From a virus, in the IMG/VR virus record IMGVR_UViG_3300034198_007491, positions 1 through 35,068 of that record: a stretch of DNA of 35,068 bases, one strand, 5' to 3'. Of the stretch, positions 1 through 35,068 are shown in pieces. How positions within the stretch are numbered: position 1 is the stretch's first letter; every line of letters starts with the position of its first letter. Both the position numbers and the translations under genes were made by a program. The notes beneath the pieces are model-generated. The model was not told the origin of the DNA and ran no database searches. It saw only the letters and a program-made list of their open reading frames with translations.

Positions 1-30
1 CTGCTTCAAGCTCGGCTTCTGCTGCTTCAA
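1..30. repeat. Terminal overlap, copy 1 (contig is circular)
   Basis: The first 30 bases are identical to bases 35039-35068. The overlap lies in Ser/Ala-coding low-complexity DNA of the tail fiber gene. The reading frame arriving from 34189 continues in frame through the overlap into the open frame that ends at 1709. The repeat therefore looks like an assembly overlap of a circular or circularly permuted genome. It is far shorter than the direct terminal repeats typical of T7-like virions. Confidence 0.85.
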
Positions 31-1709
31 CAAGCGCAACTAATGCAGCTTCAAGCGCGACGGCTGCTTCGGCTTCTGCTGCTTCTGCTGCGGCCTCGTC
101 TGCATCTGGACTCTATCGTCAGGTGTTAGACAAAACTACCAACTACACAATTGTTGCGGCTGACCAAGGAACATTGTTCCGCGCCAATACCGGCAGCGGC
201 GCAATAACGTTTACGCTTCCTTCAATCTCATCAACTTCTGATGGGTTTAAGATTTCAATTGTCAAATGGACAAGCGATGCAAACGTGGTCAACGTTAATC
301 GTTCTGGCAGCGATACGATCAACGGCGCAACAACTTCTCAAATTGGGTCGCAATATTCTCAAGTGATTTTTGTCGCTGACTTTGAGACGAACACTTGGTT
401 TGCGTCGCAATCAGGTCTTGGCGCGACCAACATGAATGTGGATGTGTTTAGCGGGAATGGCAGCACGACTGCATTTACGCTTGCTGCTGACCCCGGCAGC
501 AAAAACAACACCAACATTTTTATTGGCGGCGTGCATCAAGATCATGCAACCTATTCCGTTAGCGGAACCACGCTAACGTTTTCAACTGCGCCGCCTACCG
601 GCACAAGCAACATTGAAGTCAATTACGGAACGCCGCTTCCTATTGGATCGCCCAGCGATGGCACTGTCACGCCAGCAAAACTTTCTTCTGGACGCCCATA
701 TTGGGATAACAGCGGAATGATTGGCATTGGCACAGACACACCGTCATCTGCAAAGGTTGTCGTGTCTGGTAACAGCATTGGCAACTCTAACATTCGTTTA
801 ATTAACACCGCTTCTGGCGGGCGTATTTGGGATATTTGTCCATTTGCGGTTGGCGTGGCAGACACAATTTTTGCTATTCGCGATGGCACTGCTGCTGCAG
901 ATCGTTTGTCTATTGATTCTTCCGGCAACGTGGGGATCGGGGCGAGTTCGCCCGCAAGTAGGTTGAACGTGGCAACGGCAAGTTCTGGCACGCCGCTAAC
1001 CATAACGATGAGTTCCAACACTAGCGGCTCCGGCGCTGGCGACCGTTGCCGCATTGACTGCTATTCTGCAACAAATGCCGGTGCAGCCTATCAACTTGGT
1101 TTCATTGATTTTGACCGCTCTGACGGCACTGGAACTGCTTCTCAGCTGACGTTCAATACCCGCGTTTCAGGCACGGTTGCAGAACGCGCCCGCATTGACA
1201 GCAGCAGCAATTTTCTGGTGGGGACGACAACTGCTGCTGGCCGCATTGCGCTTGGATACGCAGGACTAACTTCTGTTGGGATTGGTTTCATTGACTCATC
1301 AGCAACGGGGACAACCCAAGCTACAACATTTAATAAAAATGGTACGCAGGTTGGCTCTATTCAAACAAGTAACTCAGCAACATCATATGTGACATCATCT
1401 GATTACCGTCTGAAGAACTCTATTGCTCCGATGGTATCTGGGCTTGCAACTGTCTCTGCTTTAAAACCAGTTACTTACAAGTGGAACGCAGACAACAGCG
1501 ATGGCGAAGGCTTTATTGCCCACGAACTTCAAGCTGTCATTCCGTTTGCTGTTACAGGCGAAAAGGATGCGGTTGATGAAGAAGGTAACATCAAGCCGCA
1601 AGGCGTGGACTACAGCAAGATCGTGGTCCACCTTGTCGCCGCCATGCAAGAACAGCAAACACAAATCTCAGAACTTAAAGCCCGCGTGGCTGCACTGGAG
1701 GCTAAATAA
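1..1709 (+). CDS. Tail fiber protein, C-terminal part (S74 autochaperone)
   Basis: This is the 3' part of the gene that starts at 34189; joined at the overlap the product has 852 residues. The first forty or so codons here continue an Ala/Ser/Thr/Asn-rich stalk. They are followed by a beta-rich fiber body with repeated IGIGT / VGIGASSP-like motifs, typical of triple-beta-helix phage fibers. The C-terminus matches the peptidase S74 (intramolecular chaperone) family: SSDYRLKN, then GFIAHELQ and a terminal coiled coil. By analogy with endosialidase tailspikes, S750 of SSDYRLK would be the autocleavage serine, releasing about 103 residues after trimer folding. The stop codon overlaps the next start (TAATG). 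This region looks more A/T-rich than the early genes. The GTG at 123 is internal, not the true start. Confidence 0.9.
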   Translation, partial: ASSSASAASTSATNAASSATAASASAASAAASSASGLYRQVLDKTTNYTIVAADQGTLFRANTGSGAITFTLPSISSTSDGFKISIVKWTSDANVVNVNRSGSDTINGATTSQIGSQYSQVIFVADFETNTWFASQSGLGATNMNVDVFSGNGSTTAFTLAADPGSKNNTNIFIGGVHQDHATYSVSGTTLTFSTAPPTGTSNIEVNYGTPLPIGSPSDGTVTPAKLSSGRPYWDNSGMIGIGTDTPSSAKVVVSGNSIGNSNIRLINTASGGRIWDICPFAVGVADTIFAIRDGTAAADRLSIDSSGNVGIGASSPASRLNVATASSGTPLTITMSSNTSGSGAGDRCRIDCYSATNAGAAYQLGFIDFDRSDGTGTASQLTFNTRVSGTVAERARIDSSSNFLVGTTTAAGRIALGYAGLTSVGIGFIDSSATGTTQATTFNKNGTQVGSIQTSNSATSYVTSSDYRLKNSIAPMVSGLATVSALKPVTYKWNADNSDGEGFIAHELQAVIPFAVTGEKDAVDEEGNIKPQGVDYSKIVVHLVAAMQEQQTQISELKARVAALEAK

Positions 1710-2443
1710 TGGCTCTCACAAAAGTTCCTCTCACTCTGTTGGATACTCCCGGCACATCTGGCAATGTGCTGACTAGCAATGGCACAGCTTGGGTTAGTGC
1801 CGCAGCTGCGGCTAGCGGTTTTTCTAACATGCAAGTGTTTACAAGCACTGGCACGTTTACTGTTCCTGCTGGCATCACAAAAGTAAAGGTCACAGTTGTT
1901 GGCGGTGGTGGCGGCGGTGGATATGGCGCTGCAAATAGCCGCCCCGGCGGCAACGGAGGCGGCGGCGGTGGCGCTTCTCAAAAAATTGTTTCTGGCCTTA
2001 CTCCCAGCGGCACTGTTGCAGTAACCGTTGGGTCTGGTGGTGCTGGTTCTAGTGGACTTTCCAGAGCAACGTCAGGCGGAACATCTTCGTTTGGTGCATA
2101 TTGCTCCGCGACGGGTGGGCAAGGTGGATTTTATTTTGGCAATGGCGCTACACCTGTCTCAACTGGAGGAGCGGGTTCATCTGGCGATATAAACATGACA
2201 GGTGAAGCTGGCAAATATACAGGCGGCGATACTGGCGCTGGTGCTGGAGCTTACAATGTTTATGGCGGTCACGGCGGTTGCTCTATTTTAGGCGGCGGCG
2301 GCTTGGGCGGTGTGCAAGGAGATTTCAATTTGTCTCCTTCCGTTGGCGGTGGATACGGTGGTGGCGGTGGAGGTGCGGCTAACGGAAGTGGCATGGTTAC
2401 TGGAGCTGCTGGCGCTGCTGGTGTCGTGATCGTGGAGTATTAA
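1709..2443 (+). CDS. Glycine-rich tail fiber adhesin
   Basis: The product has 244 residues. The N-terminal ~45 residues begin MALTKVPLTLLDTPGTSG and resemble a fiber-tip attachment segment. A segment of the type VFTSTGTFTVPAGITKVKVTVVGGG follows. The rest is dominated by Gly-Gly-Gly runs separated by short beta-prone stretches, and it ends GVVIVEY. This is the hallmark of glycine-rich phage adhesin domains, which fold as polyglycine-II helix sandwiches in T-even gp38-like proteins. It sits directly after the S74-containing fiber with a TAATG overlap, as expected for a distal receptor-binding protein or fiber chaperone/adhesin. No enzymatic motif is visible. Receptor-binding function is inferred from composition and position. 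Confidence 0.75.
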   Translation: MALTKVPLTLLDTPGTSGNVLTSNGTAWVSAAAAASGFSNMQVFTSTGTFTVPAGITKVKVTVVGGGGGGGYGAANSRPGGNGGGGGGASQKIVSGLTPSGTVAVTVGSGGAGSSGLSRATSGGTSSFGAYCSATGGQGGFYFGNGATPVSTGGAGSSGDINMTGEAGKYTGGDTGAGAGAYNVYGGHGGCSILGGGGLGGVQGDFNLSPSVGGGYGGGGGGAANGSGMVTGAAGAAGVVIVEY

Positions 2444-2444
2444 G

Positions 2445-2660
2445 ATGAAACAAGCTCTCATTTCCCCACTTGAAAATGTATACAACTATTCTGGCAATTG
2501 CTTGGGCAACCGCGTTGCTGAAATAGCTGATCAATCATTTGAGATTGCATTGCCCCTATTCTGGGTTGAATGCGCTAACAATGTCATTGCAGATCAGTTT
2601 TATTACGACGGTTCGACTTGTCAGCCAATCCCGACAAAACCAATCACGCCTGTTGAGTAA
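2445..2660 (+). CDS. Small fiber-associated protein of unknown function
   Basis: The product has 71 residues and starts one base after the stop of the glycine-rich adhesin, which suggests translational coupling. It has a mixed hydrophobic/acidic composition with two cysteines, a Trp-Val-Glu-Cys segment in the middle, and a proline-rich tail ending PTKPITPVE. Small proteins of this size with a YYDGSTCQ-like motif are commonly encoded after fiber genes in phages. No function can be assigned. It has no transmembrane segment or signal peptide. It could be a fiber accessory or assembly protein by location only. Confidence 0.6.
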   Translation: MKQALISPLENVYNYSGNCLGNRVAEIADQSFEIALPLFWVECANNVIADQFYYDGSTCQPIPTKPITPVE

Positions 2661-2682
2661 ACATCTATAAGGGAATGAATTG

Positions 2683-3036
2683 ATGATTGAGCAACTGGTC
2701 CCCAAAGTTCTTGCCACCCGCAACGCCGCTCACATGGCTCATTGGAAAACCAAAAGCTATGCGCAGCACATTGCGCTTGACGAATTTTACACTGAGATCC
2801 TTGATGCCTTGGACAATCTGGTTGAAACCTATCAAGGCGCGTTTGGCTTGATTGATCTTAATGCGCCAATGGGCATCGTGCCAAAGGACATTGTGGCTCA
2901 CATTGGAGCGGAAGCTCAATGGATTGACGCCAATCGTTCTAAGATTGCCAAGAACCTTGGCTCGCTTGAGAATATCGTTGACGAGCTGACCGGCGTCTAT
3001 CTCAAATCATTTTACAAACTTACAAACTTGTCTTGA
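2683..3036 (+). CDS. DUF5856-type ferritin-like phage protein
   Basis: The product is 117 residues if read from the ATG at 2683, which follows an AAGGGA ribosome binding site; an in-frame TTG lies one codon upstream. The pattern RNAAHMAHWKTKSYAQHIALDEFY followed by ILDALDNLVETYQGAFG is what I know from DUF5856. Those small helical phage proteins have a ferritin/Dps-like look: a His-x-x-His-Trp-x-Thr motif, then an all-helical acidic segment. The role in phage is unknown. The gene lies between fiber and lysis genes on the late strand. Assignment rests on pattern recognition; iron binding is not shown. Confidence 0.7.
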   Translation: MIEQLVPKVLATRNAAHMAHWKTKSYAQHIALDEFYTEILDALDNLVETYQGAFGLIDLNAPMGIVPKDIVAHIGAEAQWIDANRSKIAKNLGSLENIVDELTGVYLKSFYKLTNLS

Positions 3037-3037
3037 T

Positions 3038-3220
3038 ATGGCGGCGGCAATGGCAAACATTAGCGAAACTGAAGCGCGGTTGAATTCGCACGAAGCTGTC
3101 TGCATGATTCGCTATGAAGCAATCAACGCGCGCCTAAAAAGGATTGAGCACATTCTTATGGCGTCATGCGCCTTTATTATTGCGACGCTCGGTGCAATAG
3201 CTCTGAAGCTCCCGCATTAA
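3038..3220 (+). CDS. Small membrane protein, possible holin component
   Basis: The product has 60 residues and starts one base after the previous stop. The N-terminal ~38 residues form a charged amphipathic helix (SETEARLNSHEAVCMIRYEAINARLKRIEHI). A single hydrophobic segment at about 40-58 ends with ALKLPH. This helix-then-transmembrane layout resembles XhlA-like hemolysin/holin accessory proteins and is common beside endolysin genes. An alternative ATG lies five codons in (3053). The next gene begins 13 bases downstream. A holin role is inferred from topology and neighbourhood only. Confidence 0.6.
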   Translation: MAAAMANISETEARLNSHEAVCMIRYEAINARLKRIEHILMASCAFIIATLGAIALKLPH

Positions 3221-3233
3221 GGAGTAACACTTG

Positions 3234-3707
3234 ATGAGCACAACAGAAGAGAAGCAAGAGAAGATTGCCCTTGAGATGGCTGCATCAGCTAGCAAGGGCG
3301 CATTGGTAGAGAAGATCACATTTGCTGGTATTCCTATTTTGTTCTCATGCGTTGTGTATCTCATGAACGCTTTGTCTAGCGCCAACAATGAAATCATCCA
3401 GATCAAATCCAAGATTGCCGTAGTGGTTAACGCTGACAATAAAGCGATCCCGCCCCAAGGAACGACGATTGATATGGCGCAGATCCGCGAGCAGTTGAAC
3501 GACAAGATCGACAAGGTTGAGCGCGATGCTGCTTTGGCTCGCGCGGCCATGACGCTTGATCGTGAGCGTTCGATGTCATTGGTCGATAAGAGCCGCTTGG
3601 ATATGGCCGCTGACGCGGCTGCGGCTCGCGCTTCAATCAGGTTCGACATGATGAAAGGGATGGGGGATCTAGATAAACGCATCACCCTCTTGGAGAAGGC
3701 GCGATAA
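3234..3707 (+). CDS. Membrane-anchored coiled-coil protein of the lysis region
   Basis: The product is 157 residues from ATG 3234, preceded by a strong AAGGAG site about 10 bases upstream; the TTG one codon earlier is less likely. A short polar N-terminus leads to one transmembrane helix around residues 27-46 (ITFAGIPILFSCVVYLMNAL). A long, charged Ala/Arg/Asp/Glu/Lys helical region follows, predicted coiled coil to the end. No enzymatic motif is visible. It lies between a small membrane protein and the endolysin operon segment, so it may be a holin, holin regulator or virion membrane protein. The sequence does not decide among these. Confidence 0.6.
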   Translation: MSTTEEKQEKIALEMAASASKGALVEKITFAGIPILFSCVVYLMNALSSANNEIIQIKSKIAVVVNADNKAIPPQGTTIDMAQIREQLNDKIDKVERDAALARAAMTLDRERSMSLVDKSRLDMAADAAAARASIRFDMMKGMGDLDKRITLLEKAR

Positions 3708-3920
3708 ATGGACCCCATCATCACTATCAAGTTCCTACTCATCACTTGGTTGGTTGATGTTCAGTCGCTGAAGATCCTCCATTACGCGCCCATGATGGTC
3801 TACAGTTCTGAGCAAGAATGCATTCACGGATTTCAGAAAACACGCGAAGCACATGAGAGATCATACGCCTACAACCTAAAGATTAGAGGCGTCTGTATTT
3901 CGGCTGGCACATCACAATAA
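3708..3920 (+). CDS. Small exported-like protein, function unknown
   Basis: The product has 70 residues; its ATG immediately follows the previous TAA. The first ~20 residues are hydrophobic (MDPIITIKFLLITWLVDVQS) and could be a signal anchor. The remainder is polar, with two cysteines (in QECIHG and GVCISA) that could form a disulfide if exported. It precedes the endolysin by 9 bases, so it is part of the lysis transcript. I do not recognise the family. A signal-anchored periplasmic accessory or antiholin-like role is possible but unproven. Confidence 0.55.
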   Translation: MDPIITIKFLLITWLVDVQSLKILHYAPMMVYSSEQECIHGFQKTREAHERSYAYNLKIRGVCISAGTSQ

Positions 3921-3929
3921 GGGAATACA

Positions 3930-4739
3930 ATGTCGACATCTCTATACGAAGACCTCTGCGCACTTGCCCCCCGAGCCAAGAAGGATCTGCTGAAGCAGTT
4001 CTCCATTGTGGCCCCTGCTGTGCTGGCCGAGTACGAGATCAACACGGCGCTGCGGGAAGCTCACTTCTGGGCGCAGGCTGCGCATGAGACTGGCGGCTTC
4101 AAGTTCATGCGTGAGATCTGGGGGCCGACAGACGCGCAGAAACGCTATGAAGGGCGCAAGGATCTTGGCAACACCGAGCCGGGCGACGGCAAGCGTTACG
4201 CTGGTCGTGGCATCTTTCAACTTACGGGTCGTGCTAACTACAAAAAGTATGGCGACATCCTTGGCATTGATCTGGTCACTGACCCTGAGAAGGCAGCTGA
4301 TTCTGAAATTTCGCTGCGCATTGCATGCGAGTATTGGAAGAGCCGCAAGATCAATGCGTGCGCTGATAAAGACGACGTGGTTGCAGTGACCAAAAAGATT
4401 AACGGCGGCACCAATGGCATTGCCGACCGGCGCACTTGCCTTGCCGTTGCCAAGAAAATGTGGGCCGACAACTACGAGAGCGAGATGGTGCCTGTGCAGA
4501 AACAGGAGAAGACCATTGTCGAAAGCAAGCAAGGCGCAGGCGCTGCTGCGGTTGGTCTGCTCGGTTCTGTTGGCGCGGCAAAAGAAGTAACGGCGCAGGT
4601 CCAAGAGGCAAACGATTTGTTTGGCACGATCATGGGTCTTGTCTCAAATCCGCAGTTCTTAATGATGGCTGCAATTGTCGGCATTGGCGGAGCTATTTGG
4701 TATTGGCGGAAAAAGCACATGGAGGAATACGGTGTTTAG
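3930..4739 (+). CDS. Endolysin, GH19 family, with C-terminal membrane segment
   Basis: The product has 269 residues and is preceded by AAGGGA. Residues ~1-170 are a glycoside hydrolase 19 (chitinase/lysozyme-like) domain. It contains AHETGGF with the likely general-acid Glu at residue 53, the RYEGR segment, and the conserved GRGIFQLTGRANYKKYG block at ~92-108. It should cleave peptidoglycan glycan strands to release progeny. After an Ala/Gln-rich linker, residues ~237-257 form a hydrophobic helix (FLMMAAIVGIGGAIWYW) followed by RKKH, so the protein looks tail-anchored. GH19 phage endolysins more often lack such an anchor. The stop overlaps the GTG start of the spanin gene. Confidence 0.9.
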   Translation: MSTSLYEDLCALAPRAKKDLLKQFSIVAPAVLAEYEINTALREAHFWAQAAHETGGFKFMREIWGPTDAQKRYEGRKDLGNTEPGDGKRYAGRGIFQLTGRANYKKYGDILGIDLVTDPEKAADSEISLRIACEYWKSRKINACADKDDVVAVTKKINGGTNGIADRRTCLAVAKKMWADNYESEMVPVQKQEKTIVESKQGAGAAAVGLLGSVGAAKEVTAQVQEANDLFGTIMGLVSNPQFLMMAAIVGIGGAIWYWRKKHMEEYGV

Positions 4740-4962
4740 CCTGCTCTTCACTCCTATGGGCCGTTACCTTTTGATTGGTGGGCTTGTGTTCGCCGTGATC
4801 ATTGGAGCTTATGTCAAGATTAAGTCGGATGCTGTAGCTGAGCTAGAAGCCGCAGCTATGGCCGACGCACTCAAGAGGACAAGCGATGCAATACGGGCTG
4901 GTGATTCTGTGCGGGTTGATGGTGAGCGGCTGCGCGACCCTGACCGGAACCAAAGGGACTAA
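4732..4962 (+). CDS. Inner-membrane spanin (Rz-like)
   Basis: The product is 76 residues if started at GTG 4732, which has GGAGGA at the right distance and overlaps the endolysin end by 8 bases. One N-terminal transmembrane helix (about residues 9-28, GRYLLIGGLVFAVIIGAYVK) is followed by a charged helical periplasmic part rich in Asp, Glu and Arg. This is the architecture of i-spanins, which join an outer-membrane lipoprotein partner to disrupt the outer membrane. An out-of-frame lipoprotein gene begins inside it at 4886, the classical Rz/Rz1 arrangement. Confidence 0.85.
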   Translation: MFSLLFTPMGRYLLIGGLVFAVIIGAYVKIKSDAVAELEAAAMADALKRTSDAIRAGDSVRVDGERLRDPDRNQRD

Positions 4963-5083
4963 CGCTTCGGCGTGTTCTGTTTGGAAAGACATAAGCTGGT
5001 CAAAGAAAGACACGGACCAGACCATTACCGAGATCAAGGTGAACAACGCTCGTCGTGACGCTTGGTGTGCAGACAAGCCGTGA
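4886..5083 (+). CDS. Outer-membrane spanin lipoprotein (Rz1-like)
   Basis: The product has 65 residues. A hydrophobic signal runs into a lipobox, LMVSGC, with the lipidated cysteine at residue 16. A short periplasmic part follows that ends DTDQTITEIKVNNARRDAWC, a tail I associate with Rz1-like phage lipoproteins. The start lies inside the i-spanin gene in another frame, with a 77-base overlap. Together the pair should span the periplasm and fuse inner and outer membranes at the final lysis step. It is the last gene of the late rightward transcript and is followed by a terminator. Confidence 0.85.
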   Translation: MQYGLVILCGLMVSGCATLTGTKGTNASACSVWKDISWSKKDTDQTITEIKVNNARRDAWCADKP

Positions 5084-5089
5084 ACAAAG

Positions 5090-5105
5090 TGTGCCGACTT
5101 TTGTG
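5090..5105 (+). repeat. Candidate integrase arm-type site, left copy
   Basis: TGTGCCGACTTTTGTG occurs here in non-coding DNA after the spanin gene, about 125 bp left of attP. The identical 16-mer recurs at 5336-5351 on the other side of attP. A 14-base match lies at 5543-5556. Such direct repeats flanking a core are typical of lambda-type integrase arm sites. Binding is inferred, not shown. Confidence 0.45.
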
Positions 5106-5114
5106 ACCAGAAAG

Positions 5115-5146
5115 ACCGCATTTGTTCACGGCAAATGCGGTTTTTG
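5115..5146 (+). terminator. Rho-independent terminator of the late transcript
   Basis: A perfect 10-bp stem pairs ACCGCATTTG (5115-5124) with CAAATGCGGT (5132-5141) across a 7-base loop, and a T run follows. It lies 31 bases after the o-spanin stop. It would end the rightward late transcript before attP and the convergent integrase gene. Confidence 0.9.
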
Positions 5147-5229
5147 TCATTTAGCCACTAGCTTCAAAGCCTTTGATTTGCTGAAGAAAATTGGCTTTGC
5201 AGTTAGGCAACCCACTGTAGAGTTGTGGA

Positions 5230-5287
5230 TTGCTAAATCGTCATAGGGGAAACCCTATCGTGGGTTCGAATCCCACCGTCTCCGCCA
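5230..5287 (+). other. attP: 3' part of a tRNA-Ser(GCU) gene
   Basis: From the anticodon loop to the CCA end, the DNA reads as the 3' half of a class II tRNA-Ser. It has anticodon GCT (5232-5234), a long variable arm (ATAGGG-GAAA-CCCTAT), a T arm (GTGGG TTCGAAT CCCAC, 5260-5276), acceptor strand CGTCTCC, G discriminator and encoded CCA (5285-5287). The 5' half is absent: no GGAGACG acceptor strand lies upstream, and the bases left of the anticodon loop do not pair. This is what a phage attP looks like when integration occurs in a tRNA anticodon loop and restores the gene. It lies 26 bp from the integrase stop. Confidence 0.85.
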
Positions 5288-5288
5288 G

Positions 5289-5304
5289 AAACCCTAGGGT
5301 TTTT
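5289..5304. terminator. Palindrome between attP and integrase, possible weak terminator
   Basis: AAACCCTAGGGTTT is a 14-base perfect palindrome followed by two more T residues. It sits two bases after the tRNA CCA and ten bases before the integrase stop codon. It could be a short bidirectional terminator, or the tail of the host tRNA transcript carried within the attachment core. The stem is short and leaves only four bases for a loop. Confidence 0.35.
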
Positions 5305-5313
5305 GAACCAGCC

Positions 5314-6375
5314 TCAACCTGAAGACCGTTGCTCTTGTGCCGACTTTTGTGCCGACTCTGCTTTGGCGCTCAAGACCTGCTCAGGTGTCAGATATTCCAG
5401 ATACATCTCGGTTGTTTTGACGGAGGTGTGCCCTAGTTCTTTTTGCAAAGTGTAGATATTCCCGCTATTTTGCAAGAAGCGGACGGCATAAACGTGCCGC
5501 AAATCATGGAACCTGAAACGCGTGAAAGGCTGCCCGGCTTTCTGTGCCGACTTTTGGACGCGCGCCACCACCGAAGCGAAGTAGGACGAGGGGTTCACCC
5601 AAGCCTCTCCGTCGTGGTGAAAGACCACCGTCGATGTGGCGTGGCGGGGGCAAGACTGGAATAAAGCAAGGGCTTCCGGCGTCAGCTGGATTACCCTTCG
5701 TTTATTCCTCTTGCCGATCAGCGTCAGATCCTTGTCCCTCAGATGGCTCCAGATCGAATGGCACAGCTCCTTCTGCCGCGCGCCGGTCAACAGCGCGGCT
5801 CTAGCCAGAAGCGCCATGGACGGGGAGCAGGAGGCCAGCACGGCCTCAATGTCTTCGGGCGGCGGCAGCACGATGGGGTCGCGCCGCTCTTTCATGCGGG
5901 TCATTTTGTCGCGGGCTGGGTTTCCCTCCCGCCAGTTCTGATCGTCGGCGTAGCCGAGGATTTGCGACAAGGCGACGAGGTCTCGCTTGACCGTGGCTAT
6001 GGAGACCAGCTTCTTGCGCCGCAGAACGTAGTCGTTGATCTCCTTCTTGCTGATCTCGTGAATCAGCATGTGCCCGAAATCCACCTGAAGTTGGGCGAAG
6101 GAACAGGCGTATCTGCGACGGCTGGCGTCGGACAGGCCGTCGGCTTGGTCGTCGCCGGACCAAGCGATGATGACGTCGTGCCAGCTTTTGGTCGTCTCGC
6201 CTCTATGGAACCGGCTTTGCGCCGCCTCCTTCAGCTCGTTCGCCGCGCGCTGCGCAACTTGTCGATTGCGTGTGCGTAGGCTTTCTCTAATTTCGTGCCC
6301 GCCAAGAGTGAAGCGGACCCACCAGATCCCGCCCTGCCCCCTCTGGTAGATGTGCGCGTCTTTCTGTTTAGCCAT
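5314..6375 (-). CDS. int: Tyrosine integrase
   Basis: The product has 353 residues. The N-terminus (IYQRGQGGIWWVRFTLGGHEIRESL) is the short strand-rich arm-binding type. A SAM-like core-binding domain spans about 60-165, and the catalytic domain follows. The visible active site is R200 (TGARQKEL), K222/K225 (GKRNKRR), H290-x-x-R293 (HDLRH), H316 (ELGHTS) and nucleophile Y325 (TTEMYLEY). It should recombine attP with a host tRNA-Ser(GCU) gene. The gene is transcribed leftward toward attP, the usual orientation. Its start lies inside the upstream Xis-like gene in a different frame. Its last residues contain a SAQKSAQ repeat whose DNA overlaps the candidate arm sites. Confidence 0.93.
   Translation of the reverse strand: MAKQKDAHIYQRGQGGIWWVRFTLGGHEIRESLRTRNRQVAQRAANELKEAAQSRFHRGETTKSWHDVIIAWSGDDQADGLSDASRRRYACSFAQLQVDFGHMLIHEISKKEINDYVLRRKKLVSIATVKRDLVALSQILGYADDQNWREGNPARDKMTRMKERRDPIVLPPPEDIEAVLASCSPSMALLARAALLTGARQKELCHSIWSHLRDKDLTLIGKRNKRRVIQLTPEALALFQSCPRHATSTVVFHHDGEAWVNPSSYFASVVARVQKSAQKAGQPFTRFRFHDLRHVYAVRFLQNSGNIYTLQKELGHTSVKTTEMYLEYLTPEQVLSAKAESAQKSAQEQRSSG
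5336..5360 (+). repeat. Candidate integrase arm-type sites, right copies
   Basis: The same 16-mer as at 5090 (TGTGCCGACTTTTGTG) lies at 5336-5351. It is followed, 12 bp out of phase, by TGTGCCGACTCTG (5348-5360). A further 14-base copy is at 5543-5556. These right-hand copies lie inside the integrase coding region and encode SAQK-like residues. Coding repetition is therefore a competing explanation, but it does not explain the non-coding left copy. Confidence 0.4.
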
Positions 6376-6554
6376 GTCTCACGCTCTTTCATCTCGATGA
6401 ACTGTCGCAGCTTGGCTGGGTCGAAGGTCCAAGTATGGCCTATCTTCGCAGCGCCCGGCAACTCGCCCCGAAGGGCGAGGTGCTGGACTGTTCGGGTTGT
6501 CAAACCGAGCAAGGCTGCTGCTTGCTCGGCTCGGATGCGCGCCAGCGGTGTCAT
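6231..6554 (-). CDS. Xis/AlpA-like MerR-type HTH protein (putative excisionase)
   Basis: The product has 107 residues. Residues ~7-58 form a small winged-helix of the excisionase/HTH_17 type: AEQAAALLGLTTRTVQHLALRGELPGAAKIGHTWTF, then DPAKLRQFI. The C-terminal half is Arg/Gly/Ser-rich and is encoded in the 145 bases that overlap the integrase start in another frame. Placed directly upstream of int, it is most simply a recombination directionality factor that bends attachment DNA for excision. A transcriptional regulator of similar fold is possible. It starts within an ATGA overlap with the upstream gene. Confidence 0.75.
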   Translation of the reverse strand: MTPLARIRAEQAAALLGLTTRTVQHLALRGELPGAAKIGHTWTFDPAKLRQFIEMKERETWLNRKTRTSTRGGRAGSGGSASLLAGTKLEKAYAHAIDKLRSARRTS

Positions 6555-6940
6555 GCCTCTGGGTTGTCGATTTGCTGGTTGCGGTTCGACAGAAGCTCGA
6601 CCATCCGCTTCATGCCTTCATCGACTTCTTCTTCGGCCTTCAGCTGCGGGCCGGGAACCATCGGCCGGATCACGTCGCTTTTGGCTTCGGCGAACTGTCC
6701 GGCGAACGCCATGTAGTTGATGCCGTCCACATAGTTGTCGAGCTTTTGATGGTTCGGCTTGATGCGCGCCATCTTGAGGGCCGCCATCCACATGGCCCCA
6801 TGCCACGGCGTGAAGTCGATGCCGGTCATCAAATTGAAGATGATGCAGGTGCGTTCAAACAATTCGTTTTCGTCGCCGTAGTCATTGCCGCGATCACGCA
6901 ACATGCTGACGGATTCGTTCAATAGCTCTTTATGATTCAT
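6551..6940 (-). CDS. DUF6378-like phage protein
   Basis: The product has 129 residues. The motif layout fits DUF6378-type phage proteins: LLNESVSMLRDRGNDYGDENELFER near the start, then WHGAMWMAALKMARIKPNHQKLDNYVDGINYMAFAGQFA. In those proteins an RGxxYG segment is followed by a KxAR...K.DNxxDxxxYxA helix, reminiscent of all-alpha nucleotide pyrophosphohydrolase folds. I see no clear EExxE metal site, so enzymatic activity is unproven. The start overlaps the upstream stop by ATGA and the stop overlaps the Xis-like start by ATGA. It is part of the coupled early operon. Confidence 0.65.
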   Translation of the reverse strand: MNHKELLNESVSMLRDRGNDYGDENELFERTCIIFNLMTGIDFTPWHGAMWMAALKMARIKPNHQKLDNYVDGINYMAFAGQFAEAKSDVIRPMVPGPQLKAEEEVDEGMKRMVELLSNRNQQIDNPEA

Positions 6941-7155
6941 TGTAAGTTTCCTTCTTGGGTCCAGCGTCGCACGTCTCTTTTAAAATTGAGGACGCCCCTG
7001 CGGTCTGAGCAGGACGCTGGTATGACAAAGAACCGAGTGCGCGTTTCATGTGAAACATGCACCCGGATATGTTTCTTAGTGTCTTCAATCTTCAGGACGT
7101 TGCAGCCAACGTCGTGGATTGCAGATACATAAGGCTCTAGTCGCTTACGATTCAT
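6937..7155 (-). CDS. Small basic early protein, possibly HicA-like fold
   Basis: The product has 72 residues and many Arg, Lys and His. It opens MNRKRLEPYVSAIHDVGCNV and ends with a basic helix (SDRRGVLNFKRDVRRWTQ). The alternation of a helix, two strands (HIRVHVSHETRTRFFVIPAS) and a helix is similar to small phage proteins sometimes related to HicA-type dsRNA-binding folds. The similarity is impressionistic and no HicB partner is adjacent. The gene overlaps both neighbours by ATGA. Function unknown. Confidence 0.55.
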   Translation of the reverse strand: MNRKRLEPYVSAIHDVGCNVLKIEDTKKHIRVHVSHETRTRFFVIPASCSDRRGVLNFKRDVRRWTQEGNLQ

Positions 7156-8012
7156 GCGGCCCCGAGCGTCACGCCTTTCAGTTCAGCCATGCGGTGCGAC
7201 AGATGCCACAGCGCGCGGTTGAGTTTAACGTCCTGATCAATGCCGTTGATTTGACGGGTGCGATGCCAGCGAACCTGATTGGTGTCTGGATTAGTGGTGC
7301 GATAGGACAGGCCACCACGAATGACGTTTTCCTGCACACGATTGAAGACCGTCCAAAGGTCTTCCTTCATGTCGTCGGCCCGACGAGGCACGAGCAGATC
7401 AGCAGGTTTAATATTGCTGGGTGCGTCCTCCCCAAAGCGGATGATCTTCGCTGCTTCGGCCAAGGCGTAGCGCTCCTCCACGTCGAGGTGAATCCCGCTC
7501 CATTGGTCCGGCGCGGCCAAAGCGTTGCGAGCTTCGGTCAGCACGGTGTATGTCCCCTCGATCACCTTATGCTGGACTTGTCCAGAATGTTTGACCTTGG
7601 TTGACTCCACCGTGCCGACCTGTGCAACGAGCGAATTAAGACAGCAGATGCGGAACAGGCCAGCCATCAGCTCGTATGCGGAGGTGCCATCGTTGGCGTT
7701 CTTCAACAGGATCTCGCAGACTGTGTCGCCGACCCTGTAATTCTGATCTTCTTCGATGCGGCGCAGCCGGATCAAATGCTTGGTGAACTCGCGGCGGCTG
7801 GCGTCGCGCGTGTTGGACTGCTTGACGCCAACCGGCATGAACCCTTCTTTGGTCAGAGCGCGAAGGATTTCAATGGTGGGGATGGGCTTGAAGCGTTCGC
7901 TGCGGCTGTCGTGCTTCTCGACGGCGAAGATGGACGGAGCCATGCGGTGCAGCTCGTCTTCGCTAAGAGCGCGAGCTGAGTCAAATCGAGCGGTTGATGA
8001 GATGAAGTTCAT
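7152..8012 (-). CDS. DUF932 phage/plasmid-like protein
   Basis: The product has 286 residues. The N-terminal segment contains APSIFAVEKHDSRSERFKPIPT, then ILRALTKEGFMPVGVKQSNTRD and REFTKHLIRLR. This is the diagnostic pattern of DUF932 proteins found on phages and plasmids. The family has no established biochemistry; it often accompanies recombination and SSB genes, as here. A GAGGA ribosome binding site lies about seven bases before the ATG. The start is set off from the SSB gene by a 91-base gap with two stem-loops, the largest gap of the recombination segment. Genes downstream are coupled by ATGA overlaps. Confidence 0.85.
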   Translation of the reverse strand: MNFISSTARFDSARALSEDELHRMAPSIFAVEKHDSRSERFKPIPTIEILRALTKEGFMPVGVKQSNTRDASRREFTKHLIRLRRIEEDQNYRVGDTVCEILLKNANDGTSAYELMAGLFRICCLNSLVAQVGTVESTKVKHSGQVQHKVIEGTYTVLTEARNALAAPDQWSGIHLDVEERYALAEAAKIIRFGEDAPSNIKPADLLVPRRADDMKEDLWTVFNRVQENVIRGGLSYRTTNPDTNQVRWHRTRQINGIDQDVKLNRALWHLSHRMAELKGVTLGAA

Positions 8013-8048
8013 GATAGTCCTCGTGGGGTTGAGTTGGAGATAGGCGGA

Positions 8049-8107
8049 GGGGACACCATACCGAAAGCGTCCCCCCCTAATTGAATGAGGGGTGAGGCCT
8101 CATTCAA
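8049..8107 (-). other. Two stem-loops between ssb and the DUF932 gene
   Basis: In the order of leftward transcription, a perfect 10-bp stem joins TTGAATGAGG (8081-8090) to CCTCATTCAA (8098-8107) and contains the ssb stop codon. Next comes a 6-bp stem GGGGAC/GTCCCC (8049-8054 with 8069-8074). Neither has a proper U run. They may slow or process the transcript rather than terminate it. Confidence 0.5.
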
Positions 8108-8514
8108 AATGGAATGCTGTCATCCATTTCTTCTTCTTGCACTTGCTGCTTCTTAGCTCGTGCCGGTTCAGGCTTTGGCTCGTCGTCGCGTTCGCTGCTG
8201 TTGAGCAGGACCAGATGACCGCCAAAAGAAATATCCACGTCAAGCGCAATGCGCGCGTCGCCGTTCTTGTCTTTGTAAGGACGAGGCTGAAGCTGTCCGA
8301 CAATCATGATTTGATTGCCTTTGCGAACGTAGTTCTTGACGATCTCGTTCTTGCGGTCATCCCAGCAAATCACGGTATACCAAGTCGTGACCTTCTCATC
8401 CTTGACCTTGCGGTTGACGGCGACGGAGAAGTTGCAGACTTGCTTGCCGCCGACGGCTTTGAACTCAGGCATTTGCCCGATGTTGCCGACCAGTGTTATT
8501 TGCGCGAAGGACAT
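8104..8514 (-). CDS. ssb: Single-stranded DNA-binding protein
   Basis: The product is 136 residues from ATG 8514; the open frame extends further upstream but MSFAQITLVGNIG is the family's N-terminus. An OB fold runs to about residue 105, with VCNFSVAVNRKVKDEKVTTWYTVICWD and KGNQIMIVGQLQPRPYKDKNG segments. A short Lys/Gln linker leads to the acidic tail MDDSIPF, matching the DDxIPF tip that recruits partner proteins. It coats ssDNA during replication and recombination. It belongs to the early recombination set with the ERF and YqaJ genes. The start overlaps the upstream stop (TAATG). Confidence 0.93.
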   Translation of the reverse strand: MSFAQITLVGNIGQMPEFKAVGGKQVCNFSVAVNRKVKDEKVTTWYTVICWDDRKNEIVKNYVRKGNQIMIVGQLQPRPYKDKNGDARIALDVDISFGGHLVLLNSSERDDEPKPEPARAKKQQVQEEEMDDSIPF

Positions 8515-8690
8515 TATGACACCCTGATGATAATGATGTTGCGTCCATCTTTTTGAAAAATGTAACGAGCATCTGGTTTGCGACGCAGCGTTTGACGAAT
8601 GATGTCGCGCGCTGTTTGTCCGGTTCCGCAAACAGTGATGGACTGCTGCGGCGGCATATTTTCAAAGGCTGTGGTGCGGTATGTTGCCAT
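8514..8690 (-). CDS. Small early protein, 58 residues
   Basis: This frame links the ERF gene to ssb without gaps. Its ATG (8690) overlaps the ERF stop as TGATG and its TAA overlaps the ssb ATG as TAATG. The product starts MATYRTTAFENMPPQQSITV, then CGTGQTARDIIRQTLRRKPD, and ends in a short hydrophobic strand (NIIIIRVS). Perfect coupling on both sides is strong evidence that it is real. It is compact with two likely strands and a basic helix. I do not recognise a family. Confidence 0.7.
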   Translation of the reverse strand: MATYRTTAFENMPPQQSITVCGTGQTARDIIRQTLRRKPDARYIFQKDGRNIIIIRVS

Positions 8691-9277
8691 CATTGCATCT
8701 CGTTTTTCTGGATGAGCTTTGCCAACTGGGCTTTCTTTTGTGCAAACTGTGAACGCAATATCTGCATCTGTGCAGGACTCATGGCAGCAGCGTGCTGCTT
8801 AATCTGCGGCGCGACTTCGTCGTCCAGCTCTTGCGGGTTGACGGCCATCTGGATAGTGGTCTTGAGCGCCGCGACGATGGTGGATTCATGCACCACTTCC
8901 TGATCTTCGTCAGGGTCGTCGCCGCTTTCGAGGCCCAAGGCTTTCAGCAGCGCGTATTTGACGGCGTAGCTGATGGCCTTGCCCGGCCCCTTGTCTTGGT
9001 CATCGATGCCGTAGCCAGCCGACGCCACTTCGATGAAGTCGGTCGGCTCGTCAATGTTGACGAAGCGCACGGTCATTGTGCACTCGGTGCGATTGCCTTG
9101 CTGGCGCATGTCCATGCTGTGCGGGTAATAAACGACGCCTTGCGCCAACAATGCTGGCCTGACTTTGGCCGTGACCGCGTCGTGGCTGACGATGCTGTAG
9201 CGCATCCCCTGCTTCTTTTCTTTTTGAATGTAGGTCACGTCGCGCATGACTGCGGCAAGTCTTTGATGGATGTTCAT
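8690..9277 (-). CDS. erf: ERF-family single-strand annealing protein
   Basis: The product is 195 residues from ATG 9277 (MNIHQRLAAVMRDVTYIQKEKK). The upstream part of the open frame is not conserved-looking and overlaps another gene. Matching ERF/P22-type annealing proteins are YIQKEKKQGMRYSIVSHDAVTAKVRPALLAQGVVYYP, an aromatic ASAGYGIDDQDKGPGKAISYAVKYALLKALGL block and the following acidic GDDPDEDQE. It would anneal complementary ssDNA and pair with the YqaJ exonuclease and SSB encoded in the same operon. The C-terminal 60 residues are helical and Gln-rich. The start overlaps the previous stop by ATGA. Confidence 0.9.
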   Translation of the reverse strand: MNIHQRLAAVMRDVTYIQKEKKQGMRYSIVSHDAVTAKVRPALLAQGVVYYPHSMDMRQQGNRTECTMTVRFVNIDEPTDFIEVASAGYGIDDQDKGPGKAISYAVKYALLKALGLESGDDPDEDQEVVHESTIVAALKTTIQMAVNPQELDDEVAPQIKQHAAAMSPAQMQILRSQFAQKKAQLAKLIQKNEMQ

Positions 9278-9453
9278 TGGATCACCTCTTCTTCTTCGGG
9301 TAACATCATCGCCGTCGCCAAGGAGATCTTGGTCATCGACATGCTGGCGAGATGATAGATGGGGGCGAAGTCTCTGCGTTGAGTGTCGTCGCCGTATTCT
9401 AAAATGGCAAAAGCCAAGTCCTCCGCCATTTGCAGCAGCTCGTTGTAGCTCAT
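9274..9453 (-). CDS. Small acidic early protein, 59 residues
   Basis: The frame runs from ATG 9453 to TGA 9274 and overlaps both neighbours by four bases (ATGA), strong support for a real gene. The product begins MSYNELLQMAEDLAFAILEY, continues with GDDTQRRDFAPIYHLASMSM and ends with an acidic tail (PEEEEVIQ). It is probably all helical. It lies between the winged-helix gene and the ERF gene, so it may be an accessory of recombination, but no family is recognised. Confidence 0.7.
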   Translation of the reverse strand: MSYNELLQMAEDLAFAILEYGDDTQRRDFAPIYHLASMSMTKISLATAMMLPEEEEVIQ

Positions 9454-9779
9454 GTTTGATAATCCTTGTGGACCCAGATTGTGTGCCGCTTTCCATTCAC
9501 AACTCGGAACATTCCTGTGGCAACAATCAAACCTAAATCCGTTAGCTCTGCCCTTCTTGTCCGATAGGTCGAGCCTGTCGATCCAAAGAAAATGTTCAAT
9601 TCAAGGTCAATGAAACCGGCAATCTGACGGCCTTCAGCAAACTTTAACACGGCAATTTGTAGCTTGCCGATCTTAGGCACAATCTTTTCCGCCGCCTCCT
9701 TGCTCGTCTCTGGGTCATTTGTGCGAGCAAGTTTGTAGGAGTCAAAAAAACTAGCGAGCATTGTTCCGGGATTTGCCAT
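9450..9779 (-). CDS. Winged-helix DNA-binding protein
   Basis: The product has 109 residues. After DPETSKEAAEKIVPKIGKLQ comes a winged-helix-like run: AVLKFAEGRQIAGFIDLEL, SGSTYRTRRAELTDLGLIVATG and a hairpin FRVVNGKRHTIWVH. The TYRTRRAEL.DLGL block is a typical recognition-helix/wing pattern in small phage proteins with the DPxTSxxAA opening. It could be a regulator or a recombination accessory. It starts at the stop of the YqaJ gene (TAATG) and ends in the next ATG (ATGA), so it is expressed as part of the recombination operon. Confidence 0.65.
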   Translation of the reverse strand: MANPGTMLASFFDSYKLARTNDPETSKEAAEKIVPKIGKLQIAVLKFAEGRQIAGFIDLELNIFFGSTGSTYRTRRAELTDLGLIVATGMFRVVNGKRHTIWVHKDYQT

Positions 9780-10600
9780 TAGTCACGTTCCTTAATTGAG
9801 AGACGGCCAGCTTTGTCACGCTTGATAATGATGTTGACGCCGAGAACTTCCGCTGCGTCTGCGGGCACATGAGTCTTCAATTCCTTGACGGCCTTGTCGA
9901 AGGACGCAGCCGCCGCTTTGTTGGCGAGCCAATCGGTCGCCAGCGAATTGAATTCGTTCTTGTTGGTGAAGTCGTAGGCGCGCAGCCCGTCGATCATGTT
10001 GGCTTTGCCAAGCTTTTCAATCGAGGCGACGACGCCAGTGGGCGCTGCCATGGGCGGAATTTCCTCCACGACGTGCCACCAAAACGCTTTCTCCGCTTCG
10101 ATCAAAGCGTCGATGTAGTCGGTGGTCAGCTCGATCTCGCCCCAGATCGGCTCGCCGTTGCCGGGGATCATGGAGAACCAGCATTTGTTCACGCCGCAGA
10201 TGGCGGCGTAATGGGCCATCTGAGGCATGTAGTATTCCGCCTTCTCGCGGAAGCTCGAATGCGCGTTGGTGTGCTTCATTTCCAAAAACGTTTTGTCTTC
10301 GGAAACCCAAGCGTCGATGTGCCCGAACATGAAGCTGTGTTGTGGGTGGACGCGCGCCATCGCCACTTCGAGCGAGTCGTGGATGAGCTTCTTGCCGCTG
10401 CGCTTGGCGAACCATTCGCGGTGCAGCGGTTCAGTCCATGAGCCAAGCTGGACGGGGAAGATGTCGCTGAGGTCCGGCGGCTGGGTGATGCCAAGCTTCT
10501 CGTTGTAGACGCTGAGCCAGTCGCCTTCGACAATCTTCTTGGCGTCCGTCCCGCCAAGCCCGCTTCGACGGTCGGTGATGGGCTTGTTGATGAGGTTCAT
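9779..10600 (-). CDS. YqaJ-like viral recombinase (5'-3' exonuclease)
   Basis: The product is 273 residues from ATG 10600 (MNLINKPITDRRSGLGGTDAKKIV), preceded by GGAGAC. The open frame upstream of this ATG runs through the operator region and is not coding. YqaJ/lambda-exonuclease family features are R-x-x-G-L-GGTDA with G-T/S-D, YNEKLGI, the GSWTEPLHREW glutamate motif, GHIDAWV, and the catalytic D...E-x-K pattern in TFLEMKHTNAH. It would resect dsDNA ends for the ERF annealing protein. It is the first gene after an operator-controlled promoter at 10630-10658, so recombination functions can be repressed independently of the main early promoter. Confidence 0.9.
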   Translation of the reverse strand: MNLINKPITDRRSGLGGTDAKKIVEGDWLSVYNEKLGITQPPDLSDIFPVQLGSWTEPLHREWFAKRSGKKLIHDSLEVAMARVHPQHSFMFGHIDAWVSEDKTFLEMKHTNAHSSFREKAEYYMPQMAHYAAICGVNKCWFSMIPGNGEPIWGEIELTTDYIDALIEAEKAFWWHVVEEIPPMAAPTGVVASIEKLGKANMIDGLRAYDFTNKNEFNSLATDWLANKAAAASFDKAVKELKTHVPADAAEVLGVNIIIKRDKAGRLSIKERD

Positions 10601-10629
10601 TGGGGGTCTCCGTTGGGATTGGGGATTAG

Positions 10630-10658
10630 ACACTACTGCAAATTTGCAGCACACGCAA
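10630..10658 (-). promoter_or_regulatory. Leftward promoter for the recombination segment
   Basis: Read leftward it is TTGCGT, 17 bp, TAGTGT. The 17-bp spacer is GTG plus the palindromic operator CTGCAAATTTGCAG, which abuts the -10 box. The layout is identical to the promoter at 12869-12897 (3 bp plus 14-bp operator). That shared geometry is the main support, since both hexamers deviate from consensus. Confidence 0.6.
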
Positions 10659-10679
10659 CAACAAGCTGCATCTTTGCAG
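10636..10679. promoter_or_regulatory. Operator pair C
   Basis: CTGCAAATTTGCAG (10636-10649, perfect palindrome) and CTGCATCTTTGCAG (10666-10679) are spaced 30 bp start to start. The first sits in the promoter spacer and the second 7 bp upstream of the -35 box. Both match the CTGCANNNNTGCAG sites beside the repressor gene, so the same regulator probably binds here. Confidence 0.8.
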
Positions 10680-10680
10680 A

Positions 10681-10995
10681 CTATTGCACATAGGAAAGCG
10701 CAAGCTGAAAGCGGTCGCGAAAGATCTTCATCATGGTCTGATGGGACTGGGCTTGCTCGATGATCTCTGCGGGATAAGGCAAGCGCGGCCACTTGTGGAC
10801 TTTGAGGATCGCGCGGCAGCCTTGCTTGAACGCGGGCGCTGACAGGTCCGACAGGGCCAGCTCGTAGAGAGCGAGGCCGGTCGGCTCGGGCACTGGCACG
10901 TTGAACATTTGCGCCATGGCTTTCAACGCCTTGGCGATTTCGTCGGGCGACGGCGGGTGCATGTTGTCTTCGATGGCGGCGAGGCAATTGCCCAT
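10681..10995 (-). CDS. Putative helicase loader (lambda P-like role)
   Basis: The product is 104 residues from ATG 10995, chosen because upstream ATGs lie deep in the initiator gene; GAGG lies about ten bases before it. It is all helical with alternating short motifs: PPSPDEIAKALKAMAQMFNVPVPE, LALYELALSDLSAPAFKQGCRAILK, HKWPRLPYPAEII. The final KWPxLPYPAEI segment resembles a feature of phage replicative helicase loaders and replisome organisers. It directly follows the O-like initiator gene (13-base gap), which is where lambda-like phages keep the loader. Assignment is mainly positional. Its stop adjoins operator pair C. Confidence 0.5.
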   Translation of the reverse strand: MGNCLAAIEDNMHPPSPDEIAKALKAMAQMFNVPVPEPTGLALYELALSDLSAPAFKQGCRAILKVHKWPRLPYPAEIIEQAQSHQTMMKIFRDRFQLALSYVQ

Positions 10996-11008
10996 TTGGA
11001 TTTTAGCC

Positions 11009-11698
11009 TCAGCTCTTTCCGATAAGCTTAGGTTCCGACCCCTGTTCCGAATGATTACGGAGGCGTAGGTATTCGTCGATTCGTCGATCATTGTCTGAAG
11101 TGCGCTCGGCACGAGCATAGGAGACAACGGAGGATTTTTGATAGGTGATGGCGCGACGACACCAGTTGCGGAAGGTGGCGTCCCAGTTGGCGTGAGGCTT
11201 TCCATTGCCGAGCCAGTAATCACGGAACCGAGAGACTTCATTGTTCACATCCAAATTTGGGAACGCTTGGACTGCCCATCCATACAGAGCCGCGTTCGGC
11301 TCCCAGTCTTCAGGCAGCGTCGTCAAGCGAGCGCGAGGAGTAGAGGGTATAATAGGTTCATTGATAGTATTAGGTGCATGTGGTGCACTACCCTCGTGCA
11401 CGTCGTGCACCGGTAGTGCATCTGGTGCACTACCCAGCTGAAGGCGATAAACGTTGTGGGAAATCGACCCCATCGGGGTCAGTTCAGTTCGTTTGGTCAG
11501 CAGCCCTGACTCTTCCAGTTCGGCCAGCTTGTTGACGACTGACCGCTTGCTCATCTGAGTGTCGTCGGCAAGCCGCAGCATCGACGGCCAGCTTTCGTTG
11601 CGCTCATTGGCGTAATTGGCGAGGACCAGCAGCAGAAGTTTGGCGAGCGGGTCGCCTGTCCTTTGCTTGACGGCCCAAGCCATTGCTTGAAAACTCAT
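11009..11698 (-). CDS. Replication initiator, lambda O-like, winged helix
   Basis: The product is 229 residues from ATG 11698, which has GGAG seven bases upstream; a TTG four codons earlier is less likely. Residues ~10-75 form a helix-turn-helix of the HTH_36/replication O type: KLLLLVLANYANERNESWPSMLRLADDTQMSKRSVVNKLAELEESGLLTKR. A low-complexity linker (APDALPVHDVHEGSAPHAP) is encoded by the iteron-like repeats at 11373-11435. The C-terminal part (LPEDWEPN...ALYGWAVQAFP...FRDYWLGNGKPHANWDATFRNWCRRA) is the DnaT/GntR-like tail common in phage initiators. It probably binds its own internal iterons and recruits the host helicase. Confidence 0.85.
   Translation of the reverse strand: MSFQAMAWAVKQRTGDPLAKLLLLVLANYANERNESWPSMLRLADDTQMSKRSVVNKLAELEESGLLTKRTELTPMGSISHNVYRLQLGSAPDALPVHDVHEGSAPHAPNTINEPIIPSTPRARLTTLPEDWEPNAALYGWAVQAFPNLDVNNEVSRFRDYWLGNGKPHANWDATFRNWCRRAITYQKSSVVSYARAERTSDNDRRIDEYLRLRNHSEQGSEPKLIGKS
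11341..11435. other. Candidate replication origin: iterons plus A/T-rich flank
   Basis: Six GTGCA motifs start at 11374, 11383, 11396, 11405, 11416 and 11425. They form three units of GTGCA-NNNN-GTGCA (9-bp internal spacing) repeating every 20-22 bp. Units 1 and 3 are nearly identical (19 of 20 positions). An A/T-rich tract (11341-11373) adjoins on one side. Iterons inside the initiator gene beside an A/T-rich element are the arrangement of lambda ori. No experimental evidence is implied. Confidence 0.65.
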
Positions 11699-11729
11699 GG
11701 GGTTCTCCAATAGGAGGTTCCGGCGAGCA

Positions 11730-11748
11730 CCGCCCTCACACAGGGCGG
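11730..11748 (-). other. Stem-loop upstream of the initiator gene
   Basis: CCGCCCT (11730-11736) pairs with AGGGCGG (11742-11748) around a 5-base loop in the 72-base gap between the small coiled-coil gene and the initiator. There is no U run. It could be a transcript-processing or pause element. Confidence 0.4.
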
Positions 11749-11770
11749 GGCGGCGCGCAGCCGGGGCCGA

Positions 11771-11977
11771 CTATCTTTGTTGTCTGCGTTGGATTTCTAT
11801 TTTGATTTCCAGATCAACGTCTTCCAATAGAAAAACATTCTCAAGCTGGCTATCGACGTCTGTCAGTATGGTGGTGATGCGCTGTCGAAGCATGTTGGAA
11901 AACTTTTCCAGCTCATTCATTTGCATCTGATTTAACTCGGACACTTTTTGACGCAAGGCTGGTTCAAGTTTCGCCAT
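11771..11977 (-). CDS. Small coiled-coil early protein
   Basis: The product is 67 residues from ATG 11977 with AGAGGA upstream; a longer open frame begins inside the DUF1064 gene but is unlikely. It is a charged, probably continuous helix: MAKLEPALRQKVSELNQMQM through MLRQRITTILTDVDSQLENVFLLEDVDLEIKIEIQRRQQR. It has no cysteines and no membrane segment. It lies between the DUF1064 gene and the initiator on the leftward early transcript. I do not recognise a family. Confidence 0.6.
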   Translation of the reverse strand: MAKLEPALRQKVSELNQMQMNELEKFSNMLRQRITTILTDVDSQLENVFLLEDVDLEIKIEIQRRQQR

Positions 11978-11987
11978 GACCAATCCT

Positions 11988-12422
11988 CTAGGGGGTTCGG
12001 CCCTCCCATTGTCCAATTGTCTTGGAAGGAATCTCGTTGATTTCGATTGTGTAGAGCGCTTCGACCAATTTCTTTTTCATCATGTAGACGTCAGTCACCA
12101 TGCCTTTGACGTCTTCGATCACGACTTTTGAAATCCTGCCTGTGTCGTCCAACACGGCGTATCGGAAGTCAGCTCTGTAGGTGGCGATGTGCCGATTGTT
12201 GATCGACAAAGGAAAGGATGGCTGCAGTTCGATGCGTTCGATCTGTCCGTCTTGCGACAGGCGGATGAGCTGTTGATAGCGCAGCGCTTCGGCCTGACTG
12301 GCGAACCAATGGCCGTCGATGTATTCGCCTTTGGCGTTGTATTTGCCGCGACGCCCCGGCGTCCCGCCGCGCAGGACAGCTCTGGCTTCTTTGGTTGAGA
12401 CGCGGATCTGTGGCTTACCCAT
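11988..12422 (-). CDS. DUF1064 nuclease-like protein
   Basis: The product has 144 residues. GKYNAKGEYIDGHWFASQAEALRYQQLIRLSQDGQIERIELQPSFPLSI, then YRADFRYAVLDDTGRISKVVIEDVKGM, is the signature of DUF1064 phage proteins. Members have a restriction-endonuclease-like (Vsr-type) fold. The acidic D in YRADFRY and the E-D-V-K of IEDVKG fit a D-(E/D)xK metal site, so a DNA nuclease, perhaps a junction resolvase, is plausible but unproven. It is located among replication and recombination genes. Its start overlaps the end of the HTH gene by eight bases. Confidence 0.85.
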   Translation of the reverse strand: MGKPQIRVSTKEARAVLRGGTPGRRGKYNAKGEYIDGHWFASQAEALRYQQLIRLSQDGQIERIELQPSFPLSINNRHIATYRADFRYAVLDDTGRISKVVIEDVKGMVTDVYMMKKKLVEALYTIEINEIPSKTIGQWEGRTP

Positions 12423-12639
12423 TGATCACCTTGATGGTGAGGCGCAAGGATTGAGCCCAGCACATGAGGTAATAGGAAGTTGGGAGCCGCAGTCCGGCCT
12501 CCCATTTGGCGACCATGTTGTCTGACACGCCGATGCGGGCGGACAATTCTTCTTGGCTGATGCTCTGCGTCTTGCGAGCCTCGACCAATTGTCGGATCAG
12601 TTCGCCGTAGAATTCTTGCTCAAGCCGCGTCGTTGACAT
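12415..12639 (-). CDS. XRE-family HTH regulator
   Basis: The product is 74 residues from ATG 12639; the longer frame upstream overlaps the Cro-like gene. It has a compact HTH_3 domain: LIRQLVEARKTQSISQEELSARIGVSDNMVAKWEAGLRLPTSYYLMCWAQSL. The recognition helix is likely SDNMVAKWEAG. It is the second gene after the operator-controlled early promoter and overlaps the Cro-like gene by 20 bases. By position it could act as a CII-like activator or second early regulator. The sequence only supports DNA binding. Confidence 0.8.
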   Translation of the reverse strand: MSTTRLEQEFYGELIRQLVEARKTQSISQEELSARIGVSDNMVAKWEAGLRLPTSYYLMCWAQSLRLTIKVING

Positions 12640-12862
12640 CGACAGCGGCCTTGGGATCGCCCGCAAGGTGAAACCCTTCAGGTAGGGTCTCTTCTCCCGT
12701 GAGCAGTCGCCAGACCCGACTGGCGGTATCATAATGCAGGTCTGTTCCATTTTTTGCCCGATAGTATGTGGACGTGGGAAGACCTGCGGCGGTGAACGCA
12801 GCCTTTAGGTCGGCGCTTTGCCGGTCGGCAATCAGTTCCAGAACGTGGAAATAGGTAAGCAT
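12620..12862 (-). CDS. Cro-like HTH protein, first early gene, probably leaderless
   Basis: The product is 80 residues from ATG 12862 (MLTYFHVLELIADRQSADLKAAFTAAGLP). HTH-like helices occur in LIADRQSADLKAAFTAAGLPTSTYYRAKNG and TASRVWRLLTG, as in small Cro-type repressors. A consensus -35 (TTGACA) and the -10-like CAATCT end seven bases before this ATG. The transcript would therefore begin at or next to the start codon, with no room for a ribosome binding site. A second ATG at 12880 would lie inside the promoter. Opposite the repressor gene and first on the early transcript, it most likely competes with the repressor for the operators. Confidence 0.7.
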   Translation of the reverse strand: MLTYFHVLELIADRQSADLKAAFTAAGLPTSTYYRAKNGTDLHYDTASRVWRLLTGEETLPEGFHLAGDPKAAVDVNDAA

Positions 12863-12868
12863 CTGGAA

Positions 12869-12897
12869 AGATTGCTGCATGTTTGCAGGAGTGTCAA
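12869..12897 (-). promoter_or_regulatory. Main early leftward promoter
   Basis: TTGACA (12897-12892), a 17-bp spacer and CAATCT (12874-12869). The spacer is CTC plus operator CTGCAAACATGCAG, which touches the -10 box. Repressor bound here would block RNA polymerase directly. Confidence 0.8.
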
Positions 12898-12918
12898 GCG
12901 GTAGCTGCAACGGTGCAT
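12875..12918. promoter_or_regulatory. Operator pair A
   Basis: CTGCATGTTTGCAG (12875-12888) and CTGCAACGGTGCAT (12905-12918) lie 30 bp apart start to start. The first fills the early promoter spacer and the second lies 7 bp upstream of its -35 box, the same geometry as pair C. Confidence 0.85.
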
Positions 12919-12978
12919 TTTATCTGTGAAAAACTTTAAGTGTTCATGTGATTCCTAGTTGCATTTATTTACGTTTAG

Positions 12979-13022
12979 TTGCATCGTTGCAGCTTGAAAC
13001 GACAAACGCTGCATGTTAGCAG
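12979..13022. promoter_or_regulatory. Operator pair B
   Basis: TTGCATCGTTGCAG (12979-12992) and CTGCATGTTAGCAG (13009-13022) are again exactly 30 bp apart start to start, in the leader of the repressor gene. They are suited to autoregulation of the repressor. Confidence 0.8.
12994..13022 (+). promoter_or_regulatory. Possible repressor promoter
   Basis: TTGAAA (12994-12999), 17 bp, TAGCAG (13017-13022). The -10-like hexamer is poor and overlaps an operator. Other hexamer choices in this leader are nearly as good, so the exact position is uncertain. Confidence 0.35.
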
Positions 13023-13056
13023 TTGAAAGGGGGCAAGCCCTACAGGAAATACAGCC

Positions 13057-13641
13057 ATGCAGCTGCAAGACAAGCTCACGCGGAACGCCGTTCGCGTGTG
13101 GATGAGACAGGTTCTTGAAGACAAGAACTGGACTGCATCGGAATGGGCCAAACGCGCTGGCACCAGTCCAACCAACATCTCACGGGTGCTTTCGCCTACG
13201 TCGGAAATCATTCCAACAAGCGCAACCTTAGCCAAATTGTCTAGGGCGGCAGGAAGTCAACCAAATTTAGGAGCGTATCAGCGCGTGATAGCTGAACGTG
13301 TGCCGCTTAGAAGCTTGGACAGGTTGATGGAAACAAACCCTGATAAAACCATTATTGCGCCGGTCGAACTATCTGACGAAGCGTTCGCCGTGAAGATCAC
13401 CACAGACGCTATGAACGGCGCGGGAATTATGGAGGGCGACGTGGTTTTCTGTGAACCAATCAACCAAGTCCCACCGACAATTGGAAAAATCGTGGTGGCC
13501 CATGCAAATGGGACTGGGTTCATTGGCAAGTTCGCTCCGCCTTGGCTGATGCCTCAATCAACGGGAGCGCACAATCCCCAGCCCCTCGCGGAGCTGGAGA
13601 TCATAGGCGTGTGCGTGATGGTTACTCGGCCGCTTCCTTGA
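13057..13641 (+). CDS. CI/LexA-like phage repressor lacking the S24 serine
   Basis: The product has 194 residues with an AGGA site upstream. The N-terminal HTH domain (about 10-70) contains WTASEWAKRAGTSPTNISRVLSP. The C-terminal domain matches S24/LexA-type repressors: AVKITTDAMNGAGIMEGDVVFCEP, then TIGKIVVAHANGTGFIGKFA. In active members the first motif has Ser (S-M-x-x-x-G-I-x-x-GD); here it is Ala (DAM). The later lysine (FIGKFA) is present. No Ala-Gly cleavage site is evident in the linker. Dimerisation should be kept but self-cleavage lost. It is the only rightward gene between 5314 and 15301 and faces the early promoter, with operators on both sides of the divide. Confidence 0.88.
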   Translation: MQLQDKLTRNAVRVWMRQVLEDKNWTASEWAKRAGTSPTNISRVLSPTSEIIPTSATLAKLSRAAGSQPNLGAYQRVIAERVPLRSLDRLMETNPDKTIIAPVELSDEAFAVKITTDAMNGAGIMEGDVVFCEPINQVPPTIGKIVVAHANGTGFIGKFAPPWLMPQSTGAHNPQPLAELEIIGVCVMVTRPLP

Positions 13642-13909
13642 GCGGCTCGATCCCGTCGTCGTCAGGCATCAGACCATTTGCAATCGAATTGTTGATCTGT
13701 TTGCCGGTCATCACTTTGATGGTCGGCGTTTCGTCTGATCGCGTCAAGCAATACCCCATTTTGTTTTTGTATTCTTCTTTGAAGCAGCTGCCGGGTGAAA
13801 AAATCTGATCGACTTCTTTTGCCATGTCCATCGGCACAATAAATTTGTGATGCCAGCCGACTTCGATCAGGAAGTAATTCTTGTCGTCGCGATATGTCAT
13901 TGTTGGCAT
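13622..13909 (-). CDS. Small early protein of unknown function
   Basis: The product is 95 residues from ATG 13909 with AAGGGA just upstream. It starts MPTMTYRDDKNYFLIEVGWHHKFIV, contains a strand-rich first half, EEYKNKMGYCLTRSDETPTIKVM, and an acidic end (PDDDGIEPLKEAAE). The 3' end overlaps the end of the repressor gene by 20 bases in convergent orientation, so leftward transcription could interfere with repressor mRNA. It is the last gene of the second leftward block. No family recognised. Confidence 0.65.
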   Translation of the reverse strand: MPTMTYRDDKNYFLIEVGWHHKFIVPMDMAKEVDQIFSPGSCFKEEYKNKMGYCLTRSDETPTIKVMTGKQINNSIANGLMPDDDGIEPLKEAAE

Positions 13910-13944
13910 AGCTTTTCCCTTCATTGGTTGACGAGGAAGACTGA

Positions 13945-13973
13945 GTGCGCCCTCACCCGAAGGAGGGGCGCAC
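13945..13973 (-). other. Stem-loop between two small leftward genes
   Basis: GTGCGCCC (13945-13952) pairs with GGGCGCAC (13966-13973), an 8-bp stem with a 13-base loop, in the 80-base gap between the genes ending at 13990 and starting at 13909. No U run follows. Confidence 0.45.
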
Positions 13974-13989
13974 GAAGGCCGACGAGATT

Positions 13990-14283
13990 CTAACAACTTG
14001 CCCAACCAAAAAATATGAACTGGCCTTCTGCATTTACAATGCACCCGGCTGGTCCCCATTTGTCTGCGATCTGATGATGATCTTCGTCAAAATATTGATT
14101 TATGCTTTGATCAACGTCTTTGCCTTCAAGCAACGGCATCATGACGTAACTGTGTTTTTCGGCGATGGTTCCAGTATAGCCGCTGTGACCATGGTCCCAT
14201 TGCGCTTCTTCAACTGCTTGATGAAACGCTTCGGCTGCGGTTTTAGTTGGATAAGGACGCGTCGTAAAAGATTCTGCACCCAT
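13990..14283 (-). CDS. Conserved-looking small phage protein
   Basis: The product has 97 residues with AGGAGA upstream. It starts MGAESFTTRPYPTKTAAEAFHQAVEEAQ and has DHGHSGYTGTIAEKHSYVMMP, then DKWGPAGCIVNAEGQFIFFGW. The GHGGYTGTIAEK-like block and DKWGPAGC recur in many small phage and bacterial hypothetical proteins that I have seen, but no function is known. The internal AEAFxxAVEEAQ helix and beta-rich end suggest a single small domain. It lies in the coupled leftward block upstream of the repressor. Confidence 0.7.
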   Translation of the reverse strand: MGAESFTTRPYPTKTAAEAFHQAVEEAQWDHGHSGYTGTIAEKHSYVMMPLLEGKDVDQSINQYFDEDHHQIADKWGPAGCIVNAEGQFIFFGWASC

Positions 14284-14295
14284 TTTACTTCTCCT

Positions 14296-14472
14296 TTATT
14301 TGGCAAACCACTCGGACCACATCACAATTCCTGTGACAAAAGACGACAACGCAAACAATTCTATGATTGAGACAATCAGGTCACGCATGGCTTCATCCAA
14401 AAGTTTGGGGTGGGGTCTGACATTTTTGAAAAACGCCCCAGCCGGTTCCTCAAGCCCGCCTCCGGCGGGCAT
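14296..14472 (-). CDS. Possible small membrane protein, 58 residues
   Basis: An open frame from ATG 14472 to TAA 14296 ends 13 bases before the next leftward start. The C-terminal half is a strong hydrophobic helix (DLIVSIIELFALSSFVTGIV) followed by MWSEWFAK. The N-terminal half is Gly/Pro-rich and lies over a GC hairpin. A shorter version from ATG 14388 would be 30 residues. No convincing ribosome binding site is visible for either start. A one-helix inner-membrane peptide is likely if it is translated. Confidence 0.45.
   Translation of the reverse strand: MPAGGGLEEPAGAFFKNVRPHPKLLDEAMRDLIVSIIELFALSSFVTGIVMWSEWFAK
14454..14470. other. GC-rich hairpin
   Basis: GCCCGCC (14454-14460), TCC loop, GGCGGGC (14464-14470): a very stable 7-bp stem with no T run on either strand. 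A second inverted repeat, TGCGCCAC with GTGGCGCA, follows within 14476-14510. Confidence 0.45.
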
Positions 14473-14514
14473 GGTTGCGCCACCAGATCGGGATTGACCC
14501 AGTGGCGCAGATTT

Positions 14515-14727
14515 TCAAATCGTCTGATACGATTGAATGGTTCTTTCGAGATGAACCAGAGCGGCGACGCGCTCTTCTTCATAACACTCAAGTTCAAAGT
14601 CTATGAGATCATCAAGAACATTGATCTGTTCTTGTAGACGCCAGCGCATCTTGTAGCTGCTTGCGTATTTCTGCTGATCTTTCAGCTGGTTGCGCTCTTC
14701 CATCAAATCACGAATGCTCATAGGCAT
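14515..14727 (-). CDS. Small helical early protein
   Basis: The product is 70 residues from ATG 14727 with a perfect AGGAGG site; MPM allows a start two codons later. It has a charged helical sequence: IRDLMEERNQLKDQQKYASSYKMRWRLQEQINVLDDLIDFELECYEEERVAALVHLERTI. It probably forms a coiled coil or helical hairpin. There is no membrane segment or enzymatic motif. It sits in the leftward block of unknown genes, downstream of a terminator-like hairpin. Confidence 0.65.
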   Translation of the reverse strand: MPMSIRDLMEERNQLKDQQKYASSYKMRWRLQEQINVLDDLIDFELECYEEERVAALVHLERTIQSYQTI

Positions 14728-14752
14728 GATAACCTCCTTTGAAAATGAAGAA

Positions 14753-14778
14753 GCTAGGAGAGCTTGCGCCCTCCTAGC
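14753..14778 (-). terminator. Attenuator-like hairpin before the 70-residue gene
   Basis: In leftward RNA, GCTAGGAG (14778-14771) pairs with CTCCTAGC (14760-14753) around a 10-base loop and is followed by a U-rich stretch (TTCTTCATTTTC). The tract is interrupted, so partial termination or mRNA processing between the 170- and 70-residue genes is more likely than full termination. Confidence 0.5.
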
Positions 14779-14788
14779 CAAGGCGTCC

Positions 14789-15301
14789 TTACTGGACGCG
14801 GATCGCTGAGGGCGTGGGAGCCGTCTGGCGGATCTCTTGGAGCGTTGCCAGTGCTTCGCGCATGGCGTCGCTCTGGTCCGCCGTGTTCACAGCGTTCGTC
14901 TTGGTGCGCTGCTTGTAAGGCACATAGGCTTCGCCCAGCTCGCGCTGGTGCACAGCCTTGGCATGGTCGAGGCAAGCCTGCACCGTCATCAGCTGCAGTT
15001 GGAGACGCTTGACCCACTTGGTCTGGTCTTCGACCTGCTTGGTGCTGATTTCGTCACCCATGCTGGAGCGAACCAGTCGATCCAGTTTCTTGCCTGCGGT
15101 GACCAGCTGATCATGCTGCTCTTCAAGCAGCTTCTCAGCCGTGTAGCATACGCCGTTGAGCATCCGGCGTTGAACGTAGGCCATGCCGTTGTATTGGATG
15201 ACCTGTCCGTCCTGATCAATCTTTTCTTGATAATCAGTAAATTCGCCAGCGAAGACAGTCAGGGCGGATTCAAGAGCTGAGAGGGTTTCGTTCTTTGTCA
15301 T
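14789..15301 (-). CDS. Helical phage protein of unknown function, 170 residues
   Basis: It starts MTKNETLSALESALTVFAGE with AAGGAT about nine bases upstream. It is mostly helical: ALTVFAGEFTDYQEKIDQDGQVIQYNGMAYVQRRMLNGVCYTAEKLLEEQHDQLV, then KLDRLVRSSMGDEISTKQVEDQTKWVKRLQLQLMTVQACLDHAKAVHQREL. It carries long amphipathic helices and a Lys-rich, low-complexity end (KQRTKTNAVNTADQSD). It is the first gene of the second leftward block, so its promoter should lie in the 15302-15600 region. I do not recognise a family; no catalytic motif is visible. Confidence 0.7.
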   Translation of the reverse strand: MTKNETLSALESALTVFAGEFTDYQEKIDQDGQVIQYNGMAYVQRRMLNGVCYTAEKLLEEQHDQLVTAGKKLDRLVRSSMGDEISTKQVEDQTKWVKRLQLQLMTVQACLDHAKAVHQRELGEAYVPYKQRTKTNAVNTADQSDAMREALATLQEIRQTAPTPSAIRVQ

Positions 15302-15690
15302 AACTAGATCCTTTTGACACTCGGCGGACCATCCGCCGATGAGCCAAGCAACCAGCTGCGATCCGGTTGCGTCACCGAAGGGCGATCCCCAGCGAAGCGG
15401 GTCGCCCGAGGGGAACGGCTTGCCCGTTGACGCGGACGGGCGCTGATGGTGCGTTAAGGCTCCACGGCGTATGGACCGCGTGTCCTAAAAGGATAACGGG
15501 ATGCCAAAGAACGCCCTCTGCGACGGAAGACGCCCTGACTGCTCGTAGCGCTCTCTGTCACCTGATCTGTCAATAGATCTGTCAGTGCGCATCAGCCAAC
15601 ACGCTGGCCGCAACACCGGTGCATTGACAACATTTTATGCTGAGCCGAAATGGGGGGCAGGGGGGACACCTGATATGCAGAGCAAAACTG
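15302..15690. other. Structured gene-free region before the terminase genes
   Basis: This 389-base stretch between the leftward block and the rightward late genes holds no convincing gene. Four hairpins follow one another. TCGGCGGA/TCCGCCGA is at 15321-15339, GCAACC/GGTTGC at 15348-15370, GGGCGA/TCGCCC at 15380-15407 and GCCCGT/ACGGGC at 15422-15441. Three TCTGTCA repeats lie at 15554-15584. A TTGACA preceded by GTGCA is at 15624-15629, a possible rightward -35 without a clear -10. On the other strand a TTGACA lies within the repeats. It is the natural place for a pac/cos site, divergent promoters or a structured RNA. Confidence 0.6.
15554..15584 (+). repeat. Three tandem TCTGTCA repeats, 12-bp period
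   Basis: TCTGTCA starts at 15554, 15566 and 15578, exactly 12 bp apart, with unrelated 5-base spacers. It lies about 100 bp upstream of the small terminase start. Regularly phased short repeats next to terS are what a terminase recognition (pac or cosB-like) site would look like, though a regulator site is equally possible. Confidence 0.7.
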
Positions 15691-16092
15691 ATGAGCAATG
15701 ATCTGATCGAAGTCGATGAAACACCGCCTGTAAGACAAGGATTGACCGTCAAGCAGAGCGCTTTCGTTGATGCCTATGTAGCAAACGGCGGGCAACGCAA
15801 AGCAGCGGCAGTGGAGGCAGGTTACGCAGAAGGATCTGCGCATGTCGAAGCCAACAGGCTGATGAAGAACCCATTGATATGTCAAGAGATTCACAAAGAG
15901 TGCATGATGCAGTTGGCTCGCCATGCACCAACCGCTCTTCAGACAGTCACGGGGTTGATGCGAAGCGCTAAGAGTGAGTTCGTAAAGCTTCAGGCTGCTC
16001 AAGACTGGCTTGATCGTGCTGGCTTTAAGCCTGTTGACAGGAAACAGGTGCAACTGCAGGGGGACCTGTCCGTGAACATTGACCTGTCTTAA
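15691..16092 (+). CDS. terS: Terminase small subunit
   Basis: The product is 133 residues from ATG 15691; an in-frame ATG at 15637 would add 18 residues that do not look conserved. It has the typical Terminase_2 pattern: LTVKQSAFVDAYVANGGQRKAAAVEAGYAEGSAHVEANRLMKNPLICQEIH. This is an N-terminal HTH for packaging-site recognition, followed by helical oligomerisation sequence and a C-terminal part (QVQLQGDLSVNIDLS). It would recognise phage DNA and load the large subunit. No good ribosome binding site precedes 15691. The large subunit follows after five small genes, which is unusual spacing for a terS-terL pair. Confidence 0.85.
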   Translation: MSNDLIEVDETPPVRQGLTVKQSAFVDAYVANGGQRKAAAVEAGYAEGSAHVEANRLMKNPLICQEIHKECMMQLARHAPTALQTVTGLMRSAKSEFVKLQAAQDWLDRAGFKPVDRKQVQLQGDLSVNIDLS

Positions 16093-16106
16093 TCGGAGGG
16101 GGGGTC

Positions 16107-16124
16107 AAAAAAAGGCCGAAGGCC
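16107..16124 (-). terminator. Possible leftward terminator after terS
   Basis: Read leftward, GGCC-TTC-GGCC (16124-16114) is followed by seven T residues (16113-16107). The stem is only 4 bp but very GC-rich. It could stop leftward transcription entering from the late region, protecting terS mRNA and the packaging region. Confidence 0.35.
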
Positions 16125-16167
16125 AAAGGTGTGACGTCCCTCATCTGTAATTTTCCCAGCATAGCTG

Positions 16168-16181
16168 CTGCACTAGTGCAT
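16168..16181. promoter_or_regulatory. Operator-like site in the late region
   Basis: CTGCACTAGTGCAT contains a perfect 12-bp palindrome and matches CTGCANNNNTGCA. It resembles the second site of operator pair A, including the following TTTTAT. No partner lies 30 bp away. It lies in the 143-base gap between terS and the next gene, so it may link late transcription to the repressor. Confidence 0.5.
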
Positions 16182-16235
16182 TTTATTTTCTCCTCCTGAA
16201 GTGAATGTCTTTGGCTAGAGGAGCCACGGGTATTC

Positions 16236-16403
16236 ATGGACAAGCATCCGTATTCGCATCCACAGGACAAGTTGCTGATGAAAGGGATTTCATTGAGCGG
16301 CTTGCCTGATGTTGTTGTGGCTCCTGAACCTATTCCGGTTGTGCCGGATATTAAGGCCGAGCCTAGTGGCCGGAAGAAGGAGCGCAGCAATGGCAAACGG
16401 TAA
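16236..16403 (+). CDS. Small late protein, 55 residues
   Basis: An open frame starts at ATG 16236 with AGAGGA about 13 bases upstream. The product is MDKHPYSHPQDKLLMKGISL, then SGLPDVVVAPEPIPVVPDIK and a basic tail (RKKERSNGKR). The Pro/Val-rich centre and basic end suggest an extended protein. Its end overlaps the next start by 14 bases and contains that gene's AAGGAG site. It fits the run of tightly packed small genes between terS and terL. Unknown function. Confidence 0.6.
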   Translation: MDKHPYSHPQDKLLMKGISLSGLPDVVVAPEPIPVVPDIKAEPSGRKKERSNGKR

Positions 16404-16587
16404 GGGCGGTTTCAGCCGCGATGTTATGTTGGACACGACCAGCCATTCGGCTGGCAGCAAGGGTCATCCTTCTTTGAAGGGCGCTGACAAGTCCCTTGGC
16501 TTGGGCGCGTCGGGCAACACCTATTCTGGCACTGGCCTCAAAAGCGACAAGGCCACTCCGTCGGTGAAGACGACTGGCCGTGGCTAA
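16390..16587 (+). CDS. Small Gly/Ser/Lys-rich late protein
   Basis: The product is 65 residues from ATG 16390 with a strong AAGGAG; upstream parts of the open frame are not coding. It begins MANGKGGFSRDVMLDTTSHS and is rich in Gly, Ser, Lys and Thr throughout, ending SVKTTGRG, so it is probably disordered. It overlaps the following ATG (TAATG). Small disordered proteins in terminase-adjacent positions are common in T7-like phages of marine and freshwater bacteria. A function cannot be given. Confidence 0.65.
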   Translation: MANGKGGFSRDVMLDTTSHSAGSKGHPSLKGADKSLGLGASGNTYSGTGLKSDKATPSVKTTGRG

Positions 16588-16808
16588 TGACTGAATTCAT
16601 CCTCGCCCCCAAGGATGAAGGCACATGGTCCAGCCGGTTATCTGTGCTGGACCGTGAGCGCCTTCGCAAGGTGGTCAAGAACGTCCACCTGCGACATTAC
16701 CCGAAAGAGAAGATCACCGACTATGAGGCCGACAAGTTCATCAATGCGCTTGGGCCGGAAGTCGGAGAAAAGCTCATCAAGCAAGCCCTCGACAAAGGAT
16801 TGGTCTGA
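16587..16808 (+). CDS. Small late protein, 73 residues
   Basis: It starts in a TAATG overlap and ends in a TGATG overlap, so it is translationally coupled on both sides. The product begins MTEFILAPKDEGTWSSRLSV and continues LDRERLRKVVKNVHLRHYPKEKITDYEADKFINALGPEVGEKLIKQALDKGL. It is helical with alternating basic and acidic segments. The family is not recognised by name, although similar proteins beside a DUF6321 gene seem to recur in T7-like phages. It may be a virion or packaging accessory. Confidence 0.65.
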   Translation: MTEFILAPKDEGTWSSRLSVLDRERLRKVVKNVHLRHYPKEKITDYEADKFINALGPEVGEKLIKQALDKGLV

Positions 16809-17113
16809 TGGCGAAAACCCCCGCTTGGCAGCGTAAAGAAGGCAAGAACCCCAATGGGGGGCTGAACGCCAAAGGTCGTGCGTCCGCCAAGAAGGAGGGG
16901 CATGACCTCAAGCCTCCTGTGAAATCCGGCGACAACCCGCGCCGCGCCAGCTTTCTTGCCCGCATGGGCAACATGCCCGGCCCTGAAAAAAAACCCAACG
17001 GAGAGCCCACCCGGCTGGCCCTGTCTCTCAAGGCATGGGGCGCTTCCTCCAAAGCTGACGCTAAAGCCAAGGCTGCGGCTATTTCCAAACGCAATAAATC
17101 GAAGGGAAAGTAA
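16808..17113 (+). CDS. DUF6321-like basic protein
   Basis: The product has 101 residues and starts in a TGATG overlap. AWQRKEGKNPNGGLNAKGRASAKKEGHDLKPPV, then SGDNPRRASFLARMGNMPGP and EPTRLALSLKAWGASSK, is the pattern I know from DUF6321 proteins of T7-like phages. It is strongly basic, Gly/Lys/Arg-rich and probably nucleic-acid-associated. The family's function is unknown; its usual place beside terminase and structural genes suggests a role in packaging or as an internal virion component. It is followed one base later by another Lys-rich gene. Confidence 0.8.
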   Translation: MAKTPAWQRKEGKNPNGGLNAKGRASAKKEGHDLKPPVKSGDNPRRASFLARMGNMPGPEKKPNGEPTRLALSLKAWGASSKADAKAKAAAISKRNKSKGK

Positions 17114-17114
17114 T

Positions 17115-17279
17115 ATGGCCGCCGGAAAAAAAATGACCATGAAGAAGTTTGAGAAGTCCGTCACCGACATGAAGATGGATAAGAAGGGCGGCAAGAAATA
17201 CGAAGAGTCCGGCGCTGACCGCAAGCAGGACCGCTCGCTCATCAAGAAGATGAACGCCAAAACGAAAAAGATGAAGTGA
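17115..17279 (+). CDS. Lysine-rich small protein, 54 residues
   Basis: It starts at ATG 17115 with GAAGGGA upstream. The product is MAAGKKMTMKKFEKSVTDMK, then MDKKGGKKYEESGADRKQDR and SLIKKMNAKTKKMK. About a third of the residues are lysine, so DNA or RNA binding by charge is likely. Its TGA overlaps the GTG start of the large terminase (GTGA), implying coupling. The arrangement of two basic proteins directly before terL suggests a packaging or DNA-condensing accessory, by inference only. Confidence 0.65.
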   Translation: MAAGKKMTMKKFEKSVTDMKMDKKGGKKYEESGADRKQDRSLIKKMNAKTKKMK

Positions 17280-18790
17280 CATCCTTTTCCTACAAGCCGG
17301 GCGGGAAGACCCTCAAGGACTTCCTGCTCGACAAATCTTTCTTTCGTGGACTGCGAGGGCCGGTCGGCTCTGGCAAGTCCGCTTGCTGTTGCGTCGGCAT
17401 CTTCATGGCCGCGCTGGCACAGAAGCCGGGACCAGATGGGATCCGAAGATCTCGCTGGGCCATCGTGCGAAACTCCTACCCCATGCTGCGCACGACGACC
17501 ATGCAGACTTGGCTGCAATGGTTTCCCGAAGAAGTGTGGGGACCAATCATCATGCACCCGCCGCCATACACCCACACCCTGAAGAAGGGCGACATGGAGC
17601 TTGAAGTGCTGTTTCTGGCCCTTGATCGGCCGGAAGACGTCAAGAAACTGCTGTCGCTTGAGTTGACCGGCGTCTGGGTGAACGAAGCGCGCGAGCTGCC
17701 GAAGTCCATCATCGACGCTTGCACCATGCGCGTGGGCCGTTTCCCCTCCATGAAGGACGGCGGACCCAGCTGGTATGGCGTGATCGCTGACACCAATGCG
17801 CCAGACGATGACCATTGGTGGCCGATCATGGCGGGCGAAGCCCCCCTGCCCGATCACATCAGCCGTGAGGAAGCCCTCATGCTGGTCAAGCCCGACACTT
17901 GGAAGTTCTTCAATCAGCCCGGCGGCATGGTTCCGATCATGGGCGAAGGCCGTGAAGTCACCGGCTACAAGCTCAATCCCGAAGCGGAAAACCTGAAGAA
18001 CATTACGCCGGACTATTATCCCCGGATCATTCAGGGCAAGTCGAAGGACTGGATTGCCGTCTACGTTCTCAACAAATTGGCGTCGCTGTCGGACGGCAAG
18101 CCCGTCTATCCTGACTTTGACGAGGCTGTTCATGTGGCGATGGAGCCAATTCAGCCTGTCCCCAATCTGCCCATCATCATCGGCGTGGACTTTGGTCTGA
18201 CGCCGTCGGCCATTTTTTGTCAGCGCATCCGCCATCGGTGGCTCATTCTGCGCGAGCTGGTCGCGACCGACATGGGCATCGTGCGCTTCGCCGAGCTGCT
18301 GCGGGCGGAGTGCGCCATTCAATTTCCCGGCTTTCAGTTCCAAGTCTGGGGCGATCCGGCTGGCGACTACCGCGCTCAGACCGACGAACGCACACCCTTT
18401 CAGGTTCTCAGGACAGCGGGGATCACAGCTCGGGCAGCGCCCACAAACGACGTCGCATTGCGGATTGAAGCGGTGGCAAATCCCCTCACTCGCATGATCG
18501 ACAAGGAACCGGGACTGCTGCTCGACCCACGTTGCGTGACGCTGCGGAAAGGCTTTGGCGGCGGCTATCATTACCGGCGGATGCAGGTGTCGGGCGCTGA
18601 ACGCTACGACATGAGCCCCAACAAGAATAAGTTCTCTCATCCGCATGACGCCTTGCAATACGCCCTGTGCGGCGGCGGCGAATCCCGCTCCTTGACCATC
18701 GGCGTTGGAGCGCAGCGGCCCGTCAACGCCAAAGGAAACTACGACGTTTTAGCCCGCAAACCCCGGCGGCGGCTGACAAGTGCATTGTAA
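17276..18790 (+). CDS. terL: Terminase large subunit
   Basis: The product is 504 residues from GTG 17276. ATPase: Walker A GPVGSGKS at residues 28-35, and Walker B-like TGVWVNEARE with E137, where Asn stands at the position often held by Asp. RNase H-like nuclease: IIIGVDFGLTPSA with D305, VWGDPAGDYRAQTDE with D360, and HPHDALQYAL near residue 457. It powers DNA packaging into the prohead and cuts the genome. A long open frame on the opposite strand is a shadow of this gene. The five small genes between terS and terL share this transcript. Confidence 0.95.
   Translation: MTSFSYKPGGKTLKDFLLDKSFFRGLRGPVGSGKSACCCVGIFMAALAQKPGPDGIRRSRWAIVRNSYPMLRTTTMQTWLQWFPEEVWGPIIMHPPPYTHTLKKGDMELEVLFLALDRPEDVKKLLSLELTGVWVNEARELPKSIIDACTMRVGRFPSMKDGGPSWYGVIADTNAPDDDHWWPIMAGEAPLPDHISREEALMLVKPDTWKFFNQPGGMVPIMGEGREVTGYKLNPEAENLKNITPDYYPRIIQGKSKDWIAVYVLNKLASLSDGKPVYPDFDEAVHVAMEPIQPVPNLPIIIGVDFGLTPSAIFCQRIRHRWLILRELVATDMGIVRFAELLRAECAIQFPGFQFQVWGDPAGDYRAQTDERTPFQVLRTAGITARAAPTNDVALRIEAVANPLTRMIDKEPGLLLDPRCVTLRKGFGGGYHYRRMQVSGAERYDMSPNKNKFSHPHDALQYALCGGGESRSLTIGVGAQRPVNAKGNYDVLARKPRRRLTSAL
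18776..18788. repeat. ACAAGTGCATTGT motif, copy before the head genes
   Basis: It straddles the terL stop codon. The same 13-mer occurs at 34133-34145 before the tail fiber. Related GTGCATTG motifs precede terS (15619) and the capsid gene (22156). The outer bases form ACAA/TTGT. No clear -10 box lies downstream, so a host promoter is not established. Confidence 0.5.
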
Positions 18791-18836
18791 CGCCCCTGTT
18801 TGGTAGGTCATCCGTGTCATAACGACGGAGTTTGCT

Positions 18837-19052
18837 ATGTGTTTTTCCGCTCCAAAACCACCGCCTGTCCCTGCGCCCGACCCTGCCATTGAAGCGCAGA
18901 AGCAAGCGCAGTTTGAACAGAACGCGGCGAAGATGGCGTCTGAGAAAGATGCGCAGACAGACACGTCCCGCGCCAAAGCCTATGGCTTCTATGGAACTCG
19001 TTCCTTGCTTGGCAGCAACACTGCTGGCTTCCTGACCCCGGCTAGCAAATGA
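18837..19052 (+). CDS. Small proline-rich protein before the portal
   Basis: The product has 71 residues with GACGGAG upstream. It begins MCFSAPKPPPVPAPDPAIEAQ, then a charged helix, and ends YGFYGTRSLLGSNTAGFLTPASK. MCF/MCFG-type starts with proline runs and a terminal RSLL(T/G)G segment recur in small genes beside podovirus portal genes. The function is unknown; a virion component is likely from position. There is no signal peptide hydrophobic core, so the N-terminal Cys is probably not lipidated. Its end overlaps the portal start by ATGA. Confidence 0.7.
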   Translation: MCFSAPKPPPVPAPDPAIEAQKQAQFEQNAAKMASEKDAQTDTSRAKAYGFYGTRSLLGSNTAGFLTPASK

Positions 19053-20662
19053 CAATCATTCTTCCGTCAGCACCCATTCCACTCGAGCGCGGCGAAACCA
19101 AAGAGCTTGGCGTCGCCATTGCGCGCTTCACCCGCGCGAGCCAACTCAAGCAGCCTTGGCTTTCCATGTTTGAGGAATGTTATGAGTTTGCGTTGCCGGG
19201 CAAAGAAAGCGTCTTCCTTCAGGCCAACGCCCAGCGTCGCACCAACAAAATCTTTGACGAGACGGCGGTCGTCGGCGTTCAGGAGTTTGCCAGCCGACTT
19301 CAGGCGGGCATCTGCCCCAACTATGCGCGTTGGACAGAGCTGGAAGGCGGATCCGAGATCGACGAAAAGGACCGTCCAGAGGTCAACGCCGCCCTTCAGA
19401 AAGTGACGGACTATGTCTTCGACGTCATCAACAGCTCCAACTTCGCTCAAGAAGTGGCTGAAACTTTCTTGGACTTGGCCGTTGGAACAGGCACGTTGCA
19501 TGTGGACGAAGGTGACGACGTCCTGCACCCTATTCGCTTCACAGCTCTCCCGCTAGCGCAGGTCTACATCGACGTCGGCCCCGACGATTCAGTGGACTAC
19601 ATTGCCCGCGAACGCCGTCTTCGGATTTCGCAGATCAGGCAGCGCTATCCCAAGGCGCGCTTGACCAAAGATCTTGCTGGCAAGCTTGACCAGAACGACG
19701 ACGCCTTCATTGATTTGCTCGAAGTCGCCATGCGCGACTGGGACGAAACCGACGAAACATGGTGCTTCCTCGTCATCGACCGCGCCTCCAAGGAGGCTTT
19801 GGTCACCCAGCACTACACCGGCATCGGCTCAAACCCTTTCATCGTGTTCCGCTGGGCCAAGATGGCGGGCGAAGCATGGGGTCGCGGCCCGCTGCTTCAC
19901 GCCATGCCCGCCATCAAGACTTGCAACCTGACGGTTGAACTAATCCTTGAGAACGCCGAAATGGCGATTGCGGGCATTTATACCGCCGAAGACGACGGCG
20001 TCATCAACGTGGACAACATCGAGCTTCTGCCCGGCACGATCATTCCAATTGCGCCCGGGAGCCAGATGCGCTCCTTGGCGAGCGCCGGGAGCTTTGACGT
20101 CGCGCAGCTGGTGCTTGGCGACATGCGCGCCAACATCAAGCGCGCCCTCTACAACGATATGTTGGGCAATCCCGACAAAACACCCATGTCGGCCACCGAG
20201 GTTTCCACCCGCATGGCTGATTTGTCCCGTCAGATTGGCAGCGCCTTTGGCCGCCTTCAAACCGAAATGATTGAGCCGGTCATCCGCCGGGTCATCTGGA
20301 TTTTGAAGAAGCAGGGCCGCATCAAGCTGCCCGCAGTAAACGGTCGTCAAGTTCGGATCCGCGCAACGTCCCCTCTCGCGCAAGCGCAAAAGCATCAGGA
20401 CGTGACGACCGTTGCCGGTTATGTCCAGACCATCGGACAGATGTTTGGCCCGCAGATGACCAACGTGCTGATCAAAAGCGAAGAAGCCGCCGCCTACATG
20501 GGCGAGAAGCTTGGGATCCCCCAGCAGCTTTTACGCTCGGATGCGGAACGCGCCAAGCTGATGCAGATGATGCAGCAAGCCATGCAGCAGCAAAACCCTA
20601 ACCCACAAATGCAGCAGGAGCCCCCGCCCGATGCCGCCAGTGCCAGCCCGTCAAGGGCCTGA
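19049..20662 (+). CDS. Portal (head-tail connector) protein, T7 gp8-like
   Basis: The product has 537 residues, the size of T7 gp8-type connectors. Characteristic segments are LPGKESVFLQANAQRRTNKIFDETAVVGVQEFASRLQAGICPNYARW near the start, then WDETDETWCFLVIDR and NPFIVFRWAKMAGEAWGRGPLLHAMPAIKTCN. The C-terminal MSATEVSTRMADLSRQIGSAFGRLQTEMIEPVIRRVIWIL helix is also typical. Twelve subunits should form the ring through which DNA is packaged and ejected. The last residues are Gln/Pro-rich. The next gene begins inside its final 32 bases. Confidence 0.95.
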   Translation: MTIILPSAPIPLERGETKELGVAIARFTRASQLKQPWLSMFEECYEFALPGKESVFLQANAQRRTNKIFDETAVVGVQEFASRLQAGICPNYARWTELEGGSEIDEKDRPEVNAALQKVTDYVFDVINSSNFAQEVAETFLDLAVGTGTLHVDEGDDVLHPIRFTALPLAQVYIDVGPDDSVDYIARERRLRISQIRQRYPKARLTKDLAGKLDQNDDAFIDLLEVAMRDWDETDETWCFLVIDRASKEALVTQHYTGIGSNPFIVFRWAKMAGEAWGRGPLLHAMPAIKTCNLTVELILENAEMAIAGIYTAEDDGVINVDNIELLPGTIIPIAPGSQMRSLASAGSFDVAQLVLGDMRANIKRALYNDMLGNPDKTPMSATEVSTRMADLSRQIGSAFGRLQTEMIEPVIRRVIWILKKQGRIKLPAVNGRQVRIRATSPLAQAQKHQDVTTVAGYVQTIGQMFGPQMTNVLIKSEEAAAYMGEKLGIPQQLLRSDAERAKLMQMMQQAMQQQNPNPQMQQEPPPDAASASPSRA

Positions 20663-20963
20663 CGGGGTCAATCGCCCCATCGCAGAAGAAGAACGCCTCA
20701 ACACGCTCTTCCACGCCATGTTCACAAGCCAAGCTGGCCGTGAAGTTTTGGCGCATCTGCGCCGGATCACCATCGAAACGGCGGGCGGTCCCGCCATTTC
20801 AAACGACGAATTGCGCCATCGTGAGGGCCAGCGCTTTCTCGTCTATCTCATTCAGGCCCGCATTCATTTAGCCGAGAACCCCCCAAATGACCGAAGCAAC
20901 AAACGCCCCAGCCGCGTCCGACCAGAGCAAGGACTCTACGACGACCCAGAGCCAGACCTCTGA
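20631..20963 (+). CDS. Bbp19-like head protein
   Basis: The product has 110 residues. The central block LNTLFHAMFTSQAGREVLAHLRRITIETAGG, then ISNDELRHREGQRFLVYLIQARIHLAENP, matches the Bbp19-like domain found between portal and scaffold genes of many podoviruses. There it is described as a small head-associated protein of unclear role. The start overlaps the portal end by 32 bases and its own end overlaps the scaffold start by 77 bases in another frame. Such long overlaps support compact packing, and the downstream overlap encodes its Arg/Pro-rich tail. Confidence 0.75.
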   Translation: MPPVPARQGPDGVNRPIAEEERLNTLFHAMFTSQAGREVLAHLRRITIETAGGPAISNDELRHREGQRFLVYLIQARIHLAENPPNDRSNKRPSRVRPEQGLYDDPEPDL

Positions 20964-21705
20964 GACCACCAACACGGCGGCTGCAACAGAAACTCCCAAG
21001 TCCAAAGGCGCGATCAACTCCATGATTGGCGACGCTGCGCCCGCAGCGCCAGCCGGTGACCGCCCTGCTTGGCTGCCTGAAAAGTTTAGGTCGCCGGAAG
21101 ACCTTGCCAAATCCTACACCGAGCTGGAAGGCTGGCGCGGCAAGAAGGAAGAGGAATGGGCCGCAGCCGTCCTGAAAGACCGTCCTGAAGCGTCGGACAA
21201 ATACGAATTGCCCAAGTTTGAAAGCGGCAATGTGGATCACGACGCGCTCGCCGCTCATCCGCTAGTCGGCTGGTGGCGCGAACAGGCTTACAAGCGCGGC
21301 CTGTCCAACGACGAATTCAAGGCTGGCGTCGAGCAGTATGTCACCGCTTTGACCGCCAATATGCCAAAGGTTCAGGACGAAGTCGCCAAACTGGGCGAAA
21401 ACGCCAATGCGCGCCTTGAGCGCGTAAACGCTTGGGCCAACGCAACTTTCACCGATCCGCAGGAATTTGCGGCCATCCAGCAGCTTGGAGCTACAGCTGA
21501 CGGCATCAAAGCGCTTGAGCGTGTGATGAAGGCGGCTGGCAACAGCATCGACGTCAACACCGGCGACGCTGGCGCTTCGCCCGAAGACGACGAAAAGTCG
21601 ATCAAAGCCCTCATGGACTCGAAGGCTTATTGGCATCCAGCCGACCGTGATCCTGCGGTGGTGGCTCGTGTCGAGAAGTTCTTTGCGAAGAAATATCGTC
21701 AATGA
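20887..21705 (+). CDS. Capsid assembly scaffolding protein, T7 gp9-like
   Basis: The product has 272 residues. A Ser/Thr/Ala-rich disordered N-terminus leads to PAWLPEKFRSPEDLAKSYTELEG, a widespread hallmark of podovirus scaffolds. Acidic and helical sequence with VDHDALAAHPLVGWWREQAYKRGLSNDEFKAGVEQYV follows. The C-terminal part (DDEKSIKALMDSKAYWHPADRDPAVVARVEKFFAKKY) is the typical end that docks on capsid subunits. It would guide prohead assembly and exit before maturation. It lies between the portal/Bbp19 genes and the acetyltransferase, with ATGA coupling to the latter. Confidence 0.9.
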   Translation: MTEATNAPAASDQSKDSTTTQSQTSETTNTAAATETPKSKGAINSMIGDAAPAAPAGDRPAWLPEKFRSPEDLAKSYTELEGWRGKKEEEWAAAVLKDRPEASDKYELPKFESGNVDHDALAAHPLVGWWREQAYKRGLSNDEFKAGVEQYVTALTANMPKVQDEVAKLGENANARLERVNAWANATFTDPQEFAAIQQLGATADGIKALERVMKAAGNSIDVNTGDAGASPEDDEKSIKALMDSKAYWHPADRDPAVVARVEKFFAKKYRQ

Positions 21706-22151
21706 GGATTCGGAGCTACGAGGAGCGGGATTATCCCAGCCTTTTGTTGCTTGGCGCGTATATGCACTATGAAAGCGATTTTGCTCAATTCGAGTTTAAT
21801 CCAGATCGCGTCAGGCAACTTGAGGCTTTGGTCTTAACGTCCCTCAACCACTATTGCTTTGTCGCGGAAAACGACAAAGGGATCATTGGAGCTTTCGTCG
21901 GCGGCGTGGCTGAGTTCTTTTTTAGCCACGACAAATTCGGCTTTGACTATCTCCTATACATCCGTCCCGAATTTCGGGGATCGTCCGCAGCCTATCGGCT
22001 CATGCTGGCGGCGATGACCTTCTGCAAAAACGCCGGAGCCAAGCAATTGCGCTTCGGCGTCTCAACAGGCATCAACCCTGAAGAAGCCGACCGCTTTTAC
22101 AAAAAGCTTGGGTTCCAGCAATCCGGCATTTTATACACTCGTTTGTTGTAA
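21702..22151 (+). CDS. GNAT-family acetyltransferase inside the head operon
   Basis: The product has 149 residues and starts in an ATGA overlap with the scaffold gene. The GNAT fold is readable: N-terminal MRIRSYEERDYPSLLLLG, strand HYCFVAENDKGIIGAFVGGVAE, strand FDYLLYIRPEFRGSSAAYRLMLAAMTFCKNAG with the acetyl-CoA-binding RGSSAA loop, and the end ADRFYKKLGFQQSGILYTR. It should transfer an acetyl group, but the acceptor is unknown. Its position between scaffold and major capsid genes points to a virion or assembly protein, or a host protein met late in infection. Catalytic residues are not certain. Confidence 0.85.
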   Translation: MRIRSYEERDYPSLLLLGAYMHYESDFAQFEFNPDRVRQLEALVLTSLNHYCFVAENDKGIIGAFVGGVAEFFFSHDKFGFDYLLYIRPEFRGSSAAYRLMLAAMTFCKNAGAKQLRFGVSTGINPEEADRFYKKLGFQQSGILYTRLL

Positions 22152-22301
22152 ACGTGTGCATTGTTGCAACGCTTTTTGGCTGGCTTCTTCACCCAAGCAA
22201 GGCCCGCGAACCGTCTTGAAGCCCGAGAGGACAACTTCGATAAGACTGTGTCTGGCGGATAACCTTCGTGAACCCAATCGGAACACTAAGGGAAATCACC
22301 T
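22152..22301 (+). promoter_or_regulatory. Leader of the major capsid gene
   Basis: This 150-base gap holds an operator-like GTGCATTGTTGCAA (22156-22169), 11 of 12 core bases identical to the site at 12979. An overlapping weak terminator-like hairpin (GCATTG-TTG-CAACGC, then TTTTT, 22158-22177) is also present. AAGGGA about 11 bases before the capsid ATG is the ribosome binding site. The unusually long leader suggests separate control of capsid expression. Confidence 0.5.
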
Positions 22302-23123
22302 ATGTCCCAGTCAATTGATACCGCATTCGTCAAGCAGTTCGAAAGCGAAGTCCATCTCGCCTATCAGCGTATGGGCACTAAGATGCGCAACACCGTTCGC
22401 GCAAAGTCCAATGTCGCGGCAAAGGACACCACCTTCCAGATCATCGGCAAAGGCACTGCAGCGCAGAAGTCGCGTCACGGTATGGTTCCGACAATGTCGC
22501 TGAACCACACCAACGTCACCTGCACTCTGGCTGACTATTATGCCGCTGACTACGTCGATAAGCTCGATGAACTGAAGATCCAGCATGACGAACGCGGCGC
22601 TGTCGTCGCTTCCGCCGCTGGCGCGCTTGGTCGTAAGACCGACGATCTTCTGATTTCGGCCGCGACGACAACTTCAAACGCCGTCACCGAAGCTTCGACG
22701 GGCCGTCTGACGCAAGCCAAGATCAACACGATCTTCAACAACTTCGGCAATGGCGACATTCCCGATGACGGCGAGCGTTACTGGGTCATCGCTCCTGCGC
22801 AGTGGACCGACCTCCTCAGCGTCGTGGCGTTCTCGGACGCCGACTACGTTGGCTACGACGAGCTTCCCTACAAGGGCGGCATGATCGCAAAGCGTTGGAT
22901 GGGCTTCATGTGGTATACCCACTCTGGCCTCGGCAAGACCGGCAACATCCGCACATCGCTTGCTTATCACCGCACGGCTCTGGGCTTTGCCTCAGGTCAG
23001 GAAGTGACGACGCAGTGGGATTGGATCCCTGAGAAGGCGGCGTATTTCTACAATGCCAACATGAGCCAAGGCTCGGTCCTCATCGACACGGCTGGCGTGT
23101 ATCGCGTGGAAGCTTACGAGTAA
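22302..23123 (+). CDS. Major capsid protein
   Basis: The product has 273 residues. MSQSIDTAFVKQFESEVHLAYQRMGTKMRNTVRAK and TFQIIGKGTAAQKSRHGMVPTM, then LADYYAADYVDKLDELKIQHDERGAVVASAAGALGRKTDDLL, match the HK97-fold major capsid family of T7-like podoviruses. The end, WIPEKAAYFYNANMSQGSVLIDTAGVYRVEAYE, is typical. It is the main shell protein assembled around the scaffold and portal. A long leader precedes it and a terminator follows the next small gene, so it forms its own expression unit within the late operon. It is shorter than T7 gp10A, as in many related phages. Confidence 0.95.
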   Translation: MSQSIDTAFVKQFESEVHLAYQRMGTKMRNTVRAKSNVAAKDTTFQIIGKGTAAQKSRHGMVPTMSLNHTNVTCTLADYYAADYVDKLDELKIQHDERGAVVASAAGALGRKTDDLLISAATTTSNAVTEASTGRLTQAKINTIFNNFGNGDIPDDGERYWVIAPAQWTDLLSVVAFSDADYVGYDELPYKGGMIAKRWMGFMWYTHSGLGKTGNIRTSLAYHRTALGFASGQEVTTQWDWIPEKAAYFYNANMSQGSVLIDTAGVYRVEAYE

Positions 23124-23164
23124 TCGTAAGCTCCCATTTCACCTGAAACAGAGGATCAAAAACT

Positions 23165-23425
23165 ATGGCTCTCGACTCTACCAAACTCGTAAAGATGGCT
23201 GGCGCTTCAAAGCAGGTCTTCACTTACGAAACAGCCGACTCCATCTCCACCGTGACGGCGTCGGGTTATTTCAATGGTGTGACGGATTGGCTCCGCCAGT
23301 TCGACATTATCATGGTGATCGCCACAACCGGCGGCACGGCAACTTTTGACAACGTCTTCGTCACTTCTGCGACGGGCGCTGCAACGGTTACGACGTCTGC
23401 GCTGGAAGGCGTGACGGCTTCCTAA
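23165..23425 (+). CDS. Small capsid-associated protein
   Basis: The product has 86 residues with an AGAGGA site. It is a small beta-rich sequence: LDSTKLVKMAGASKQVFTYETADSISTVTASGYFNGVTDW, then FDIIMVIATTGGTATFDNVFVTSATGAATVTTSALEG. Thr, Ala and Gly dominate. Proteins of this size and composition directly after the major capsid gene in podoviruses are usually minor head or decoration proteins. It shares the capsid transcript that ends at the terminator 26 bases downstream, which would make it abundant, consistent with decoration. That role is inferred. Confidence 0.65.
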   Translation: MALDSTKLVKMAGASKQVFTYETADSISTVTASGYFNGVTDWLRQFDIIMVIATTGGTATFDNVFVTSATGAATVTTSALEGVTAS

Positions 23426-23450
23426 TCTCCCTCGGGGGTTGGGGGATAGG

Positions 23451-23497
23451 CGAGAGGGTGAGTTGGCTTTGACCGCCACCTTTACCCTCTCGTTTTT
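23451..23497 (+). terminator. Terminator after the capsid genes
   Basis: CGAGAGGGT (23451-23459) pairs perfectly with ACCCTCTCG (23484-23492) across a 24-base loop and is followed by TTTTT. It lies between the capsid-associated gene and the tail gene. Partial termination here would make capsid mRNA more abundant than tail mRNA, as at the T7 terminator after gene 10. Confidence 0.8.
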
Positions 23498-23511
23498 AAG
23501 TGCGAGGGAAC

Positions 23512-24108
23512 ATGGCATCGCAGATTGACATCATCAACCGGGCACTTGTTCTCCTTGGAGCTGACCGCATCAGCTCGCTGACCGACGGCACGACCGAATC
23601 GGAAAGCGCTTCTGAAATTTATCCCGGCGTCATCGAAGACCTGATCAGCCGCTATCGCTGGCGGTTTGCCCACGTTCAAATTCAGCTGTCGCGTCTCGCC
23701 GACGCGCCGGACGCTCGTTGGGACGCAGCCTATCAATTGCCGTCTGACCTCAAAGTTCTTGAGACCGTGACGGTCAACGATGAGCCAATTGAATATGACC
23801 GGCTTGAAGACAAGGTGGTTTGCAACGCGCAAAGCACGGATCAAGTTTACGCCGAATACGTCATTCAAAACGACGAATCAAAATGGCCGGGCTATTTCAT
23901 CAGCCTCGTTGTCTATGAACTGGCGAGCCTTCTTTCGACGCCCGTTGGCGACCGCGAAGACCTTGCCGAACGATTTGAAAAACGTTCGCTCCGTCAATTT
24001 GGCCTTGCCAAAAACCTCGACGCGCAGGGCGTGACCACCAAAAAGATCAAGACAGATCGCTTCAGGAAGGTCCGTCGCGGCTACCTGACGGGATCGAGCA
24101 ATGGCTAA
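23512..24108 (+). CDS. Tail tubular protein A, T7 gp11-like
   Basis: The product is 198 residues from ATG 23512 with GCGAGGGA upstream; a GTG four codons earlier is less likely. ASQIDIINRALVLLGADRISSLTDGTTESESASEIYPGVIEDLISRYRWRFA is the classical gp11/gatekeeper N-terminus. YQLPSDLKVLETVTVNDEPIEYDRLEDKVVC and YELASLLSTPVGDREDLAERFEKRS follow. It forms the adaptor ring under the portal to which the nozzle and fibers attach. It overlaps the next gene by eight bases. Confidence 0.93.
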   Translation: MASQIDIINRALVLLGADRISSLTDGTTESESASEIYPGVIEDLISRYRWRFAHVQIQLSRLADAPDARWDAAYQLPSDLKVLETVTVNDEPIEYDRLEDKVVCNAQSTDQVYAEYVIQNDESKWPGYFISLVVYELASLLSTPVGDREDLAERFEKRSLRQFGLAKNLDAQGVTTKKIKTDRFRKVRRGYLTGSSNG

Positions 24109-26287
24109 ACTAAACATCCTTCAAACGAATTTTGCGTCTGGAGAGCTTGACCCAAAGATGCTGGGCCGAGCCGACACGGCGGCATACGCCAACGGCGCAA
24201 AATCGCTCAAGAACTATCAATTGCTGGCGACCGGCGGCACAATGCGTCGGGCTGGCACATGGCGCAAAGCCGTTTTGAGTGGCCCCACGCGCATCATTCA
24301 ATTCGACTACGACGTCGCCAACCGCTACCTCATCGGGGTGCAGGACAGCCAGACGCGCATCTACGGCACGGACGGAACGCTCGTCGCCACCTTGACGACG
24401 CCTTGGCTTTTGGCCGATCTGTTCGACCTGACCTACGCGCAGCTGGGCGACGTGGTCATCATCTGCCATCCAAATTATCAGACGCAAGTCATCAAGCGCG
24501 TGTCTTCGTTGAGCTGGACCGTCTCAACGTTTTCGTTTGAATCGTCCACCAGCACCAATCAGCTGTTCCAGCCCTACGACAAATTCGTGGATTCGTCCGT
24601 GACGGTAACGCCGTCTGGCGTGTCGGGCTCCATCACGCTGACGGCTTCCTCTGCGCTGTTCACATCCAGCCATGTGGGAACCCGCTTCCGCCTTTACACC
24701 ATCGAAGTTCTGATCACGGCCTATACCAGCTCGACCGTGGTCACCGGCACGGTGCAGGGAACCATTCAAGGAACCTACGACACCAATCCGTTTCGCACCA
24801 AAACCAACAGCACTTTGATTGAAGTGACCCATGTGGCGCATGGATTGACGACGGGCGCGACCATTTCGATCTCCGGCGCGAACGCAATCCTGACGGCGTC
24901 GGGCGGCAACACAATCGCCGCGACCGAACTCAACACGACCAAAACAATCACGGTTGTCGATGACGACCTTTACACGTTCAACGTCACGACAACCGCATCC
25001 GGCGCGGTTGACGGCGGCGGTCCAAACGTGAAATTCCAACCATCCGGCATCGCCACCCGCTATTGGGACGAACAGGCGTTTTCCACGGTGCGCGGCTGGC
25101 CCAGAGCGGTCACGTTCCATGAGCAGCGCCTTTGGTTCGGCGGCTCCAACAGCAAACCAGCTGGCGTCTGGTCGTCTTGGATCAACCGCTTCTACAATTT
25201 CTCCATCAAGGACGGATTGGAGAACGAATCCATTCAGGCCAGCATCGGCTCGGATCAGGGCTCCGCCATCCGCCACATGGTGTCCAACCGCCATCTTCAG
25301 ATCTTCACCGGCGCTGGCGAGTTCTTCTGTCCGCGTCAAACGACGCAGCAGACCCTCACGCCGGGCAACTTTGTGGTTGTGCGTCAGACGCCTTACGGAT
25401 CGTCCGCCGTGCGTCCCGCGCCCTTTGACGGCGCAACGTTGTTTGTTCAGGCCAATCTGCGGACGGTGCGCGAGTTCCTGTATACGGATTCCGATTCGTC
25501 CTACAACTCCACCAACATTTCTTTCGTGGCCGGTCATCTCATCATCGGCCCCAAGGAAATGTCCGTCATCAAGGGAACGACGCAACGCGGCGAACAATAC
25601 GCCGTCATCGTCAAGACCGACGGCACATTGGCCGTGTTCCATTCCGCCCGTTCGGAAAAGCTGGCTGGCTGGACGCCTTGGAGCTTAAAGACAGGACATA
25701 GCGTCTACTCCGTCTGCGGCCTTGGAAACTCGCTCTACATGGTTTGCTACCGCGAAGGCGGCTATTACCTTGAGCAGCTGGAAGCGGACGACTCCTTGTC
25801 GCTGGATTGCGCGGAGACCTACAGCAGCGGCACGGCGCAAAGCACATGGACCGTGAACTCCTGCTATCAGGGCAAATCCATCGCCGTCATCTCCGGCGAT
25901 TTCTACATGGGCGCGTTCACGCCCAACAGCTCAAATCAGATCACATTGTCCGACGCCGTGACCACGATCACGGTTGGTTACAGCTACGACACAAATCTTG
26001 AGACAATGCCGCCGCATTTGCAGCTGCCGCAAGGATCGCAACTAGGCGACCTTCAGCGCATCGCGCAGGTTTTGGTCTGGGTTGAAAGCAGCCTTTCGCT
26101 CAAACTGGCGGGGCAAACCCTCATTTTGCGCGACGTGGTGGACAACATTGAAGCTGCGCCGTCGCGGGCAAACGGTGTCTACAAGTTCAATCTGAGCGGT
26201 TACTCTCGTCAACCGACTGTGACCATTACTCAGGAAGAACCCCTGCCCGTTCGTATTTTGGCAATGCGTTACAAGGTGGTGGGCTGA
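24101..26287 (+). CDS. Tail tubular protein B (nozzle), T7 gp12-like
   Basis: The product has 728 residues. The N-terminal signature LQTNFASGELDPKMLGRADTAAYANGAKSLKNYQLLATGGTMRRAGTW is characteristic of podovirus nozzle proteins. The middle region (strand-rich, FRLYTIEVLITAYTSSTVVTG) and GWPRAVTFHEQRLWFGGSNSKPAGVWSSWINRFYNFS belong to the beta-propeller-like body. The C-terminus ends RQPTVTITQEEPLPVRILAMRYKVVG, also typical. Six copies should form the tubular nozzle. It overlaps the preceding adaptor gene and the following internal virion gene (TGATG). Confidence 0.95.
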   Translation: MAKLNILQTNFASGELDPKMLGRADTAAYANGAKSLKNYQLLATGGTMRRAGTWRKAVLSGPTRIIQFDYDVANRYLIGVQDSQTRIYGTDGTLVATLTTPWLLADLFDLTYAQLGDVVIICHPNYQTQVIKRVSSLSWTVSTFSFESSTSTNQLFQPYDKFVDSSVTVTPSGVSGSITLTASSALFTSSHVGTRFRLYTIEVLITAYTSSTVVTGTVQGTIQGTYDTNPFRTKTNSTLIEVTHVAHGLTTGATISISGANAILTASGGNTIAATELNTTKTITVVDDDLYTFNVTTTASGAVDGGGPNVKFQPSGIATRYWDEQAFSTVRGWPRAVTFHEQRLWFGGSNSKPAGVWSSWINRFYNFSIKDGLENESIQASIGSDQGSAIRHMVSNRHLQIFTGAGEFFCPRQTTQQTLTPGNFVVVRQTPYGSSAVRPAPFDGATLFVQANLRTVREFLYTDSDSSYNSTNISFVAGHLIIGPKEMSVIKGTTQRGEQYAVIVKTDGTLAVFHSARSEKLAGWTPWSLKTGHSVYSVCGLGNSLYMVCYREGGYYLEQLEADDSLSLDCAETYSSGTAQSTWTVNSCYQGKSIAVISGDFYMGAFTPNSSNQITLSDAVTTITVGYSYDTNLETMPPHLQLPQGSQLGDLQRIAQVLVWVESSLSLKLAGQTLILRDVVDNIEAAPSRANGVYKFNLSGYSRQPTVTITQEEPLPVRILAMRYKVVG

Positions 26288-26814
26288 TGTGTTTTGGTCT
26301 TGAAGTCGCGACGATGATCGCAATTGGTTCGGCTATGTCTGCGGGCGGCGCTCTTGTCGGCGCTGCGTCAACATCGGCAGCAGCCGAAAGCGAAGCCGCA
26401 TGGAAAAATTATCAGCTGGACGTGCAAAACCAGCAGCTCAAAGACGAGCAAGACATGACCATGCTCAAAGCGCAGCAGATCGAAGGTGCGCGCCTTGAGC
26501 AGGAGCGCCGTCTGCGCGCGGTCAACGAAGCTTCTATCGCTGCGTCTGGCGTCAGCGAAAACACGTCTTACCTTGAAGGCGCTCAAAAATACAACGACCG
26601 TCAGGCGCGTCAGGACATTGCCACGCTGCGCTTGAACTCGGCCGATCAAGTCAATCGCATCGCGCAGCAGATCACGGTCAACAAAGCCGAAGGGCAGTTT
26701 GCGACGGCCAAAGCCGCATTCACAGGCACAGGCGCTTGGGCGTCCGGCATTATGTCGGCTGGCGGATCTTTGGTCAAAGGCTTTGGCGATTATAGCTATT
26801 ACAAGACGAGATGA
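26287..26814 (+). CDS. Internal virion protein, T7 gp14-like
   Basis: The product has 175 residues. It starts MCFGLEVATMIAIGSAMSAGGALVGAAS, a glycine/alanine-rich hydrophobic segment that can enter a membrane. A long charged helix follows (QLKDEQDMTMLKAQQIEGARLEQERRLRAVNEASIAASG). A second glycine-rich hydrophobic stretch ends the protein. Size, layout and position after the nozzle gene fit gp14-like ejection proteins, which leave the capsid first and form an outer-membrane pore. It starts in a TGATG overlap with the nozzle gene. Confidence 0.85.
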   Translation: MCFGLEVATMIAIGSAMSAGGALVGAASTSAAAESEAAWKNYQLDVQNQQLKDEQDMTMLKAQQIEGARLEQERRLRAVNEASIAASGVSENTSYLEGAQKYNDRQARQDIATLRLNSADQVNRIAQQITVNKAEGQFATAKAAFTGTGAWASGIMSAGGSLVKGFGDYSYYKTR

Positions 26815-26821
26815 GGGTTAA

Positions 26822-29689
26822 ATGGCTGTCACTTTTGACGAACAGAAGATTGGCGTTCAGCCCAGCGGCACTCTCATCAGGGGCTTCAAGACTGATCTGC
26901 CTGACGTTGGGGCGGCTGTCGCCAAAGGCGCAAAAACTCTTGGCGACTCCATTGAAAACTATGGCGCGTTGCTTCAGCAAACTGAAGCGTCTGAAACCGT
27001 CCGCACGGAAGTCAACAAAGCTCCGCTCACCAAAGATGAAAACGGGCAGTTCATTCGCCCGCCTGTCCCGCCGACCTATGGTCCGGGCGCAGCCAAAATG
27101 TATAATGAGCTGCTGGATACGCGCTATGCCGACGTCGTTCTTCAGGACGCCCAGCTTGAATTGAACCGCATCCAGTCCGATCCGCGCAATCTCAACGACG
27201 CTGGCCGCGCCACGGCATTGATGCAAGCGCACGTCGAAGGCGTGATGAAGACGCTTCCGCCCGGCATCGCCGGTCGCGTTCAAGCTGGTCTGACGCGCGA
27301 AGTCGCCATGCGTCAGGGCAATGTCGCCTTGAACAACGCTTATCGCGACCGCGAAAGCGCCATCAAAGCCACGGAAGTGGCCCGTGACAATCTGCTTGAG
27401 CAAGCGCGCAACGCTCTTTCCAATGGAGAAGTTGACGTTGGCAACTCCCTTTTGGCCGAAGCGCGGAGGCGCGCTGACCTCATCACGGCAAATCACGGCG
27501 GTCTTTACACCCGTGAAGTTCAGGACTTGGAAGAGAAGTCGGTGCTGGCAAGCGCCAAACTCGTTCAGGTCGTGCGCGACGCTGGCAAGGACGGGCTTTC
27601 ATTTGAAGGCAACGTGGACAATTTGATCCGCGTCTTGCAGGGGTTTGACAAATCTGGCTCGGCCATGGGCGTCGATTCCAAATGGGTCAACGACAACATC
27701 CCCAATTTGAAGCAGCGGCAAGCGCTAATCGCTCAACTTCAGCAGATGAAGAACACTTGGTCGTCCTTGACCGATGCGGCAAAGACGGAAGCCACCTATC
27801 AGAAGTTTGTCAGCCCCTACGTTAATGACGGCTATCGCGGCGCGTCGTCGGCATCGCCGGAAGTTCAGGCGCAGATGGTCAACGAATGGGCCAAGCGCAA
27901 TCTGAACGCTGAAAAAGGCGAGTCGATTTACAGCCCGTCCGGCGCGCAAAAAGTGTTTCAGCAGTTCGGCTTCTACCCAGAAGCGACCGCCAAGACGCTG
28001 TTCACCGGCGTGGCCTCCAAAGATCCGCAAGCCATTGAAACCTCCTATGCGCTTTACAATCAGCTGAAGCACAGCGAAGCCATTGGCAATTCCGGCAGCA
28101 CGGCGTCCATTGGATTGCGTTCTGTGCCCAACGAAGACATTGCGTTCCTTGAGCATTACGGCATGGCGCGCACGTCGCCCGGCGGCTCTGTTGACGCTGC
28201 TGCCCGTCAAGCGCGCGAGAACCTCAAGAACAGCGTTCCAATCGCGGAGAGCGAACGGGGCGGCCACATGCTGAAAAAGCTGAAGGAAAGCGCCAACGAC
28301 TCCAGCAAAACCATGCAGGACGTTCACAAGCTCTTTGACGCCAATCTTCCGTCAGGAGCCAAGTGGGCCGATCTTTCAGACGCGCCCAACGGCCCTCAGC
28401 GCGAAATGCTGTGGACCGCAGAAACCATGCTGCAATACAATCTCAAGCCAGAGGCGGCTGCAAAGATCGCCGTCGAGCGTTTCAAGCAAAACTGGGTTCA
28501 AGACACAACGTCGCTGCAAGGTTGGGTGCGCCGTGAAGTCGCCACGCCAACCATCATTGGAACGGACGGCAAACCTTCGCGCGATTACACCGCAAATGTG
28601 ATCAACAGCATCGTCAATCCCAACCGCACCGCGCGTCAAGAATATGAAGCCAGCATCATGCGCGATCCTTCCACTGGATTGCCCATGCAAGCAACTGAAC
28701 CGTTTAAGCCGTTGCCCAACAAATTCTTTTTGCCGGGCGGCAAAGCCATTCCTGACGACGCCTATTTTGATCCAAGCGGCGACGCTTTCTACAAGAAAAG
28801 CGGCAACATCAAATTGGTCCCGCAAGCGAATGGAACGAGTCAGATTTTCTACATCGACGTTCAAGGCGGAGCCACGCCTATCGTTGATGAAAAAGGTCAG
28901 AACGTTCAGGTGAATTTCAAGAACGCGGCCAAGATGCAGGAGAACCACATCCTGTCCATTCGCGAAGAGAACGCTCGGGCTCAACGCGACGCCAACATCG
29001 ACTTCATGAGGCGTCAGGACGAGCTGGCTGGACTAGGCGCGCCGTCGATTCCGCTTGCGCCAACCCTCGAAGTCAAGCCCGCAGAGCAGAAGCCGCTCGA
29101 ATACATGCCGTTGAAGCCGGAGGACGTCATCGTTCCAACGTCTCGCCAGCAAGGTCCGTCGCCTGAAAGGTTCAGGGCGTCCAGCGTCCAGCCGACTGTG
29201 ATGGGCGGCGTCAACGACGGCATTCAGCGCCTCGACGACATTCAGGTTCCTGAACGTGCGACCGGCTCCGCACGGAATTTCACCAGCAATGTGGAGGCTC
29301 GCATCGACCGCACCGTCAACATTGCAAAGATGGTTCCTGAACTGGTTGATTTTTCAAAGACGCTGCTCGACGAGTTTCCGCAGCTGCGCATGACCTCGGG
29401 CTTCCGTCATCCGGGCGGCCAAACTAAGTCAACAAGCGAGCATACCCATGGCAATGCAAGCGATTTTGCTTTGCGCGACATGTCCGCCGCTGAAAAGGCG
29501 CGTTTGGTTCAACGCGTTTTGCAAGACGAGCGCGTGGGCGGAATTGGCTATTACCCTAATTCCGATTCACTTCACGTTGATTTCCGCGATAAACCGGCTG
29601 CTTGGGGACAGAACAAAAGCTCGTCTTCGCTGCCGGGAACGCCAGCTTGGTTCCGTAACCCTGTCACGGATTGGTTGAACAATGGATGA
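26822..29689 (+). CDS. Internal virion protein (gp15 position) with M15 peptidase domain
   Basis: The product has 955 residues. Most is helical, in the manner of podovirus ejection proteins (GVQPSGTLIRGFKTDLPDVGAAVAKGAKTLGD at the start). Residues ~840-935 form a peptidase M15-like domain: LLDEFPQLRMTSGFRHPG, SEHTHGNASDF and GGIGYYPNSDSLHVDFRD. The likely zinc ligands are H876 (or H874), D881 and H918, in the usual H-x(n)-D...H order; E873 adjoins the first motif. It should cut peptide crosslinks of peptidoglycan during DNA entry. T7 places its wall enzyme in gp16 as a transglycosylase, so the location and chemistry differ. The stop overlaps the next start by eight bases. Confidence 0.85.
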   Translation: MAVTFDEQKIGVQPSGTLIRGFKTDLPDVGAAVAKGAKTLGDSIENYGALLQQTEASETVRTEVNKAPLTKDENGQFIRPPVPPTYGPGAAKMYNELLDTRYADVVLQDAQLELNRIQSDPRNLNDAGRATALMQAHVEGVMKTLPPGIAGRVQAGLTREVAMRQGNVALNNAYRDRESAIKATEVARDNLLEQARNALSNGEVDVGNSLLAEARRRADLITANHGGLYTREVQDLEEKSVLASAKLVQVVRDAGKDGLSFEGNVDNLIRVLQGFDKSGSAMGVDSKWVNDNIPNLKQRQALIAQLQQMKNTWSSLTDAAKTEATYQKFVSPYVNDGYRGASSASPEVQAQMVNEWAKRNLNAEKGESIYSPSGAQKVFQQFGFYPEATAKTLFTGVASKDPQAIETSYALYNQLKHSEAIGNSGSTASIGLRSVPNEDIAFLEHYGMARTSPGGSVDAAARQARENLKNSVPIAESERGGHMLKKLKESANDSSKTMQDVHKLFDANLPSGAKWADLSDAPNGPQREMLWTAETMLQYNLKPEAAAKIAVERFKQNWVQDTTSLQGWVRREVATPTIIGTDGKPSRDYTANVINSIVNPNRTARQEYEASIMRDPSTGLPMQATEPFKPLPNKFFLPGGKAIPDDAYFDPSGDAFYKKSGNIKLVPQANGTSQIFYIDVQGGATPIVDEKGQNVQVNFKNAAKMQENHILSIREENARAQRDANIDFMRRQDELAGLGAPSIPLAPTLEVKPAEQKPLEYMPLKPEDVIVPTSRQQGPSPERFRASSVQPTVMGGVNDGIQRLDDIQVPERATGSARNFTSNVEARIDRTVNIAKMVPELVDFSKTLLDEFPQLRMTSGFRHPGGQTKSTSEHTHGNASDFALRDMSAAEKARLVQRVLQDERVGGIGYYPNSDSLHVDFRDKPAAWGQNKSSSSLPGTPAWFRNPVTDWLNNG

Positions 29690-32600
29690 TTTTGAATACG
29701 CTCCCCTTGCGCAGCTTCCTGCCATTCAACCAAGTGAGCCGGTCAAGGGGCGCGGCTGGGCCATCGACGCGGCCATGCGTCTGCATCCAATGGTTCAAGC
29801 CTATCAGCATGGCAATGAGGCCCTCCATCCATCGCAAGAGGGATACAACCCTTTTGATGACGAGCAGATCAAAGGCATGAGTCAATACGTCGAATGGTTC
29901 ACCAATTCGCGTTCGCCCGCTCAGACCGCCGCGATCAAAGACCGCATCATTCAGAACACCGAACTGCGCAAAACGGAAGACCAGAGCGGCAATTTCTGGA
30001 CGGGCCTCGCTGCTGCGGCCATGGATCCGGTCAACTTCATTCCCCTGCCCGGCGTCGCTGGATCCGGCTTTGTGCGCGGCGCGATAAAGACCGGCGTCTC
30101 TGTCTTGGCGCTTCAGGCTGGCGAAAGCGCGTTGCAAATGCAGGTCGATCCGACCGCCAACATTGACGAAGAACTGGCGAAAATGAAATACGCCGCGTTC
30201 TTTGGCACGATGATCGGCGGCGTGTTGGGCCGCAGCGGCGCTAAAGCCTCGGGCGACATGGCAAATCAGTTTGTCAAAGACATGCAGCATCAAGACGCCA
30301 AACTTGGCGCGATTCCCCTAGAAACAAAGACGCCAGCGGGAACGCCTCATCCCGTCACTGGAGAGCCTAAAGCGGCCAACGAGTCCGTCAATGCGGCCGA
30401 GAGCGTCGCGCCAAGGATTGTGCAGGAAGGCGAAACCGCAGCGGCTCAAGAAACCAGCCGCATCTTGCCGAACGCGCAGTTTGAGGTGCGCCCCACGGCG
30501 GAAGGCGGCGCTGGCGTGGCTCCTGCGTTTGGATTGGAAAAGATTGCTGAAGTCGCCAACGAAGGCATGCGCCTCGTCGGCAGCGGCGTTCAGGCCATCG
30601 GCGATCTTGCGCAAGCCATCGGCTTTGACGGCGGGTTCATGACCAAAGGCAACAAGCAGGGTTTGGAAACCATGCCCTCCGCCTTCATGCGCTCGCAACG
30701 TTGGGTGGCTTTGGCAAAAGGAACCTACAGCGAAATTGAAAACATTTGGGCCAAAGCCATCTTTGGCGGCCAGTCGTTGAACGTTGTTGGGTTGAACGTC
30801 GGCGCGGTCATTCAAAGGACGGCGGACGCAACCAAGAAAGTCCTGCGCAAAGACAATCCAAACGTGTCGTTTGCTGAGTTCAATGAGGCGTTGTTTGAGG
30901 CGCGCACCAGCGGCAAAGTCCCCGACATGGTGGCTGGCAAAGAGCTGTCCTCCGAAATGAAGGCTGCGATCAACGAGGCGCTGCCGGTCGTGGACCGTTT
31001 CTTCAGCCAAGCGCGCGTCGAAGCCGTTCACGCCGGATGGATCAAGACGGACGAATTCATGCGTCGTCAGGCGCTTGATTGGAAAGACCGTTTGAGCCGC
31101 CTGACCAACCGCCGTCGTCAATTGGAGAACTTGCCAAATCCATCGCAGTCGGAGTTGGCGGAATACGCCATGACCAACCGCGCGCTGCAAGACCTGATCG
31201 TGCGTGTAAAGCGGATTGACTACGACAAGGTCGCGACGGACGGCGAGCTTGCCGCTATTGTGGACCGCAACCTTGAGCGTATGCGGTCTGACTCGGCAGC
31301 GGCTCAGATGGATTTTGATGTCCTTGCCCATACGGCGGAAGCGGACAGGATTGTGCGTCGTGAGCTGGCCGACGAGCTTCAACTGCGGTTGGCGACCGGC
31401 GAGGAGTTAAGCGCCGAACAGCACAAGCTTCTGGATGATTTGACGCGCCCAGAAATTACGCCTGTGATCAGCACCGTCGAAGGCGGCAAGGTTGATCCGA
31501 ACGCCGCCTATTCCTTGTCCAGTTGGTCTAGCGCTTACGATCAGCACGGATTGCGTCGGGCCGACCAAGCCGTCGGAGCCAAAGCGGTTCCCGCGCATCT
31601 TGAGCAGCTTCAGCAACTTGCCAACATTCTGGCCGGGCATTTTGACATGCCTGAAGTCAAGGTGTGGATGGGCTCGCAAGGGCCGGGCAAAGTCAGTCTC
31701 TTTGGCGAAATGCACTATACGGACGCCGTGTCGCGCGGCGGAGAAATGATCATCAGCGATCATCTCAAACCGGCGGAGGCTTTGGTCACGTTCCTGCACG
31801 AATTCAGCCACGCCGTTGATTTCAACATCTTTCAGCATTTGCCTCAGTCTGAGCAAAACTTAATCACGCAAGAATACCGCAAAGCTATGGCTGGTCGCGG
31901 CAACAAAAGCCTTTACCAGTTCGACAACAGCTCTTTGCTCAATCAGGAAGGTGATCGCGGACAGGCGGCGATCCGCAAGTCGTGGATGGATTACCGCAAC
32001 GAGTTCGTTGAGTGGTTTGCCGAACAGGGCGTGTCGTGGTTGACCACGAACCGCGCGCCGACTACGGCGATTGAGCGCATTTTCTCGGGCGTGGCCGACG
32101 AATGGCGCAATCTTTACCGCACGGTGTCAGGCCGCGAAGGCACGGCAGCGGAGATTGAAAGCTTCTTTGGACGCAACTGGAAGACCAGCGGAATCACGCT
32201 TGACCAGTTTCTTAAAGATGCGCCTGAATTGACGGCTGCTTTGGAGCGTCTTCAGCAAGTGGCGGAGCGCCGCAGCCCTGAGATCAAAGCTCTGCACAGC
32301 GAGACGCAGGACATTCTTGGTCAATTGATGCGCGGCGAAATCAAGTTCGCTGGCCCGTCGAACGAAGCCAAATACCTTCCGCATCGCTGGAACATTGAAA
32401 AGGTCATCGACGATCAGAACGGCGACAAGCTGTTGAACCAGATCCTCGTCAAGCATTTCATCGCGCATCCAGAAGAAATGCGCTGGAAGACGCCGGAGTA
32501 TTCCGCGCAGAAGTTCATCGAGTCTTTGATCACCAAAGACGATGACGAGCTGAAAGCGGTGAGCGAAAAGCTTGGCTGGTCGCACAACAAGAACCGCCAG

Positions 32601-34133
32601 CTGTCCATCAGCGGCAGCGAAATCAAGGATTTTGTCGAGACCAACGTGTCGCAGCTGATCCATGATTACTCACAGCGCGGCGGCATTGGCATTGAATACA
32701 GCCGCATGTTCAAGGGCGATCCGCTTGCCAAAGACGCCATTCACGACGTTTACATTCAGGCGGCAAAAGAATGGAAAGGCTCCGTTCAGGAGTTTGCCAA
32801 CGCCAAACGTGGATGGGACCGGGACTTTGACGTCCTCATGCGGACGGCTCAGGCCCGCATGGGCGCAGGAATGCCGTTGACGATGGACCGCGTAGCCGTA
32901 GATACGGCGATCAATTACACCAACATGGCTTTGATGGGCGGCGTTGTGAAAAGCGCCGTCGTGGAAGCCGCTCGTCCAATGATGGTGCATGGCTTCATGC
33001 GCACGTTTGATTTCACCATTAAAGGGATGTTGGGCAATTGGGAGAACATGAAGGTCATTTTGGGCGATCTGAAGAACCATGTGAACGAAGGTTTGGACGT
33101 CGCCCATGGTTTGCAGACTGCAAGCTTTTTTGGCGATCACGGCCCGCGTCGGGCGACTCAGACCGATCTGGCGCGGTTTTGGGACGGCAAGGTCAGCGGC
33201 TTCAACAATTTTGCGCAGGGCGCATATTTTGTGATGAACGGTTTGGCGCACATCACTGACATGCTGAAGAACTATACGATGGTCATGTCTTCACATTTTA
33301 TGATTGAAGACATTCAAATGCTGGCGAGCGGCAACGCGACCAAGCAATTGACCGACAATCTGGCGGCCTATGGCATCAACGCGGAAACCGCCAAATTGAT
33401 CCTGCAAATGCCGATTGAAAAGGCTCAGTATTTGAACCTGCCAAATCTGGGCAAATGGGAAGATCAGGAGCTTGCCACAAAATTTGCCACAGCGGTGGGC
33501 TACGAAGTCCGTCGTTCTGTGGTGACGCCCGGCCCGATGGACAAGACCGCATTGCAGCAAGGCTTCCTGTTTGGCAAAGACGGATCTCGCAGGGACGTCG
33601 CCGCCTTGAAGCTTCCCTTCCAGTTCATGTCATGGGGCATCGCCGCCAACAACAAGGTGCTGCTGTCGGCTCTTCAAGGCCGCGACGCGGGCGTCATGTC
33701 CGGCATGGTGGCGCTGGCTGGCATGGGCTATCTGTCTTCTTGGCTCAAGTCCACCGACGCCGCGTGGGACAAAATGTCGGCTGAAGAGCGGATGCTGACG
33801 GCCATCGAAAACTCCGGCTTGCTTGCCCAGTTTTCGGATTTGAACAAGCTGATTGAATTTGGCTCCGGCGGCAAGTTTGGCGCTCGGCCCATGTTGGGCT
33901 TGGACCCGCCGTTCAAATCCAGTCACCCAGACCGAGACTTCATGACCACTCCGTTTGGCGCTGTGGGCAGTCAGGCCGTCCGTCTTTATGACGCTTTTAC
34001 GGACCCGTATTTGTCTCAAGATCAGAGGGCGTCTTTCATTCGCCGGTCGCTGCCATTGAACACCCTGCCCTACACATCTGGCCTTTTCAAAGGGGTGCAG
34101 GACGCGGCAGTTTGGGGCTACAACCGCTTCTAA
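29682..34133 (+). CDS. Large internal virion protein (gp16 position) with HExxH motif
   Basis: The product has 1483 residues, the size of T7 gp16. The N-terminal part (YAPLAQLPAIQPSEPVKGRGW, MDPVNFIPLPGVAGSGFVRGAIK) and the long helical C-terminus resemble podovirus ejection proteins. Around residue 706 is LVTFLHEFSHAVDF, an HExxH zinc site (H706, E707, H710). NEFVEWFAEQGVSWL follows about 65-75 residues later, where a third ligand such as E777 or E781 could lie. Inference: a zincin-like metallopeptidase domain embedded in the ejection protein. No transglycosylase motif is evident at the N-terminus. It probably spans the cell envelope in the DNA translocation channel. Confidence 0.85.
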   Translation: MDDFEYAPLAQLPAIQPSEPVKGRGWAIDAAMRLHPMVQAYQHGNEALHPSQEGYNPFDDEQIKGMSQYVEWFTNSRSPAQTAAIKDRIIQNTELRKTEDQSGNFWTGLAAAAMDPVNFIPLPGVAGSGFVRGAIKTGVSVLALQAGESALQMQVDPTANIDEELAKMKYAAFFGTMIGGVLGRSGAKASGDMANQFVKDMQHQDAKLGAIPLETKTPAGTPHPVTGEPKAANESVNAAESVAPRIVQEGETAAAQETSRILPNAQFEVRPTAEGGAGVAPAFGLEKIAEVANEGMRLVGSGVQAIGDLAQAIGFDGGFMTKGNKQGLETMPSAFMRSQRWVALAKGTYSEIENIWAKAIFGGQSLNVVGLNVGAVIQRTADATKKVLRKDNPNVSFAEFNEALFEARTSGKVPDMVAGKELSSEMKAAINEALPVVDRFFSQARVEAVHAGWIKTDEFMRRQALDWKDRLSRLTNRRRQLENLPNPSQSELAEYAMTNRALQDLIVRVKRIDYDKVATDGELAAIVDRNLERMRSDSAAAQMDFDVLAHTAEADRIVRRELADELQLRLATGEELSAEQHKLLDDLTRPEITPVISTVEGGKVDPNAAYSLSSWSSAYDQHGLRRADQAVGAKAVPAHLEQLQQLANILAGHFDMPEVKVWMGSQGPGKVSLFGEMHYTDAVSRGGEMIISDHLKPAEALVTFLHEFSHAVDFNIFQHLPQSEQNLITQEYRKAMAGRGNKSLYQFDNSSLLNQEGDRGQAAIRKSWMDYRNEFVEWFAEQGVSWLTTNRAPTTAIERIFSGVADEWRNLYRTVSGREGTAAEIESFFGRNWKTSGITLDQFLKDAPELTAALERLQQVAERRSPEIKALHSETQDILGQLMRGEIKFAGPSNEAKYLPHRWNIEKVIDDQNGDKLLNQILVKHFIAHPEEMRWKTPEYSAQKFIESLITKDDDELKAVSEKLGWSHNKNRQLSISGSEIKDFVETNVSQLIHDYSQRGGIGIEYSRMFKGDPLAKDAIHDVYIQAAKEWKGSVQEFANAKRGWDRDFDVLMRTAQARMGAGMPLTMDRVAVDTAINYTNMALMGGVVKSAVVEAARPMMVHGFMRTFDFTIKGMLGNWENMKVILGDLKNHVNEGLDVAHGLQTASFFGDHGPRRATQTDLARFWDGKVSGFNNFAQGAYFVMNGLAHITDMLKNYTMVMSSHFMIEDIQMLASGNATKQLTDNLAAYGINAETAKLILQMPIEKAQYLNLPNLGKWEDQELATKFATAVGYEVRRSVVTPGPMDKTALQQGFLFGKDGSRRDVAALKLPFQFMSWGIAANNKVLLSALQGRDAGVMSGMVALAGMGYLSSWLKSTDAAWDKMSAEERMLTAIENSGLLAQFSDLNKLIEFGSGGKFGARPMLGLDPPFKSSHPDRDFMTTPFGAVGSQAVRLYDAFTDPYLSQDQRASFIRRSLPLNTLPYTSGLFKGVQDAAVWGYNRF

Positions 34134-34145
34134 CAAGTGCATTGT
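34133..34145. repeat. ACAAGTGCATTGT motif, copy before the tail fiber
   Basis: This is identical to 18776-18788. It overlaps the stop codon of the large ejection protein and precedes a stem-loop at the tail fiber start. It may mark a late transcription or processing element. Confidence 0.5.
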
Positions 34146-34147
34146 CC

Positions 34148-34188
34148 GACTGGCCTATGGCCCCAAAAAAGGGACTAGGAGGCCAGTC
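34148..34188 (+). promoter_or_regulatory. Stem-loop covering the tail fiber ribosome binding site
   Basis: GACTGGCCT (34148-34156) pairs perfectly with AGGCCAGTC (34180-34188). An inner CCC/GGG step flanks an A6 loop. The AGGAGG ribosome binding site (34177-34182) is partly inside the 3' arm, immediately before the ATG at 34189. Folding would hinder initiation on the fiber gene. Confidence 0.6.
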
Positions 34189-35068
34189 ATGGGCATTACA
34201 ATCAACGATGTTTCCGCGCGCGCTGACTATGTAGCAACCTCTGGTCAGACGGTTTTCACTCTGTCCTTTGTCTGCTTTGACGCAAGCGACCTCAAAGTTT
34301 ACAAAAACGCCACGCTGCTGACCCTCAGCACCAATTACACCGTTCAAAATGCCGGGTCAAACAGCGGCCTCCAAGTCACTTTGACCACCGGCGCGTCGGC
34401 TGGGGACGCCATCGCGATTGTCCGCGAAGTGCCCTACTCGCGCACGACTGAATTGCCCACGACCGGCCCGTTCCAGATCGGCGCTCTCAACACCTTCTTG
34501 TCAAAGGTGGTCGCCATGATCCAGCAATTGCGAGACAAAGGCGCAAAGGCCATTCAGATCCCGACCAGCGACACTGGCTCCGTGTCCACCGTTCTTCCCG
34601 TCGCGGCCAACCGATTGGGGAAAGTGTTGGCGTTTAACGCTACAACAGGTTCGCCTGAAATGGGTCCGACGGTCGCCAGCGTGGAATCTGTAGCAGCAAA
34701 CGCAGCAAACGTTCAGACGGTCGCCTCAAACATCACTAACGTCAACACCGTTGCTAGCAACATTTCAAATGTGAATAGCGTTGGCACTAATATCGCGTCG
34801 GTAAATACCGCTGCGGCCAATATCAGCAGCATCAACAATGCTGCGTCTAATGCTAGCGCGGCGGCCACCAGCGCGACCAATGCAGCAAATAGCGCAACGG
34901 CTGCTGCAACTTCAGCAACCAATGCGGCTAATAGCGCCACTGCGGCCACAACCAACGGCGCAGCTCAAGTGACGCTTGCAGCGGCTCAAGTAACGCTTGC
35001 CACAACACAGGCGACTAACGCGGCAACTAGCGCAAGCTCTGCTTCAAGCTCGGCTTCTGCTGCTTCAA
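34189..35068 (+). CDS. Tail fiber protein, N-terminal part (T7 gp17-type)
   Basis: This is the 5' part of the fiber gene that continues at base 1. The N-terminal ~150 residues match the T7 tail fiber attachment domain: ITINDVSARADYVATSGQTVFTLSFVCFDASDLKVYKN, REVPYSRTTELPTTGPFQ and ALNTFLSKVVAMIQQLRDKG. This domain docks the fiber on the tail adaptor. The following residues are a repetitive stalk of Asn/Val/Ala units (NVQTVASNITNVNTVASNIS) that passes into Ala/Ser/Thr/Asn repeats, probably a trimeric coiled coil or beta-helical shaft. The sequence simply runs off the window end; the gene is not truncated once the circle is closed. Confidence 0.92.
   Translation, partial: MGITINDVSARADYVATSGQTVFTLSFVCFDASDLKVYKNATLLTLSTNYTVQNAGSNSGLQVTLTTGASAGDAIAIVREVPYSRTTELPTTGPFQIGALNTFLSKVVAMIQQLRDKGAKAIQIPTSDTGSVSTVLPVAANRLGKVLAFNATTGSPEMGPTVASVESVAANAANVQTVASNITNVNTVASNISNVNSVGTNIASVNTAAANISSINNAASNASAAATSATNAANSATAAATSATNAANSATAATTNGAAQVTLAAAQVTLATTQATNAATSASSASSSASAAS
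35039..35068. repeat. Terminal overlap, copy 2
   Basis: These 30 bases are identical to bases 1-30. With one copy removed, the fiber frame passes from codon 284 to codon 285 without a break. Confidence 0.85.

Follow-up and report, generated by a model that had tools for sequence, protein, structure and literature searches.

In-gene iteron origins are usually exemplified by a few lambdoid phages. The origin of phage lambda comprises four annotated iterons within the O gene, spaced at 20-24 bp and with an AT-rich tract next to them (PMC7466680), and in NC_001416 (39034-39118) the spacing of these iterons is 20, 24 and 23. The initiators of lambda, P22 and L are reported to be distantly related and to have different in-gene repeats of their own (PMC8022706). 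At oriV of plasmid RK2, the iterons adjoin 13-mers, of which TrfA binds a single strand (PMC4081077).

The DNA analyzed here, referred to as the window, is the whole stretch of 35,068 nucleotides. Its region 11009-11698 very probably contains an in-gene iteron origin of the lambda kind, in which a conserved 12-mer is the putative unwinding element and which would serve theta-type replication of a temperate phage. An iteron-type origin within the initiator gene had been proposed before from the DNA letters alone, and the array, its reading frames and its conservation within the initiator family support this as the best reading. The locus displays what characterizes an origin of the lambda type: repeated sites, putatively for initiator binding, in the initiator's own coding region, (near-)palindromic iterons at about 20-24 bp, here GTGCACGACGTGCAC and two near-copies at a spacing of 20/22, and, adjoining the last iteron, an AT-rich tract that would unwind, here at 11341-11373. 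The features of the locus in coding order are:

11009..11698, minus strand: replication initiator gene encoding 229 aa, with its ATG at 11698; winged helix, disordered linker and DnaT-type domain
11429..11698, minus strand: winged-helix domain, residues 1-90; HTH_36; AF2 H-H-H-H-E-E, pLDDT 90-98
11416..11430, minus strand: iteron 1 (coding order), GTGCACCAGATGCAC, read in the S-A-P-D-A frame
11396..11410, minus strand: iteron 2 (middle), GTGCACGACGTGCAC, palindrome perfect except for the central base, read in the V-H-D-V-H frame
11374..11388, minus strand: iteron 3, GTGCACCACATGCAC, of the three iterons the closest to the AT-rich tract
11341..11373, no strand: A/T-rich tract, 70% AT, contains the 12-mers
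11350..11370, minus strand: tandem 12-mer, putative unwinding element, ATACTATCAATGAACCTATTA, 3 nt past iteron 3
11135..11320, minus strand: DnaT-type C-terminal domain, residues 127-188; Pfam DnaT 9.4e-7; AF2 helices at residues 136-188

The gene product has only two Pfam matches above the cut-off, HTH_36 (1e-12, residues 17-67) and DnaT (PF17948, 9.4e-7), the latter also passing the curated cut-off, and among the PHROGs it matches phrog_1032, replication initiation, at 1.7e-36. The N-terminal winged helix places the protein in the HTH_36/PHROG 1032 family of phage initiators; out of 54 aligned relatives, 50 and 54 matched the HTH_36 and phrog_1032 profiles, respectively. The Pfam Phage_rep_O domain (PF04492) is matched by lambda O but not by the protein of the window, and profile comparison with lambda O gave no meaningful match (probability 5.7% over 10 columns). 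AlphaFold2 predicted the structure at a mean pLDDT of 85; the winged helix and the C-terminal helical domain are confident, and low values are confined to the linker (about residues 91-110) and to some of the tail beyond about residue 190. Fold matches of the winged helix were weak (Foldseek E 2.5e-3 or worse) and of the generic wHTH type, among them the N-domain of DnaD and chains of plasmid initiators, while a sequence search of the PDB returned a single marginal match, to a designed protein. The DnaT-type domain is presumed to contact ssDNA or the helicase-loading machinery; the protein shares with DnaT the C-terminal domain only and is not DnaT itself. Neighboring genes of the early region encode a repressor, an HTH regulator, a Holliday-junction-resolvase-type DUF1064 protein, a YqaJ exonuclease, an ERF annealing protein, an SSB and an integrase. 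No phage helicase or P-like loader was recognized among the window genes scanned. A further gene, at 6551-6940 on the minus strand, encodes a DUF6378 protein, for which the PHROGs label 'phosphofructokinase' is doubtful.

The array lies about 270 nt into the initiator gene, in the linker-coding part, as had been predicted; the linker is located between the HTH_36 and DnaT domains. The expected three GTGCA-NNNN-GTGCA units every 20-22 bp are present on the plus strand at 11374-11387, 11396-11409 and 11416-11429, with start-to-start spacings of 22 and 20 bp, and scanning the whole 35-kb record identified no exact match of the unit elsewhere. On the coding strand, each 15-bp unit of the array (11374-11430) takes the form GTGCAC-NNN-RTGCAC. 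GTGCAC equals its own reverse complement, which makes each unit not only a direct repeat of two boxes but also an almost perfect palindrome. The units are therefore the same in kind as the lambda iterons, and the original prediction erred in setting them apart from the lambda palindrome. Its related suggestion of an independent version of the same design is borne out by the protein, which combines HTH_36 and DnaT rather than Phage_rep_O, and loses only the contrast with the lambda palindrome. Six RTGCAC/GTGCAY boxes lie within a stretch of 62 bp, compared to at most three RTGCAC boxes in 5000 trials of codon resampling that kept the protein and at most four boxes in 300 dinucleotide resamplings of the whole window. 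The three-way repeat score was 41, compared to a null mean of 28.4 and a null maximum of 34 (0/200). A chance origin of the box cluster is excluded. An inflection of GC skew, which had been anticipated at the site, is absent, and the cumulative skew rises past 11.4 kb to peak near 16.5 kb. In a temperate phage with switching gene orientation, GC skew has weak indicative value.

The closest relative (L001) encodes an initiator 81% identical to that of the window. Three units are retained there. An absence of the repeats from close relatives with the same gene would have spoken against the original prediction, but was not observed. The units are read as SAPDA/VHDVH/SAPHA in the window and as VHDVH/VHDVQ/SAPDA in L001, and because the frames differ between the two, selection acts on the DNA. 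From iteron 3 through the AT-rich tract, which is almost the same in L001, the same codon is used at 12/12 unchanged residues, compared to 106/166 elsewhere (p = 0.009, window versus L001). At the array, it is the DNA and not the protein sequence that is conserved.

The A/T-rich tract foreseen beside the units was found as the AT maximum of the initiator gene, its 70% AT being reached by only 0.5% of the 33-bp stretches in the window; the conserved tandem 12-mer inside the tract had been missed. A 12-mer matrix trained on pairs from 12 distinct relatives, with the window and L001 excluded, had its best site in the 35-kb window, both strands considered, at 11350-11370 on the minus strand, with a score of 24.9 and the next site at 19.0. 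This score was matched by none of 300 resampled windows and attained in 4/2000 synonymous resamplings of the gene. The second-best match, at 24760-24780 on the plus strand, lies in a large late-region ORF and was equalled by 2/300 resampled windows; it lacks adjoining iterons and is probably due to chance.

In-gene arrays are observed across the family at a conserved position. Within a set of 50 non-redundant members, collected by protein homology and including the window, 30 contain a significant array, i.e., three units at a level reached in at most 1/200 codon shuffles. For 28 of them, the array begins between nt 247 and nt 324 of the ORF, immediately behind the winged helix. The spacing ranges from 20 to 25 bp and falls into all three classes modulo 3, without preference for multiples of three. 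The unit sequence is specific to the lineage and often palindromic, e.g., TGTAACAGAGAGTTACA, GTAGTCGCTCAGAGCGA or CCGGCAAAATTTGCCG; clean dyads are not a feature of every lineage, as the palindrome score averaged over the units exceeds background only moderately (5.0 versus 4.3 of 7 pairs). For the remaining 20 of the 50 members, some of which are AT-rich or have a short linker, the strict threshold left no array, and two relatives (L002 and L003) possess the same motif, yet without a significant repeat score. In blind pattern scans of 2.9 million viral contigs, 39 of the 76 matches to GTGCACNNNRTGCACN{5,10}GTGCAC fell into wHTH initiator ORFs, compared to none of six matches to the reversed pattern. 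An iteron-pattern scan of the genome collection placed 7 of 80 checked loci in wHTH initiators, among the matches listed, and was not used as evidence. Relatives of the window initiator (about 25-29% identity) also occur in large Azospirillum replicons of the plasmid collection (e.g., NC_013857, 986-1489), and the family may drive plasmid-like replicons as well.

In many relatives, the last iteron is directly followed by tandem 12-mers; their sequence is AACCTATCANTG, and in the 'primosomal protein I' phages it is AACCAGTCA. The gap between the last iteron and the 12-mer is 3-5 nt, as taken from the sequences by eye, since the automatic palindrome finder often picked the previous repeat. The 12-mer is always on the same side of the iterons, and it is kept, in all three frames, across relatives that differ in their iterons and C-terminal domains. 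Over 109 initiator ORFs, some of which had been identified by pattern, the motif AACCWRTCA was counted 78 times in the sense and once in the antisense orientation (codon phases 46/23/9), and it is present in 26 of the 50 members of the set based on homology only. In the blind scan of the viral contigs, 18 of the 24 matches to the 12-mer pair GAACCTATCANNGAACCTATCA were located in wHTH initiator ORFs; the reversed pattern matched once, outside such ORFs. As the 12-mer occurs with several clusters of C-terminal domains, which were roughly defined by single-linkage phmmer, its reader is suggested to be the winged helix or a host factor rather than the C-terminal domain. No description of the constant 12-mer was found in the open-access literature, the only literature searched, and the element appears to be undescribed so far.

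Among the other six matches to the 12-mer pair, two (L107 and L110) are single pairs in unrelated ORFs, and four represent arrays of iterons (CCCAATTTTGGGAT type) and 12-mers in non-coding DNA outside initiator ORFs:

L097, 2263-2397: non-coding iterons and tandem 12-mers
L108, 4135-4269: non-coding iterons and tandem 12-mers
L111, 1506-1630: non-coding iterons and tandem 12-mers
L109, about 2570-2700 of the reverse complement, minus strand: non-coding iterons and 12-mers

Each of these four phage records also encodes an HTH_36 initiator with its own in-gene array and 12-mers, 10-12 kb from the non-coding array, which is possibly a second origin or a copy-control locus. The non-coding array of L111 shares 75.5% DNA identity with the in-gene origin of Edwardsiella phage GF-2. 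The initiator of GF-2 (L198, 1737-2576) is a naturally occurring domain hybrid at the origin, consisting of an HTH_36 winged helix and a lambda-O-type C-terminus with the iterons in the junction.

In iteron plasmids, the initiator often represses its own synthesis. The repeats might constitute an operator for such autorepression of the initiator gene or operon. The palindromic sites within the gene and the arrays away from the initiator gene in four other phages would agree with this role; however, the array is situated some 270 nt inside the gene and not at a promoter, scanning the sequence beside it revealed no promoter-like site or anything else informative, and an AT-rich 12-mer, positioned invariably on one side, is an origin feature without a role in simple repression. 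We therefore consider an operator unlikely. Somewhat less probable still is that the array serves partition, incompatibility or copy control and that the origin of the initiator lies elsewhere. Plasmid iterons also function in copy control, and four phages do possess a second copy of the array, but the window has none, par genes were not recognized among its genes scanned, and the AT-rich 12-mers adjoining the iterons point to strand opening.

That the repeats are a mere by-product of a repetitive, low-complexity protein linker is the least credible of these explanations and is given hardly any weight. The repeats do fall into the linker of low AlphaFold2 confidence, but the frame in which a DNA unit is translated varies, both within the gene and between the window and L001, which contradicts this explanation. 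In addition, the spacing is not a multiple of three, the repeats vanish in shuffles that preserve the codons, and arrays occur in non-coding DNA of four phages. Against an origin count the number of only three iterons in the window array, the degenerate copy of the 12-mer, the lack of a GC-skew inflection and the 20 family members in which no significant array was detected.

For the in-gene origin, the anatomy of the locus and the examples of lambda and RK2 suggest that the winged helix of the 11009-11698 product, probably as a dimer, would bind the three palindromic iterons (11374-11430), which would lead to melting of the adjoining AT-rich tandem 12-mer tract (11341-11373). The DnaT-type domain would hold ssDNA and help to recruit the host DnaB helicase. 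The gene would be able to carry the origin because the linker accepts almost any sequence. A more general proposal, which we regard as equally likely to hold or to fail, is that initiators of the HTH_36 type share a two-part origin, in which the iterons vary freely with each initiator, and the tandem 12-mer, AACCTATCANTG or AACCAGTCA, stays nearly constant at a distance of 3-5 nt. The 12-mer would then be a common element for unwinding or helicase loading with a conserved partner, i.e., the winged helix on ssDNA or a host factor, and would also act in stand-alone second origins in non-coding DNA. A constant element beside changing iterons brings within reach of testing the long-standing question of what opens the strands there and which protein reads the DNA.

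The locus shares with lambda the near-palindromic iterons in the linker-coding center of the initiator gene and the AT-rich tract on the C-terminal side, but differs in the N-domain, which is HTH_36 and not Phage_rep_O, in having three iterons of another sequence, and in the DnaT-type C-terminus without a recognized P gene. Unlike the tract of the window, the AT-rich tract of lambda, when checked, contained no 12-mers of the AACCTATCA type. Gene 18 of P22 and L likewise has its own repeats inside the initiator coding region; the repeat sequences differ from those of the window, and the excerpted text of the source mentions no common 12-mer (PMC8022706). The 'primosomal protein I' phages (e.g., Salmonella S107, Klebsiella RAH1 and Salmonella ST64B) are also comparable, with an HTH_36-type initiator and in-gene repeats followed by AACCAGTCA-type 12-mers. 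Their iterons have another sequence, their 12-mer is a different variant, and the C-terminal domain is not the same in some of them; the protein identity is about 30-43%. At RK2 oriV, too, iterons adjoin an AT-rich block of short tandem repeats (PMC4081077), but this plasmid origin lies outside the rep gene, has DnaA boxes and depends on an unrelated initiator. The same plan is now seen across a large, mostly uncharacterized initiator family, which provides a sequence rule to find phage origins in metagenomes. The locus in the window follows the known plan of the in-gene iteron origin with an initiator of a different fold family and with iterons of its own.
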